Source: Thermithiobacillus tepidarius DSM 3134 (lineage in GTDB: Bacteria > Pseudomonadota > Gammaproteobacteria > Acidithiobacillales > Thermithiobacillaceae). Taken from it: a stretch of 64,000 nucleotides of DNA. A model generated the notes under the pieces. That model ran no database searches, was not told the origin of the DNA, and worked only from the letters and a program-made list of their open reading frames with translations. This document shows positions 1-64,000 of this stretch, piece by piece. Position 1 is the stretch's first letter; each line of letters begins with the position of its first letter. Location of the stretch: the NCBI RefSeq assembly GCF_000423825.1, contig NZ_AUIS01000003.1:186001-250000 (forward strand), read 5' to 3'. Made by a program: the position numbers and the translations under genes.

Positions 1-189
1 ATATATAAGAATATATAAATTTTTATGGACTGTCAGTTTCCGCATCGCGCCCCCTGGACGCGCCCGGCAACGCCAAGGGGCGCCGCAGCTCCCATCGCCG
101 CTTCCTCCGCGTCCTTTCCGCCCATTACGGCCGCTACGCGGCGTGGCCCCGCCGGCCGCCTGCCCTAACCGTTTCACGCTGGAGATCAC
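1..189. other. AT-rich window edge and upstream region of gpmI
   Basis: The first 30 bases are almost pure A/T in an otherwise GC-rich window, so this is probably the end of an intergenic promoter region. The remaining 160 bases show no convincing gene. A GGAG ribosome-binding site lies just before the gpmI ATG at 190. No clear -35/-10 pair could be fixed because the upstream context is cut off. Confidence 0.4.
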
Positions 190-1782
190 ATGTCCACCTC
201 GCACCGACCCGTTGTCCTCATCGTCATGGATGGCTGGGGCTACCGGGAAGACCGTCCCGGCAACGCCATTCTCGCCGCCCGCAAGCCGGTCTGGGACCAT
301 TTGTGGCAGCACTATCCGCACACCCTCATCCAGGCCTCCGCCGCCGCCGTCGGCTTGCCGGCGGCCCAGATGGGCAACAGCGAGGTCGGCCACCTGAACC
401 TGGGCGCCGGGCGCGTGGTGTACCAGGAGTACACCCGCATCAACCGGGCCATCGAAACCGGCGGCTTTTTCGACAACCCGGTGCTCACCGGCGCCGTGGA
501 CAAGGCCAAGGCCGCGGGCCGTGCGGTGCACATTCTCGGCCTGCTGTCGGACGGCGGCGTGCACAGCCATGAGGAGCACATCCACGCCATGCTGGAGCTG
601 GCGATCCGGCGGGGTGCCGAGCGCGTGTACGTGCACGCGTTCCTGGATGGCCGCGACACCGCGCCCAAGAGCGCCGAAATCTACCTGCGCCGGCTGGAAG
701 CCAAGATGGCGGCGCTCGGCGGCGGCAGCATCGCCTCCATGATCGGCCGCTACTACGCCTTGGATCGGGACAATCGCTGGGAGCGGGTGCAGGCCGCCTA
801 CGACCTGCTGACCCAGGGGATCGGCCAGCGCGCCGACAGCGCCCTGGCCGGCCTGGAGGCGGCCTATGCCCGCGGCGAGACGGACGAGTTCGTGGGCGCC
901 ACCAGCATCCATCCCGCCGGCGGCGAGCCGGTCGTCATCCGCGACGGCGATGCGGTGGTGTTCATGAACTATCGCGCCGATCGCGCCCGCGAACTCACCC
1001 AGACCTTCGTCGAGCCCGGTTTCCGAGGCTTTGTGCGCAGCGCCTGGCCGCGGGTGGGCATCTTCGCGTGCCTGACCGAATACCAGGAGGGCCTCGACGC
1101 CGCCGTCGCCTATCCGCCGGAGCGGCTGAAAAACGGCTTCGGCGAGTACGTCTCCCAGCTGGGCCTGCACCAGCTGCGCATCGCCGAAACGGAGAAGTAC
1201 GCGCACGTCACCTTCTTTTTCAACGGCGGCACGGAACAGCCCTTCCCCGGCGAGGACCGGATGCTCATTCCCTCGCCCAAAGTACCCACCTACGACCTGC
1301 AGCCGGAGATGAGCGCTCCGTTGCTCACCGACGAACTGGTGGCGCGCATCCGCAGCGGCGCCTATGACGTGATCATCTGCAATTACGCCAATCCGGACAT
1401 GGTGGGCCACACGGGCAACTTCGAGGCAGCGGTCAAGGCGATCGAGGCCCTGGACGCCTGCCTGGGGCGGGTGATCGAGGCCGCGCAGGCGGTGGGCGGC
1501 GAGGTGCTGATCACGGCGGACCACGGCAACGCCGAGCAGATGACCAATGCCGAAACCGGCCAGGCGCACACCGCGCACACCTGCAACCCGGTGCCCTTCG
1601 TCTACGTGGGCCGACCGGCCCGAATGGCCGCCACCGGCGCCCTGGAGGACATCAGCCCGACCATGCTCTACCTGCTGGGCTTGCCGATCCCGCCCGAGAT
1701 GACGGGGCGGCCGCTGGTGGAACTGCTGGAAGCGCATGTCGCTCCGAGCGAAGCGCAGCCGGTCCATGGCGCCACGCCCTGA
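190..1782 (+). CDS. gpmI: 2,3-bisphosphoglycerate-independent phosphoglycerate mutase
   Basis: This cytoplasmic glycolytic enzyme interconverts 3- and 2-phosphoglycerate using two Mn2+ ions and a phosphoserine intermediate. The 530-residue protein has the usual family length and all main alkaline-phosphatase-superfamily motifs: VMDGWG near residue 12 (metal ligand), GNSEVGH with the nucleophile Ser64, DGGVHSH and DGRDT in the substrate domain, then NPDMVGHTG and TADHGNAE with the C-terminal metal ligands. The ATG follows a GGAG ribosome-binding site. envC starts 18 bases after the stop and ctpA follows; gpmI-envC-ctpA is a recurrent gammaproteobacterial order, so the three are probably co-transcribed. 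Family assignment is secure. Confidence 0.97.
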
Positions 1783-1800
1783 CGAGCGAAGCCTCCGACC

Positions 1801-3153
1801 TTGAACCGGAAGTTTCCGCATCGCTTGGCTTTGGCATGCCTGCTGGGGCTCCTGGGCCTGCACTTGGCGGTGGCGCACGCCGCCACGCCGGCGTCCAACA
1901 AATCCAAGCAGGACAAGAGCGCCGCGCCCCGGCAGCAGCTCGAGCAGATCCGCAAGGAAATGGGTACCCTGCGCCAGGCGGTCACCCGGACGCGGCGCAG
2001 CCAGGCAGAAGTGCAGGCGGATCTACAGAAACTCTCCGGCGAGATCGCGGCACGCACCCAGATCCTGCAGCAGACCCAGGCTGAGCGCGAGCGCACGGCC
2101 GCCCGGCTGGAGCGGCTGCGCAGTCAGGGACGTCAGCTAGAAGCCAGCCTGGCCGTGCAGAAGCAGCACCTGCGCGGCCAGCTGCGGGCGGCCTACATGC
2201 TCGGCCCGGAAAGTCCGCTGCAGCTGTGGCTGAACCAGAAAAATCCCGCCGAATTGGGGCGTACCCTGGAGTACTATCGCCGGCTCAACCAGGCGCGCCT
2301 GCAGCGCATCGAAGCTATCGAAGCCACGGCCGGCCAGGTCGCCCGCACCTCGGCGCAGATCCACGACCAGCATCAGCAACTGATGCGTGTGGAAACCCGG
2401 ATCGCCCAGCAGAAAAAGGAGCTGGAACAGCGCCGCCAGGCGCGCCAACAGGTGGCCGCGGAGCTGCAGGACACCCTCAAGCAGCAACAGCAGCGCCTGG
2501 GCCAGCTGCAGGCCAATGCCAAGGCACTGGACCGCCTCCTCGCCCGGCTGGCGGCGGAAGCGGCACGCCGGGCCAAGCTGGAGGCGGAGCGCGCCGCCCG
2601 CATCGCCAAGGCGCGGGCGGCAGCGCGCAAGCGCCAGGAACTCGCTCTCAAACGCGCCCGCGAAGAAAATGCCCGTCGGCGCCAAGCCGGCTTGGCGCCC
2701 AAGCCGGAACCGGCCGCGCCGACGGCAGCCGCCGAAGCATCGGCACCCGCCTTGCCGAAAATCGTGGGGCGCGGGCAACTTCCTGCCCCCGTCAGTGGTC
2801 CAATCAGCGTCCGCTTCGGGACACCTCGGGGACAGGGAGGGATGCCTTGGCAGGGAGTGGTCTTCCAGGCCCCGCCGGGCAGTCCCGTGCAAGCCGTGGC
2901 CGCCGGCCGGGTCGTCTATGCCAGCGCCCTGCGCGGCTACGGATTGCTGCTCATCCTGGACCACGGCAACGGTCTGCTCTCCCTCTACAGCCACGTTCAG
3001 GGTATGCTGAAAGGCGCCGGCGCTCAGGTGGAGGCGGGCGAGCGAATCGCCGCGGTCGGCCAAAGCGCGGAGCTGGGCCAGCCTGGACTATATTTCGAGA
3101 TGCGCCAGCACGGCCGGCCCGTGGATCCCTTGCGCTACCTGCGCCTGCGCTGA
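1801..3153 (+). CDS. envC: Murein hydrolase activator EnvC, M23 (LytM) family
   Basis: A periplasmic coiled-coil protein that in characterised relatives activates amidases (AmiA/AmiB) at the division septum. The 450 residues begin with a signal peptide ending near AVAHA. A long Gln/Arg/Ala-rich coiled coil follows at about residues 35-230, then a Lys/Ala-rich linker, and a C-terminal LytM/M23 domain from about 330. The usual HxxxD and HxH zinc motifs are not intact, as expected for EnvC-type activators that are not themselves peptidases. The chosen start is TTG because it gives a complete signal peptide; no strong ribosome-binding site is visible, which suggests coupling to gpmI. ctpA follows 81 bases downstream. 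Confidence 0.9.
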   Translation: MNRKFPHRLALACLLGLLGLHLAVAHAATPASNKSKQDKSAAPRQQLEQIRKEMGTLRQAVTRTRRSQAEVQADLQKLSGEIAARTQILQQTQAERERTAARLERLRSQGRQLEASLAVQKQHLRGQLRAAYMLGPESPLQLWLNQKNPAELGRTLEYYRRLNQARLQRIEAIEATAGQVARTSAQIHDQHQQLMRVETRIAQQKKELEQRRQARQQVAAELQDTLKQQQQRLGQLQANAKALDRLLARLAAEAARRAKLEAERAARIAKARAAARKRQELALKRAREENARRRQAGLAPKPEPAAPTAAAEASAPALPKIVGRGQLPAPVSGPISVRFGTPRGQGGMPWQGVVFQAPPGSPVQAVAAGRVVYASALRGYGLLLILDHGNGLLSLYSHVQGMLKGAGAQVEAGERIAAVGQSAELGQPGLYFEMRQHGRPVDPLRYLRLR

Positions 3154-3234
3154 GGCGAGCGGGGAGCGGACCATCCCGAACCCGCTGCCGGCAGGCCGGG
3201 AACAATTTATTATTCAACAGATCGGAGAACTTCT

Positions 3235-4713
3235 ATGCCCATCCGCTTTCCCCGCGCCAGCACCCTGTCCGGGGTAATGCTCGGCGTTGCCATCGGCACC
3301 GGCCTGTCCATGGCCTTGGGCGTCTACGCCGACAAAACCAGCCCGGAGACCGACATCCCGCTGGAGGACATCCGCGCCTTCAGCGAAATCTTCGGCAGGA
3401 TCAAGACCGATTACGTCAAGCCGGTGAACGACAACAAGCTGATGGAAGGCGCCATCAACGGCATGGTGGAGAGCCTCGACCCCCACTCCGCCTATTTGAC
3501 GCCGGACATGTTCAAGGAAATCCAGATCGTCACCGACGGCAAGTTCGGCGGCCTGGGCATCGAGGTCACGGCCGACCGGGGTTTCGTCCGCGTGGTCGCC
3601 CCCATCGATGACACTCCCGCCGCCAAGGCGGGCATCCATGCCGGCGACATCATCGTCAAGATCGACAACACCATGGTCAAGGGCCTGACGCTGCAGCAGG
3701 CGGTGGAGAAGATGCGCGGCAAGCCGGGCTCCAAGGTCACGCTGACCGTGCTGCGCGAAGGCCAGAGCAAGCCGATGAGCTTCACCCTGGTGCGCGACGT
3801 GATCCGCGTGGAAAGCGTCAAGGCGACCACCCTGGCCCCCGGCTACGGCTATATCCGCATCGCCCAGTTCCAACAGCAGACCGGCCGCGACGTGAAGGAT
3901 GCGCTGGACAAGCTGCTGCGCGAGAACAACGGCAAGCTCAAGGGCTTGGTGCTGGATCTGCGCAACGACCCCGGCGGCGTACTGAGCAGCGCCGTGGAGG
4001 TGGCGGATCTGTTCCTGGACAAGGGCCTGATCGTGTACACCAAGGGCCGGGTCGCCGACAGCGATATGGAATTCAAGGCCACGCCGCCCGAATACATCAA
4101 GGACACGCCCATGGTAGTGCTGGTCAATGAAGGCTCCGCATCCGCCTCGGAGATCGTCGCCGGCGCCCTGCAGGATGACAAGCGCGCCGTGATCGCCGGC
4201 ATGCAGACCTTCGGCAAGGGCTCGGTGCAATCCGTGCTGCCCATGCGCAACGGCGCCGCCCTGAAACTGACCACGGCGCTCTACTACACGCCCAGCGGCC
4301 GCTCCATCCAGGCCACCGGCATCGTCCCCGACGTGGAGATCCCGTCCCTGCAGGAAGCCGCCAGCAAGAGCCAACCGGACTTCCTGAAGGAGGCCGACCT
4401 GAGCGGCCACCTGGAGAACGGGGACAGCGCCAATGGCGTCAAGAACGACCTGAAAACCGGACCGGTCAAGGTGCAGTCCAAGCTGATGATCAAGCCGGCG
4501 CCCTCCGAACTGCCGCCGCCCGAGGCCAAGCAGGACAAGGAGGCGGAAGTCCCGCAGAGCAGCTCGCGGCTGCCCGACCTGAACAAGGACTTCCAGCTGC
4601 GACAAGCCCTGAACATGCTCAAGGGCACGGCCACCTACGTGCGCAGCGACGGCAAGCCGGCCTCGGCCCCGGCCGAGCTATCCCTGAACCTGCCCAAGGC
4701 CGCCAACCAGTAA
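3235..4713 (+). CDS. ctpA: Carboxy-terminal processing protease, S41 family
   Basis: An envelope serine protease of the CtpA/Prc family. The 492 residues start with a membrane anchor or signal segment (about residues 9-30). A PDZ domain (about 95-180) contains KFGGLGIEV, and a tail-specific protease domain (about 190-375) contains the catalytic Ser in EGSASASEIVAGAL and the Lys in TFGKGSVQSV. A Pro/Lys-rich C-terminal extension follows. A GGAG-type ribosome-binding site precedes the ATG. In other gammaproteobacteria this position next to envC fits cell-wall turnover, for example trimming endopeptidases or lipoproteins; the substrate here is inferred only. Confidence 0.93.
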   Translation: MPIRFPRASTLSGVMLGVAIGTGLSMALGVYADKTSPETDIPLEDIRAFSEIFGRIKTDYVKPVNDNKLMEGAINGMVESLDPHSAYLTPDMFKEIQIVTDGKFGGLGIEVTADRGFVRVVAPIDDTPAAKAGIHAGDIIVKIDNTMVKGLTLQQAVEKMRGKPGSKVTLTVLREGQSKPMSFTLVRDVIRVESVKATTLAPGYGYIRIAQFQQQTGRDVKDALDKLLRENNGKLKGLVLDLRNDPGGVLSSAVEVADLFLDKGLIVYTKGRVADSDMEFKATPPEYIKDTPMVVLVNEGSASASEIVAGALQDDKRAVIAGMQTFGKGSVQSVLPMRNGAALKLTTALYYTPSGRSIQATGIVPDVEIPSLQEAASKSQPDFLKEADLSGHLENGDSANGVKNDLKTGPVKVQSKLMIKPAPSELPPPEAKQDKEAEVPQSSSRLPDLNKDFQLRQALNMLKGTATYVRSDGKPASAPAELSLNLPKAANQ

Positions 4714-4801
4714 GTTCTCGTGACTGGCGGGGAAAGCGCACGCTTCCTCCGCATTGTTATTGGCAGCACGCCTCGGCGTGCCACAGCACAGGAGATTGCG
4801 C

Positions 4802-5359
4802 ATGGCAAGCGTACTGGTCCCCCTCGCCGAGGGGTTCGAGGAACTGGAAGCCGTCTCCATCATCGACATCCTGCGCCGCGGTGAGGTGGAGGTAGTCAGC
4901 GCGGGATTGCGGGAGGGACCGGTGCGCGGCGCGCGCGGCACCGTGATCCTGCCGGACAGCACCCTGGATGCCGTCATGGAGCGGGATTTCGACCTCATCG
5001 CACTGCCAGGCGGCCAGCCGGGCACCCGTAACCTACACGCCGACCCGCGCGTCAAGATGCTGCTGGCCCGTTTCCGCGACCAGGGCCGATTCACCGCCGC
5101 CATCTGCGCCGCCCCCTCCATTTTTGCCGACTACGGCCTGCTGGCCGGCAAGCGCGCCACCAGCTTCCCTGGCAGCATCGATCCACAGCGCGGCGACTTC
5201 CAGTACAGCGAGGAAAGCGTGGTGGTGGACGGCAACGTGATCACCTCACGCGGCCCGGGCACCGCCATGGACTTTGCCCTGACCCTGGTGGAATTGCTCC
5301 AGGGTCCGGCCCGACGCACGGCGGTGGAGCAAGGACTGATGCGCCCCACACGCAGCTGA
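4802..5359 (+). CDS. DJ-1/PfpI family protein (YajL-like)
   Basis: A 185-residue DJ-1 superfamily protein of the YajL/DJ-1 branch. These are small cytoplasmic proteins linked to oxidative and carbonyl stress; reported protein deglycase activity is disputed. The conserved Glu of the FEELEAV segment and the nucleophile-elbow Cys102 in AAICAAPS are both present. The ATG at 4802 is chosen because AGGAG lies 9 bases upstream and it gives the family-standard start MASVLVPLA; a longer in-frame opening from 4754 has no support. A short GC-rich hairpin (4766-4781) lies just upstream. The gene may be expressed separately from ctpA, 88 bases away. Confidence 0.9.
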   Translation: MASVLVPLAEGFEELEAVSIIDILRRGEVEVVSAGLREGPVRGARGTVILPDSTLDAVMERDFDLIALPGGQPGTRNLHADPRVKMLLARFRDQGRFTAAICAAPSIFADYGLLAGKRATSFPGSIDPQRGDFQYSEESVVVDGNVITSRGPGTAMDFALTLVELLQGPARRTAVEQGLMRPTRS

Positions 5360-5381
5360 AGATGCACCTGTCCCGATTTGT

Positions 5382-5402
5382 CAAAATTTTGTTAAAGATA
5401 AT
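5382..5402 (+). promoter_or_regulatory. Probable promoter and small palindrome before the metal-efflux operon
   Basis: An AT-rich patch in a GC-rich region contains a palindrome CAAAATTTTG (5382-5391) and, six bases later, a good -10 hexamer GATAAT (5397-5402). No good -35 exists at 16-18 bases (TTGTCA at 5378 is only 13 bases away). This would fit an activator-dependent promoter, but no local regulator gene supports that. First gene start is 5478. Confidence 0.35.
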
Positions 5403-5477
5403 CTAGCCCCCTTTCTTCCTCTTCGGCCGCTTGGCTAAGCTACGCGGGCCCGTTGCCACCGGAATGGAGGAAGAAAG

Positions 5478-6842
5478 ATGTCCGCAACACGGTCCCGCCG
5501 GCTGTGGATCTGCATGGCAGCGGTGGTGCTCGCTTGCTGCCAGGTTCCTGCCACCCGGGCGGCTGCCAGCCCGATTCCCGCCGTCAACCCCGGCCCGGAG
5601 CCATCCGCCGCCCCTGCGGCAGAGCTCAGCGCGCCCCTCACCCTGGAAGCCGCCGACCGCCTGTTCCTCGCCCGCAACCGCGAGCTCATCAGCGCGCGCC
5701 TGCAAGTGCGCAACGCCGAGGCCGGGCGGGTAATCGCCGGACAGCGGCCCAATCCGGTCCTCTCGGTCAACTCCGCTTATTTCAGCCCCGCCGACCCGAG
5801 CCAGACGAACGGCCTCGGCAACCGGCTGGACGCCAGCTTGGACACCACCTTCCGCATCGACCAGCTGATCGAACGCGGCAACAAGCGCGGCCTGCGCCTG
5901 GCCGTGGCGGAAAAGGGCCTGCAGGCGGCCCGCCACGATCTGGACAACACCTTGCGCAGTCTGCGCCTGCAGTTGGCCCAGGCCTATTATGACCTGGCGC
6001 TCGCCGAAGAGCGGGAGCACATCACCAGCACCAATGCGGCGCTGTATCGCAAGAGCGTGGAAGCCATGCGCCTGCGGCTGCGCGCGGGCGACATCGCGCC
6101 CACCGAGCTGGCGCGCATGCAGGTGGAGGCGGAGAAAGCCGCGCTCGAGGCCCGCCAGGCGGCGGCCGAGCGGCGCCATGCCCAACTGGGACTGGGTCTC
6201 TTCCTCGGCCTGGAAGACCAAGCCGAGCAACTGCGCACGGCCGCGCCGGACCTGCCGCTCCAGCCCGGGCAGCCCGGCTCGCAGCCGAACCTGGCCGAGC
6301 TCCTGGAACGGCGGCCGGACGTGCGCGCGGCACGGGTGCGCCTGACCCAGGCCGAGGATGCGCAGCAGCTGGCGGCCTCCCTGCGCAAGACGGACGTGGT
6401 CGTCGGGGTGCAATACGAACGCCAGCCCCCCGGCAACGCCGTCTCCCGCAACAGCATCGGCCTGGGCGTCAGCTTCCCCTGGCAGCTGCGCTACCGCTAC
6501 CAGGGCGAAATCGCCCAGGCCGAAGTGGCCCGCCAGCAGGCGGCCACGGAGCTGGCCCGCACCCGTGCCGACGCCCTGGCCGAGCTGCAAGGCGCGTGGA
6601 CGGACCTGCGCACGGCCACCGAACGCATGCAGCGCTACCAAGGCGACCTCATCCCCCGCGCCCGCCAAGCCGCCCAGGCCGCCGAATTCGCCTATCAGCA
6701 TGGTGCCAGCGGGCTGCTGGATCTGCTGGATGCCCGGCGCACGCTGCACGGTCTCCTGCTGGATGCCGCCGCAACCCGGGCCGATTACGCAAAAGCCCAG
6801 GCCGCTTGGCAGGCGGCCACCACCCAGGACGCCACGCCATGA
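5478..6842 (+). CDS. TolC-family outer-membrane efflux protein (CzcC/CusC-like)
   Basis: Outer-membrane channel subunit of an RND heavy-metal efflux system. The 454-residue protein has a signal peptide ending near TRAAA, a Pro/Ala-rich spacer, then two repeats of the OEP fold (about residues 60-240 and 270-445) rich in long amphipathic helices, including the typical LAQAYYDLALAEE and ARVRLTQAEDAQQ segments. The start has a strong GGAGG-type ribosome-binding site. Its TGA overlaps the ATG of the adaptor gene (ATGA), so the two are translationally coupled. Together with the next two genes it forms a complete tripartite pump spanning both membranes. The metal is not determined by this gene. Confidence 0.9.
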   Translation: MSATRSRRLWICMAAVVLACCQVPATRAAASPIPAVNPGPEPSAAPAAELSAPLTLEAADRLFLARNRELISARLQVRNAEAGRVIAGQRPNPVLSVNSAYFSPADPSQTNGLGNRLDASLDTTFRIDQLIERGNKRGLRLAVAEKGLQAARHDLDNTLRSLRLQLAQAYYDLALAEEREHITSTNAALYRKSVEAMRLRLRAGDIAPTELARMQVEAEKAALEARQAAAERRHAQLGLGLFLGLEDQAEQLRTAAPDLPLQPGQPGSQPNLAELLERRPDVRAARVRLTQAEDAQQLAASLRKTDVVVGVQYERQPPGNAVSRNSIGLGVSFPWQLRYRYQGEIAQAEVARQQAATELARTRADALAELQGAWTDLRTATERMQRYQGDLIPRARQAAQAAEFAYQHGASGLLDLLDARRTLHGLLLDAAATRADYAKAQAAWQAATTQDATP

Positions 6843-7939
6843 ACCCACGTCTTTCCCTGCTCCTGTCCGTCCTGTTGCTGGCCGGCAGCCCGCCGTTGCC
6901 GGCCGTCGCCCAGGACGCGGGCGTGCTGCGCTACGCGCCCAATGCGCCGCAGCTCGCCGCTCTGCACATCGAGGCCGTGCAGCTCCAGCCGCGCCCCCTC
7001 AGCGCGCCCCTCAACGGCCGCATCGCCTATGACGAGGACCGCACCAGCCGCATCAGCGCGCCGGTCGCGGGCCGCGTGACCCGGATCGCCGCCAAGCCGG
7101 GCGACCGCGTGCGCCGCGGCCAACCCCTCCTGTGGATGGACTCGCCGGATCTGGGCAGCGCCATGGCGGATGCCGACAGGGCGGCCGCGGAGCTGAACCA
7201 GGCCCAGGCCGCCCACCGCCGCGCGCAGATGCTCTACAGCGGGCAGGTGCTGGCGCGCAAGGATCTGGAGCTGGCTCGAACCGATCTGCGCAAGGCGGAA
7301 GCGGAAGCGCAGCGGGCCCGGATGCGCTTGCGCAACCTGCTGCCGGATGGCGGCAGCCCCCATGGCGAGAGCTATCCGCTGCGCTCGCCGGTCAGCGGCA
7401 TCGTCACCGACCGCCAGGTCAATCCGGGCATGGAGATCCGCCCGGATCTGCCCAATCCGCTCTTCGTCATCACCGATCCCACCCATGTCTGGGCCATCGT
7501 GGATCTGGCCGAGCAGGACCTGGCCAAGGTGCACGTGGGCCAGCCCGCGGCAATCAGCGTGGACGCCTACCCGGGGGAGAATTTCGTCGGCCGGATCAGC
7601 TACGTGGCCGACGTGGTCGATCCCGGTACGCGGCGGGTGCGGGCCCGGGTGGAGCTGGACAATCCAGACCGCCGCCTGAAGCCGGACATGTTTGCCCGCA
7701 TCACCCCGCTGGCTGGCCAGGGCCAGCTCGCGCTGCTGGTGCCCAACGGCGCCCTGGTCACCGAGGGCCGGCGCGTATCGGTGTTCGTGGAAGTCCGTCC
7801 CGGCGAATTGCGCAAGCGCCCGGTTCGCCTGGGCCTGCAGACACGCGACTTCAGCGTGGTGGAAAGCGGCCTGCGCCCGGGCGAGCGCGTGGTGAGCAGC
7901 GGCGCCCTGCTGCTGAACGCCGACCTGCAGGGCGGCTAG
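6839..7939 (+). CDS. RND efflux periplasmic adaptor (membrane fusion protein, CzcB/CusB-like)
   Basis: The periplasmic adaptor of the tripartite pump, 366 residues. A signal peptide (about 1-25) is followed by the beta-barrel and lipoyl half-motifs (SAPVAGRVTRIAAKPGDRV; later YPLRSPVSGIVTDRQV), a helical hairpin (about 105-165) and membrane-proximal domains. It lacks the long His-rich N-terminal metal-binding region of CzcB, so metal preference cannot be read from it. The ATG overlaps the previous stop and the next gene begins 3 bases after its stop, giving a tight three-gene operon. Confidence 0.92.
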   Translation: MNPRLSLLLSVLLLAGSPPLPAVAQDAGVLRYAPNAPQLAALHIEAVQLQPRPLSAPLNGRIAYDEDRTSRISAPVAGRVTRIAAKPGDRVRRGQPLLWMDSPDLGSAMADADRAAAELNQAQAAHRRAQMLYSGQVLARKDLELARTDLRKAEAEAQRARMRLRNLLPDGGSPHGESYPLRSPVSGIVTDRQVNPGMEIRPDLPNPLFVITDPTHVWAIVDLAEQDLAKVHVGQPAAISVDAYPGENFVGRISYVADVVDPGTRRVRARVELDNPDRRLKPDMFARITPLAGQGQLALLVPNGALVTEGRRVSVFVEVRPGELRKRPVRLGLQTRDFSVVESGLRPGERVVSSGALLLNADLQGG

Positions 7940-7942
7940 GCC

Positions 7943-10900
7943 ATGCTGGAAAGGCTCATCACCTTTGCGCTCAAGCAGCGCGTGCTGATCCTGGGTGCCG
8001 CCCTGGTGCTGGTCATCTGGGGCATCATCGCCGTCAAGAACCTGCCCATCCAGGCCTTTCCCGACGTCCAGGACGTGCAGGTGCAGGTCGTCACCCAGGT
8101 GCCCGGCCAGGCGCCGCCGGAGGTGGAGCGCAGCGTCACCATGCCCATCGAGAGGGAGATGAACGGCATTCCCGGCCTGGCGCAGGTGCGCTCGGTGTCC
8201 ATCACCGGCCTGTCCGTGGTCACCCTGACCTTTGCCGACCGCACCGACGACTACTTCGCCCGCCAGCAGGTGCTGGAAAAGCTGGCCAACGTCACCCTGC
8301 CGCCCGGCGTACAGCCCACTCTCGCCCCGCTGACCACGGCGGTGGGCGAGATCTACCGCTACGTGCTGGAAGCCCCCCGGGACATGCCGCTGACGGAAGT
8401 GCGCGCACTGCAGGACTGGGTGGTGCGGCCGGCCCTGCGCAGCACGCCCGGCGTGGCCGACGTGGTCAGCTTCGGCGGCGCGATCAAGGAGTACCAGGTC
8501 CGCGCCGATCCCTATCGGCTGCGCAAGTACAACCTGACCCTGGCGCAGCTGTCCCAGGCGCTGGCCAGCAACAGCGTGAATACGGGCGGCGGCTTCATCC
8601 GCCGCGGCGACGAGGCCCTGGTGGTGCGCAGCGTCGGCCTCTTCACCAACGTGGACGACATCGGCCGCGTGGTGGTCGCCAGCGCCAACGGCGCACCCGT
8701 CTATGTCAGCGACGTGGCCGACGTGGAGATCGGCCCGCGCACCCGCTCGGGCTACGTGGACTACAACCGGCAGAGCGACGTGGTGGAAGGCATCGTGCAG
8801 ATGGTCAAGGGCCGCAACCCGGCCGTCGTCATTGCCGACCTGAAGACCCGGATCGACGGCCTCAACGCCCATGGCCTGCCGCCCGGCGTGCGGCTCAAGC
8901 CGGTCTACGACCGCACCCAGCTGATCGGCCATACCGTGCACACGGTCACTGAGAACCTGCTGACCGGCGCCTTCCTGGTGGTGGTGATCCTGGTCATCTT
9001 TCTGCGCAATCTGAAAGCCGCGCTCATCGTTGCCAGCATCATCCCCCTCTCGCTGCTCTTCGCCTTCATCGGCATGGATCTCAAGGGCGTGTCCGCCAAC
9101 CTGATCTCCCTGGGCGCGGTGGACTTCGGCATCCTGGTGGACAGCGCCGTGGTGCTGGTGGAGGCCTTCATGGTGCGCTTGGCGCTGGCCGCCGTGGATC
9201 AGCACCCTTCCCACGACTCCGTCGGCTGGCGCTGGCACACGCTGAAAAGCACCGCCGTGGAGGTCGGCCGGCCCGTGCTCTTCGCCAAGGCCATCATCAT
9301 CTCCGCCTTCCTGCCCATCTTCACCTTTCAGCGCGTGGAAGGAAAAATCTTCTCCCCCATGGCCCTGACCCTCAGCTTCGCCATTCTGGGAGCGATCCTC
9401 ATCACTTTGACCCTGATCCCGGTCCTGCTCAGCTTCACCCTGCGCAACAACCGCATGGCGGAACGGCACAGCCGCTGGATGCACGCCCTGCAGGTCCGTT
9501 ACCGCGACCTGCTCGCCTTCGCCTTCCGCTGGCGCAAGACGGTGGTGGGCCTGTCCGTGCTGCTCCTGGCCGCCAGCCTGCTGCTGGCGCCGCGGCTCGG
9601 CAGCGAGTTCCTGCCCAAGCTGGACGAAGGCAACATCTGGCTGACCCTCACCCTGCCGCCCTCCACCGCCCTGGACAAGACCAAGGAGGTGGAAGAACGG
9701 ATCCGCGCCATCCTGCTCAGCTATCCGGAAGTCAGCAGCGTCATCGCCCACATGGGCCGCCCGGACGACGGCACCGACCCCAAAGGGCCCAACAACATGG
9801 AGATCATGGCCAACCTGGCGCCGCGCGAGCACTGGCGCTTCTCCGGCAAGGAGGCCCTCATCCGCGACATGGAGCGGCGCATGGAGAGCATTCCCGGCGT
9901 GCACACCAACTTTTCCCAGGTGATCGAGGACAACGTGGAAGAGGCGCTGAGCGGCGTCAAGGGCGAGATCGCCATCAAGATCTTCGGCCCCGACCTGGAA
10001 GTGCTGGAAGAAAAGGCCGAGGAAGTCGCCCGCGTGGTCAGCGGCATCCCGGGCGCGGTGGACGTAGCCGCCATCAAGGTCGGCGGCCTGGCGCAGCTCA
10101 ACATCGAATTGAACCGCGACCGGCTGGCCCGCTACGGGCTCAACGCCAGCGACGTGGCCGACGTCGTGCAGACCGCGCTGGCCGGCCGTGCGGTGAACGC
10201 CTTCTACGACGGCGAACGCCGCTTCGACGTCGCCTTGCGGCTGGACAAGCCCTACCGGGACAGCGTGGAAACCATCGGTGAGCTCATGCTCAACGTGCCC
10301 GGCAGCAACGTCCAGGTGCCCTTGAGCGCCTTGGCCGACATCAGCGTCCGCGAGGGCGCCGCCCGCATCAGCCGCGAGGGCGGCGGGCGCAACGTGGCGG
10401 TCAAGGCCAACCTGCTCGGGCGCGACCAGGGCGGCTTCGTCGCCGAGGCCATGCGCAAGGTGAAGCGGGAGGTGAAGCTGCCCCCCGGCTATCGCATGAC
10501 CTGGGGCGGCCAGTTCGAAAACCAGCAACGCGCCATGAAGCGGCTGGAAGTGATCGTCCCGGTCAGCGTCCTGCTCATCTTCATCCTGCTCTTCTGGGTG
10601 TTCCAGTCGGTCAAGAATGCCTTCCTGATCCTGCTCATGATCCCCTTCTCCCTGATCGGCGGATTGGCCGGCCTCGGACTGGCCGGCCTGCACCTGTCCG
10701 TATCCGCGGCGGTGGGCTTCATCGCCCTGGCGGGCATCTCGGTGCAGAACGGCGTGATCATGGTGGAGCAGATCAAGGAATTCCTGCGCGAGGGCCAGGA
10801 CAGCATGTCCGCCATCCTTGGCGGCGCTGCCCGCCGCCTGCGCCCGGTGCTGATGACCGCTCTGATGGCCGGCCTCGGCCTGTTGCCGGCGGCGCTGTCC

Positions 10901-11038
10901 CACGGCATCGGCTCCGAGACCCAGCGGCCTTTCGCGGTGGTGATCGTCGGCGGGCTGGTGTCGGCCACGGCGCTGACCCTGCTGCTCCTGCCCATTCTCT
11001 TCCCCTACTTCAGCGACGAGAGCGGCGCGGGCGAATAA
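7943..11038 (+). CDS. Heavy-metal efflux RND transporter, CzcA/CusA family
   Basis: Inner-membrane proton-driven pump of the HME-RND class, 1031 residues, full length, with twelve predicted membrane helices and two large periplasmic loops. TM4 carries VDFGILVDSAVVLVE, keeping both Asp residues and the Glu typical of Czc-like (divalent cation) members. A Cu+/Ag+ CusA would be recognised by its methionine relay, which was not evident. The N-terminus (LKQRVLI, then FPDVQDVQVQV) and the C-terminal GVIMVEQIKEFL and TALMAGLGLLPAA segments are typical. The likely substrate is Zn2+, Co2+, Cd2+ or Ni2+, by inference. No metal sensor or two-component system lies nearby, so regulation must be elsewhere. 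Confidence 0.93.
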   Translation: MLERLITFALKQRVLILGAALVLVIWGIIAVKNLPIQAFPDVQDVQVQVVTQVPGQAPPEVERSVTMPIEREMNGIPGLAQVRSVSITGLSVVTLTFADRTDDYFARQQVLEKLANVTLPPGVQPTLAPLTTAVGEIYRYVLEAPRDMPLTEVRALQDWVVRPALRSTPGVADVVSFGGAIKEYQVRADPYRLRKYNLTLAQLSQALASNSVNTGGGFIRRGDEALVVRSVGLFTNVDDIGRVVVASANGAPVYVSDVADVEIGPRTRSGYVDYNRQSDVVEGIVQMVKGRNPAVVIADLKTRIDGLNAHGLPPGVRLKPVYDRTQLIGHTVHTVTENLLTGAFLVVVILVIFLRNLKAALIVASIIPLSLLFAFIGMDLKGVSANLISLGAVDFGILVDSAVVLVEAFMVRLALAAVDQHPSHDSVGWRWHTLKSTAVEVGRPVLFAKAIIISAFLPIFTFQRVEGKIFSPMALTLSFAILGAILITLTLIPVLLSFTLRNNRMAERHSRWMHALQVRYRDLLAFAFRWRKTVVGLSVLLLAASLLLAPRLGSEFLPKLDEGNIWLTLTLPPSTALDKTKEVEERIRAILLSYPEVSSVIAHMGRPDDGTDPKGPNNMEIMANLAPREHWRFSGKEALIRDMERRMESIPGVHTNFSQVIEDNVEEALSGVKGEIAIKIFGPDLEVLEEKAEEVARVVSGIPGAVDVAAIKVGGLAQLNIELNRDRLARYGLNASDVADVVQTALAGRAVNAFYDGERRFDVALRLDKPYRDSVETIGELMLNVPGSNVQVPLSALADISVREGAARISREGGGRNVAVKANLLGRDQGGFVAEAMRKVKREVKLPPGYRMTWGGQFENQQRAMKRLEVIVPVSVLLIFILLFWVFQSVKNAFLILLMIPFSLIGGLAGLGLAGLHLSVSAAVGFIALAGISVQNGVIMVEQIKEFLREGQDSMSAILGGAARRLRPVLMTALMAGLGLLPAALSHGIGSETQRPFAVVIVGGLVSATALTLLLLPILFPYFSDESGAGE

Positions 11039-11041
11039 GCA

Positions 11042-11071
11042 TTAGGCTTTTAAGCGGATTTGTTGGATAAT
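11042..11071 (+). promoter_or_regulatory. Possible sigma-70 promoter for the parvulin gene
   Basis: A good -10 GATAAT (11066-11071) follows a weak -35 TTAGGC (11042-11047) with an 18-base spacer, in an AT-rich gap between the efflux operon and the parvulin gene at 11104. The -35 match is poor, so the call rests mainly on the -10 and the local base composition. Confidence 0.35.
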
Positions 11072-11103
11072 ATTGAAATTCATCAAAAGCTAAGGATCCT
11101 TGC

Positions 11104-11880
11104 ATGAAGAAGCGCTCCTATCTCCTGCTGGCCTGCTTGGCCGCCCTGAGCACGCCCGCCCTGGCCGCCCCGGCGGCCACCGTCAACGGCGTCGCCATCG
11201 ACCAGAGCCAGGTGGACGTCATCCTGTCCACCAACCCGAACATGGCCCAGAGCCCGCAGGCGAAGACGCAGGTGCTCAACAACCTGGTCGCCCAGGAGAT
11301 CCTGGCCCAGGCCGCCCGCGCCGGCAAGCTGGAACAAAGCCCGCAGGTCCAGGCGCGCCTGGCGCTGGCCAACCGCCAGATCCTTGCCAACGCCGCCATC
11401 GACGACTATCTGGCTAAGCATCCGGTTTCGGACGAGGAGCTGCGCAGCCACTACCAGAGCTTCGTGAAGGACCTGGGCGACAAGGAATATCGCGCGCGCC
11501 ACATCCTGGTGAAGAGCCAGGCGGAAGCCGAAAAGATCATGGCCGACCTGAAAAAGGGCGCCAACTTCGCCAAGCTGGCCAAGGAGAAGTCCCTGGACAA
11601 GGGCAGCGCTCAAAATGGCGGCGAGCTGGGCTGGTTCCCGCCGAGCATGATGGTCAAGCCCTTTGCCGATGCCTTGAACGGCGCCAAGAAAGGCGCTCTG
11701 CTGGGCCCGGTGAAGACCGAGTTCGGCTACCACATCATCCAGCTGGAGGATACGCGCAAGCTGACGCCGCCGCCCTTCGACGCCGTCAAGGAGCGCCTGC
11801 GCGCCGACCTGCAGCAGCAGAAAATCCAGAGCTTTGTGGATGCCCAGCGCGCCCAGGCCAAAATCGACCTGGCCAAGTAA
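11104..11880 (+). CDS. Periplasmic parvulin-type peptidyl-prolyl isomerase
   Basis: A 258-residue secreted foldase. Residues 1-22 are a signal peptide (ending PALA). Residues 25-110 are a helical SurA/PpiD-like N-terminal region starting with ATVNGVAID. Residues about 130-225 are a rotamase domain with ARHILVKSQAEAE and GGELGWF, followed by the FGYHIIQLED strand. No lipobox or membrane anchor is seen, so it should be soluble in the periplasm. It resembles small PrsA/SurA-like isomerases of proteobacteria, which assist outer-membrane or secreted protein folding. The gene stands alone with its own AT-rich upstream region. Confidence 0.9.
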   Translation: MKKRSYLLLACLAALSTPALAAPAATVNGVAIDQSQVDVILSTNPNMAQSPQAKTQVLNNLVAQEILAQAARAGKLEQSPQVQARLALANRQILANAAIDDYLAKHPVSDEELRSHYQSFVKDLGDKEYRARHILVKSQAEAEKIMADLKKGANFAKLAKEKSLDKGSAQNGGELGWFPPSMMVKPFADALNGAKKGALLGPVKTEFGYHIIQLEDTRKLTPPPFDAVKERLRADLQQQKIQSFVDAQRAQAKIDLAK

Positions 11881-11938
11881 GCGGCTGCCCGCCGGTAAAC
11901 CGCGTCACCGCTGAATCGTTATGACACAAGCATCTGGT

Positions 11939-12046
11939 GGAGCCTGCCTCAGCCGAGCCGGGAACTTACCGCCCCCCAGGGGATCATAGCGCGCGTACCG
12001 CCGCTGCTACCCGGTCCTGGGTGCCGCGCGAGGCACCACAGGCTCC
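11939..12046. ncRNA. Candidate structured RNA or leader, unidentified
   Basis: The 255-base gap before the DUF3579 gene has no convincing reading frame but contains nested complementarity. GGAGCCTG (11939-11946) pairs perfectly with CAGGCTCC (12039-12046), closing about 92 bases. Inside, GGTGCC (12020-12025) pairs with GGCACC (12032-12037), and a CCCC/GGGG pair lies near 11975. A T-rich stretch follows at about 12093-12126. The pattern does not match 6S, SRP, RNase P, tmRNA or common riboswitch consensus sequences that I can recall. Because the stem is symmetric, the strand is undecided. Confidence 0.3.
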
Positions 12047-12135
12047 GAAAACGAATGCAGTGAGCTCGCGGCCCAGCCGGGCCGGGGCATATCGGCAAGT
12101 CTCGTTTTCCGCTTTTTTGAGGTGTTTTTTCAAAA

Positions 12136-12465
12136 ATGGCACAGACACGTTGCAAAATCTTGGTTGACGGGATCACCCAGAGCGGCCATAAATTCCGGCC
12201 CAGCGACTGGGCCGAGCGCCTGTCCGAGTCCGTTTCGCAGGTGGGGCCGGATCACCGCATCCGCTACTCGCCCTACGTGGAGCCGGTGCTCATCGAAGGC
12301 CACGCCGCCCTCAAGATCGACCCTTACCTGAAGGAAGTGAATCCGCGGGCCTTCAAGCAGCTGATCGATTTCATCAAGGACAACAAGCTCACGGTCCTGG
12401 AAAGCTGCCAGGTCCCCGATCTGCAGTCCGCGCCGCTGGCGGAAGCCAAGGCGGCCAGCAACTGA
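12136..12465 (+). CDS. DUF3579 family protein
   Basis: A 109-residue soluble protein matching the DUF3579 pattern known from beta- and gammaproteobacteria: an N-terminal DGITQSGHKFRPSDWAERL segment, then a short basic/acidic helical region around VNPRAFKQLIDFIKDNKL. No membrane segment or metal motif is seen. Function is unknown. A GAGG ribosome-binding site lies upstream after a T-rich stretch. It sits 151 bases before lexA but is separated from it by lexA's own promoter. Confidence 0.75.
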   Translation: MAQTRCKILVDGITQSGHKFRPSDWAERLSESVSQVGPDHRIRYSPYVEPVLIEGHAALKIDPYLKEVNPRAFKQLIDFIKDNKLTVLESCQVPDLQSAPLAEAKAASN

Positions 12466-12555
12466 GCCGCTCGCCGCCGACGACGGCGCCCGCGTCCTTC
12501 TCCCCGCCGCTTTTCCGCCGCTCAGGAGAGCCCGCTCCCGCCGGGTGCGCCTCTC

Positions 12556-12584
12556 TTGAGCGTTCTCCACATGTTCTCTATAGT
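12556..12584 (+). promoter_or_regulatory. lexA promoter (sigma-70)
   Basis: A near-consensus pair: -35 TTGAGC at 12556-12561 and -10 TATAGT at 12579-12584 with an exact 17-base spacer. The transcript would begin at about 12591, some 25 bases before the lexA ATG at 12617. The spacer contains the GTTC-N7-GTTC repeat described separately, which is where an SOS autorepressor site would be expected. Confidence 0.75.
12562..12576 (+). promoter_or_regulatory. Candidate LexA operator, GTTC-N7-GTTC
   Basis: Two GTTC half-sites (12562-12565 and 12573-12576) separated by exactly seven bases lie between the -35 and -10 of the lexA promoter. GTTC-N7-GTTC is the LexA box known from Alphaproteobacteria, whereas most gamma- and betaproteobacteria use CTGT-N8-ACAG, which is not seen here. 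Position favours autoregulation; the match alone is short. Confidence 0.5.
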
Positions 12585-12601
12585 AAGAGGGATTCCCTCT
12601 T
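12585..12601. promoter_or_regulatory. Perfect 17-base palindrome over the lexA start of transcription
   Basis: AAGAGGGATTCCCTCTT is symmetric about the central T (12593), immediately downstream of the lexA -10. A perfect 8+1+8 palindrome at the expected transcription start is a strong operator candidate, either for LexA itself as an unusual SOS box or for another repressor. No other gene in the window shows an obvious copy. Confidence 0.5.
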
Positions 12602-12616
12602 CCCGTGGAGAGTACT

Positions 12617-13210
12617 ATGACTCCAAGACAACAGGATGTCCTCAAGGCCCTGCGTGAGTATCAGCAGGAATTCGGCTATGCCCCCACCCTGACGGAACTG
12701 GGCGAACGCCTGGGCATCGCCGCCAAGAGCGCGGTGCGCAAGCACGTGCAGGCGCTGGCCCAGGAAGGCAAGATCCGCCTGACCGCCCAACGCGCCCGCG
12801 GCATCGAGCTGACCGAACTGGGCAACAAGGTGACGGTGCGCCTGCTGGGCGCCATTGCCGCCGGCCTGCCCATCGAGGCCATCGAGGTGCCCGAGGAGAT
12901 CGAGGTACCGCCCTCCTTGCTCGGGTCCGGCGAGCACTACGCCCTGCGCGTCAAGGGCGAATCCATGATGGAAGACGGCATTCTCGACGGCGACATCGTC
13001 ATCATCGAGGCCCGCGAGAGCGCCCGTCCCGGCGAGGTGGTGGTCGCGCTGGTGGACGGGGAGAACGCCACCCTGAAGCGCTTCTATCCGCGGGGGGAAA
13101 CGGTGCTGCTGGTGCCGGCCAACAGTCGGATGCAGCCCATGGAATTCGCGGCCGAGCGCGTCCGCATCCAGGGCGCCGTGGTCGGCCAGATGCGCAGTTA
13201 CCGCAATTGA
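12617..13210 (+). CDS. lexA: SOS repressor LexA
   Basis: DNA-damage response repressor with self-cleavage, 197 residues. The N-terminal winged helix (about 1-65) is followed by a hinge with the Ala-Gly scissile bond in AIAAGLP. The latent S24 peptidase domain has the catalytic Ser in GESMMEDG and Lys in ENATLKRFY. The ATG at 12617 is preferred over an in-frame GTG four codons upstream because GGAG lies at the right distance. The recognition helix reads AKSAVRKH, where E. coli has PNAAEEH, consistent with a different operator. clpS follows. Confidence 0.95.
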
Positions 13211-13287
13211 ATTTTTCGGAGCGTTTTCAATCTAAGATCAGCGGTTACGCCGTATGTGCAAGCCGCAGCAATGAACGTTTACAAGCC

Positions 13288-13596
13288 ATGAGCACACGCG
13301 ATCCCAATTACGGCACCGTCCTGGAGCACAAGCCGGAGCTGAAGAAGCCCAGCATGTACAAGGTTATCCTCCTAAATGACGACTACACTCCCATGGACTT
13401 CGTCGTCTATATTTTAGAGGAATACTTTTACAAGTCCCGGGAAGAGGCAACGCGGATCATGCTTCACGTGCACCATCGGGGCCAGGGGATCTGCGGAGTC
13501 TATCCCTACGACATCGCCGAAACCAAGGTTGCCCAGGTGATCGAGGCCGCGCGCCGTAACGAGCACCCGCTGCAGTGCATCATGGAAAAGGAGTAA
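13288..13596 (+). CDS. clpS: ATP-dependent Clp protease adaptor ClpS
   Basis: N-end-rule adaptor that delivers substrates to ClpAP, 102 residues. The core [16 protein letters not shown] is present, as are the [21 protein letters not shown] segment and the C-terminal [10 protein letters not shown] segment, which form the N-degron pocket and ClpA contact. The ATG at 13288 gives the family-standard length. A longer in-frame opening back to a TTG overlapping the lexA stop exists but lacks support. clpA begins 6 bases after the stop, the normal clpS-clpA arrangement. Confidence 0.95.
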
Positions 13597-13602
13597 GTTC
13601 CA

Positions 13603-15849
<2,247 letters not shown>

Positions 15850-15877
15850 ACCCGGGCCCACCCGGCCCGGCAACGCG

Positions 15878-15908
15878 CACGGCGGGTCTTTACCCGCCGT
15901 GTATTTTT
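15878..15908 (+). terminator. Rho-independent terminator after clpA
   Basis: A perfect ten-base-pair stem, CACGGCGGGT (15878-15887) with ACCCGCCGTG (15892-15901), loop CTTT, followed at once by TATTTTT (15902-15908). It lies 29 bases after the clpA stop and ends the clpS-clpA transcript. Confidence 0.92.
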
Positions 15909-15963
15909 GCAGACCCGCATAGCGGGCGCGCCGTGCGGATTGCCACGCAAAAGGAGCCCAGCC

Positions 15964-16284
15964 ATGCGCCGAATCTATCAAGCTGCCCATCTGCTGGAAG
16001 CCCAGATCCTGGTGGACCGGCTCGGCATGCGCGGCATCCGGGCGGAGATCTTCAACGGCAATGCCCTGAGCGCGGCCGGCGGCATTCCGGTGACCGACAC
16101 CTATCCCGAGGTCTGGATCCTGGACGATGCGGACTATCCCCTGGCCCGCAATCTGCTGGACCAGTACGAGGCGGAGCTGCGCCAGCCGCCCCGCGAGCGC
16201 CGCTGTCCGCATTGCGGCGAAATGGTGCCCGCCAACTTCGCCAGTTGCTGGCACTGCCAGCGGGATCTGGACCCCGCCTCCTGA
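15964..16284 (+). CDS. DUF2007 family protein with C-terminal zinc ribbon
   Basis: A 106-residue protein. The first ~70 residues match DUF2007 (called putative signal transducing protein in databases): AHLLEAQILVDRLGMRGI, then EIFNGNALSAAGGIPVTD and EVWILDDADYPLARNLL. Residues about 80-101 form a four-cysteine zinc ribbon, CPHC then CWHC. An AAGGAG site precedes the ATG at 15964. The gene stands alone between the clpA terminator and the convergent dehydrogenase gene. The biochemical role is unknown. Confidence 0.8.
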   Translation: MRRIYQAAHLLEAQILVDRLGMRGIRAEIFNGNALSAAGGIPVTDTYPEVWILDDADYPLARNLLDQYEAELRQPPRERRCPHCGEMVPANFASCWHCQRDLDPAS

Positions 16285-16323
16285 ACGCCGGGCCGCTGCA
16301 TCCCCGTTCCCCACCCCGGCGGA

Positions 16324-17508
16324 TCAGTGCGTCGCCGCGCCCGGCCCCGCCGGCGTGAGCACCACTTTGCGGCAGTTGTCCTCTTTCTTGCTGAAGATCT
16401 CGTAGCCGCGCGCCGCCTCGGCCAGAGGCAGGTGATGGCTGATGATGACGTCCGGCTGCAGCTCGCCTTCTCCGATATGCCGCAGCAGGTCGGGCAGGTA
16501 CTTCTGCACGTGGGTCTGGCCGCCGGCGAAGCTCAGGCCCTTCTCGAAGGCATCGCCCCAAGGAAAGGCGTGCAGCGGTCCGGCGTAGACGCCCGGCACG
16601 CTGACCCGGCCGCCGCGCCGCACCGCGGCGATGCACTGGCGCATGGCCTCGCTGCTGCCGCCCTCCAGCTTGGCCCAGGCCATGGCCGTTTCCACCGGGC
16701 TGCCCTTGGCCTCGAAGCCGACCGCATCCACCACGGCATCCACGCCGCGGCGGCCGGTCGCCTTGATGATCTCCTCGGCCGGATCCTGCTTTTCGATGTT
16801 GAGGGGAATGGCGCCGTAGGTGGCTTGGGCAAATTCCAGGCGATAGGGGTGGCGATCCACCATGAAAACGGTGTCGGCGCCGAGCAGGCGCGCACAGGCC
16901 GCGGTCATCAGCCCCACCGGCCCGGCGCCAAAAATGGCCACGCTCGAGCCGCGGGTGATGCCGGCATTCAGGGCGGCCTGGTAGCCGGTGGGCAGGATGT
17001 CGGTCAGGAACAGCACCCTCTCGTCGGCCAGGCTGCCCGGCACCTTGAACGGGCCGACGTTGGCCTTGGGCACGCGCACGTACTCGGCCTGCCCGCCCGG
17101 AATGCCGCCGTAGAGGTGACTGTAGCCGAAGAAGGCGGCACCGGAGCGGATGCCCTTGGCGTGCACCAGGGCGCCGCGATCGGGATTGGTGGTTTCGCAG
17201 GCCGAGTACAGCTCCCGATGGCAAAAGAAGCATTCTCCGCAGGCGATGACGAAGGGCACGATGACCCGGTCGCCCTTCCTGACCTTGGTCACCGCCGGGC
17301 CGGCCTCCTCGACGACGCCCATGAACTCGTGGCCCAAGATGTCGCCATGCTCCATGGCCGGCATCTTGCCGCGGTACAGATGCAAATCCGATCCGCAGAT
17401 GGCCGTGGCGGTCACCCGCAGGATGACGTCGTCCGGCTCCTGGATGGCCGGATCCGGCACGCGCTCGACGCGCACGTCGAAGGGTCCTTGGTAGGTCAGG
17501 GCGAACAT
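16324..17508 (-). CDS. Zinc-dependent alcohol dehydrogenase (FdhA-like)
   Basis: Medium-chain dehydrogenase of 394 residues. Catalytic zinc ligands lie in ICGSDLH and GHEFMG; a structural-zinc cysteine set lies in [15 protein letters not shown]. The Rossmann motif is GAGPVGLM, followed by an acidic [10 protein letters not shown] that favours NAD+. Length and the CETTNPDRG and [11 protein letters not shown] segments resemble the family annotated as glutathione-independent formaldehyde or long alcohol dehydrogenases. The true substrate cannot be fixed. The ATG at 17508 is preceded by AAGGAGACCC. It is transcribed alone, convergent with the DUF2007 gene. Confidence 0.85.
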
Positions 17509-17694
17509 GGGGGTCTCCTTGCTGAAGAGCCTGAGTAAACAGTGGCCACCGGCCGCCGGAGCAAGTTGCAGCCGGGCAGGCCGCCTAAAGGCGGAGGATG
17601 GTCCGAGCGTGCGGAGGAGAGCAGTTTGAAGACAGCCCGCCAAGCGGGGCGGCGCATCCTGGACGGCAGATGCCGTCCAGGCGAGGGCAAGCCG

Positions 17695-18312
17695 TCAATC
17701 CATGCCGGGTCCGGTGCCCGGCATGGGCATCTCCGGGGTGGGATAGGCGATCAGCGCACTGCTGACGGCGCCGAAGATCATGAAGATGACGATGGCGACG
17801 ATCACGACCACCACCGTATAGCCCAGCGCTTTGTCCGGCGGCGTCTTCATCAGAACCGGCAATCCCAGGTAGAGCAGGTAAAGCCCGTACAGCGATGCCA
17901 GCAGGCCCAGGAAGCCCAGCGCGGGCAGCAGCATGAAGATGCCGGCCAGCCATGACGGCGTGCTGGCGTAGGCGGCCACCTTCAAGGCTTGGTTCTGCTC
18001 CTTGCGCCCGCCGAAGGTCGGCGCCAGCGCGTTGATGACCAGAGCCAGCAGGAACACGCTCAACAGGGTGAGGATGTAGGACACCACGGCGTGGGACGCT
18101 GCCATGCCGAGCGGCACCCGGTAGGTGCCCACGAAGGGCATGCTCAAGCCCACCACGGCCATGCCGATGATGGAGGCCAGCGGTCCGATGGCCGCCAGCG
18201 GCACGATGTAGCTCTTGTACAAATCCGCCGCGCTGGTCGCTTCCCCATCGATGACCTGCCACTCCTGTTTCGGTTGCAGCAGGATATTTTTCACGCGCTG
18301 TACCAGATACAT
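17695..18312 (-). CDS. Yip1 family integral membrane protein
   Basis: A 205-residue protein. A short cytoplasmic start (LVQRVKNILLQPKQEW, the typical Yip1 opening) is followed by five predicted membrane helices at roughly 35-60, 75-100, 110-130, 135-155 and 165-190, ending in a Pro/Met-rich tail. Bacterial Yip1-domain proteins have no settled function. The ribosome-binding site CCAGGAG lies ahead of the ATG and a good sigma-70 promoter lies 50-80 bases upstream, so it is a single-gene unit. Confidence 0.85.
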   Translation of the reverse strand: MYLVQRVKNILLQPKQEWQVIDGEATSAADLYKSYIVPLAAIGPLASIIGMAVVGLSMPFVGTYRVPLGMAASHAVVSYILTLLSVFLLALVINALAPTFGGRKEQNQALKVAAYASTPSWLAGIFMLLPALGFLGLLASLYGLYLLYLGLPVLMKTPPDKALGYTVVVVIVAIVIFMIFGAVSSALIAYPTPEMPMPGTGPGMD

Positions 18313-18362
18313 TGTTTTTTCTCCTGGTCGGGCCGGGGTGGACGGTGCTGCTTCCTTCAGGC

Positions 18363-18391
18363 TGTATAGTCCGAAGCACCTGCTCCTTCAA
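18363..18391 (-). promoter_or_regulatory. Sigma-70 promoter for the Yip1-family gene
   Basis: On the minus strand, -35 TTGAAG (18386-18391) and -10 TATACA (18363-18368) are separated by exactly 17 bases. Transcription would start about 45 bases before the Yip1-family ATG at 18312. The rest of the 166-base gap up to the VOC gene shows no other feature. Confidence 0.65.
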
Positions 18392-18478
18392 GGGCCTAAA
18401 GGTGCAAATTGCCGGATTTTCGGGGCTTGCAGGAAGTCGCCTGCCGGACGGCGGAAAGCGGCGCGGGGAAGGATTTGC

Positions 18479-20328
<1,850 letters not shown>

Positions 20329-20384
20329 GGCTACCCCTTTTCTGGACGCGCCGGCGCGGGCGCGGCGGGCAAACGCCCGTTATT

Positions 20385-21194
20385 CTACGGGTTGTTCAGG
20401 GTGAAGGTGAAGGCGTGCACGCCGCCGCCCTGGCTCGGTCCGAGCGCGTACAGCAGCGGTGCCAAGCGCGGGGCGTCGGGGCCTTCCAGGCGGGCGGTGC
20501 CGCTCAGGGCGACTGGCCCGCTGCCCGCCGGGATCTCGCCGCCGCCCTGCAGGCGCAGGATGCCGGACAGGGTATCCAGACGCAGCTGCCGGCCCTGCAG
20601 GCTCAGCCGGTAGCTGCCCAGGGGATTGACCGGACTGAGGCGGAAGGCGGCATCCTGCCAGCGCAGCTCGCCGCGACCGCGCAGGCCCTGCGGGCCGAGC
20701 TGCAGCTCGGCAAAGCGCAGCAGCAGCGTGCCGCCGGGGTCGAGGGTGCGCAACTGGGCCTGCTGGCCGGCCCAGAAGGCCGCCGGCGCCTGGCCTTCCA
20801 GCCCGGTCAGCTGCCAGCCCGGCCCCTGGCGGCGCAGGTCCGTGCGCAAGCGCCCGGCCGGACCGTTCAGCTCCAGGCCGACCACCAGCCGGCCGCGCAG
20901 CAGCGGCAGGAAGCGCAGCCGCCAGCGCAGGGCACCCAGCGCCTGCACGCGGCCGTTGCCGTCGCGCCACCAGACCTGCCCGGCCGCCCCGCGCCACACG
21001 GTGCCCGACACCTGCCCCAGGCTCAGCCGCTGGTCCGGCATCTGCCGGCTCAGTTGCCACGGGACCAGAGAGGCGGGCGCGCTGGCGACCAGCGCCAGCA
21101 GGTAGAGCAGCAGCGCGGCCAGCAGCCAGCCCCAGGGCAGCCGGATGGGCATTTGCGGCAGCCGCAGCCGGGGACGGTTCAGGATCGCCCTCAT
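20385..21194 (-). CDS. gspN: Type II secretion system protein N
   Basis: Last gene of the secretion operon, 269 residues. A cytoplasmic start rich in Arg/Pro is followed by one membrane helix (about residues 22-42, WGWLLAALLLYLLALVA) and a long periplasmic beta-rich region with the typical VSGTVWRGAAGQV and LGSYRLSLQG motifs. GspN is an accessory inner-membrane component found in only some systems. Its ATG overlaps the gspM stop (ATGA). No ribosome-binding site is needed beyond coupling. A small hairpin lies between its stop and ubiD. Confidence 0.88.
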   Translation of the reverse strand: MRAILNRPRLRLPQMPIRLPWGWLLAALLLYLLALVASAPASLVPWQLSRQMPDQRLSLGQVSGTVWRGAAGQVWWRDGNGRVQALGALRWRLRFLPLLRGRLVVGLELNGPAGRLRTDLRRQGPGWQLTGLEGQAPAAFWAGQQAQLRTLDPGGTLLLRFAELQLGPQGLRGRGELRWQDAAFRLSPVNPLGSYRLSLQGRQLRLDTLSGILRLQGGGEIPAGSGPVALSGTARLEGPDAPRLAPLLYALGPSQGGGVHAFTFTLNNP

Positions 21195-21691
21195 GCGCCC
21201 ACGCCACTGCTCAGGGTCACCTGGGCAGCCACCTTGCCCTGTCCCGGCAGGGCCTTGATCTCCACGGCTTGCGCACGCAAGCCGTGCTGGCTTTGCAGGA
21301 ACTCCAGCCAGCGGATCAGCGCCGCGAAATCGGCTTCGGCCAGGCTCACGCGCAGCTGCTCCGCCGACGCCTGCGTCACCTGCGGCTCGCGCAGACCCTG
21401 GCTGGCGGCGCTCTGGCGCAGCACGGCGGCCAGATCGGCCGGCGCCGCCTCCTGCCCTTGGGGCACCCGTTGCCTGAGCGACTGCGCCTCCTGGGCCTGC
21501 TGCTGCAGCTTCTGGCTGGCGATGCGCAATGCCGGCACGCTCTGGCGCAGGCGCTGGCGCTCCTTGTCGAGCGGCATCCACAGGTAGACGTAGAGCAGGG
21601 ACAGCACCAGCAGCGGCAGACCGACGCCGATGAGCCAACGCTCGCGCGGGTTGCGCGCCTGCCACAGGGACTTCAGCGTGTCGAGATTCAC
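21191..21691 (-). CDS. gspM: Type II secretion system protein M
   Basis: Inner-membrane platform component, 166 residues: a short cytoplasmic N-terminus containing WQARNPRERWLI, one membrane helix (about 20-38), a coiled coil (about 45-85) and a ferredoxin-like periplasmic domain. It pairs with GspL. It starts with GTG, and this start overlaps the gspL stop (GTGA), while its own stop overlaps the gspN start. Confidence 0.9.
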   Translation of the reverse strand: MNLDTLKSLWQARNPRERWLIGVGLPLLVLSLLYVYLWMPLDKERQRLRQSVPALRIASQKLQQQAQEAQSLRQRVPQGQEAAPADLAAVLRQSAASQGLREPQVTQASAEQLRVSLAEADFAALIRWLEFLQSQHGLRAQAVEIKALPGQGKVAAQVTLSSGVGA

Positions 21692-22929
21692 GTTCTATCC
21701 CCCTGCACGCTTACGCGAGCGTCCACGCCGCCCGCCGCCGGATTGAGCACCGGGGCATCCACCCGCAGGGCGTTGGCGCGCAGGGCGGGCAACAGCCCCT
21801 GGACGGCCTCGGCGGCGGGCGCATGCAGATCCAGCTCCAGCGTTTCGTTTTGATAGCGCAGGCCCTGGACCTTGACGCCCGGCGCGCTGCCCAGGGCGGG
21901 CGCCGCCCGGCTCAGGAGCACCAGGAAATCCCCTGGGGCCGCGATGCCGGCGCGCTGGCGCAGGCTGGCCAGCTGGCGCTCCATCTGCAGCGGCGGATCC
22001 ACCACCACCTGCGCCTCGGGAAAGGCTTGGCGGAAGGTCTGTTCCATGTGGGCGCGCAGTTGCGCGGCCTCGCGCTTCAGCTTCCACCACTCCGCCACCG
22101 TGCCGGCGAGCTGCACCACGATGATGAGGGCCAGCAGCACGGCAACCGGCTTCAGCTTCGACCACCAGCCGCTCATGGCGCCAGCCGGCGCGAAGGCGCC
22201 CTGCAGCAGGTTGACGGCGGCGGGTTCGGCGGCGGCCGCCGCCCGTTGCAGGGCCTCCGTCCCCTGATAGCGGACCGGCAGGCCCAGTCGTTCGGACCAA
22301 CGTGCCACGTCGGGCACGGGCGCCCCCGGTGCCGCATAGAGGTCGATGCTGTCCGGCGCCGCCTCGCGCTCGCGCGCCTCGCGCAGGGCGAAGTCGAGAG
22401 CCATGGGCGGCTGCGCGGCATCGCCCACGTCCAGCGCCTGGGCCCGGGCCGGGGCGGTGCGCAGCCAGCCCTCGCGGCCCTCCCAGTACACCGTCCAGGC
22501 GCCGCTGCGCAGGGGCAGCACCAGTTGCTCGGGCAGCGCGACGCGGGGCCGGATACCCCAGGCAGCCAACTGCTCCAGCAAGCGGGCGAACCAGCTCTTG
22601 TCCACCACGGCCACCACGCTGCTGCCGTCGGACAGCTGCGGGCCCAAGGCCACGTGCACCTGCTCGGGATCACTGGCCAGCTGGTCCTCCACCACGAAAG
22701 GCAGGATGGCGCGCACCTGCTTCGGCGCGCGGGTCGGCAGCTTGACCGTGCCCAGCAATACCCGGCCGGCCGGCAGCCAGAGAGTCACCCCGGCCGCCTG
22801 GGCCACGCCCGCCGGGGGCGCGTCTTCCGCGACGAAACGCTCCACCCGCCCCCGCTCGTCCACCCGGTACCAATGCAGCAAAGGGGCATCGGGCCAGGCG
22901 GCATTGACCTGCACGATCCAGCGGGCCAT
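21688..22929 (-). CDS. gspL: Type II secretion system protein L
   Basis: Bitopic inner-membrane protein of 413 residues that links the GspE ATPase to the pseudopilus. The N-terminal cytoplasmic actin-like domain (about 1-250) contains VEDQLASDPEQVHVALG. One membrane helix lies at about residues 253-275 (VAVLLALIIVVQLAGTV). The periplasmic ferredoxin-like domain follows. The start overlaps the last base of the gspK stop (TGATG). Gene order K-L-M-N is standard. Confidence 0.92.
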   Translation of the reverse strand: MARWIVQVNAAWPDAPLLHWYRVDERGRVERFVAEDAPPAGVAQAAGVTLWLPAGRVLLGTVKLPTRAPKQVRAILPFVVEDQLASDPEQVHVALGPQLSDGSSVVAVVDKSWFARLLEQLAAWGIRPRVALPEQLVLPLRSGAWTVYWEGREGWLRTAPARAQALDVGDAAQPPMALDFALREAREREAAPDSIDLYAAPGAPVPDVARWSERLGLPVRYQGTEALQRAAAAAEPAAVNLLQGAFAPAGAMSGWWSKLKPVAVLLALIIVVQLAGTVAEWWKLKREAAQLRAHMEQTFRQAFPEAQVVVDPPLQMERQLASLRQRAGIAAPGDFLVLLSRAAPALGSAPGVKVQGLRYQNETLELDLHAPAAEAVQGLLPALRANALRVDAPVLNPAAGGVDARVSVQGDRT

Positions 22930-23843
22930 CAGGATTCCCCCTGCACGCGCCAGAGCACCTTGGGCCAGGCCGCCGCCCCGCCGCCCTGCCGGTTGAGCAG
23001 GGCCCGGCAGCGGACCTGCGCCCGGCCCACGTTGGCTTGACTGGTGACCATGAAATATTGGCTACTCACGTTGAAGAATTTCTCATCCAATCCCTGCAGC
23101 GAGGCCGGCAGCCGGGCCCGGAAATTCTCCAGGGCCTTGAAGGGCTCGCTCTTGCGCTGCTCCACCAGCCCCTGCGCCACCGATACCGAGGTATTCAGGT
23201 AAGCGGCCAGCAGCTCCGGCGAAGCCGTGTTCACGTTGATCTGCGTGGCGGCCGGCGCCGGCAGGGCGGTCACGAAGGGAAAGAGCTTGTCCACGCTCGC
23301 CCGTTCGAGTCCCTCGACGGCATACAGGCTGTTGGCGGTGAAGAGCAGCCGGCCAGCCGGCGGCGCGCCGGGCGTCTGCGGCACCTGACCCGCATTGACC
23401 CAAGCCCGAATCCGCTCCGCCAGATCCGGCGACAGCTGCAGGATGCCCAGCAGGCGCTGAAATACCGCCAGATACTGATCAGCCTCCGCCCCAGTCCCGC
23501 GCAGGTTGTTCAAATTGAAGCGCGCCTGCGCGTCCACGATGCCGCCGCTCAGACGGCCGTTCTCCAGCTCCAGGCCCAGCAGGGGCTGGGCCCACAGCTC
23601 GCCGAGGTGGTCCGCTCCGCCCTGGCGGGCGTCTTCCGCCAGGATGCCGCGCGCCCACTCCACCCCCGCTTCCGCCAGGGCAACGGCCTGCGCCTGTTCG
23701 CGCATGTTCTCCACCTGCCGGAACCACAGCCCCTGCTGCCAAGCCAGGAAGCTGGCCACGCTCGCTGCCATGGCCATGATCAGGATCGCCGTGATGACGG
23801 CCACCCCGCTTTCGGCGTGCTGCGCCTGGCGCGGCCCGTTCAT
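22929..23843 (-). CDS. gspK: Type II secretion minor pseudopilin GspK
   Basis: Largest minor pseudopilin, 304 residues, placed at the pseudopilus tip in known systems. The prepilin signal is ESGVAVITAILIMAMAASVA, with cleavage after Gly. A helical inserted domain follows, and the calcium-binding region includes the VNVNTASPELLAAYL-type motif found in this family. The ATG at 23843 overlaps the gspJ stop (ATGA); a longer opening upstream in frame is low-complexity and unsupported. Position -1 to the cleavage site has the expected Gly but, as usual for GspK, position +5 is not Glu. Confidence 0.92.
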   Translation of the reverse strand: MNGPRQAQHAESGVAVITAILIMAMAASVASFLAWQQGLWFRQVENMREQAQAVALAEAGVEWARGILAEDARQGGADHLGELWAQPLLGLELENGRLSGGIVDAQARFNLNNLRGTGAEADQYLAVFQRLLGILQLSPDLAERIRAWVNAGQVPQTPGAPPAGRLLFTANSLYAVEGLERASVDKLFPFVTALPAPAATQINVNTASPELLAAYLNTSVSVAQGLVEQRKSEPFKALENFRARLPASLQGLDEKFFNVSSQYFMVTSQANVGRAQVRCRALLNRQGGGAAAWPKVLWRVQGES

Positions 23844-24508
23844 GGCAGCGCGAAGATCCGGGTCACGGGCGGCAGGGCGCGGCTTTGAATCTCCACCTCC
23901 ACCCCCCAAGGCAGCACCGTCGGCGCCCCCTGCCCGGCCGGGACCGCCGCGGCGGCGGGCCACTGGCTCTGCCAGACGCCGTTCGGGTCCAGGTAGCGCA
24001 CCCGAAACACCTGCACCCCTTCCAGCAGGGTCAGCACGCGCGGCCTGCCCGGCGGCCCGGCAAGCGGCGCCGGCCAGACCAGATACTCCAGGCGCCCGTC
24101 GCGCAGGCGGTAGCCCACCCGGCGCGCCGCGTTCTGCGCCGCTGGGCGGGCCGGATCGCCCATGGTGGTCATGGCGAGCTGCACGTCCTCCGGCCCCGGC
24201 GCCGTTTCCCGGCCCACGAAAGGGGCGGCCTCCGGGCCGATGCCATCGACCGGATACGGCACCACGGCGTCAAGGCTCTGGTTCATCTGGGCGAAGGCCA
24301 GCGCCAGCTCCCGCCAGCGGGCATTGACCTCGGTCAGGCGCTCCCGCGCCGTCAGCACGGCACTCAGGCCGCGGTAGGCCATCACCGACATCACCGCAAA
24401 GACCAGGATCGCCACCAGGATCTCGATCAGAGTGAAGCCGTGGGACGCGACACGGGTGCGGCCCGCTTGCCACGCGCCTTGCCCCGGCTCGTGCGAATCA
24501 CGTTTCAC
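23840..24508 (-). CDS. gspJ: Type II secretion minor pseudopilin GspJ
   Basis: Minor pseudopilin, 222 residues. The prepilin motif SHGFTLIEILVAI gives cleavage after Gly24 and +5 Glu, followed by the hydrophobic helix and a beta-rich head with WQSQWP near the C-terminus. The start at 24508 is GTG. The leader of 24 residues is unusually long for a prepilin (normally about 6-10), and no in-frame start codon exists closer to the cleavage site. Its leader resembles that of GspI (both carry RDS, QGA and AGR at similar spacing); see findings. Confidence 0.9.
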   Translation of the reverse strand: MKRDSHEPGQGAWQAGRTRVASHGFTLIEILVAILVFAVMSVMAYRGLSAVLTARERLTEVNARWRELALAFAQMNQSLDAVVPYPVDGIGPEAAPFVGRETAPGPEDVQLAMTTMGDPARPAAQNAARRVGYRLRDGRLEYLVWPAPLAGPPGRPRVLTLLEGVQVFRVRYLDPNGVWQSQWPAAAAVPAGQGAPTVLPWGVEVEIQSRALPPVTRIFALP

Positions 24509-25016
24509 GCATCACCTTTCACGATCCACCGGCACTGCTGCCGCTCGCCGTCGGCGCCACGCTCTCGTTCACCGCGTAGCCCGTGAGCTGCGCCAGCGGG
24601 GCATCCAGGCGGCCGGGGACGAAGACCTTGACCTCCAGGCGACGGAATTGAGGGTTGGGCGTGTCGCTCACCACCTCCTGCCACTGGAAGCGCATGCCGC
24701 CCAGCTCGGCTTCGCCGCCGCTGTTGCCCGGATTCGGCCAGTCACGCTGCGCCTGGTGCAGGGCCAGGCGGTTCTGCGCCACCCAGGTGGCCGCCAGCCT
24801 GTCGCGCAGGCCCTCGCTGCTGCTGGCGGCGATGCCCGTCGCCCGCAGGGACGCCGCCAGCGCCACCGCCAGGATGGCCAAGGCCACCAGCACTTCGAGC
24901 AGGGTGAAGCCGTGGGGCGTGCCGCCTGATGCGTGATGCGTGGCGCGAACACGCCCCGCGGACTGCGCTCCCTGCCTTGACTTGCGCGAATCACGCATCA
25001 TGTTCCACCATTCACG
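24490..25016. repeat. Repeated short TCACG/GCATCA-type sequence at the gspH/I/J boundaries
   Basis: Two copies of a short related sequence sit at gene joints about 490 bases apart: GTGCGAATCACG...CGCATCACC at 24491-24515 and TGCGCGAATCACGCATCA at 24983-25000, each followed by a CCA/TTCACGG-like stretch. Both encode the start of an unusually long prepilin leader. This points to a local duplication of a gene-junction segment or to a small mobile repeat. Only the listed cores are clear by eye. Confidence 0.45.
24519..25001 (-). CDS. gspI: Type II secretion minor pseudopilin GspI
   Basis: Minor pseudopilin, 160 residues from the ATG at 25001 (adjacent ATG codons at 25001 and 24998, and one at 25022, are alternatives). 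The prepilin motif PHGFTLLEVLVALAILAV gives cleavage after Gly and +5 Glu. The head domain carries the GspI features VAQNRLALHQ and RFQWQEVV. The leader is about 31 residues, very long for the family, and looks related to the GspJ leader. The gap to gspJ (10 bases) contains short TCACG-type repeats. Confidence 0.88.
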   Translation of the reverse strand: MMRDSRKSRQGAQSAGRVRATHHASGGTPHGFTLLEVLVALAILAVALAASLRATGIAASSSEGLRDRLAATWVAQNRLALHQAQRDWPNPGNSGGEAELGGMRFQWQEVVSDTPNPQFRRLEVKVFVPGRLDAPLAQLTGYAVNESVAPTASGSSAGGS

Positions 25017-25539
25017 GCCCATCCTGCACGACCCGGACCCGCCGCCCGTCGCCCGCCAGCCGGACCGAGGCCGTGCCCAGGGCCAGATCCATCTGAAAGG
25101 GCTCGCTCAGGCCCACCGGATTGAAGACCAGCGGCTCGCCCAGGGAGGCAGGGTTGCCATTGACGCTCAGCCGCAGCACCTCCAACCCCTCGGGCCAGCG
25201 GCGCGGGCGCAGCACCTCGTTGCCGGTGACAGGCATCCACGCCGGCTGCTCCGAGGCACTGTCGGAACGCAAATTCGCGCCCGGCTCCGGCGACTGCACC
25301 GTGCGTTCCACGAAGCGATAACCGCCGTCCTGCACCTGCCAGCCCAGCGCCCGTCCGCGCAACACCGCCTCCTCCTGCGCCTGGTCCAGCAGCAGCGCCA
25401 GTCGCTGCGCCTCGTCCCGCAGCGTGCGTTGGTCGTCGGGCATCAGGTTCACGCTGACCAGGCCCAGGGTGATGCCGATCAGCACCATGACCACCAGGAT
25501 CTCGATGAGGGTGAAGCCTCGCGCGGCATGCCGCTTCAC
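25012..25539 (-). CDS. gspH: Type II secretion minor pseudopilin GspH
   Basis: Minor pseudopilin, 175 residues, starting at GTG 25539. A short basic leader KRHAARG precedes FTLIEILVVMVLIGITLG, with cleavage after Gly and +5 Glu, as expected. The head contains LALLLDQAQEEAVLRGRALG and the typical LRPRRWPEGLEV stretch. Leader length is normal, in contrast to GspI and GspJ. The stop lies 10 bases before the preferred gspI start. Confidence 0.92.
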   Translation of the reverse strand: MKRHAARGFTLIEILVVMVLIGITLGLVSVNLMPDDQRTLRDEAQRLALLLDQAQEEAVLRGRALGWQVQDGGYRFVERTVQSPEPGANLRSDSASEQPAWMPVTGNEVLRPRRWPEGLEVLRLSVNGNPASLGEPLVFNPVGLSEPFQMDLALGTASVRLAGDGRRVRVVQDGP

Positions 25540-25601
25540 ACCCGGGCCGCCTCGCTCACGATGTCACTGCCGCCCGCCTTCCGCGGCACTCGGCACCGGG
25601 C

Positions 25602-26048
25602 TCAGGGCAGATTCCACGAGCCGATGTCCGCGTCGTTGCCTTCGCCGCCCGGCGCGCCGTCGGCGCCCAGGCTGAAGACGTCGATCTCGCCGTGGGTGCC
25701 GGGATTGAGGTACTGATAATTGTTGCCCCACGGGTCCTTGGGCAGCTTTTCCAAGTAGCCGCCCGGCTTCCAGTTGGGCGGAATGGGCTGGGTGGTCGGC
25801 TTGACCGCCAGCGCCTGCAGGCCCTGTTCGGTGGTGGGATAGCGGTAGTTGTCCAGCTTGTAGAGCTTCAGCGCCTGCAGGATGGCGCTGATATCCTGGC
25901 GCGCCGCCACGATGCGCGCCTCGTCGGGCCGGCTCATGATCTTGGGCACCACCAGCGCCGCCAGAATGCCGAGGATCACCACCACCACCATGATCTCGAT
26001 CAGGGTAAAGCCGCCTTCCCGCAACCGGGCCCTGCTTGCCTGCTTCAT
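25602..26048 (-). CDS. gspG: Type II secretion major pseudopilin GspG
   Basis: Main pseudopilus subunit, 148 residues from the ATG at 26048, which has TTGGAG upstream; an in-frame start six codons earlier is possible. The prepilin motif [19 protein letters not shown] is followed by the near-invariant GspG pattern: [42 protein letters not shown] and a calcium-site loop near the C-terminus ([12 protein letters not shown], then GNDADIGSW). It lies between gspF and gspH as usual. Confidence 0.96.
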
Positions 26049-26078
26049 GCGAATCTCCAAGGACACTGCGCCTCCACG

Positions 26079-27302
26079 CTATTTCACCAACTGGTTCATT
26101 TCAAAAATCGGCATCAGGATCGCCAACACGATCACCAGCACCACCCCGCCCATGGTCAGGATCATGATGGGCTCCAGCAGGGTCGTGAGGGTGCTGACCC
26201 AGCCTTCCAGCTCGCGGCTTTGCTGCTCGGCGGCGCGGTTCAGCAGCGGCGCCAGCTGGCCGCTGGCTTCGCCGCTGCCGATCAGATGCACCATCATCGG
26301 CGGAAACTGGCCGCTGCGCTTGAGCGCCCGGTGCAGGCTGCCGCCCTCGCGCACCTGCCGCTCCGCCTCCTCCACCGCCTGGCGCATGGGCAGGCTGGTG
26401 ATGACGCCGGTCGCTGCCTGCAAGGCAGTGAGCAGAGGCACGCCACCGCCCACCAGGATGGCCAGGGTGCTGGCCAGCCGCGCCGCGTTCAGGCCGCGGA
26501 TGATGCGCCCGGCAATGGGCAGGCGCAGCAGGAAAACGTCGAAACGCCAACGCCACGCAGGCTGGCGCAGCAGGCGCTGGCCCAGCACCAGCAGCACGGC
26601 GAAAGCCAGCAGCCACCACAGGCCGGTGGCGCGCAGGAAATCGCTGGTGCCGATCAGGGCCCGGGTCAGCCAGGGCAGGGTCTGGTCCGTGCTCTCGAAA
26701 ACGCGCACCACCTGCGGCACCACGTAGGTGAGCAGGCCCAGCACCACGGCCACGGCCACCAGGCTGACCAGCGCCGGATACACCATGGCCAGGGTGATCT
26801 TCTGGCGCAGCGCCTGGCGCTCCTCGGTGTAGTCGGCCAGGCTCTGCATCACCGTGTCCAGGCGTCCGGAGCTTTCCCCGGCCCGGATCAGGGTGCGGTA
26901 CAGCTCCGGGAAGACCGCCGGGAAGGCGCCCATGGCGGTGGCCAGGGACTGGCCGGACAGCACGCCGGTGCGCACGCCGGCCAGCACCTGCCGCGCCCGC
27001 GGCGACTCGCTTTGCTCGATCAGCGCATTCAGCGCCTGCTCGATGGTCAGGCCCGCCGCCAACAGGGTGGCGAATTGCCGCGTGATGAGCGCCAACTGGG
27101 AGGCCGGCAGGCCGCGGCGCAGCCGCAAGCCGCCCGCGCCCGCCGCCCCGGCCGCCCGCTCGCCGTGCAATGCCTCCACGCGCACCGGTACCAGCCCGCG
27201 CTCGCGCAGGGCCGCCCGCACCTGCCGCGCCGTGTCGCCCTCCAGCACCCCGCGCTGGGCGCGTCCGTTGGGGCCGAGGGCTTCGTATTCAAAGGCTGCC
27301 AT
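26079..27302 (-). CDS. gspF: Type II secretion inner-membrane platform protein GspF
   Basis: Polytopic platform protein, 407 residues, with two repeats of the GspF domain (about 70-195 and 273-395) and three membrane segments (about 170-190, 220-240, 375-395). Typical motifs include QLALITRQFATLLAAGLTIEQAL and its second-repeat counterpart, and PMMVHLIGSGEASGQL. It is the only gene of the operon with a sizeable gap before it: 148 bases separate it from gspE. Confidence 0.95.
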   Translation of the reverse strand: MAAFEYEALGPNGRAQRGVLEGDTARQVRAALRERGLVPVRVEALHGERAAGAAGAGGLRLRRGLPASQLALITRQFATLLAAGLTIEQALNALIEQSESPRARQVLAGVRTGVLSGQSLATAMGAFPAVFPELYRTLIRAGESSGRLDTVMQSLADYTEERQALRQKITLAMVYPALVSLVAVAVVLGLLTYVVPQVVRVFESTDQTLPWLTRALIGTSDFLRATGLWWLLAFAVLLVLGQRLLRQPAWRWRFDVFLLRLPIAGRIIRGLNAARLASTLAILVGGGVPLLTALQAATGVITSLPMRQAVEEAERQVREGGSLHRALKRSGQFPPMMVHLIGSGEASGQLAPLLNRAAEQQSRELEGWVSTLTTLLEPIMILTMGGVVLVIVLAILMPIFEMNQLVK

Positions 27303-27450
27303 CAGGAGCTAAGGCATGCTGTGCGATGAATGATGCGCAAGCCATGCAGCCGCCCGCCCGGCCGGGCTTCCGGCAGGGCCTGCCGCCGGCAAGCCCCTCC
27401 ACAGTCCTTGCGCTGCCGCTGCCCCCACGGCTGATGGCGGATCGCTTCGC
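27303..27450. other. 148-base gap between gspE and gspF with no recognised gene
   Basis: All other joints in this operon overlap or are under 65 bases. The gap is GC-rich, with repeated GGCAGGGCCTGCC-like complementarity near 27374-27386, but no clear terminator or promoter. It could hold an attenuator, a processing site or simply decayed sequence. Confidence 0.3.
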
Positions 27451-29043
27451 TCAAGACCGGGCCACCCGCAGCACTTCTTCCAGCGAGGTCTCGCCCTGCG
27501 CCACCCAGCGCATGCCATCCTCGCGCAGGGACACCATGCCGGTCTCGCGGGCATGGTCGCGCAGGGCCTGCTCCGGGGCCTCGTCGTGGATCAGGCGGCG
27601 CAGGCCGGCGTCCACGGTGACCAGCTCATAGATGCCGGAGCGCCCCTGATAGCCGGTCTGGCCGCAGGCGGGGCAGCCGCGGGCCCGGTAGAGCAGGCCG
27701 TCCGGCAAGGGCTGGCCGAGCAGTTCCTGCTCGCGGGCATCGGCCGGGTAGGCCTCCTTGCACACCGGACACAGCTTGCGCACCAGACGCTGGGCCAGTA
27801 CGCCGATCAGGCTGGAGGCGAGCAGGAAAGGCTCCACGCCCATGTCCTCCAGGCGCGTCACCGCGCCCACCGCATCGTTGGTGTGCAGGGTGGCCAGCAC
27901 CAGGTGGCCGGTGAGGCTGGCCTGCACAGCGATCTGCGCCGTCTCCAGGTCGCGGATCTCGCCGATCATGACCACGTCGGGGTCCTGGCGCAGAATGGCG
28001 CGCAGCGCGCGGGCGAAGGTGAGCTCGATGCGCGGATTCACCTGGGTCTGGCCGACGCCGTTGAGGTCGTACTCGATGGGATCCTCCACGGTCATGATGT
28101 TCAGGCGCTCGGTATCCAAGCGCGACAGGGCGGCGTAGAGGGTGGTGGTCTTGCCCGAGCCCGTCGGGCCGGTGACCAGCAGGATGCCGTGCGGCTGGTG
28201 GATGAGCTGGTCCAGCCGCTCCAAAGTCGGAGTCGGCATGCCCAGGTGCTCCAGGTCCAGGCGCCCGGCCTGCTTGTCCAGCAGACGCAGCACCACGCGC
28301 TCGCCGTGGCCGGTGGGCAGGGTGGACACGCGCACGTCCACCGGGCGCCCGGCCAGGCGCAGGGCGATGCGGCCGTCCTGGGGCAGGCGCTTCTCGGCGA
28401 TGTCGAGACTCGCCATCACCTTGATGCGCGACACCATGGCCGCGTGCAGCGCGCGCTGGGGCTCGACGATGTCGCGCAGGGTGCCGTCCACGCGGAAGCG
28501 CACCACCGAGCGGTCCTCGAAGGCCTCGATGTGGATGTCCGAGGCATTCTCGCGCAGGGCCTGGGTGAGCAGCGCATTGATCAGGCGGATGATGGGCGCA
28601 TCGTCCTCCGCCTCCAGGAGATCGGCGATCTCAGGCAATTCCTGGGCAAGCTGCTCCAGATCCAGGCTCTCGCCCAAGTCGTCCACCAGGCGCTCGGCCG
28701 CATTGTCGCCGCGCTCGTAGGCCTGGTTCAGCACCGCGTCGAAGCGCTCGGCGCCCAGCACCTGCACGGCGATGGGCATGCCCAGGGTGCGGCGCAGCTC
28801 CGCCAGCACCTCCGGGCGCGGATAGGCGCGTGCCCACACCTCCAGCACGCCGTCCGCCGTCCGCGCCGCCACCACGCCCTTGCTCTTGGCGAAATGGTAG
28901 GGCAGGCGGGCGGCCACCTCGCCGTCCACCGCAGGGGCGGCGGACGGCGCCGGGCCGGGGGCGGCGAGGCTGCCCTGGGCCAGCTTTTCTTCGGCAATGG
29001 ATACCACGTTGTCCGATTCCATGTTCACCAGCGACTCCGTCAT
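27451..29043 (-). CDS. gspE: Type II secretion ATPase GspE
   Basis: Cytoplasmic hexameric ATPase that drives pseudopilus assembly, 530 residues. The N-terminal N1E/N2E domains precede the RecA-like core: Walker A GPTGSGKTTTLYAAL, the Asp box NIMTVEDPIEYDL, Walker B VVMIGEIRD, and the His box LVLATLHTNDA. The zinc tetracysteine motif is present (CPVC, then CPAC about 30 residues later), diagnostic of GspE. The ATG at 29043 overlaps the gspD stop (ATGA). Confidence 0.96.
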   Translation of the reverse strand: MTESLVNMESDNVVSIAEEKLAQGSLAAPGPAPSAAPAVDGEVAARLPYHFAKSKGVVAARTADGVLEVWARAYPRPEVLAELRRTLGMPIAVQVLGAERFDAVLNQAYERGDNAAERLVDDLGESLDLEQLAQELPEIADLLEAEDDAPIIRLINALLTQALRENASDIHIEAFEDRSVVRFRVDGTLRDIVEPQRALHAAMVSRIKVMASLDIAEKRLPQDGRIALRLAGRPVDVRVSTLPTGHGERVVLRLLDKQAGRLDLEHLGMPTPTLERLDQLIHQPHGILLVTGPTGSGKTTTLYAALSRLDTERLNIMTVEDPIEYDLNGVGQTQVNPRIELTFARALRAILRQDPDVVMIGEIRDLETAQIAVQASLTGHLVLATLHTNDAVGAVTRLEDMGVEPFLLASSLIGVLAQRLVRKLCPVCKEAYPADAREQELLGQPLPDGLLYRARGCPACGQTGYQGRSGIYELVTVDAGLRRLIHDEAPEQALRDHARETGMVSLREDGMRWVAQGETSLEEVLRVARS

Positions 29044-31274
29044 TGCGGCCTGGCGCCCGCCTCCGCGGGCGGGGCGGCCGGGGCCGGCACCGGCGCGGGC
29101 GCGTTGCGGCCCTGGGACAGGGGTGCCGGCGGGTTGACCTTGAAGGGCGGCAACTGGGGCGGCGTAATGTAAGGCAGCACCGGATGACTTTCCACCGGCA
29201 TCTGCACCTGCTGGCCGCGGATGTACTCGTAGCGGTCCGAGGTCACCGCCTGGGCCGCCAGCGGATCGCGGATCACGTAGGGCCGCAGGAAGACCATCAA
29301 ATTGGTCTTGGTGTGCCGGCGGCTGTTGTAGCGGAACAGATTGCCCAGCACCGGGATCTTGCCGAGGATGGGCACGGCCTGCTGATTGTCGCCCAGATCG
29401 TCCTGAATCAGCCCGCCCAGCACCACGATGTCGCCATCGTCCACGCGCACCGTGGATTCCAGCGAACGCTTGTTGGTCACGATGTCGGCGGGACGGATGT
29501 CCGAGGCCACGGAGCGCGCCAGGCTGGACACCTCCTGGTAGATCTGCAGCTTCACGCCGCCGCCCTCGCTGATCTGCGGCTTGATCTTCAGGGTCAGGCC
29601 CACGTCCCGGCGCTCGATGGTCTGGAAGGGATTGACCGCCGCGCCGGTGCCGGTGCTGGTGGCCTGGGCATAGCTGCCGGTCACGAATGGCACGTTCTGC
29701 GCCACCACGATCTTGGCCTCGGCGTTGTCCAGGGTCATCAGGTTGGGCGTGGACAGGATGTTGGCGTTGGCGTCCGACTCCAGAGCCCGCGCCAGCGCTC
29801 CCAGGTTCAGGATTCGGGTGCCGTTCGGCAGGGTGAGGGTACCATTGATGTAGCCCAGGTTCAGACCGGCGCCCACGCCGGCCGGATTGCCGGCGATGTT
29901 CAGAATGTTGGTGTTGGTGCCCTGATTGAAATTGGTGCCGCCGAAGACCCCGGAACCCAGATTGTTGATCGCCTGCCACTGGATGCCGAACTCCGCCGCC
30001 TTCTCCTCGGTCACTTCGGCGATCAGCGCTTCCACATAGACCTGCGCCCGGCGCACGTCCAGCTTTTCGATGACGCCGCGCAGCGCATTGTAGATGCCGT
30101 CCGGCGCCGTGATGATGAGCGAGTTGGTGGCCTCGTCCGCCTGCACCATGACCGCTTCCGGCGAGCTCAGGCGGGCGGCCGGACCGCCGCCCACGGCGCC
30201 CAGGCTGGCATAGCTGGTGCTGCCCATGGTTGTGCCCGTGGTCGTGCCCGTGGTGGTCGGCGTGGTGCCGAGGGAGGGGGTGCCGGTGCCGCTCGCCGTG
30301 CTGGTCCGCGTTTCGCCGCTCAGCAGGCCGCGCAGCACGTCGGCCAGCTTGACCGCCTCGGCATTGCGCAGGTACACCACATGAATGTTGCCCGCGCCGC
30401 TGGCGGGCACGTCCAGGGTGGCCACCAAGCCGCGCAAGCGGGTCAGGAGCCCCGGGTTGTCCGTGCGCACCAGCAGGCTGTTGGTCCGCAGGTCGGGCAC
30501 GATGGACAGGCGCGCGCCCGGGCTTTCGGTGCCGGCGGGCACCGGCGCGCCGGGCGTGCCGGGCACACCCTGCACGCCGCCGGGGGCCGACACGTCGGCC
30601 ATCAGGCGCGACACCAGCTGCGCCATATCCAGGGCGGAGGCGTAGCGCAGCCGGATCGCGATCACGTCGGCGCCGCTGCTGGGCTGGTCGATGCTGGCGA
30701 TGATCTGGCTGATGCGCCGTACGTTGTCGGCGTAATCGGTGATCACCAGGGTATTGGTAGCCGCGTAGGCCGCCAGGTAGTTGTTGGGCGAGATCAGCGG
30801 ACGGAGCACCGGCACCAGTTGGGTGGCCGACTCGTAATGCAGCTGATAGATCTGGGTGATGATCTGGTCGCCGCCGCCGCGCGGCGCACCGTTCCGGAAC
30901 AGCGGCGTGGCCGCGAGCTTGGCGTCCGCCTCGGGCAGGATCTTGGTCACGCCGCGCCCCTCCACCGCCGCGAAACCCTGCACCCGCAGGGCCGACAGGA
31001 AGACCTGGTAAGCCTGCTCACGCGGGATCGGCGTGCTGGAAACGATGGTGACGGTGCCCTTCACGCGCGGATCGAGGAGAAAATTGCGCCCCGTTACCTG
31101 GGACATCATTTTGACCACGCTTTCGATCTCGGCGTTCTGGAAGTTCAGCGTGACCCGATCTTGTGCGCCCCAGGCCAGCGAAGCCCACAGGCCGCCCGCC
31201 AGGAATGCCGCCGCCAGCCCCCGCCTCACGCTGGCGCCGATCACCGTCGCTCCCCCGGCTCGACTGCGGCGCAC
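29040..31274 (-). CDS. gspD: Type II secretion secretin GspD
   Basis: Outer-membrane secretin, 744 residues. The signal peptide ends near SLAWGA. N0 (about 35-105), N1-N3 repeats and the C-terminal secretin domain (about 440-680) with VPILGKIPVLGNLFRY follow. A Thr/Gly-rich low-complexity stretch of about 40 residues lies in N3 at roughly 325-365. The C-terminus after residue 690 is Pro/Ala-rich. The start is GTG at 31274; later in-frame starts would still leave a signal sequence. gspE follows by overlap. Confidence 0.95.
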   Translation of the reverse strand: MRRSRAGGATVIGASVRRGLAAAFLAGGLWASLAWGAQDRVTLNFQNAEIESVVKMMSQVTGRNFLLDPRVKGTVTIVSSTPIPREQAYQVFLSALRVQGFAAVEGRGVTKILPEADAKLAATPLFRNGAPRGGGDQIITQIYQLHYESATQLVPVLRPLISPNNYLAAYAATNTLVITDYADNVRRISQIIASIDQPSSGADVIAIRLRYASALDMAQLVSRLMADVSAPGGVQGVPGTPGAPVPAGTESPGARLSIVPDLRTNSLLVRTDNPGLLTRLRGLVATLDVPASGAGNIHVVYLRNAEAVKLADVLRGLLSGETRTSTASGTGTPSLGTTPTTTGTTTGTTMGSTSYASLGAVGGGPAARLSSPEAVMVQADEATNSLIITAPDGIYNALRGVIEKLDVRRAQVYVEALIAEVTEEKAAEFGIQWQAINNLGSGVFGGTNFNQGTNTNILNIAGNPAGVGAGLNLGYINGTLTLPNGTRILNLGALARALESDANANILSTPNLMTLDNAEAKIVVAQNVPFVTGSYAQATSTGTGAAVNPFQTIERRDVGLTLKIKPQISEGGGVKLQIYQEVSSLARSVASDIRPADIVTNKRSLESTVRVDDGDIVVLGGLIQDDLGDNQQAVPILGKIPVLGNLFRYNSRRHTKTNLMVFLRPYVIRDPLAAQAVTSDRYEYIRGQQVQMPVESHPVLPYITPPQLPPFKVNPPAPLSQGRNAPAPVPAPAAPPAEAGARPQ

Positions 31275-31315
31275 GTGCGCGTCTTGTCCATTGCTGCCTC
31301 CTGACCCGTATGTGG

Positions 31316-32146
31316 TTAGTTGAGTGTGTAACTCACCTGCTGGACGGCGCCCCCACGCAACAGGGAAAGCTGGATCACGCCCGACGCCGCGGCATTGCGC
31401 ACCATGCTCAGCGCCTGTTCGGGACTGGCCACGTTCTGGCCGTTCACGGCCTGTACCACGTCGCCGGCCTGCAGACCCAGCTTTTCATAGAGCCCGCCCG
31501 CCGTCACAGCGACCACCTTCAAGCCGCCGCCCGGATTGGGCGCCAGCTGGCCGGCGCTGATCCACTGGCCGGGATTGTTGATGGCGCCTTCGAACAGGGC
31601 GCGGGGCAGGGTGACGGACGCGTTGCCCGCCCCGCCCTGCCCGCCCTCCGCCGACGGCGCGCCCGTCCCGCCGCCCGGCGCTTCTTCGAAGACCAGCTCC
31701 TCCTCCGCGCCACCGCGGCTGATCAGGACGCGCTTGGGCTGCACGTCCGCCAGCACCACGCCTGGCACGATCTCGGCGCCGACCCGCACCGCCTCTTCCT
31801 TGCCGTCGACCAGCAGAATGGCGAAGCCCGGCCGGCCGCCGCTACTGGCGTAGGCGCCGCGCAGCTGCAGGGACACGGGCGGCGCCGTCGCGGCCGCGTC
31901 CGCCTGCTGGGCGGACTGGCCGAAAAGGGCGGCCTGCACGATGGGCCCGGTGTTCAGCTCGACCGCCGGCTGGCCACCCGCAGGCGCCGGCACCGGCGCT
32001 TCGGGAGCCGCGAAGATCCACGTCCAGTGCGCCAGCTGCGCGGCCAGCACCAGCAGCAACGGCGCAGCCAGCACCCAGCCCGGCAGCCCGGCCCGCGGCG
32101 ACAGCAGGGCGGGCAGGCGCTCCCGCAGGGCACGCGCGCGCGACAT
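31316..32146 (-). CDS. gspC: Type II secretion protein GspC
   Basis: First gene of the operon, 276 residues from the ATG at 32146. A short cytoplasmic N-terminus is followed by one membrane helix (about 20-42), a homology region that contacts the GspD N0 domain, a Gly/Ala-rich linker, and a C-terminal PDZ domain (about 195-270: VAVTAGGLYEKLGLQAGDVV). An in-frame ATG eight codons upstream is an alternative; neither start has a strong ribosome-binding site. GspC links the secretin to the inner membrane. Confidence 0.9.
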   Translation of the reverse strand: MSRARALRERLPALLSPRAGLPGWVLAAPLLLVLAAQLAHWTWIFAAPEAPVPAPAGGQPAVELNTGPIVQAALFGQSAQQADAAATAPPVSLQLRGAYASSGGRPGFAILLVDGKEEAVRVGAEIVPGVVLADVQPKRVLISRGGAEEELVFEEAPGGGTGAPSAEGGQGGAGNASVTLPRALFEGAINNPGQWISAGQLAPNPGGGLKVVAVTAGGLYEKLGLQAGDVVQAVNGQNVASPEQALSMVRNAAASGVIQLSLLRGGAVQQVSYTLN

Positions 32147-32462
32147 AGATATGTTAGAAAATTGCGGCATGAATTCTGGTAATCCGCCGTGCCGCAAGCA
32201 GCTTTCGCCGGAGATTCCTGGAAAAAACGGCGGAAAGGCTTGCGGGCACCAGCCCTGTTCCCGCATTGCAACACCGGACAGACAGCCTGCCGAAGCTCAG
32301 CAACTTCTGCGAGACTTTACAGAAAAACTCGGCACAATCAAGGATGGAGTCGAAACAGGCCGGATGCATGAAGCCAACATGCATGGCCCTATTCGACCAA
32401 CTGCGCCCGGCGGAGTTCCCGGACACCGGAACCGGCCGCTACGGCCGGGTATGCTTGGCGCC
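32147..32462. other. Intergenic region upstream of the secretion operon
   Basis: These 316 bases separate gspC from the gene for the PhnD-like protein, both on the minus strand. It must contain the gspC promoter, but no -35/-10 pair stands out. A perfect seven-base-pair GC hairpin (32432-32448, loop of three) lies just after the PhnD-like stop and may end that transcript, although no T-run follows. The gspC-proximal part (32147-32165) is AT-rich. Confidence 0.35.
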
Positions 32463-33299
32463 TCAGACCGCCTCATCCTCGCGGGCGATGACGAAGGCGG
32501 AGGCATCCAGCGCGATGCTGGAGGTGGAGGCCAAATCGATGGCCTCGTGGCCGCTGACATATTCCTCGGCCAGGGTGGAAAGGCACTCGATCTCTTCCTG
32601 GCTGACCGCCTCGAAGCCCTTAAAGCCGATGTCTTCCAGCAGGCGGGCGCCGGCCTCGTCCGCCTGCATGCCGAGCAGCAGGCCGCGGATGGCCTCGGCG
32701 TGCTCGCTCAAGCGCGGGCTGATGCAGAAGGAGTGGAAGGCGAAGGCATCGTCGGAACGGTCGATGGCGTGCAGCCGGCGGCGGATCACGTCGGAGGCGG
32801 CGTCGTACACCTCGTTGAAGACGAAGCCGATGTCCGCCTTGCCCTGGATCAGGGCTTTGATCACTCCCTGGTAGCTGCCCGTGTATTCGAAGCGCAGCCG
32901 CGCCCGGTCGATTTCCGCCTTGTCCAGCAGAAAGAGCCCGACCATGTGGATGAGCGTCTTGTCCGAGGCCGAGGCGACGCGGATCTCCGCCGGCAGGCCG
33001 GCGTAGTCCCGCAGCCCGCCGTCGGCATTGCTGGCCAGCAGCACCTCGTCGAAATGCTCGGCGGGCTTGGCCAGGGACTGGAAGCCCAGGCGCTGGATGT
33101 ACTGCACGGCATCGAAGGGGTTGGCGTAGACCAGATCGAAGTCGCCGGCCATGACCGCCGTCCGCGCCTCATCGAAGGTGCTGAAGGGCGTGAAGCGCAG
33201 CGGCAGGCCCAGGCGCCGCTGCAGATAGGTGTTCATCAGATACCAGCCGGGCAGGTTCTTGCCCGAATAATTGGGATCAACGGTGAATTGATAGCTCAT
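32463..33299 (-). CDS. Cytoplasmic PhnD-like (periplasmic-binding-protein fold) protein
   Basis: A 278-residue protein of the PhnD/phosphate-phosphite-phosphonate binding family: FTPFSTFDEARTAVMAGDFD, DLVYANPFDAV, then the inter-lobe segment GSYQGVIKALIQGKADIGFV. Members are usually secreted receptors of ABC importers. This one starts directly at MSYQFTV with no signal peptide or lipobox, and no ABC permease or ATPase is nearby, so it should work in the cytoplasm. It lies 26 bases after the SCP2 gene and is probably co-transcribed with it. The ligand is unknown; cytoplasmic versions may sense or carry small anions or cofactors. Confidence 0.75.
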   Translation of the reverse strand: MSYQFTVDPNYSGKNLPGWYLMNTYLQRRLGLPLRFTPFSTFDEARTAVMAGDFDLVYANPFDAVQYIQRLGFQSLAKPAEHFDEVLLASNADGGLRDYAGLPAEIRVASASDKTLIHMVGLFLLDKAEIDRARLRFEYTGSYQGVIKALIQGKADIGFVFNEVYDAASDVIRRRLHAIDRSDDAFAFHSFCISPRLSEHAEAIRGLLLGMQADEAGARLLEDIGFKGFEAVSQEEIECLSTLAEEYVSGHEAIDLASTSSIALDASAFVIAREDEAV

Positions 33300-33325
33300 G
33301 GACGGGGCTCCGGACGCGGACGGAC

Positions 33326-33712
33326 CTAAACGTCGAAATCGGCGGGAATCTCACCCATGATGCTCATGTGGATGTTGAAGGGCGTCATGTATTTCATGGC
33401 GGTCATCATGGAGCCCTTGAAATTGATGCGCTTGGTCATCAGGCCCACCTTGCCGCTCATGGCGCCGCTGATCAGCTTCTGCCAGTTTTCCAGCCTGGCG
33501 CTGATGATGAAATCGCGGCCGCGGCCGTCGGAGGGTCCGGCGTAGATGGCCTTGCCGCTTTTGACGAACATCATGACGGGATGGATGTCGGGACGGTCCT
33601 CGATGCCGTACTCGATGGTGGCGCTGAAGTTCTTCAGCATGCTCTGCATTTCTTCATGCGCGTTCCACTGCCGGGCAACGGCACTCATCCACTCGGGACT
33701 CATGAATTTCAT
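33326..33712 (-). CDS. SCP2 (sterol carrier) domain-like protein
   Basis: A 128-residue, single-domain protein resembling the SCP2 lipid-binding fold: an N-terminal helix (SPEWMSAVARQWNAHEEM), a beta-sheet (ATIEYGIEDRP, HPVMMFVKSGKAIY), the DFIISARLENWQKLISG segment, and a Met-rich C-terminal helix where bound lipid would sit. No signal peptide. GAGGAG precedes the ATG. It is paired with a cytoplasmic PhnD-like gene. Possible roles are lipid or hydrophobic cofactor binding; UbiJ also contains an SCP2 domain, but this protein lacks the UbiJ C-terminal coiled coil. Confidence 0.7.
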   Translation of the reverse strand: MKFMSPEWMSAVARQWNAHEEMQSMLKNFSATIEYGIEDRPDIHPVMMFVKSGKAIYAGPSDGRGRDFIISARLENWQKLISGAMSGKVGLMTKRINFKGSMMTAMKYMTPFNIHMSIMGEIPADFDV

Positions 33713-33965
33713 TTCCTCTCCTCACTGTGGCCGGGAGCGCGCCTCGGGCAGACGCTCCTTGTCCGCGTTCTTTGGTTTTATAATCAACCATAGACCATTT
33801 TCGCGGATTTTCCACAGCAGAAGAGCTGGCGGCCTACCCCCTTCGAGGCGGCGACCGCCTTCTCCGGGCGCTGCGCAAGCGCGCCTCCCGACCGCAGGAC
33901 GCCGGTCCTCGCACGCCGACTCATCCGGATGGCAGCCGCATGGCGGTTGAAACCGCCCGGCCTCT

Positions 33966-34709
33966 TCATGCCTCCTGGCGCCGCCCCCCGGTCAAGGCTT
34001 TGACCGCCACCCCGGCCAGCATGGTGCCGAACAGGGCCGGCATGTAGGAGATGGTGCCGTTCACCGCGCGCGGCCGGCTCGGAATCGGCCCGTCCAGCGG
34101 CTGGGGCGGCAGCGGCGGAAGCGGCTGCTCCTCCGAGTAGATCACCGGATAATTGGCCGGGATGCCCAGCTTGCGCAGGTTGGCGCGCATTTCCCGCGCC
34201 AGCGCGCACATGCGGGTCTGGTTGAGGCTGGCCACCCGCACCTGGGTCACGTCCAGCCGCCCGCCCGCGCCCATGCTGGAGGCCACCGGCACGCCCTGGG
34301 TCAGGCAGGCGGCCACCAGCGCCGTCTTGCAGGACAGGCTGTCGATGCAGTCGAGCACGAAGTCGAAATTGCCCGCCGCCACGAACGCCGCCGCCTGGTC
34401 CTTGTGCAGGAACTCGGTGCGGGCATGCACCCGGCAGTGCGGATTGATGTCCCGGATGCGCGCCGCCATCACCTCCGTCTTCGGCTGGCCCAGGGTGGAG
34501 TGCAGGGCCACTACCTGGCGGTTCAGGTTGGACAGGCTGACCACGTCGTGATCGATCAGCGTGATCTCGCCCACGCCGCTGCGGGCGATGGCCTCGGCGG
34601 CCGCACCGCCGACGCCGCCGACGCCGGCGATGAGGACGTGCTTGCCGGCCAGGTCCTCCAGGCCCTCGGGACCGAGCAGAATTTCCGTGCGAATCAGGGG
34701 ATGGCTCAC
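33966..34709 (-). CDS. tcdA: tRNA threonylcarbamoyladenosine dehydratase
   Basis: ThiF/E1-like enzyme of 247 residues that cyclises t6A to ct6A at tRNA position 37, using ATP. The nucleotide motif is VLIAGVGGVGGAAAEAIARSG, followed by DHDVVSLSNLNRQ and KTEVMAARIRDINP, all typical of TcdA (YgdL/CsdL). The start is GTG at 34709, overlapping the tatD stop, and gives the family-standard SHPLIRTEILLG beginning. It is co-transcribed with tatD. Confidence 0.92.
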   Translation of the reverse strand: MSHPLIRTEILLGPEGLEDLAGKHVLIAGVGGVGGAAAEAIARSGVGEITLIDHDVVSLSNLNRQVVALHSTLGQPKTEVMAARIRDINPHCRVHARTEFLHKDQAAAFVAAGNFDFVLDCIDSLSCKTALVAACLTQGVPVASSMGAGGRLDVTQVRVASLNQTRMCALAREMRANLRKLGIPANYPVIYSEEQPLPPLPPQPLDGPIPSRPRAVNGTISYMPALFGTMLAGVAVKALTGGRRQEA

Positions 34710-35482
34710 TGCGATGCTACTCCAAGGTCGAATAAACGAACGGTGTTGGCATAGGTGGCGGCGGCGACGTGCGCCGGGTCCTCGTCGCGCAGCCGCGCCA
34801 CCTCCCGCAGCACCTCGGTGATCCGGGCGGGCTCGTTGCGCTCGCCCCGGTGCTGCGCCCCCGGCTGGTCGGGGGAATCGGTCTCCAGCAGAATGCTCTC
34901 CAGCGGCAGCCGCTGCACCAGGGTGCGCAGCCGGTTGGCGCGCGCGTAGGTCACGGGCCCGCCAAAGCCCAGGCAGTAGCCCAGGTCGATGAGGCGCCGG
35001 GCCTGCTGCTCGCTGCCGGCAAAGCTGTGCACCACCCCGCGCACGGTGGGGAAGCGGCGCAGCAGCTGGTAAGTGTCCTCCACCGCATGGCGGGCGTGCA
35101 CCACCACCGGCAGGCGCGCGTCGCGGGCGATGCCGAGCTGGGCCAGGAAATACTCGCGCTGGGCGTCGCGGTCCAGCTCCTCGATGTAGTAGTCCAGTCC
35201 GATCTCTCCCACCGCCACCGGCCGCTCCTGCTCGATCCAGGCCGCCAGTTGGTCCAGATCCGCGCGGTCGTGGTCCGCCAGACAGATGGGATGCAGGCCA
35301 TAGGCCGGGTACAGGCCGGGGTGCGCCGCACAGACCTCGCGCAGGCGCGGCCATAGGCGCGCATTCACCGCCGGCACCACCTGCGCCACCACCCCGGCTG
35401 CCCGCGCCCGCGTCAAAGCCGCGCCCCGGTCGGCGTCGAAGCTGTCGTCGTCGAAATGGGAGTGGCTGTCGATGAGATGCAT
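34706..35482 (-). CDS. TatD family metal-dependent hydrolase
   Basis: TIM-barrel DNase-type hydrolase, 258 residues. Metal ligands lie in DSHSHFDDD (HxH), GEIGLDYY (Glu), VVVHARHA (His), VVHSFAG (His) and LETDSP (Asp). TatD relatives act as 3'-5' exonucleases or D-amino-acyl-tRNA deacylases. The ATG at 35482 is preferred over an in-frame TTG seven codons upstream; neither has a clear ribosome-binding site. Its stop overlaps the tcdA start. Confidence 0.92.
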   Translation of the reverse strand: MHLIDSHSHFDDDSFDADRGAALTRARAAGVVAQVVPAVNARLWPRLREVCAAHPGLYPAYGLHPICLADHDRADLDQLAAWIEQERPVAVGEIGLDYYIEELDRDAQREYFLAQLGIARDARLPVVVHARHAVEDTYQLLRRFPTVRGVVHSFAGSEQQARRLIDLGYCLGFGGPVTYARANRLRTLVQRLPLESILLETDSPDQPGAQHRGERNEPARITEVLREVARLRDEDPAHVAAATYANTVRLFDLGVASQ

Positions 35483-35587
35483 CAAAAAATTATGCCATAT
35501 CAATCATTAGGGTGCCACGACGGGTTGGATGGGAGCGCGAAAGATTACCCGGCGGCGCGGCATGCTGAACGGGTGTCGGCACGGATC

Positions 35588-35657
35588 GCAGGAGCGGGCT
35601 TACCCGCGATTCGGTGGCGAACGGCACGGTGGATCGCGGGCAAGCCCGCTCCTACAG
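35588..35657. repeat. REPIN 1 (inverted pair of REP sequences)
   Basis: The left REP (35588-35610) reads GGAGCGGGCTTACCCGCGAT at its core. The right REP is the inverted copy (35633-35657), ATCGCGGGCAAGCCCGCTCC. Each is itself a hairpin and together they form a larger one. The core matches the Pseudomonas-type REP family mobilised in trans by RAYT transposases; no such gene lies in the window. Confidence 0.85.
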
Positions 35658-35739
35658 CCCATGAGCCAGCGCGGCCCAGGGGGGCTGCCGGAGGCATGCC
35701 CTCTTCCGGCGGGAGCGGGTCTGCGGGGGGCGCAGTGAT

Positions 35740-35807
35740 GTGGGAGCGAGCTTGCTCGCGATGTCCGGGCGACTGGGATGGTCGATCGCGAGCAAGCTCG
35801 CTCCCAC
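35740..35807. repeat. REPIN 2 (inverted pair of REP sequences)
   Basis: The left REP (35740-35762) has the core GGAGCGAGCTTGCTCGCGAT, and the right inverted copy (35785-35807) has ATCGCGAGCAAGCTCGCTCC. This is a sequence variant of REPIN 1 (GAGCGAGC rather than GAGCGGGC), so two REP subfamilies lie 80 bases apart. Confidence 0.87.
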
Positions 35808-35861
35808 AGCCGATGGCGGCAATGGATCAATCGGTGTGAGGTGCGGGCGAACGCGAAGACC

Positions 35862-35999
35862 GTGAGCGGCAAAACGACCAGCGGAAGTTTACCGCTGCGC
35901 TGTCGGCGCCTGCGGCGCCTCATGAAACGGGCGTTGCCCGTTTTCGCGAAGCGCAGCGAAAGCGAACGCAGTGAACGGCAAAACGACCAGCGGAAGTTT
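35862..35999. repeat. 29-base direct repeat, two copies
   Basis: Copies at 35862-35890 and 35971-35999 differ at one base. They start GTGAGCGGC or GTGAACGGC and continue AAAACGACCAGCGGAAGTTT. Both are preceded by GCGAACGC, and related GCGCAGCGAAAG motifs follow the second copy and also precede it. This is a different family from the REPs. Confidence 0.8.
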
Positions 36000-36021
36000 C
36001 GCGAGCGCAGCGAAAGGCAAA

Positions 36022-36075
36022 GCAGGCTGCGCCGGGCAACCCCGGCACCCCACTCCAGCCGCGGGCGCAGCCTGC
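36022..36075. repeat. Inverted repeat with 12-base-pair perfect stem
   Basis: GCAGGCTGCGCC (36022-36033) pairs with GGCGCAGCCTGC (36064-36075) around a 30-base GC-rich loop. It lies downstream of amtB on the minus strand, after that gene's terminator, and has no T-run, so it is more likely a repeat element than a terminator. Confidence 0.6.
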
Positions 36076-36120
36076 TCCAACCCCGCTGGGCTTCGCCAAA
36101 TTCCTTCCCCTTCCACCAAC

Positions 36121-36145
36121 AAAAAAACGGGCAGTCGCCTGCCCG
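36121..36145 (-). terminator. Rho-independent terminator after amtB
   Basis: Read on the minus strand: stem CGGGCAG/CTGCCCG with a four-base loop (36128-36145), followed by seven T residues (36121-36127). It lies 33 bases after the amtB stop and ends the porin-glnK-amtB transcript. Confidence 0.92.
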
Positions 36146-36178
36146 CCAAGCCCGCGCCTGAGGAGAGGGCGCCTGCAG

Positions 36179-37537
36179 CTACTCGTATACCTGCTCGCCA
36201 TGCTGGCTGAGGTCCAGGCCTTCCCGCTCGTGCTCCTCCGCTACCCGCAGACCGATGACCAGGTCGAGCAGCTTCAGGATGACGAAGGTGGCGACGGCGG
36301 TGTAGGCGACGGTGGCGCCCACGCCGAGCAACTGGATCAGCACCTGGCCGGGGTTGCCCTCCAGCAGGCCCGCCGTGCCGCCGATGGCTTTGACCGCGAA
36401 GACGCCGGTCAGAACGGCGCCGATGATGCCGGCGATGCCGTGCACGCCGAAGGCGTCCAGGGAGTCGTCGTAGCCCAGCATCTTCTTGAGGCCGGTGGCG
36501 CCCCAGAAGGCGCCCAGGCCGCCCGCCAGGCCGATGGCCAGCGCACCCGCGGGGCCGACGAAGCCGGAGGCCGGGGTGATGGCCACCAGGCCGGCCACGC
36601 CGCCGGAGGCGATGCCGAGCACGCTGGGCTTCTTGTGGGTCAGCCATTCCGCGAACATCCAGGCCAGCGCGGCCGCCGCGGTGGCGATCTGGGTCACCGC
36701 CATGGCCATGCCGGCGCGCCCGTCCGCCGCCAGGGCGCTGCCGGCGTTGAAGCCGAACCAGCCGACCCACAGCAGGGAGGCGCCGATGACGGTCAGCACC
36801 AGGTTGTGGGGCGGCATGGGCTCCTTGCCGTAGCCGATGCGCTTGCCCAGCACCAGCGCCGCCATCAGGCCGGCCACGCCGGCGTTGATGTGCACCACCG
36901 TGCCGCCGGCGTAATCGAGGATGCCGCGGTCGAAGAGCCAGCCGCCCGTGCCCCAGACCCAGTGGGCGATGGGCGCGTAGACGAGCAGCACCCACAGGCC
37001 CATGAACCAGAGCATGGCGGAGAACTTCATGCGCTCGGCAAAGGCCCCGGTGATGAGCGCCGGGGTGATGATGGCGAAGGTCATCTGGAAGGTCATGAAG
37101 ACCGATTCCGGGATGGTGCCGGTCAGGGCATCGACGCCCAGACCGCCCAGGAAGAGCTTGTCCAGACCGCCGACCAGCGGGCTGCCCTCGGTGAAGGCCA
37201 GGCTGTAGCCGGCCATCATCCACAGGATGCTGACCAGGGCGGTGATGGCGAAGCTCTGCATCAGGGTGCCCAGCACGTTTTTCTTGCGCACCATGCCGCC
37301 GTAGAACAAGGCCAGGCCCGGGATGGTCATGAGCAGGACCAGGGCCGTGGCCGTGAGCATCCAGGCGGTGTTGCCCGCATCCAGGGTCGGTGCCGGCGCG
37401 GGGGCCGCAGCGGGGGCCGACACCGCCGGGGCTGCGGCCGGCGCCGCGCCCTCCTCCTGGGCCAGCACCAGCGGGCTCGCGCAGAGCAGGAGCACGGCCA
37501 GCAGCCAGCCCGTCAGACACTGCTTCAGTGTTTTCAT
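36179..37537 (-). CDS. amtB: Ammonium transporter AmtB
   Basis: Trimeric inner-membrane ammonium channel, 452 residues. A signal peptide ending near LVLAQ and an Ala/Pro-rich periplasmic spacer (to about 52) precede eleven membrane helices. The twin-His pore is visible in IAHWVWGTGGWLF and DAFGVHGIAG. Other family marks are NTAWMLTATALVLLM and FAERMKF. It lies 37 bases downstream of glnK, the standard coupling with its PII regulator, and is followed by a strong terminator. Expression is probably nitrogen-controlled (see the sigma-54 site). Confidence 0.96.
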   Translation of the reverse strand: MKTLKQCLTGWLLAVLLLCASPLVLAQEEGAAPAAAPAVSAPAAAPAPAPTLDAGNTAWMLTATALVLLMTIPGLALFYGGMVRKKNVLGTLMQSFAITALVSILWMMAGYSLAFTEGSPLVGGLDKLFLGGLGVDALTGTIPESVFMTFQMTFAIITPALITGAFAERMKFSAMLWFMGLWVLLVYAPIAHWVWGTGGWLFDRGILDYAGGTVVHINAGVAGLMAALVLGKRIGYGKEPMPPHNLVLTVIGASLLWVGWFGFNAGSALAADGRAGMAMAVTQIATAAAALAWMFAEWLTHKKPSVLGIASGGVAGLVAITPASGFVGPAGALAIGLAGGLGAFWGATGLKKMLGYDDSLDAFGVHGIAGIIGAVLTGVFAVKAIGGTAGLLEGNPGQVLIQLLGVGATVAYTAVATFVILKLLDLVIGLRVAEEHEREGLDLSQHGEQVYE

Positions 37538-37574
37538 CTTGCATTCCTCTCAGTGTGGTAATCCCGCATGGATC

Positions 37575-38685
<1,111 letters not shown>

Positions 38686-38755
38686 GTAATTCCTCCTGAT
38701 CATGTAAAGCAAGATGTAAAGCAAAAAAGTGCCGGAGCGCTGCCGACATGACCAA

Positions 38756-38771
38756 AGCACAAGCCATGCCA
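38756..38771 (-). promoter_or_regulatory. Sigma-54 (RpoN) promoter candidate for porin-glnK-amtB
   Basis: On the minus strand the sequence is TGGCATGGCTTGTGCT, with GG (-24) and GC (-12) exactly ten bases apart and most of the flanking consensus (TGGCAy, TGCT). Transcription would begin near 38745, leaving a 60-base leader before the porin ATG. A nitrogen-regulated operon behind a sigma-54 promoter fits known biology of glnK-amtB. Confidence 0.65.
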
Positions 38772-38853
38772 GCATTTTTAATTCATATGTTTCAATATCT
38801 TACAAAAAATCCTGAGGTGCCGGGCCGGCCAATGCCGCCGGCATGCCCCGAAC

Positions 38854-38914
38854 TGGTGCAGGGAGCGGGGCGGCCAGACCTTACCAGGATTGGCCTTGCA
38901 TCAGAACTTGTGCT
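38854..38914. promoter_or_regulatory. Possible NtrC-binding half-sites
   Basis: TGGTGCA (38854-38860) is a perfect half-site of the NtrC palindrome. TGCATCA-N4-TTGTGCT (38897-38914) is an imperfect full site with one extra spacer base. They lie about 110 and 160 bases upstream of the proposed sigma-54 start, a normal enhancer distance. The matches are weak, so this is only suggestive. Confidence 0.3.
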
Positions 38915-38984
38915 ATCAATGCCGTAAAGAAAAACCAATGTTTCCCCGGTCCGCGGGTGAGCTTCGCCTTCAGTGGAGTGGTGC

Positions 38985-40223
38985 ATGGCAGAAACGATGC
39001 AGGTGGATGTCGCCATACTCGGCGCCGGGCCGGTGGGCCTGAGCCTGGCGCTGGCGCTGGCTGACAGCCACCTGAGCGTGGCCCTGCTGGACACCTTTCC
39101 CGCACCGCGCGCCGCCGTGCCCGCCAGCGCGCCCGAACGCACCATCGCCCTGTCGCTGGGCAGCAGCCGCATTCTCGCCAGCCTGGGCGTCGCCGCTTAC
39201 CTGGACGACGCCGCGCCCATCACTCACATCCAGGTATCCCAGGCCGGCCTGAGCGGCGTGGTGCGTCTGGATGCCGGCCTGCTGGGGGAAAGCTTCCTCG
39301 GGCAGGTGGTGGAGTTGGACCGGGTGCGCGCGGCCATTGCGCATGCCCTCCCCGCCAGCACCAACTTGGTGCAAATGGCGACCGGCCCGCTCCAGGCCCT
39401 GCAGCAGCACGGCGACGCAGTGGCGGTGCACAGCGCCAAGGGCGTGGTGCGCGCGCAGCTGCTGGTGGGGGCGGATGGCGGCCAGGGCGGGCTCGCCCCG
39501 CTGGCGGGGCTGGCGCGGCTGGGTTGGGACCACAACCGCTATGCCTGCATCGCTTCCGTGAAGACCGCGCGCGCGCCGGCCGGCATCGCCTACGAGCATT
39601 TTCTGCCGAGCGGCCCCCTGGCCTTCCTGCCCTTCACCGAAGATCGCTTTTCCATCGTCTGGAGCCTGACGCCGAGCGAGGCGGCGCGCCTGCAGACCCT
39701 GGACGATGCCGGTTTCCTGGACCAGCTGAACCGGCATCTGCCGCCGGGCCTCGGGCGGGTGGTCGCCACCGGCCCGCGCGCGCAGCTGCCGCTCGGTTTC
39801 CAGCGCCTCCTCGCGCGGCCGGACCGGCGCCTGGCCCTGATCGGCAACGCCGCCCAGACCCTGCATCCGGTGGCGGGTCAGGGCTTCAATCTGGGCTTGC
39901 GCGATGCCGTCACCTTGGCGGCCATGCTCAAGGCCGCCGCCGAACGCGGCGAGGACATCGGCGGGCCGCTCCTCCTGAGCCGCTATCTGGCCAGCCGACG
40001 CTGGGACGCCGTTCAGGTCATCGGCTTCACCGAGGGCCTCAACCGGCTTTTCTCCAGCGACTTTCTGCCCCTGCAGCTGGCCCGCGCCGCCGGCCTGGCC
40101 GCCCTGGAGCGCCTGCCCGGCCTCAAGCGCCAACTGGCCGCCAGGGCCGCCGGCTTGGCCCTGCCCGCCGCCAGCCACACCCCGGCCCTGACGCCCTCCG
40201 GAGACCGCCATGCACTACGCTGA
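38985..40223 (+). CDS. ubiH: UbiH/UbiF/VisC/COQ6-family FAD hydroxylase
   Basis: Flavin monooxygenase of 412 residues acting in aerobic ubiquinone synthesis. The FAD-binding GAGPVGLSLALAL lies near the N-terminus, the ERTIALSLGSSRIL segment follows, and the second FAD motif GNAAQTLHPVAGQGFNLGLRD lies around residue 285. The ATG at 38985 has GGAG upstream. Its end overlaps the next hydroxylase gene by 14 bases, so the pair is translationally coupled. Family is certain; which ring position it hydroxylates cannot be told by eye, so the symbol is tentative. Confidence 0.88.
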   Translation: MAETMQVDVAILGAGPVGLSLALALADSHLSVALLDTFPAPRAAVPASAPERTIALSLGSSRILASLGVAAYLDDAAPITHIQVSQAGLSGVVRLDAGLLGESFLGQVVELDRVRAAIAHALPASTNLVQMATGPLQALQQHGDAVAVHSAKGVVRAQLLVGADGGQGGLAPLAGLARLGWDHNRYACIASVKTARAPAGIAYEHFLPSGPLAFLPFTEDRFSIVWSLTPSEAARLQTLDDAGFLDQLNRHLPPGLGRVVATGPRAQLPLGFQRLLARPDRRLALIGNAAQTLHPVAGQGFNLGLRDAVTLAAMLKAAAERGEDIGGPLLLSRYLASRRWDAVQVIGFTEGLNRLFSSDFLPLQLARAAGLAALERLPGLKRQLAARAAGLALPAASHTPALTPSGDRHALR

Positions 40224-41400
40224 GATCCAGCCCGACGTGGTGGTGGCCGGCGGCGGCATGGTCGGCGCCGCCTTGGCGGCGGCCCTGGGCGACACCCTGC
40301 TGCAAACCCGGGTGGTGGAGCTGCGCCGGCGCGAGCAGGTCGAGGCCGCCGACCCGCTGGAGCGCGCCAGCCTCATCGCCGAGGGCTCGCTGCGCTTCCT
40401 GCGCGGGCTCGGCGTGCCGGTGGACGAACTGGGCACGCCGGTGCAGCGCATGCGCGTCTGGGACGCGGAGCGCTTCGGCACCATCCAGCTCGACGCCGAG
40501 GAGGTGGGCGCCGCCGAGCTGGGCCGCATCGTGGAGAACCGCAAGCTGGAACAGGCCCTGCACCGCGCCCTGGCCGGCCGCGGCAACGTGCAGGTCCACT
40601 ACGGCGCGCAGGTGCGCGACCCGTGGTTCCTGGAAGACGAGATCGCCGTGGAGGTGGACGGCCAGCGCTGGCATACCCGGCTGCTGGCCATTGCCGAAGG
40701 CCGTGAATCGGCCCTGCGCCGCGCCCTGGGCATTCCCACCCTGCGCAGCGACTACCAGCAGCTGGGCATCATCGCCACCGTGCAGGTGGAGCGGCCGCAC
40801 CAGTGCGTGGCCTACCAGCGCTTTCTGCCCAGCGGCCCGCTGGCGCTGCTGCCCTTCTCCCCGGCGCCGGACGGCGGCCCGCGCTGCTCCATGGTCTGGA
40901 GCGCCCGCGCGCCGGTGGCGCGCACCCTGATGGACCTGGAGGATGCGCAGTTTCTCACCCGTCTCAACGAAACCTTCGGTCCGCAGCTCGGTCGTATTCA
41001 TGGCATCGGCCCGCGCGCGGCCTTTCCCTTGAGCGCCCTGCACGCCGACAGCTACATCGGCCGCCGTAGCGTGCTGCTGGGCGACACCGCCCATGGCGTG
41101 CACCCGCTGGCCGGCCTGGGCGTCAATCTGGGCCTGCGCGATGCCGCCTGCCTGGCGGAGCTGGTCAAGGACGCGGCGCGGCGCGGCGATGACTGGGGCG
41201 AACGGCGGCTGCTGCGCCGCTACGAGACCCTGCGCCGCCCGGACAACCTGGCCACCCTGGCGGCCACGGACGGAATCAACCGCCTCTTTTCCAACGACAT
41301 CGCCCCCGTGGCCTGGCTGCGCGATCTGGGCATGCTCGCCACCCAGGTGGCCTTGCCCGTGAAGCGCTTCCTCATCCGGCAGGCCATGGGCATCCAATAA
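40210..41400 (+). CDS. Second UbiH/UbiI/VisC-family FAD hydroxylase
   Basis: A 396-residue paralogue of the preceding gene. The N-terminal FAD motif is VAGGGMVGAALAAALG and the distal one LLGDTAHGVHPLAGLGVNLGLRD. Residues around ERASLIAEGSLRFLRGLGV replace the usual R-x-SAL pattern. It overlaps the first hydroxylase by 14 bases. Two adjacent hydroxylases often cover different ring positions (C1, C5 or C6) in ubiquinone synthesis, and ubiK follows 20 bases later. Confidence 0.88.
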   Translation: MHYAEIQPDVVVAGGGMVGAALAAALGDTLLQTRVVELRRREQVEAADPLERASLIAEGSLRFLRGLGVPVDELGTPVQRMRVWDAERFGTIQLDAEEVGAAELGRIVENRKLEQALHRALAGRGNVQVHYGAQVRDPWFLEDEIAVEVDGQRWHTRLLAIAEGRESALRRALGIPTLRSDYQQLGIIATVQVERPHQCVAYQRFLPSGPLALLPFSPAPDGGPRCSMVWSARAPVARTLMDLEDAQFLTRLNETFGPQLGRIHGIGPRAAFPLSALHADSYIGRRSVLLGDTAHGVHPLAGLGVNLGLRDAACLAELVKDAARRGDDWGERRLLRRYETLRRPDNLATLAATDGINRLFSNDIAPVAWLRDLGMLATQVALPVKRFLIRQAMGIQ

Positions 41401-41420
41401 CTCGACAAGGAGCCAACACC

Positions 41421-41756
41421 ATGATCAGGAACACCCTCATCGACGAAGTGGTCCGCGGCATTACCGAAACCGTGGTGAAGCTCGGCGCGGTCAAGGACGA
41501 CGTGGAAAAACAGGTTCGCGCCACCATCAGCGCCAATCTGGACAAGCTGGATCTCGTCAGCCGCGACGAATTCGAGGTGCAGCGCATGATGGTGACGCGC
41601 CTGCGCGAGCGCTTGGAAGCGCTGGAAAAGCGGGTGGCCGCCTTCGAGGAGGGCGCGCCCAAGAAGAGCAGCGGCAAGCGCCAGGCGCAGCAGGCCGAGA
41701 CCCACGCGGCCGGCGCCGCCGAGCAGTGGGCCAACGACGAGCCGGCCAAGGACTGA
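41421..41756 (+). CDS. ubiK: Ubiquinone accessory factor UbiK
   Basis: A 111-residue YqiC/UbiK-family protein. An N-terminal amphipathic helix (EVVRGITETVVKLGAVKDDVE) is followed by a C-terminal coiled coil (about 50-78, VQRMMVTRLRERLEALEKRV) and a low-complexity charged tail. UbiK works with the UbiJ SCP2 protein to support the soluble Ubi metabolon. AAGGAG precedes the ATG. Its place after two Ubi hydroxylases supports the assignment. Confidence 0.88.
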   Translation: MIRNTLIDEVVRGITETVVKLGAVKDDVEKQVRATISANLDKLDLVSRDEFEVQRMMVTRLRERLEALEKRVAAFEEGAPKKSSGKRQAQQAETHAAGAAEQWANDEPAKD

Positions 41757-41766
41757 GCACCCGCGC

Positions 41767-43281
41767 ATGGCATTGGCCATCGTCCACAGCCGGGCGCTCA
41801 CCGGCATCCATGCCGCGTCGGTGACCGTCGAGGTGGACCTGGCCGCCGGCCTGCCCGGCTTCACCGTGGTCGGACTGCCGGAAGCCGCCGTCAAGGAAGC
41901 CAAGGACCGGGTGCGCGCCGCCATCCACAACAGCGGCTTCGAGTTCCCGGCCAAGCGCATCACCGTCAACCTGGCCCCCGCCGATCTGCCCAAGGAAGGC
42001 GGGCGCTTCGACCTGCCCATCGCGCTGGGCATCCTGGCCGCCAATGGCCAGGTCCCGGCCACGCACCTGCGCGATTGCGAGTTCCTGGGCGAGCTGGCGC
42101 TGGACGGCACCCTGCGGCCCGTTCGCGGCGCGCTGGCCGCCGCGTTGGCGGCGGGCCAGGCCGGCCATGCCCTGCTGCTGCCCGCCGCCAGCGCCCCTGA
42201 AGCCACCCTGGCCGGCTGCACCCCGGTCTTCGCCGCGACCAGCTTGGCCCAGGTCACGGCCCACCTGCGCGACTTGGAGCGCCTGGATCCCTGCCCGCCC
42301 TACGCGGCGGAGGCGCTGGCGGCCGGCTATCCCGATCTGGCCGAAGTGCGCGGCCAGGAGGGCGCCAAGCGCGCCCTGGAAGTGGCCGCGGCCGGCGGCC
42401 ACCACATTCTTTTCCTCGGCCCGCCCGGCACCGGCAAGACCATGCTCGCCAGCCGCCTGCCGGGCATCCTGCCGCCGCCGGCGCGCGAGGAGAGCCTGGA
42501 AATCGCCGCCATCCACAGCACCCGCGAGCACGGCTTCGACCCCGCCAGCTGGGGCCGGCGCCCGTTCCGCTCGCCGCATCACAGCGCCAGCAGCGTGGCC
42601 CTGGTGGGCGGCGGTTCGCAGCCGAAGCCCGGCGAGATTTCCCTGGCCCACCACGGCGTGCTCTTTCTCGATGAGCTGCCCGAATTCCCGCGCCAGGTGC
42701 TCGAAGTGCTGCGCGAGCCTCTGGAAACCGGGGAGATCCACATCTCCCGCGCCGGCCGCCAGGCGCAGTTCCCGGCCCGCTTCCAACTGGTGGCGGCCAT
42801 GAACCCGTGTCCCTGCGGGCACCTGGGCGACCCGCGCCACCACTGCCGCTGCACCCCGGCGCAGGTGGCCCAGTACCGCGCCCGCCTGTCCGGGCCGCTG
42901 CTGGATCGCATCGACATCCAGATGGAAGTGCCGGCGCTGCCGGTGGAGGCCCTGCACGGCCAGGCACCCGCCAGCGCGGAAAGCAGCGCTACCGTGCGCG
43001 AGCGCGTGATGCGCAGCCGGGCGCGGCAACTGGCCCGCCAGGGCAAGGCCAACGCCCTGCTCGGCCCGGAGGAGATCAGCGCCCACTGCCAGCCCGACGC
43101 CGCGGGGCAAAAGCTCCTGGACGCCGCCCTCGCCCGCCTCGGACTCTCCGCCCGCGCCTACCACCGCATCCTCAAGCTGGCCCGCACCATCGCCGACCTG
43201 GCCCAAGCCGAGTCCATCCACGGCGCCCACGTGGCCGAAGCCATCCAGTACCGCCGGCTGGACCGGGCCGCGGCGGCCTGA
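41767..43281 (+). CDS. comM: YifB/ComM family magnesium-chelatase-like AAA+ ATPase
   Basis: A 504-residue AAA+ protein. The N-terminal ChlI-like domain (about 1-160: GLPGFTVVGLPEAAVKEAKDRVRAA) is followed by the AAA core: Walker A GPPGTGKTMLASRL, Walker B GVLFLDELPEF, and sensor FQLVAAMNPCPCG with clustered cysteines. The C-terminal Mg-chelatase helical domain ends at QYRRLDRAA. Characterised ComM is a helicase that extends branch migration during natural transformation. Ten bases separate it from ubiK, so it is likely in the same transcript. It ends before a 6-bp inverted repeat at 43297-43312. Confidence 0.92.
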   Translation: MALAIVHSRALTGIHAASVTVEVDLAAGLPGFTVVGLPEAAVKEAKDRVRAAIHNSGFEFPAKRITVNLAPADLPKEGGRFDLPIALGILAANGQVPATHLRDCEFLGELALDGTLRPVRGALAAALAAGQAGHALLLPAASAPEATLAGCTPVFAATSLAQVTAHLRDLERLDPCPPYAAEALAAGYPDLAEVRGQEGAKRALEVAAAGGHHILFLGPPGTGKTMLASRLPGILPPPAREESLEIAAIHSTREHGFDPASWGRRPFRSPHHSASSVALVGGGSQPKPGEISLAHHGVLFLDELPEFPRQVLEVLREPLETGEIHISRAGRQAQFPARFQLVAAMNPCPCGHLGDPRHHCRCTPAQVAQYRARLSGPLLDRIDIQMEVPALPVEALHGQAPASAESSATVRERVMRSRARQLARQGKANALLGPEEISAHCQPDAAGQKLLDAALARLGLSARAYHRILKLARTIADLAQAESIHGAHVAEAIQYRRLDRAAAA

Positions 43282-43296
43282 GCACCACCACGCAAT

Positions 43297-43312
43297 CGTC
43301 AATTTTTTGACG
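43297..43312. repeat. Small inverted repeat after comM
   Basis: CGTCAA (43297-43302) and TTGACG (43307-43312) flank four T residues. The stem is weak for a terminator, though T residues lie inside. It could equally be an operator for the downstream island promoter. The remaining ~190 bases to 43505 contain CTACACT (near 43353), which resembles a sigma-S or sigma-70 -10. Confidence 0.35.
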
Positions 43313-43504
43313 GTCTTAGGACTTTGGTCCGCCTTGTCCCTGGCCCCGATCGCCTACACTACAGGTGTGCTCGACGACCGAGGGCGTCGCCCGATGCACG
43401 GAGAGGCCGCAGAGGCCCCTCCCTCCCTGATACCCGATCGAGCCCTCACCCATTCCCGGCACTCTGCCCGTCCACTTCGGACGCCTGAAAGAAAGGAGAT
43501 TTTC

Positions 43505-43849
43505 ATGGCTATCATCGAAGACATGTTCAAAGGCGGCAACATCGTCACCGGGCTCGCCATCGGCATCGGCGCGGCGGTGATCGGCCCCATGCTCATGCCC
43601 GTGGTGCGCAACGTCGCCCGCCCGGTGGCCAAGGCCGCCATCAAGGGCGGCATCGCTGTCTATGACCGTGGCCGGGAAATGGCCGCCGAGGTGACCGAAA
43701 TGGCTCAGGATCTGGTGGCCGAGACCAAGGCCGAGATGGCTTTCTCCGGCGAGGAGGCAGGCGAACAGGGCACCGAAGCCAAATCGGCGGGCCGGGGCAC
43801 GCATGCCCAAAAGGGCGGGACCGAAGCCAAGCCGAGCCCCAGCGCATGA
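43505..43849 (+). CDS. DUF5132 family small membrane protein
   Basis: A 114-residue protein beginning MAIIEDMFKGGNIVTGLAIG. Residues 12-35 form a Gly/Ala/Ile-rich membrane segment; residues 38-80 form an amphipathic helix (ARPVAKAAIKGGIAVYDRGR, then EMAQDLVAETKAEM), and the rest is a Gly/Lys/Ala-rich disordered tail. The pattern fits DUF5132, whose function is unknown. AAAGGAG precedes the ATG. The stop overlaps the next gene's start (ATGA). It opens a 14-kb set of cation-transport and membrane genes. Confidence 0.7.
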   Translation: MAIIEDMFKGGNIVTGLAIGIGAAVIGPMLMPVVRNVARPVAKAAIKGGIAVYDRGREMAAEVTEMAQDLVAETKAEMAFSGEEAGEQGTEAKSAGRGTHAQKGGTEAKPSPSA

Positions 43850-44340
43850 GCCTGCCGGCCGCCCACATCAGTCACCGCACCTTGCCGCGCATCCGCTTCA
43901 AGGTGCCGGCCAGGCGCGGTGACGCCGCCTATTTCGAGCGGGTGCAGGCGGAACTGGCCCAGGCGCCCGGCGTGATCGAGCTGCATACCAATCCCCTGAC
44001 GGCCAGCGTGCTCGTCATCCACGACTCGGACGTGGATACCCTGACCCGCTACGCCGAGGACAAGCAGCTGTTCCATCTGGAAAGCCAACCGCAGGCGACT
44101 TCCTTCATGACCCGGCTGTCCGACAACTTCCGGCTCGTCAACGAGCGCGTCAGGAAACTGAGCGGCGGCGAGATGGACCTGCCGACCGTGGCCTTCCTGA
44201 ACCTGGTCGGCATGGCCGTCGCCCAATTGCGCCGGGGCAACATCACCGCCCCCGCCACCACCCTGCTCTGGTACGCCATCAGCCTGGCGCTGCTGGTGAT
44301 GCAGGCGCAACGGGGGGACAGGCAACAGACCGCCATGTAA
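43846..44340 (+). CDS. HMA2-like domain protein with C-terminal membrane helix
   Basis: A 164-residue protein coupled to the DUF5132 gene. The first ~85 residues form a ferredoxin-like HMA2-type module: LPRIRFKVPARR (in place of PGRxR), a helix, then NPLTASVLVIHD. No CxxC metal motif is present. A mid-region (DNFRLVNERVRKLSGG) leads to hydrophobic segments at about 110-125 and 130-150 (ALLVM). It is probably an inner-membrane protein with the HMA2 fold facing the cytoplasm. It shares this module with the 46716 protein and with the N-terminus of the P-type ATPase at 48563-51598. Confidence 0.7.
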   Translation: MSLPAAHISHRTLPRIRFKVPARRGDAAYFERVQAELAQAPGVIELHTNPLTASVLVIHDSDVDTLTRYAEDKQLFHLESQPQATSFMTRLSDNFRLVNERVRKLSGGEMDLPTVAFLNLVGMAVAQLRRGNITAPATTLLWYAISLALLVMQAQRGDRQQTAM

Positions 44341-44531
44341 AACGCTTCAGCCGGCGCCGGTGCGGCCCCGCATCGGCGCCGATCCCACGCCGCCTTCCGC
44401 ACATCCGCTTCCCCTCCTACCCCGCCGTCCGGCGGCATCGTGCTCCCGTACCTGGACAAAAGCGACACCGGGCGCCATCTTAGACTATCTATCTCGAACA
44501 ACGCCCACGTCATCCGCCGGAGCACGCGCCC
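44341..44531. other. Intergenic region with possible promoter element TTAGACTATC
   Basis: These 191 bases separate two same-strand gene pairs. TTAGACTATC (44480-44489) is identical to the -10 region of the promoter at 57289-57317 in the same island, but no matching -35 is found at the right distance here (TGGACA at 44453 is 22 bases away). A second gene pair starts at 44532. Confidence 0.3.
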
Positions 44532-45569
44532 ATGGCATGGTTTGAAAAAGACATCAATCTCGCCCGACAGAATCTGGAGAAAGTCAGCCAGGCCGCCGTC
44601 GACCGGGCCGGCGAGCGGCTCGATGAAATCGTCAGCAATGGCATCGAACAGGCCGGCGAGGAATTGCAGCGCGCCATCAACAATGCCAGCCGGGAGCTGG
44701 ACGGCAAGGTGGACCGCATCACCCAGGAACTGCACAGCCAGCGCGAGCTGGCCAAGGCGGACCTGCAGGAGCTGGTGGACTACTCCACGAACAGGCTGGG
44801 CGAGACGGCGGACGCGCGCATCCGCCTGGCCCAAAACGCCATCGACCAGGCCGGCGAGCGCTTCGATGCGGTGGTGCGCAACGGCATCGAACAGGCCGGC
44901 AACGCCTTCCAACGCGCGCTCACGGACGCCAGCCGCGAGATCGACGCCAAGCTGGAGAACATCTCCCGTGAAATCCACAGCCAGCGCCAGATGACCAAGG
45001 ATGACATCAAGGAATTGGTGGATTACGCGGCGCTGCGCCTGGGCGACGCCGTGGACGAGCGCATCCAGCGCACGCGGGCGGAGCTCGCCGGCCTGGTGCG
45101 CGAGAAGATCGACGTGTTCAAGCACGAGATCGACACCTTCTTCATCCGCCGCCAGGAGGACCTGGCCCGCGAGCGGCGGCGCCTGGTGATCAACATCGGC
45201 ATCGCCGTGATCGCCTCGGTCGTGATGGGCGCGCTCTCGCTCATGTACCACCGCGCCACCACCGGCCGCATGGACATCTTCGACGTGTTCCGCGTGGTCT
45301 TCATCTCGCTCACGGCGGGCTACGGCATCTACCTGGCCGTGCGCCTGGTGATGCGCTATCTGAAGATGACCGAGCACCGCAAGGATCTGGTCTTCTTCGC
45401 CATGCGCTACGTGGGCGTGCTGCGGCCGGAGAGCATCCTGAGCTACGTGGTGCTCCTGATCCTGAGCCTCATCATCCTGGGCGTGCTGCTCTTCCCGGAC
45501 ACGCTGCTGCAGTGGCTCGGCAGCGACACCACGCTGCACCGCTGGCTGGAACGGCTGCGGCGGCCTTAG
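44532..45569 (+). CDS. Membrane protein with 81-residue amphipathic tandem repeat
   Basis: A 345-residue protein not assigned to a family. Residues 21-101 and 102-182 are two tandem copies of an 81-residue helical unit, about half identical by hand count, each with GER, NGIEQAG, ASRE, HSQR and ELVDY at the same spacing. The units are strongly amphipathic and highly charged, like apolipoprotein or perilipin-type coiled helices. After a basic stretch (RRQEDLARERRRL) come three or four membrane helices at about 217-238, 252-275 and 302-325. The topology suggests a long helical domain lying on or beside the membrane. It is followed after two bases by the MgtE-like gene. Confidence 0.75.
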   Translation: MAWFEKDINLARQNLEKVSQAAVDRAGERLDEIVSNGIEQAGEELQRAINNASRELDGKVDRITQELHSQRELAKADLQELVDYSTNRLGETADARIRLAQNAIDQAGERFDAVVRNGIEQAGNAFQRALTDASREIDAKLENISREIHSQRQMTKDDIKELVDYAALRLGDAVDERIQRTRAELAGLVREKIDVFKHEIDTFFIRRQEDLARERRRLVINIGIAVIASVVMGALSLMYHRATTGRMDIFDVFRVVFISLTAGYGIYLAVRLVMRYLKMTEHRKDLVFFAMRYVGVLRPESILSYVVLLILSLIILGVLLFPDTLLQWLGSDTTLHRWLERLRRP

Positions 45570-45571
45570 GG

Positions 45572-46549
45572 ATGGAGGCGCCCGAGCAGCGCAGCGCCGA
45601 GACGGCGGCCCGGCATCTGGTGCGGCGGGTCCCGCGGGCGCGGGCGCGGGACCGCGCCGGAGCGGTGCTCGCCGGCTTGGCGGGCGGGGATTACGACGCG
45701 GTGGACGCGGTCTATGTGGTGGACGAGGACGGCCGCCTGCAGGGCCTGGTGCGCCTTCGCGACCTTTTCGTCCTGCCGGCGGAGCGCCCGCTGGGCGAGG
45801 CGATGGATGCCCGGCCGCCGCACGTGCGGCCCGACGAGGACCAGGAGCGGGTCGCCGTGCTGGCCATCCGCCACCGGGTGGCGGCGGTGCCGGTGGTGGA
45901 CGAAGGCGGGCGGCTGCTGGGCGTGGTGCCGGCCCAGGCGCTGATCGAGATCCTGCGGCGCGAGCACGTGGAGGACCTGCATCGGCTGGCGGGCATCCGC
46001 CGCGAAAACGACCAGGCGCGCAACGCCATGGAGGCGCCGCCGGCGCGGCGCGCGCGCGACCGCCTGCCCTGGCTCCTGGTCGGTCTCCTCGGCAGCATGA
46101 TCGCCACTCTGGTGGTGTCCCGCTTCGAGCGCGTGCTGGAAGCTTACGTGGCGGTGGCCTTCTTCGTGCCCGGCATCGTCTACCTGGCCGACGCCATCGG
46201 CACCCAGACCGAGGCCATCGCCGTGCGCGGTCTGTCCCTGAGCCACGCGCCGCTGCGCCGCCTGCTGGGCGGCGAGCTGCGCACCGGGCTGCTCATCGGC
46301 CTGGGTCTGGGCGCGCTGATCTTCCCGTCGGTGCTGCTCGCCTTCGGCGACCTGCGCCTGGCAGTCAGCGTGGCCTTGGGCGTGCTGGTGGCCGGCGCCG
46401 CCGCCACCACCATCGGTCTGCTGCTGCCTTGGCTCCTGTCGCGCGCCGGCAAGGACCCGGCGTTCGGCAGCGGCCCGGTGGCCACCATCATCCAGGACGT
46501 GCTCAGCCTGCTGGTCTATTTCACCATCGTCAGCCTGCTGCTGATCTAG
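45572..46549 (+). CDS. MgtE-like divalent cation transporter lacking the full N-domain
   Basis: A 325-residue protein, shorter than normal MgtE (about 450). Only a ~40-residue remnant of the N-terminal superhelical gate remains. Two CBS motifs follow (about 45-95, AVYVVDEDGRLQGLVRLRDL; about 105-140, VAAVPVVDEGGRLLGVV). Five membrane helices start near 170, with IGTQTEAIAVRGLSL and KDPAFGSGP, then an Asp in IIQDVLSLL, matching the MgtE pore. MgtE carries Mg2+ and its N-domain and CBS close the pore when Mg2+ is high, so gating here may differ. The ATG lies 2 bases after the previous stop. Confidence 0.8.
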   Translation: MEAPEQRSAETAARHLVRRVPRARARDRAGAVLAGLAGGDYDAVDAVYVVDEDGRLQGLVRLRDLFVLPAERPLGEAMDARPPHVRPDEDQERVAVLAIRHRVAAVPVVDEGGRLLGVVPAQALIEILRREHVEDLHRLAGIRRENDQARNAMEAPPARRARDRLPWLLVGLLGSMIATLVVSRFERVLEAYVAVAFFVPGIVYLADAIGTQTEAIAVRGLSLSHAPLRRLLGGELRTGLLIGLGLGALIFPSVLLAFGDLRLAVSVALGVLVAGAAATTIGLLLPWLLSRAGKDPAFGSGPVATIIQDVLSLLVYFTIVSLLLI

Positions 46550-46580
46550 CGGCCGTTCGCTTCGGGTGTGGCCGCGCATC

Positions 46581-46603
46581 ATCGCGAGCAAGCTCGCTCC
46601 TAC
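46581..46603. repeat. Single REP sequence (inverted orientation)
   Basis: ATCGCGAGCAAGCTCGCTCC followed by TAC matches the right half of REPIN 2 at 35785. No inverted partner is seen nearby, so this is a solitary REP between the MgtE-like gene and the small HMA2 gene. Confidence 0.8.
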
Positions 46604-46715
46604 GGCGGCCCGCGGCGCCCTGTGGCCGCGGCACGGCCCGTCGCCGCGTCATCAAACTGTAACATTGCCCTGCTTAAATAATGGGCAGAGATGATGAGCC
46701 AGGAGGATGGCCCAG

Positions 46716-47108
46716 ATGCATTACATTCACGACACCCCCGGCAGACTGCGGATCAAGATCCGCGCCTTGAAGAAGAATGACAATGCAGCCCGCGGCTTCA
46801 AGGGCTTTCTGGAGGAACTGGACGGCATCCGCAGCGTGTGCGTGAACCTCACCACCGGCAGCGTCACCATTCACTACGACCATCAGCTCTTCGATGCCCG
46901 CGCCATCCTGCAGGCGCTGCAGCAGCAGGGCCTGCTGGAAGCGCCGTTGCCCGTGCCGGTCAAGGCGGCCGCCCGCTCCGGCGGCAATGCCGCCCTGGAC
47001 CGCGCCGTCGGCCAGGCGGCCGAGACCCTGGGCAGGGCCGTGTTCGACCGGCTGATGGAAAAGGCGGTGGAGCGCGCCGCCATGGCGGTGATCGCCGCCG
47101 TGCTCTGA
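46716..47108 (+). CDS. HMA2-like domain protein
   Basis: A 130-residue protein. Residues 1-72 form the HMA2-like module: YIHDTPGRLRIKIRAL, a helix, then VCVNLTTGSVTIHYDHQLFD. There is no CxxC metal pair. Residues 85-130 form an Ala-rich amphipathic or membrane helix (DRLMEKAVERAAMAVIAAVL). The ATG at 46716 is preferred because AGGAGG lies nine bases upstream; an ATG at 46707 directly abuts that site. The PGRxR signature is shared with the P-type ATPase N-terminus. Convergent with the DUF3562 gene, 16 bases apart. Confidence 0.75.
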   Translation: MHYIHDTPGRLRIKIRALKKNDNAARGFKGFLEELDGIRSVCVNLTTGSVTIHYDHQLFDARAILQALQQQGLLEAPLPVPVKAAARSGGNAALDRAVGQAAETLGRAVFDRLMEKAVERAAMAVIAAVL

Positions 47109-47124
47109 GCCGGGCGGGGCCGCG

Positions 47125-47355
47125 TCACCCGGAACGGTGTCCGTGCCGGACGGCCCGGATGTGCTCCTTGACGTTGTGGCTGATCAGGATGGACAGATAG
47201 TCCTTGATGTGGGCGCCCGGCTTGAGCTTGGCCAGCTCCGCTTCATAAAGGGAACACACCTCCTCGGCCGGCACGCCGCACTCCTGCGCCAGCATCTCGA
47301 TGGCGTGCCAATGCTGATCCCGCTCGCTGTCGCTGTCGTACAAGCTGTTGTCCAT
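47125..47355 (-). CDS. DUF3562-like small protein
   Basis: A 76-residue soluble protein: a helical segment HAIEMLAQECGVPAEEVCSL, then YEAELAKLKPGAHIKDYLSI and HNVKEHIRAVR. This pattern matches DUF3562 small proteins of proteobacteria, for which no function is known. AAGGAG precedes the ATG. It is 17 bases downstream of the SAM-synthetase-like gene and probably the last gene of the P-type ATPase operon. Confidence 0.65.
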   Translation of the reverse strand: MDNSLYDSDSERDQHWHAIEMLAQECGVPAEEVCSLYEAELAKLKPGAHIKDYLSILISHNVKEHIRAVRHGHRSG

Positions 47356-47372
47356 GCAGTCGCTCCTTGTGC

Positions 47373-48566
47373 TCAGCCCGCCTCCAGCATGGAGGCTCGA
47401 TCCGTGGCTTCCCACGGCAGGTCGAGATCCATGCGTCCCATCTGGCCATAGGCGGCAAGCTTGCGGTAAAAGCCGCCCTGGCGGAGGGCGGGCAGTTCTC
47501 TCAGATTGAACTGGCGGATGATGCCGGCCGGGCGGAAATCGAAGGCCGCCTGCACGCGCGCGCCGATGGCCTCGTCGGGCAGCCGGCCGGTGCCGAAGGT
47601 GTCCACCTGGACGCTGACCGGGCGGGCACGGCCGATGGAATAGCTGAGCAGCACTTCGCATTCCTCGGCCAGGCCGGCGGCCACCACGTTCTTGGCCGCG
47701 TAGCGGGCGACGTAGGCGCCGATCCGGTCGATGCGCGTCGGGTCCTTGCCGCTCAGCGCCGCCCCGCTGTGCCGGGAATACTCCCCATAGGTGTCGATGG
47801 CGTTCTTGCGCCCGGTCAGGCCCGCGTGCACCGCCGGGCCGCCGCTGCTGAACGGCTCCTCCGGATTGATGCAGATCTGCGTGCGCTCGTCCAGCCGGAT
47901 GGGCTCATGCGCGAACACGGGCCGGATCACCAGCTCCAGCAGATCGTCCCGCAAGCGGGCCGGCGGCGGCAGCGGCGCACCGTTCCGGCTGGCGATCAGG
48001 GTGATGCTGTGGATGCGGTGCGGCTTGCGTTCCCGGAACTCGACACCCACCTGGCTCTTGCCGTCGGGCCCCAGGTAAGCCAGGCGCTTGTCCCGCCGCA
48101 CGGCGGCAAGCTGCCGCGCCAGTTGGTGGGCCAGCCAGATGGGCAGCGGCATCAGGGCCGCGCTCTGGTTGCAGGCATAGCCGAAGACCGTGGCCTGATG
48201 ATGTGCCGGCACCCGCTCGATCTCCGCCTCGCTCATCTCCCGCTCGTCCACGCGCCCGTCGCGGCCGGCGCCCAGCTCGTTGATGCTGGTCATGATGCTG
48301 CAGGTACGGGCATTGAACGCCGGCTGCTCATAGCCGACCTGCTGGATGACTTGGCGGGCCGCGCCGGGGATGTCCACGGCGGCGCGGGCGTCGAAGCGCG
48401 CCGCGATGAAGACGATGCCGGTGGCCACGGCGCACTCCGCCACCACCCGCGCCTGGGGATCCTGCTGCAGGAAGCGGTCGACGACGGCGTCGCTGATCTG
48501 ATCGCAGAGCTTGTCGGGATGGCCTTCCGTGACCGATTCCGAGGTGAACATGAAATCCTGTTTCAT
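47373..48566 (-). CDS. Divergent S-adenosylmethionine synthetase-like protein
   Basis: A 397-residue MetK homologue. The N-terminal FTSESVTEGHPDKLCDQISD, with catalytic His and Asp, is intact, as are SGKDP and RYAAKNVVAAGLA near the C-terminus. Two motifs are changed: the canonical GAGDQG hexapeptide reads PAHHQA (Asp to His), and GDxGLTGRK reads VHAGLTGRK (Asp to His). Those Asp residues are active-site residues in known enzymes, so activity may be altered. Its ATG overlaps the stop of the upstream P-type ATPase (ATGA), and a GGGAGG site is also present. It is more likely a paralogue tied to the transporter than the housekeeping metK. Confidence 0.82.
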   Translation of the reverse strand: MKQDFMFTSESVTEGHPDKLCDQISDAVVDRFLQQDPQARVVAECAVATGIVFIAARFDARAAVDIPGAARQVIQQVGYEQPAFNARTCSIMTSINELGAGRDGRVDEREMSEAEIERVPAHHQATVFGYACNQSAALMPLPIWLAHQLARQLAAVRRDKRLAYLGPDGKSQVGVEFRERKPHRIHSITLIASRNGAPLPPPARLRDDLLELVIRPVFAHEPIRLDERTQICINPEEPFSSGGPAVHAGLTGRKNAIDTYGEYSRHSGAALSGKDPTRIDRIGAYVARYAAKNVVAAGLAEECEVLLSYSIGRARPVSVQVDTFGTGRLPDEAIGARVQAAFDFRPAGIIRQFNLRELPALRQGGFYRKLAAYGQMGRMDLDLPWEATDRASMLEAG

Positions 48567-51500
48567 GGGATCTGCCTCCCCGCGCGTGCTGGCGCGCTTC
48601 GGTTCGAGGGGGAAGCGCCCTGCCGGCGGCGCTGCCTCTTGCTGGTCTCGTTGACGAGGAAAGGCAGCAGCGCCCCGCCGCCGATCACCAAGGCATCGGC
48701 GGGCCGCATGGCCGCCATGCCCAAAAAACGCCGCAGGCCCGGCAGCAGGGCGGCCAGAAGCTGGGCGGCGAAGGAACCGCCCACGGCCAGGCGCAGAGAG
48801 GGATTGGGCGGCAACCGCTCGTGGTCGAAGACACTGTGGTTTTCCGAACGGTTGCTGATCGCCTGGAGAAATTGCGCCAGGGTCAGGCTCATGAAGGCCA
48901 GGGTGCCGGCCTGCGGCCCCGGGCCGTAGCGGTGTAGGCCGTAGCCGTAGGCGCCCAGGGTGCCGGCGCTGATCATGGCGGCCTCGAAGCCGATGCGCCT
49001 GAAATCCGCCCCCTGCACGAAGGGCTCGGCCGGATCGCGCGGCGGGCGCCGCAGCACGTCGGGCTCCGGCGCCTCCAGACTCAGGGCGAGCCCGGGGAAG
49101 ATGTCGGTGACCAGGTTGATCCACAGCAGCTGCATGGGGCTCAGGGGCTGGCCCATGCCGGCGGCGATCGCGCCGGTCATGACCACGATCTCGCTCAGGT
49201 TGGTGGCCAGCAGGAAGTGCACGGACTTGCGGATGTTGTCGTAGATGGTGCGTCCCTGGCTGACGGCCTCGATCATGGTCTGCAGGTTGTCGTCCTCCAA
49301 CACCACGTCCGCCACCCGGCGCGCCACGTCGGTGCCGGTGTGGCCCATGGCGATGCCGATGTCGGCGGCCTTGAGGGCGGGACCGTCGTTGATGCCGTCG
49401 CCGGTCATGGCCACCACCCGGCCGCTGGCCTGCAGGGCCTGGACGATCTGCAGCTTGTGGGCCGGGCTGACGCGGGCGAAGACGTGCACCCGCGGCGCCA
49501 GGGTCTTCAGCACTTCCGGAGCGAGGGCGGTGAGGGCGCTGGAGTCGAGGATCTGCAGCTCGCCCCCCCGGCTCAGGTCCACGCTGCGGCCGATGGCGTA
49601 GGCCGTGGCGCTCTGGTCGCCGGTGATGATGACCGTGTCGATGCCGGCGTCGTGGAAACGGCCGACGAGCTCGCGCACGCCGTGGCGCAGCGGGTCGGCC
49701 ATGCCCACCAGGCCGAGCCAGACCAGGTCCTCGGTGACCACCGCATCCGCGTCCGTTTCCGCGTAGGCCACGCCCAGCACGCGCAGCGCATTGCCGGCCA
49801 TGCGCTCGTTTGCCATCTCGATGGCCTGACGCGCGCCCTCGCTCAAGGACCGGCGCTCGCCGTCGCATACGTAGCAGCCGCACATGGCCAGCACTTCCGC
49901 CGGACTGCCCTTGACGGCGACCAGGCGCCGCCCATCCTGGCGCGCATGGACGGTACCCATGAAATTGCGGTGCTCGGCGCGGTATTCCACGTGCAGCCGG
50001 GGAAAATCTCGGCGCAGGCGCAGGACGTCCACGCCGGCGTCGAGCGCCAACTGCACCAGGGCGTTCTCGGTGGGCGAGCCGCGCAGCGCGTAGCCGCCGT
50101 CCAAGCGGCAGACCTCGCTTTCGTTGCACAGGACGGCCACGTGCATGAGGCGCATGAGCTCGTCGTTGAGGATGGGGTCGACTGGATCGCGGTCGAGCAG
50201 GAGTTCGCCCTCGGCGACGTCGAGGTCTCGCAGGCCGGTGTGAATGTCCACCACCGACATGCGGTTGAGGGTGATGGTGCCGGTCTTGTCCAGGCAGATG
50301 ACCTGCATCGCCCCCAGGGCCTCCACGGCATCCAGATGGCGGATCAGGACCTGGTGGGCGCGCATCCGGCGGATGCCGAGCACCAGGGTGGTGGTGGCGA
50401 CGGTGGGCAGGCCCTCGGGAACGGCGGCCACGGCCAGGGAAATGGCCGTCTTCAGCATCGGCAGGAAAGCGTAACCGCGCAGCAGACCCAGCCCGAAGAC
50501 CAGGCCACAGACGCCAGCGCCCAGCAGCACCATGCGGTTGCCCATGACATCCAGTTGCTGCTCCATGGGCGTGGCCGGCGGCCGTGCCTCGCCGACCAGG
50601 GCCTGGATGCGCCCGATCTCGGTATGGCGGCCGGTGGCGACCACCACCGCCAGACCCTGGCCGCCGGTGACCAGGGTGCCCATGTAGACCATGTTCGCCC
50701 GGTCGGCCAGCGGCACGTCGCCGCGGCTCAGGCGCCCGGCCCGCTTGGCGGCGGGCAGGCTCTCGCCGGTCAGGGCGGACTCGTCCACGCTCAACTGCCG
50801 AGCCTCGATCAGGCGGGCGTCGGCGCCCACGTAGGCGCCCGGAGCCAGCACCAGGATGTCGCCCGGCACCAGTTCGTCGACGGGGATGTCCCGCGCTTGG
50901 CCGTCGCGGCGCGCCCGGGCCACGGGCCGGGTGACGCCGCTCAGGGCGGCGATGGTCTTCTCCGCCTGGCTCTCGGTCGCATAGCCGATGCCGCCGTTGA
51001 TGAGCACCACGCCCATGATCACCAGGGCGTCGAGCAGGCCACCCGTGAACACCGACACCAGGGCGGAGGCGGCCAGCAGACCCACCGGCAGGGATTTGAA
51101 CTGACCGGCGAGGATGCTGAAGCCGGAACGCGGCACCGCCTCCGGCAGCACGTTGGGTCCGTACTTCTGCAGGCGCTGCGCCGCGCGGGCACTGCCGAGG
51201 CCCAGGCCCGGATCGCTGTCCAGGGCCGCCAACGCCACCTCCGCTCCCAGGACATGCCATGGTTTCTCCGCCTGGGCGGCGCCGTGGCCGATGAGCCGGC
51301 GCAGCCGGCGGCCACCGGGAGCGGCGCCGGGTGCCGGGGTCGCCGCGCGCAGCAACTCGGCCAGCATGGCGGTGATCTCGTCCAGCGGGCGGCTGGGATC
51401 GAAAAGGACGAGCACGTTGCCGGTCAGGTCGCTGGCGGCCACATAGCGCACTCCCCGGCGGCCGGCCAAACCGGCCTCAACCACCTGCTTCAGCGGCGCC

Positions 51501-51598
51501 GAGCGCTGCAGTCCGGCGACCTTGTAGCGGGCGCGCCCCGGCACCGCCGTGTGGATCGGCCGGACCAGCGTCTCGGATTCCTGCACTGCGGCCTGCAT
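48563..51598 (-). CDS. P2-type cation-transporting ATPase with N-terminal HMA2-like module
   Basis: A 1011-residue P-type ATPase. Residues about 12-85 form a cysteine-less HMA2-like module (PIHTAVPGRARYKV, then LTGNVLVLFD). A basic linker leads to the core: TGES, M4 AVPEGLPTVA, the phosphorylation site CLDKTGTITLNRM, KGSPAEV, TGDQS and TGDGINDGPALKAADIG. M5 has TNLSE and M6 has NLVTD, keeping the residues that bind Ca2+ in SERCA-type pumps. A P1B metal pump would have CPC or SPC instead. Likely cargo is Ca2+ or Mn2+, by inference. The ATG at 51598 has AGGAGG upstream. It is coupled to the MetK-like gene. Confidence 0.85.
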   Translation of the reverse strand: MQAAVQESETLVRPIHTAVPGRARYKVAGLQRSAPLKQVVEAGLAGRRGVRYVAASDLTGNVLVLFDPSRPLDEITAMLAELLRAATPAPGAAPGGRRLRRLIGHGAAQAEKPWHVLGAEVALAALDSDPGLGLGSARAAQRLQKYGPNVLPEAVPRSGFSILAGQFKSLPVGLLAASALVSVFTGGLLDALVIMGVVLINGGIGYATESQAEKTIAALSGVTRPVARARRDGQARDIPVDELVPGDILVLAPGAYVGADARLIEARQLSVDESALTGESLPAAKRAGRLSRGDVPLADRANMVYMGTLVTGGQGLAVVVATGRHTEIGRIQALVGEARPPATPMEQQLDVMGNRMVLLGAGVCGLVFGLGLLRGYAFLPMLKTAISLAVAAVPEGLPTVATTTLVLGIRRMRAHQVLIRHLDAVEALGAMQVICLDKTGTITLNRMSVVDIHTGLRDLDVAEGELLLDRDPVDPILNDELMRLMHVAVLCNESEVCRLDGGYALRGSPTENALVQLALDAGVDVLRLRRDFPRLHVEYRAEHRNFMGTVHARQDGRRLVAVKGSPAEVLAMCGCYVCDGERRSLSEGARQAIEMANERMAGNALRVLGVAYAETDADAVVTEDLVWLGLVGMADPLRHGVRELVGRFHDAGIDTVIITGDQSATAYAIGRSVDLSRGGELQILDSSALTALAPEVLKTLAPRVHVFARVSPAHKLQIVQALQASGRVVAMTGDGINDGPALKAADIGIAMGHTGTDVARRVADVVLEDDNLQTMIEAVSQGRTIYDNIRKSVHFLLATNLSEIVVMTGAIAAGMGQPLSPMQLLWINLVTDIFPGLALSLEAPEPDVLRRPPRDPAEPFVQGADFRRIGFEAAMISAGTLGAYGYGLHRYGPGPQAGTLAFMSLTLAQFLQAISNRSENHSVFDHERLPPNPSLRLAVGGSFAAQLLAALLPGLRRFLGMAAMRPADALVIGGGALLPFLVNETSKRQRRRQGASPSNRSAPARAGRQIP

Positions 51599-51718
51599 GC
51601 GACCGATCCTCCTGGATACCGCGATCACTGCCCGCCCCGGTTGCGGCACGCGGCGGGCCTATTAAGGTAATCAGCCCACGGCCGCAGCATAATACGACTC
51701 AAGGACGATGCGCGGCCC

Positions 51719-53398
51719 TCAGCCGTGGTCGGAGAGATAGTCGCCGGGCACCTTGCCGCCCTCCAGGCCGTCCTGGCTGGACACGATCTCCGCGGCGAAG
51801 GCGGCGGCGTCCCGGAACGGCAGCAGCACCCGGTCGGCCCCCGCCGCGCGCAGGCGCCGTGCATCCGCTTCGGTATGCGCGGTCAGCACCGTCATGCCCT
51901 GGAAGCCCCAGCGCCGCAGCGCTTCCAGCAGGGCCAGATTCACCTCGGTGGAAGCCAGGGTGCTGACCACCCAGCGCGCCTCATGCAGGGGCAGGGTTTC
52001 CGGGTAGTCGGGGTCCTCGGCGTCGCCGAAGCGCACGTTGATGCCCAGGCGGCGGAAACGGCGCACCAGCTCCGGATCGAAGTCCACCCCCAGCACCTGG
52101 AAGCCCTTCTTCTGCAGGTCGTCGGCCAGCAGCCAGCCGTAGCGGCCGAGGCCGTAAATGATGATGTCCACCGGCCGCTCGCCCGGCAGGACGTGGCCGC
52201 CCTCCTCCGCCTCGCGTTGGGGCCGGCGCCGCTCGAAAACGACCAACCAGGGGTCGAGCCAGCGGTACAAATGATGGGAGTAGAGGATCATGTAGGTGGA
52301 CAGGGTGATGGTGATGAGCCCCACCAGGGTCACCAGCCCCACCGCCTCGGGCAGCACCTGCCCCAGGCTCACGCCCAGGGCGATGAAGACGAAGGAGAAC
52401 TCGCTGATCTGGGCGACGGTGAGGCCGGCCAGGAAGCCGGTGTGCCTGCGGTAGCCCATGTAGCCCATGATCGCCATGACGATGAGTGGATTGCCGATCA
52501 GCACGAAGAGCGACAGCGCCACGGCCGCCGGCACCTGGCCGCCGATGGTGGCGAAGTCCAGCTGCGCCCCCAGCTCGATGAAGAAAAAGAGCAGCAGAAA
52601 GTCGCGCAGGCTGGTCAGGCGCGTGCTGATCGCCTCCCGATAGGGCGTGGAGGCGAGCGAAAAGCCCGCCAGGAGCGCGCCCACCTCCTTGCTGAAGCCG
52701 AGCATGTCGCCGAGGGTCGCCAGCACCGCGCCCCAGGCCACGGCGACGATGAGCAGCAGCTCGCCCGAGCGCGCCAGCAGGTGCAGGACGCGGGGCAGCA
52801 CGTAGCGCATCAGGAGCAGGATACCGATCACCACCGCCGCCAGCTTCAGCGGCAGCCACAGCAGCCCGTTGTCCGCCGCCGGCGCCAGGCCCGCCCCCAG
52901 CACGCTCAGCACCATCATGGCCAGGGCCACGGCGATGTCCTGCACGATGAGAAAGCCCATGGCGATGCGTCCATGCAGGGAGTCGATCTCGCGTTTGTCG
53001 GACAGCAGCTTGACGATGATAATGGTGCTGGAAAAGGTGAGCGCCACGGCCACGTAGAGCGCGGTCAGGGGCGGCATGCCCAGGGCCAGGGCCAGCGCAA
53101 AGCCGAACACGGTGGTGAAGACGATCTGCCCGAGCCCGGTGGCCAGCGCCACCGGCCCGAGATTGCGCACCAGCCGCAGGTCGAGCTTGAGGCCGACCAC
53201 GAAGAGCAGGACGGTGATGCCCAATTCGGCCAGCAGCTCGATGGGGTCGCTCGTCACCACCCAGCCGAGCACCGCCGGGCCGGCGATGATGCCGGTGGCG
53301 ATGAAGGCGACCAGCAGGGGCTGGCGCAGGCGCACGGCGACGGCGCCCGCGAGCGCGGCGAGCAGGAGCAGACCGGTCAATTCGTAGTAGATGCTCAC
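51719..53398 (-). CDS. CPA2-family cation/proton antiporter with RCK domain (KefB/KefC-like)
   Basis: A 559-residue monovalent cation antiporter. Residues 1-385 hold about twelve membrane helices with family motifs LAELGITVLLFVVGLKLD and FSSTIIIVKLLSDK, and MGFLIVQDIAVA. The C-terminal part (about 410-540) is an NAD-binding RCK/TrkA-N domain with IIIYGLGRYGWLLADDL and GDAEDPD. Such proteins move K+ (or Na+) against H+ under nucleotide control. It stands 100 bases downstream of the second P-type ATPase on the same strand and could share its transcript. Kef-type ancillary flavoproteins are absent. Confidence 0.87.
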   Translation of the reverse strand: MSIYYELTGLLLLAALAGAVAVRLRQPLLVAFIATGIIAGPAVLGWVVTSDPIELLAELGITVLLFVVGLKLDLRLVRNLGPVALATGLGQIVFTTVFGFALALALGMPPLTALYVAVALTFSSTIIIVKLLSDKREIDSLHGRIAMGFLIVQDIAVALAMMVLSVLGAGLAPAADNGLLWLPLKLAAVVIGILLLMRYVLPRVLHLLARSGELLLIVAVAWGAVLATLGDMLGFSKEVGALLAGFSLASTPYREAISTRLTSLRDFLLLFFFIELGAQLDFATIGGQVPAAVALSLFVLIGNPLIVMAIMGYMGYRRHTGFLAGLTVAQISEFSFVFIALGVSLGQVLPEAVGLVTLVGLITITLSTYMILYSHHLYRWLDPWLVVFERRRPQREAEEGGHVLPGERPVDIIIYGLGRYGWLLADDLQKKGFQVLGVDFDPELVRRFRRLGINVRFGDAEDPDYPETLPLHEARWVVSTLASTEVNLALLEALRRWGFQGMTVLTAHTEADARRLRAAGADRVLLPFRDAAAFAAEIVSSQDGLEGGKVPGDYLSDHG

Positions 53399-53498
53399 GC
53401 ACGTCCCCGGGTGAGATGGGCCGCAGGCAGGCGCGGCGGCCGCGCGCCTGCCCTCCTATAACCTTAGTCCGAAAAAACCCGCAAAGACTCCCGGCCCC
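53399..53498. other. 100-base gap between the antiporter and P-type ATPase genes
   Basis: A short A-run (AAAAAAC near 53473) gives a T-run on the minus strand after the ATPase gene, but no stable stem precedes it. No separate promoter was recognised, so the two genes may be co-transcribed. Confidence 0.3.
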
Positions 53499-56157
<2,659 letters not shown>

Positions 56158-56183
<26 letters not shown>

Positions 56184-57171
56184 AAGCGTTCAACAGATAC
56201 AAAGAGAGGAGAAAGAGACTGGCCCAGCCCACGTTCTTGAGAAAACGCGGGCTCGCGGGGTAGAGCAGGCCGACGATGGCCACGCCCATCATCATCATGG
56301 CCGACAGCACGGACACGGCGTGTATCGGCGACACAAGGGACAGCAGGGGACCCTGCAGGAAAAACACGTCATCGACGGCCACGATGACGAGATTGAACAG
56401 GATGCTGCCGAACAGGTTGCCGATGGCCATGTCCAGCGCACCCAGGCGCAATGCGGCGACCGTCACCGCCAGCTCGGGGGTCGTGGTAGCCAGAGCGATG
56501 AAGAAGGTACCCACGAAGGTGCGATGCCAACCCATGGCCGTGGCCATAGCCTCGCCCAGAAAGGGCAGGCCGGCACCGACGCCGATCACCAGGAGGGCAG
56601 CAAATGCGTAGCGGCGGGTGGCCTGCGCCATCGTCAGATGCGGGTAGCGCTCGGCCACCTCGGAGGAAAAGGCGGCCATCTGCTGGCGCTCGTAGCGGTA
56701 CACCGTGCGCATTGCCACCAGATAAATGATCAAGATCGCCGGCGAGTAGAAGCCCACATGCCCAATCGCCCAGACTGCGCCGCTGCCGGCCAGCAGCAGG
56801 TTGAAGCCGATGAAGCCGATGAGGATGACACCGAAGCCCGCAGACAGGACGTGCCCCCGGCTAGCCCGGGTATAAACGGACTCTCCGCGCTGGAGGAAAT
56901 CCAGGAGCACGATCAGCGCCAAATTGAAAACGCAGGCGCCCAGCACATTGCCCAAAGCAATGTTCGGTGCCCGCGCCAGCGCCACCGCGCTAACTCCCGT
57001 GATCAGCTCCGGCAGGGAGGTGACGGTGGCCAGGAGCACGAAGCCGATCCAGGTGCCGCTCAGGCCTGTCTTCTCAGCGATCACATCGCCGTAGCGGGAC
57101 AGCGTGTAGCCGGCCATGCCGACGACCAGCACGGCCGTGGCAAAGAGGGTCCAGATCAACGCAGGCAGCAA
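56158..57171 (-). CDS. Calcium/cation antiporter, CaCA family
   Basis: A 337-residue exchanger with ten membrane helices. Both alpha repeats are clear: FVLLATVTSLPELITGVSAV followed by GNVLGACVFNL, and FFIALATTTPELAVTVAAL followed by GNLFGSILFN. These form the ion site of Na+/Ca2+ or H+/Ca2+ exchangers; the key acids are the Glu residues of LPE and TPE. It is transcribed first in an operon with the P2A ATPase (26-base overlap), which supports joint Ca2+ export. Confidence 0.9.
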
Positions 57172-57494
57172 GGCACTCCCCTTGTGAACGGCACACGGAA
57201 AGGCGCCTTGCGGGCGCCTGACCGGGTCCAGTTAAGCACAGGGCCGCCGGAGCGGCAAGGCGCCAAGGGCCGCGTCCCGCCGCGGCGCTTGGAGTCGCCG
57301 CCCTTATTGCTTAGACTATCCGGTGCATGCAGCCCGCCGACCGCACCGCAGGCATGCCCCTGACCGGGAACCCTCCGGAATGCCGGGAAAGTGCCGTTAA
57401 AACACGGATGGCCCGCCCGCACCGGGACGGCTGCCGGAGCGGGCACAGAAGAACTCATATCGAGGCAGGCGCCAAGACGCCCCCAGGGAGTGAG
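57172..57494. other. Divergent intergenic region with leader of the unknown gene
   Basis: These 323 bases separate the CaCA gene (minus) from an unknown gene (plus). A sigma-70-like promoter for the plus gene lies at 57289-57317, leaving a leader of about 170 bases before the GGGAG ribosome-binding site. A GCGCC-rich inverted stretch lies around 57213-57230. No minus-strand promoter could be picked with confidence. Confidence 0.4.
57289..57317 (+). promoter_or_regulatory. Sigma-70 promoter candidate for the 57495 gene
   Basis: The -35 TTGGAG (57289-57294) and -10 TAGACT (57312-57317) have a 17-base spacer. The -10 is part of TTAGACTATC, repeated before the gene at 44532 in the same island. 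Confidence 0.5.
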
Positions 57495-57857
57495 ATGGAA
57501 GTCGATATCGCCATCCGCGATGCCGCCGGCAGGATGCAGACCAAGCGGGTCTCCTGGCTGCCCAAACGGGCCAGCGACGGCGTCCATCTGGCCGGCGTGG
57601 TCATCCACACCCGTCCCGAGGTGGTACAGTGGATCTCCGGCGACGTCATGCAGCGGGTCCTGCGCGATCTGGAAAGCAACTACGCCATCGGCCATTTCCT
57701 CAACATCCAGAAGGGCACCATCAACATCGCCATCACCAAGCTCAGTTCCACCGAGCCCGCGGCCATAAACGAACTCCTCGCCACCCTGCGCGCGCTGGAG
57801 GACAAGATCCGCGCCCTGGAGGAAGCACTGCAGAGCTTGGAGGCACACGCGCCTTGA
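57495..57857 (+). CDS. Protein of unknown function with C-terminal coiled coil
   Basis: I do not recognise this 120-residue protein. It starts MEVDIAIRDAAGRMQTKRVS, with an alternating beta-strand pattern up to about residue 45 (HLAGVVIHTRPEVVQ), a helical middle (MQRVLRDLESNYAIGHFL), a strand pair (GTINIAITKLSS) and a final heptad-like helix (LLATLRALEDKIRALEEAL). No membrane segment. The start at 57495 is chosen because GGGAG lies just upstream; an ATG at 57327 in the same frame would add 56 low-quality residues. It lies among the cation transporters and may be an accessory protein. Confidence 0.65.
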   Translation: MEVDIAIRDAAGRMQTKRVSWLPKRASDGVHLAGVVIHTRPEVVQWISGDVMQRVLRDLESNYAIGHFLNIQKGTINIAITKLSSTEPAAINELLATLRALEDKIRALEEALQSLEAHAP

Positions 57858-58049
57858 TGTGGGCTGAGGCCAGCAGGATGGGCTTGCGAGGGCCGATGGG
57901 TGTTGCAGTTTGTAGCTTGGGCTGAGTACCGCCAAGCCCAACGGATGCAGGAGCGGAGCGGGTTGCGCCCGAAGACTTGCCGATCGGCACAGTGGATCGC
58001 CACTGAATCGCGAGCCAGCCCGCCCCAACCCTCAAAACGCAGCCCCCGC
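57858..58049. repeat. Degraded repeats between the unknown gene and the CorC-like gene
   Basis: Two repeat types are packed here. TTGGGC (57917-57922) and GCCCAA (57936-57941) form a hairpin of the GTTGGGCT-type repeat common in gammaproteobacteria. A decayed REPIN spans about 57946-58029, with GCAGGAGCGGAGCGGG at one end and ATCGCGAGCCAGCCCG at the other. Neither is close to consensus. No gene is seen. Confidence 0.55.
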
Positions 58050-59345
58050 CTACCCCGTCCCTTCCTCCCGCGGCGGCGTCACCAGCACCTTGTCCACCCG
58101 GTGATCGTCCATGTCCACCACCTCGAAGCGCAGTCCCTCCCAGGTGAAATGCTGGCCCACCTGGGGCACGCGGCCCAGCTGGCTCATGACGAAGCCGCCC
58201 AGGGTCTGGAAGCCGCCCTCGGCCAGCTTGCGGGTACGGAAGATGGCCTCGAAGTCGTCCATCAGCAGCATGCCGTCCAAGAGCCAAGAGCCGTCCTCGC
58301 GCTGCACCGCCTGCGCCTCGCCCAGGTCGCGGCTGAGCGGCACGCTGCCGACGATGGATTCCAGGATGCCGTTCAGGGTGAGCATGCCCTGGATCTCGCC
58401 GTACTCGTCCACGATCAGGGCCGCGTCCACGCCCGATTGCTTAAAGAGCTCGAAGGCGTTGACGGCGAGCGTGGTCTCGGGGATGAAGAACGGGTGCTGC
58501 AGCGCCTGGCGCAGGTCGAAGGCCCGGCCCTCCATGCACTGGGCCAGCAGGTCGCGGGCGCGCACCACGCCGAGCAGTTGGTCCAGGCTGCCGTCGCCCA
58601 CCGGATAATGGGAGTGCAGGGTGCGGGCGATCTCGCGGCGGCTCAGCTCGGGCGCATCCTGCACGTCCAGCCACACCAAGTCCGGCCGCGGCGTCATCAG
58701 CGCGCTCACCCGCCGGCCGCCCAGACGGAACACGCCCTCCACCAGCTCCCGCTCCATCTCCTCGAAGATGCCCATGCGCGCACCCTGCTCGACCATGATG
58801 CGCACCTCCTCCTCGGTCACGCTCGGCTCGGTCGGCTGCTTGACGCGCAGGAGCCGGAACACGAAATCGGTAGACAGGCTCAGGAAGCGCACCACCGGAT
58901 GGACCGCGGCGGACAGCGCGCGCATGGGCCGGGCCACCGCCGCGGCGATGCGCTCGGGATTGTTGAGCCCCAGGCGCTTGGGCACCAGCTCGCCCAGGAT
59001 CAGGGTCAGATAGGTGATGACGGCCACCACCAGTGCCAGGCTGATGCCTTGGCTGTAGGGCGCCAGCGCCGGGAAGATCGCCAGGTAGACCGCCAGGCGC
59101 TCGGCGATGGTGGCGCCGCCGAAGGCCCCGGCCAGGATGCCCACCAGCGTGATGCCCACCTGGATGGTGGAAAGAAAGCGGGTCGGCTCCTCGGCCAACG
59201 CCAGGGCGGCACGGGCCTGTTCGCTGCCCGCCTCGGCCCAGTGCTGGAGCCGCACCTTGCGCGCCGACACCAGGGCGATCTCGGACATGGCCAGCACGCC
59301 GTTCAAGAGGATCAGCAGCACGATCACCAAGAGTTCGAAGGCCAT
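58050..59345 (-). CDS. CNNM/CorC (HlyC) family protein with CBS pair
   Basis: A 431-residue hemolysin-like membrane protein. The N-terminal DUF21/CNNM domain (about 1-190) has three or four membrane helices (AFELLVIVLLILLNGVLAMS; QVGITLVGILAGAFGG; LVVAVITYLTLILGELVPKR). A CBS pair follows (about 205-330, MTPRPDLVWLDV; LIVDEYGEIQGMLTL) and then a C-terminal CorC_HlyC domain ending VDMDDHRVDKVLVT. Relatives take part in Mg2+ export or Co2+ resistance. It fits the cation theme of the region but is separated by repeats and probably transcribed alone. Confidence 0.88.
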   Translation of the reverse strand: MAFELLVIVLLILLNGVLAMSEIALVSARKVRLQHWAEAGSEQARAALALAEEPTRFLSTIQVGITLVGILAGAFGGATIAERLAVYLAIFPALAPYSQGISLALVVAVITYLTLILGELVPKRLGLNNPERIAAAVARPMRALSAAVHPVVRFLSLSTDFVFRLLRVKQPTEPSVTEEEVRIMVEQGARMGIFEEMERELVEGVFRLGGRRVSALMTPRPDLVWLDVQDAPELSRREIARTLHSHYPVGDGSLDQLLGVVRARDLLAQCMEGRAFDLRQALQHPFFIPETTLAVNAFELFKQSGVDAALIVDEYGEIQGMLTLNGILESIVGSVPLSRDLGEAQAVQREDGSWLLDGMLLMDDFEAIFRTRKLAEGGFQTLGGFVMSQLGRVPQVGQHFTWEGLRFEVVDMDDHRVDKVLVTPPREEGTG

Positions 59346-59480
59346 TCTCTCCTCCCAGCCAAGCCGTGACTCTCCCCTATTATGCGCGCAACGCCCCCCG
59401 GCATCACCGCCGCGCTTCCGTCTTTCGCCGGGGTTTTCACCAAGTTTTCTAAGCGCGGATCGCGCCTGCTTTTTTCCGAC

Positions 59481-59545
59481 TTATCCACCGGATGTGCACG
59501 CTTCGCCCACCGCTATTCCACCATGCATCCACCGCGATATCCACA
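59481..59545 (+). promoter_or_regulatory. DnaA-box-like sites upstream of nrdA
   Basis: TTATCCACC (59481-59489) and ATATCCACA (59537-59545) each match the DnaA box TTATCCACA at eight of nine positions and have the same orientation. A weaker GCATCCACC lies between them (59525-59533). In E. coli, DnaA controls nrdAB through boxes upstream of the promoter, so the position is meaningful. Confidence 0.5.
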
Positions 59546-59588
59546 ATATGTAGTATGCCTTGACAAAACTTTCCCCTATATCTATTAC
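59541..59588. promoter_or_regulatory. Pair of NrdR boxes in the nrdA promoter
   Basis: Box 1 (59541-59556) is centred on CAATATGTAG, which fits the NrdR core CwATATnTwG perfectly. Box 2 (59573-59588) is centred on CTATATCTAT, with one mismatch. Their starts are 32 bp apart, three helical turns, as in known NrdR-regulated promoters. They bracket the -35 and overlap the -10. Confidence 0.75.
59560..59588 (+). promoter_or_regulatory. nrdAB promoter (sigma-70)
   Basis: A perfect -35 TTGACA (59560-59565) and a -10 TATTAC (59583-59588) with a 17-base spacer. The transcript starts about 53 bases before the nrdA ATG at 59649. NrdR and DnaA-like sites overlap or flank it. Confidence 0.75.
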
Positions 59589-59648
59589 TCTAACGGTCAA
59601 GATCTGCTACACTGCTTCGCAACGGAAACACCCCAGGAGGATACAATA

Positions 59649-62456
<2,808 letters not shown>

Positions 62457-62568
62457 GCGCCGCGCAACGAGAAATGTAGGAGCGGGCTCGCCCGCGATCG
62501 GCCGCCTACCCCTCTCCCGCCGGAGAGGGCCAGGGGCCCCATAAAGAACAGAATCAAGGAGAGGAAAA
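62457..62568. repeat. REP and hairpin between nrdA and nrdB
   Basis: A REP (62476-62498) with core GGAGCGGGCTCGCCCGCGAT is followed by a second hairpin, CCCTCTC/GAGAGGG (62510-62529). Inside an operon these could stabilise the upstream mRNA or lower nrdB expression relative to nrdA. The nrdB ribosome-binding site AAGGAGAGG comes right after. Confidence 0.8.
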
Positions 62569-63726
62569 ATGCTGAGCTTCGACGACGTCATCCCCAGCCC
62601 CAAGCGCGCCGCCGCCCCGGCCTACGCCGATCCGGCCGTGCCCGAGCCGGTGTCCGAGTTCGCGCCCGCCGCCCCGCTGGCCAGCGTCAGCGTGCGCGCC
62701 GAGAGCGACCGCCGCATCAACGTGGACGACAAGCGCATCATCAACGGCCACGCCGACGTCAACCAGCTCGTGCCCTTCAAGTACCAATGGGCCTGGGACA
62801 AGTACCTGGCCGGCTGCGCCAACCACTGGATGCCCCAGGAAATCCAGATGTCCCGCGACATCGCCCTGTGGAAGGACCCGCGCGGCCTGACCGAGGACGA
62901 GCGCCGCATCGTCAAGCGCAACCTCGGCTTCTTCGTCACCGCCGACAGCCTCGCCGCCAACAACATCGTGCTCGGCACCTACCGCCACATCACCGCCCCC
63001 GAATGCCGCCAGTACCTGCTGCGCCAGGCTTTCGAGGAAGCCATCCACACCCACGCCTACCAGTACATCGTCGAGAGCCTGGGCCTGGATGAAGGCGAGA
63101 TCTTCAACATGTACCACGAAGTGCCCTCGATCCGGGACAAGGACGAGTTCCTCATCCCCTTCATCGACACCCTCACCAACCCCGACTTCAAGACCGGCAC
63201 CTTCGAAGCCGACCAGGAGCTCCTCAAGTCCATCATCGTCTTCGCCGGCATCATGGAAGGCCTCTTCTTCTACGTCGGCTTCACGCAGATCCTGGCCCTG
63301 GGCCGGCAAAACAAGATGACCGGTGCCGCCGAGCAGTACCAGTACATCCTCCGCGACGAGTCCATGCACTGCAATTTCGGCATCGACCTGGCCAACACCA
63401 TCAAGCTCGAAAACCCCCAGCTCTGGACCCCCGAGTTCCAGGCCGAGATCATCGAGCTCTTCAAGACCGGCGTCGAGCTTGAGTACCGCTATGCGGTGGA
63501 CACCATGCCCCGCGGCGTGCTGGGCCTCAACGCCCAGATGTTCCACGACTACGTCCGCTTCATCGCCAACCGCCGCCTCCAGCAACTCGGCCTCCCGGCC
63601 CAGTACCCGGGCGTCAGCAACCCCTTCCCGTGGATGAGCGAGATGATGGACTTGAAGAAGGAGAAGAATTTCTTCGAGACGCGGGTGACGGAGTATCAGA
63701 CGGGGGGGGCGTTGAGCTGGGATTGA
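62569..63726 (+). CDS. nrdB: Class I ribonucleotide reductase, small (beta) subunit
   Basis: Supplies the radical for NrdA, 385 residues. Di-metal ligands are in [13 protein letters not shown] (Asp), [13 protein letters not shown] (Glu, His), [12 protein letters not shown] (Glu) and [11 protein letters not shown] (Glu, His). The tyrosine four residues after the first His corresponds to the radical Tyr, so a class Ia-like cofactor is expected rather than the Phe-containing Ic type. The first ligand is Asp as in E. coli. The N-terminal ~55 residues are Ala/Pro-rich and variable. It follows nrdA by 112 bases that contain a REP. Confidence 0.95.
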
Positions 63727-64000
63727 ATGGACTTGCAATCTAGTACGCAACGCCATATGACACCTAATCCGGCAGGGATGGAGAAACCCAACGTTTCAGG
63801 CGCGCTACAAAACTATCATTCGCGGCCTCGCGCGCCCGGGCAATGGCCGGCGTGAGTGGCATGTTACGGGCAATGGCAGGTGGCCGAGCTTTGGCATACT
63901 CCGCGGCCCCTGTTGGTTTATAATGGCCTGGAAGATGCTATAGGGACTTAAGGCGGACGAGCGGCCATTGAAAAATGATCAGTTAACCTCTATATTAACC
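63727..64000. other. Window end after nrdB
   Basis: 274 bases, less GC-rich than the rest towards the right edge (TTAACCTC, ATATTAACC). No terminator for nrdB was recognised. The only coding-like signal is a short minus-strand frame described separately. The right edge may be the promoter of a gene beyond the window. Confidence 0.4.
63764..63937 (-). pseudogene. Possible gene remnant
   Basis: An open minus-strand stretch of 57 codons between a TAG at 63938-63940 and a stop at 63764-63766. It has coding-like composition (PPAIARNMPLTPAIARAREA, then a C-terminal VARLKRWVSPSLPD). There is no ATG near its 5' end; the only ATG is internal, 32 codons before the stop. It looks like the C-terminal piece of a longer protein, but I cannot name the family. 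It may equally be chance. Confidence 0.25.

Follow-up and report, generated by a model that had tools for sequence, protein, structure and literature searches.

The lexA locus and its promoter

Thermithiobacillus tepidarius carries lexA in the gene order DUF3579-lexA-clpS-clpA, inside the window (the whole 64-kb stretch of DNA that was analysed). The product is the only full-length LexA match in the genome, the other match being the UmuD of a umuDC pair. It scores 172.3 bits against the equivalog model TIGR00498 lexA (cut-off 110.95) and contains the DNA-binding domain PF01726 (53 bits) and the S24 peptidase domain PF00717 (98 bits). The cleavage site Ala82-Gly83 and the dyad Ser116/Lys154 are conserved, aligning with A84-G85, S119, and K156 of E. 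coli LexA. Table 1 collects the features of this locus and of a second site elsewhere in the genome.

Table 1. Features of the lexA locus (window positions) and of the second repeat site (genome:contig:positions)
Feature	Position	Strand	Remarks
-35 hexamer TTGAGC, lexA promoter	12556..12561	+	promoter scan; 17-nt spacer; 9/12 matches
Predicted LexA operator, direct repeat GTTCTC-CACAT-GTTCTC	12562..12578	+	half-sites 12562-12567 and 12573-12578; 11-bp period
-10 hexamer TATAGT, lexA promoter	12579..12584	+	promoter scan
Perfect palindrome AAGAGGGATTCCCTCTT	12585..12601	.	8-base arms, one centre base; over the expected transcription start
Likely Shine-Dalgarno GGAGAG	12607..12612	+	5 to 10 bases upstream of ATG; inferred
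lexA, 197 aa, sole LexA of the genome	12617..13210	+	ATG start at 12617
Codons of the recognition-helix stretch AKSAVRKH (residues 36-43)	12722..12745	+	aligned to E. coli S39-H46
clpS, downstream neighbour of lexA	13288..13596	+	PF02617; context, outside the predicted switch
Imperfect, oppositely oriented box GTTCTCCATTTGTTTCC	G000:C4:81307-81323	opposite to 81333-81349 repeat
Second perfect GTTCTC repeat	G000:C4:81333-81349	-	SRAP / small zinc-ribbon intergenic region

A promoter scan calls TTGAGC-17-TATAGT upstream of lexA (12556-12584); shuffled sequences gave 0.0 calls on average. The sequence GTTCTCCACATGTTCTC, in which the hexamer GTTCTC occurs twice with an 11-bp offset, takes up exactly the 17 bp between the -35 and -10 elements. 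The first-pass annotation had reported GTTC-N7-GTTC between the -35 and -10 hexamers and the absence of the gamma-type box CTGT-N8-ACAG, and both observations hold. The GTTC-N7-GTTC core lies at 12562-12576, within an extended form, GTTCTC-N5-GTTCTC, that fills the spacer; it is the single repeat of this kind in the window, and a motif search of all 64 kb returned no CTGT-N8-ACAG.

Chance expectations were taken from an order-1 model of the window, and genome-wide motif scans combined pattern searches with retrieved stretches of the 2,958,498-base genome (43 contigs). Under this model, a plus-strand GTTC-N7-GTTC has P about 6e-4 per 100 bp; the full hexamer repeat has P about 5e-6 per 100 bp, or 0.30 copies expected per genome. 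The genome holds two perfect copies of the hexamer repeat, one in the lexA promoter and one between a SRAP gene and the gene for a small zinc-ribbon protein. The bare GTTC-N7-GTTC motif of alphaproteobacteria was rejected as a predictor of the regulon: its 24 matches genome-wide fall below the roughly 35 expected, with no enrichment. Judged by these observed and chance counts, the extended hexamer repeat is informative; the bare repeat and the palindrome of Table 1 are not.

Recurrence of the repeat in related lexA promoters

Three sources supplied lexA promoters: a search for relatives, a sample of the phylum, and a sample of the class, which is meant here in the GTDB sense and thus takes in betaproteobacteria. 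Of 369 genomes sampled, about a hundred encode a LexA similarly close to that of T. tepidarius. The main comparison set comprises 103 promoters from the class, T. tepidarius itself being left out, whose LexAs are neither alphaproteobacterial nor of the E. coli type; 22 alphaproteobacterial promoters were recognised by the helix and kinship code of their LexAs.

The sister genome, whose LexA is 79% identical, has GTTCTCTCTTCGTTCTC upstream of lexA. Among the 103 related promoters, GTTC-N7-GTTC occurs in 76 (0.63 expected from shuffles) and GTTCTC-N5-GTTCTC in 52 (0 expected); the sample spans dozens of families, and these counts are not independent events because the rows are related to each other. 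N6 and N8 versions of the GTTC repeat are rare, with 4 and 3 cases in the set, and CTGT-N8-ACAG appears in none of the 103. At 33 related lexA sites, TTGnnn abuts the repeat on its 5' side and TAnnnT on its 3' side, the embedding seen in T. tepidarius. Several promoters that lack GTTC-N7-GTTC retain a hexamer repeat of period 11 with altered half-sites, such as GATCTC-N5-GATCTC. Promoters of E. coli-type LexAs present the reverse picture: CTGT-N8-ACAG in 12 of 18 and the direct repeat in none. The direct repeat in the T. tepidarius lexA promoter is almost certainly the LexA operator.

The first-pass annotation had called this element an alphaproteobacterial-type box, a name that is half right. 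The alphaproteobacterial LexA box is a GTTC-N7-GTTC direct repeat (PMC8565304, PMC3323433), and the T. tepidarius element shares with it the GTTC core, the 11-bp period, and the position in the lexA promoter. The half-sites differ, however, being GTTCTC here and GTTC followed by C/T and A/G there: GTTC-N7-GTTC is present in 21 of the 22 alphaproteobacterial promoters, the GTTCTC hexamer form in none. In addition, the T. tepidarius LexA belongs to a different clade and lacks the alphaproteobacterial helix SKSG(I/V)HR. On these comparisons, a better name for the box is the GTTCTC direct repeat of a LexA lineage from gammaproteobacteria.

The LexA lineage

In a first tree, the E. coli-type LexAs, including those of the order-mates of T. 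tepidarius, split off at 100/100. In the same tree, direct-repeat LexAs form a group of 21 rows (97/94) that includes the T. tepidarius protein; a resampled second tree has a weak backbone (40/80), which leaves the protein's exact nearest lineage uncertain. A tree that groups the T. tepidarius LexA with the LexAs of its order-mates is rejected (AU test, p 5e-76). The nearest supported rows (G076, G142, and G221; L222, L223, and L224) come from other classes of the phylum and have GTTC-N6-GTTC, with a 10-bp period, upstream of lexA.

The order-mates (family f2), presumably Acidithiobacillaceae, have a different, E. coli-type LexA and carry the operator CTGTATAAAAATACAG, of the CTGT-N8-ACAG form, in their lexA promoter. 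Because the GTTCTC repeat is common before gammaproteobacterial lexA genes and missing in the order-mates, the SOS switch of T. tepidarius appears to have been rebuilt on a LexA of another lineage. Tree and promoter comparisons suggest that its LexA is probably a member of a gammaproteobacterial lineage whose operators are direct repeats, and we infer the direction of the replacement.

Alternatively, lexA and its box could have been gained together by lateral transfer from alphaproteobacteria. The two kinds of box have the GTTC-N7-GTTC core and its period in common, the gammaproteobacterial and alphaproteobacterial helices share S-K-x-x-x-H-R, and a study cited in PMC3323433 reports a laterally acquired alphaproteobacterial lexA in Acidobacterium. 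Yet the alphaproteobacterial LexAs form a clade of their own (100/99 and 100/100) that excludes the T. tepidarius protein, and the TC extension that marks about half of the related gammaproteobacterial boxes is absent from all alphaproteobacterial ones. We regard such a transfer as very unlikely.

The recognition helix and its half-site

Residues 39-45 of the E. coli LexA helix contact DNA. In the alignment, SPNAAEE at these positions corresponds to AKSAVRK in T. tepidarius; the recognition helix thus differs from that of E. coli, as had been noted, and the suggestion that a changed operator goes with it gains support from the GTTC direct repeat that stands in place of the gamma-type box. The AKSAVRKH helix also deviates from the SKG-VHRY form of most members of the direct-repeat lineage.

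Helix and half-site vary together across this lineage. Where the LexA has K or R in place of E. coli Pro40, both half-sites start with G in 68 of 72 boxes; where it has Q, they do so in 0 of 6 (Fisher p 8e-7 for the contrast). Q has about three separate origins on the tree, which reduces the phylogenetically independent evidence to only 2 to 3 pairs, of which nearly all point the same way. The six Q-helix LexAs (L287, L288, L322, L335, L048, and L336) have ATTCTC or TTTCTC in place of GTTCTC in at least one half-site. The T. tepidarius protein, with K37 and GTTCTC half-sites, agrees with the K/R-to-G pattern. These matched changes are suggestive, not proof, that the residue at the Pro40 position contacts the first base of the half-site.

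The same evidence bears on another reading, in which the repeat is bound by some other regulator, or is a mere spacer, and LexA is not autoregulated. LexA binding here is a prediction, and the recA of T. tepidarius is not linked to the motif, both of which would suit that reading. Against it stand the footprint of the repeat in 76 lexA promoters, the matched changes of helix and half-site, and the position between the -35 and -10 hexamers, and we judge it extremely unlikely.

The 17-bp palindrome

The first-pass annotation had also described a second element, a perfect 17-bp palindrome across the expected transcription start, which is indeed present, and had held that either element could be the SOS box. 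That choice can be decided on sequence: conservation across the lineage and a second occurrence, before another SOS-linked gene, favour the repeat, whereas the palindrome is unique and unconserved. A genome-wide search returned no second copy of the palindrome within 1 mismatch, and it was rejected as a genome-wide operator on this single occurrence. It was not found in the sister lexA promoter, where the best alignment has 7 mismatches, and none of the 103 related promoters has a perfect 17-bp palindrome of any kind. Odd palindromes of this length arise by chance with P 4e-3 per 100 bp, or about 2.8 per 64 kb (order-1 model). The palindrome is a local oddity of the T. tepidarius lexA promoter and probably not a LexA operator. 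Perfect, symmetrical like most LexA boxes, and placed over the expected start site as it is, its lack of copies in the genome and among relatives, together with its chance frequency, leaves almost no likelihood that it is the true operator and the GTTC repeat accidental.

A second site and a small recognisable regulon

The two opposed LexA-type boxes on contig C4 occupy a divergent intergenic region (G000:C4:81307-81349; L158 1366-1408), and paired, opposed boxes are also found in lexA promoters of relatives. The right-hand neighbour is a SRAP gene (PF02586, 277 bits), from the family called 'SOS response associated peptidase'. The left-hand neighbour encodes a 46-aa zinc-ribbon-like protein (MECPNCKK...), whose Trm112p-like match falls just below the cut-off; its place beside the boxes makes it a candidate small SOS protein. 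The SRAP promoter of the sister genome is without the repeat.

Across the genome, a scan upstream of SOS genes gave a mixed outcome for the expectation that the motif would recur there. A perfect repeat precedes SRAP, but the upstream regions of recA (C43), uvrA (C11), and umuDC (C18) contain no box at up to 2 mismatches, and dinB and imuB were not found in the T. tepidarius genome. We screened the 66 genome sites within 2 mismatches for a position upstream of a gene, with crude gene calls by GC frame around them; only those of lexA and SRAP precede recognisable SOS genes. Since no copy of the repeat stands before recA, uvrA, or umuDC, the recognisable regulon is small. The regulon itself may be small; alternatively, the boxes of other targets may be weaker, or separate control may act on recA and umuDC. 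At the umuDC operon (G000:C18:41003-42700; L002), a LexA box of either type is not recognisable.

A proposed switch

We consider it highly probable that the repeat is the autoregulatory operator of a direct-repeat LexA lineage, bound by a head-to-tail dimer, and that the SOS response releases lexA together with the SRAP/zinc-ribbon pair. Two winged-helix domains of a LexA dimer would sit head-to-tail on the GTTCTC half-sites, one helical turn apart and on the same helical face. LexA bound in this manner would cover the -35/-10 spacer and block RNA polymerase. Upon DNA damage, RecA-dependent self-cleavage at Ala82-Gly83, through the Ser116/Lys154 dyad, would release lexA and the divergent SRAP and small zinc-ribbon genes. 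The Thermithiobacillus family would carry this direct-repeat LexA where its order-mates carry an E. coli-type LexA with CTGT-N8-ACAG. Several points count against this account: recA, uvrA, umuDC, and the sister SRAP promoter are boxless, the helix is atypical, the nearest relatives have N6 spacing, and the GTTC-N7-GTTC core does not exceed chance.

Relation to known LexA systems

CTGT-N8-ACAG is the LexA box of most beta- and gammaproteobacteria (PMC3323433). Like the E. coli system, the T. tepidarius system has its box in the lexA promoter, where we predict autoregulation, and a LexA with the same domains and cleavage residues. Unlike it, the repeat is direct and not inverted, the half-site is another one, and the helix reads AKSAVRKH against SPNAAE; CTGT-N8-ACAG itself is present in the order-mates and absent from the T. 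tepidarius window.

A noncanonical LexA of the betaproteobacteria Sideroxydans and Gallionella reportedly controls SOS genes (a 2015 study in J Bacteriol), and its motif is said to be a Bacillus-type palindrome (GAAC...GTTC). Both cases involve an unusual LexA lineage inside the beta/gamma group, but the operator is a direct repeat here and a palindrome there. We know of no solved LexA-DNA structure with direct-repeat geometry. In the open literature covered by our searches, we found no description of GTTCTC or GTTC-N7-GTTC LexA boxes in gammaproteobacteria.

Gene neighbourhoods and the wider lineage

Among 38 related loci inspected by eye, a Y-family polymerase gene comes next after lexA in about 16 and a SulA-like gene in one; three downstream genes tested by Pfam matched PF00817 (two) and PF03846 (one). 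Such neighbours fit the role of an SOS repressor. In one genome (G067), a one-mismatch box stands upstream of an imuA-like/imuB-like pair, the imuA being named by sequence resemblance, and in another (G058), a one-mismatch box stands upstream of a umuDC-like pair.

A bolder reading, in which our doubt slightly outweighs our belief, is that a LexA lineage not described before, which recognises a GTTCTC direct repeat and frequently shares an operon with a Y-family polymerase, may govern a large part of the Gammaproteobacteria. Thermithiobacillus may have exchanged its ancestral LexA for a member of this lineage and been left with a very small SOS regulon that excludes recA, and the first base of the half-site may be set by one position of the helix (K/R or Q). 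With a second widespread LexA/operator pair, predictions made with the E. coli box would miss SOS regulons in many gammaproteobacteria. The lineage would also offer a natural repressor series with joint changes in helix residues and operator bases.

A search of the window for Rfam RNA families found none. A perfect hairpin with 10-bp arms, CACGGCGGGTCTTTACCCGCCGTG, lies directly after clpA (window 15878-15901) and is probably a terminator. The sister lexA (L218 7202-7834, G001) sits in a different neighbourhood, with nfeD-like and phosphotransferase-like genes, named by sequence resemblance only.
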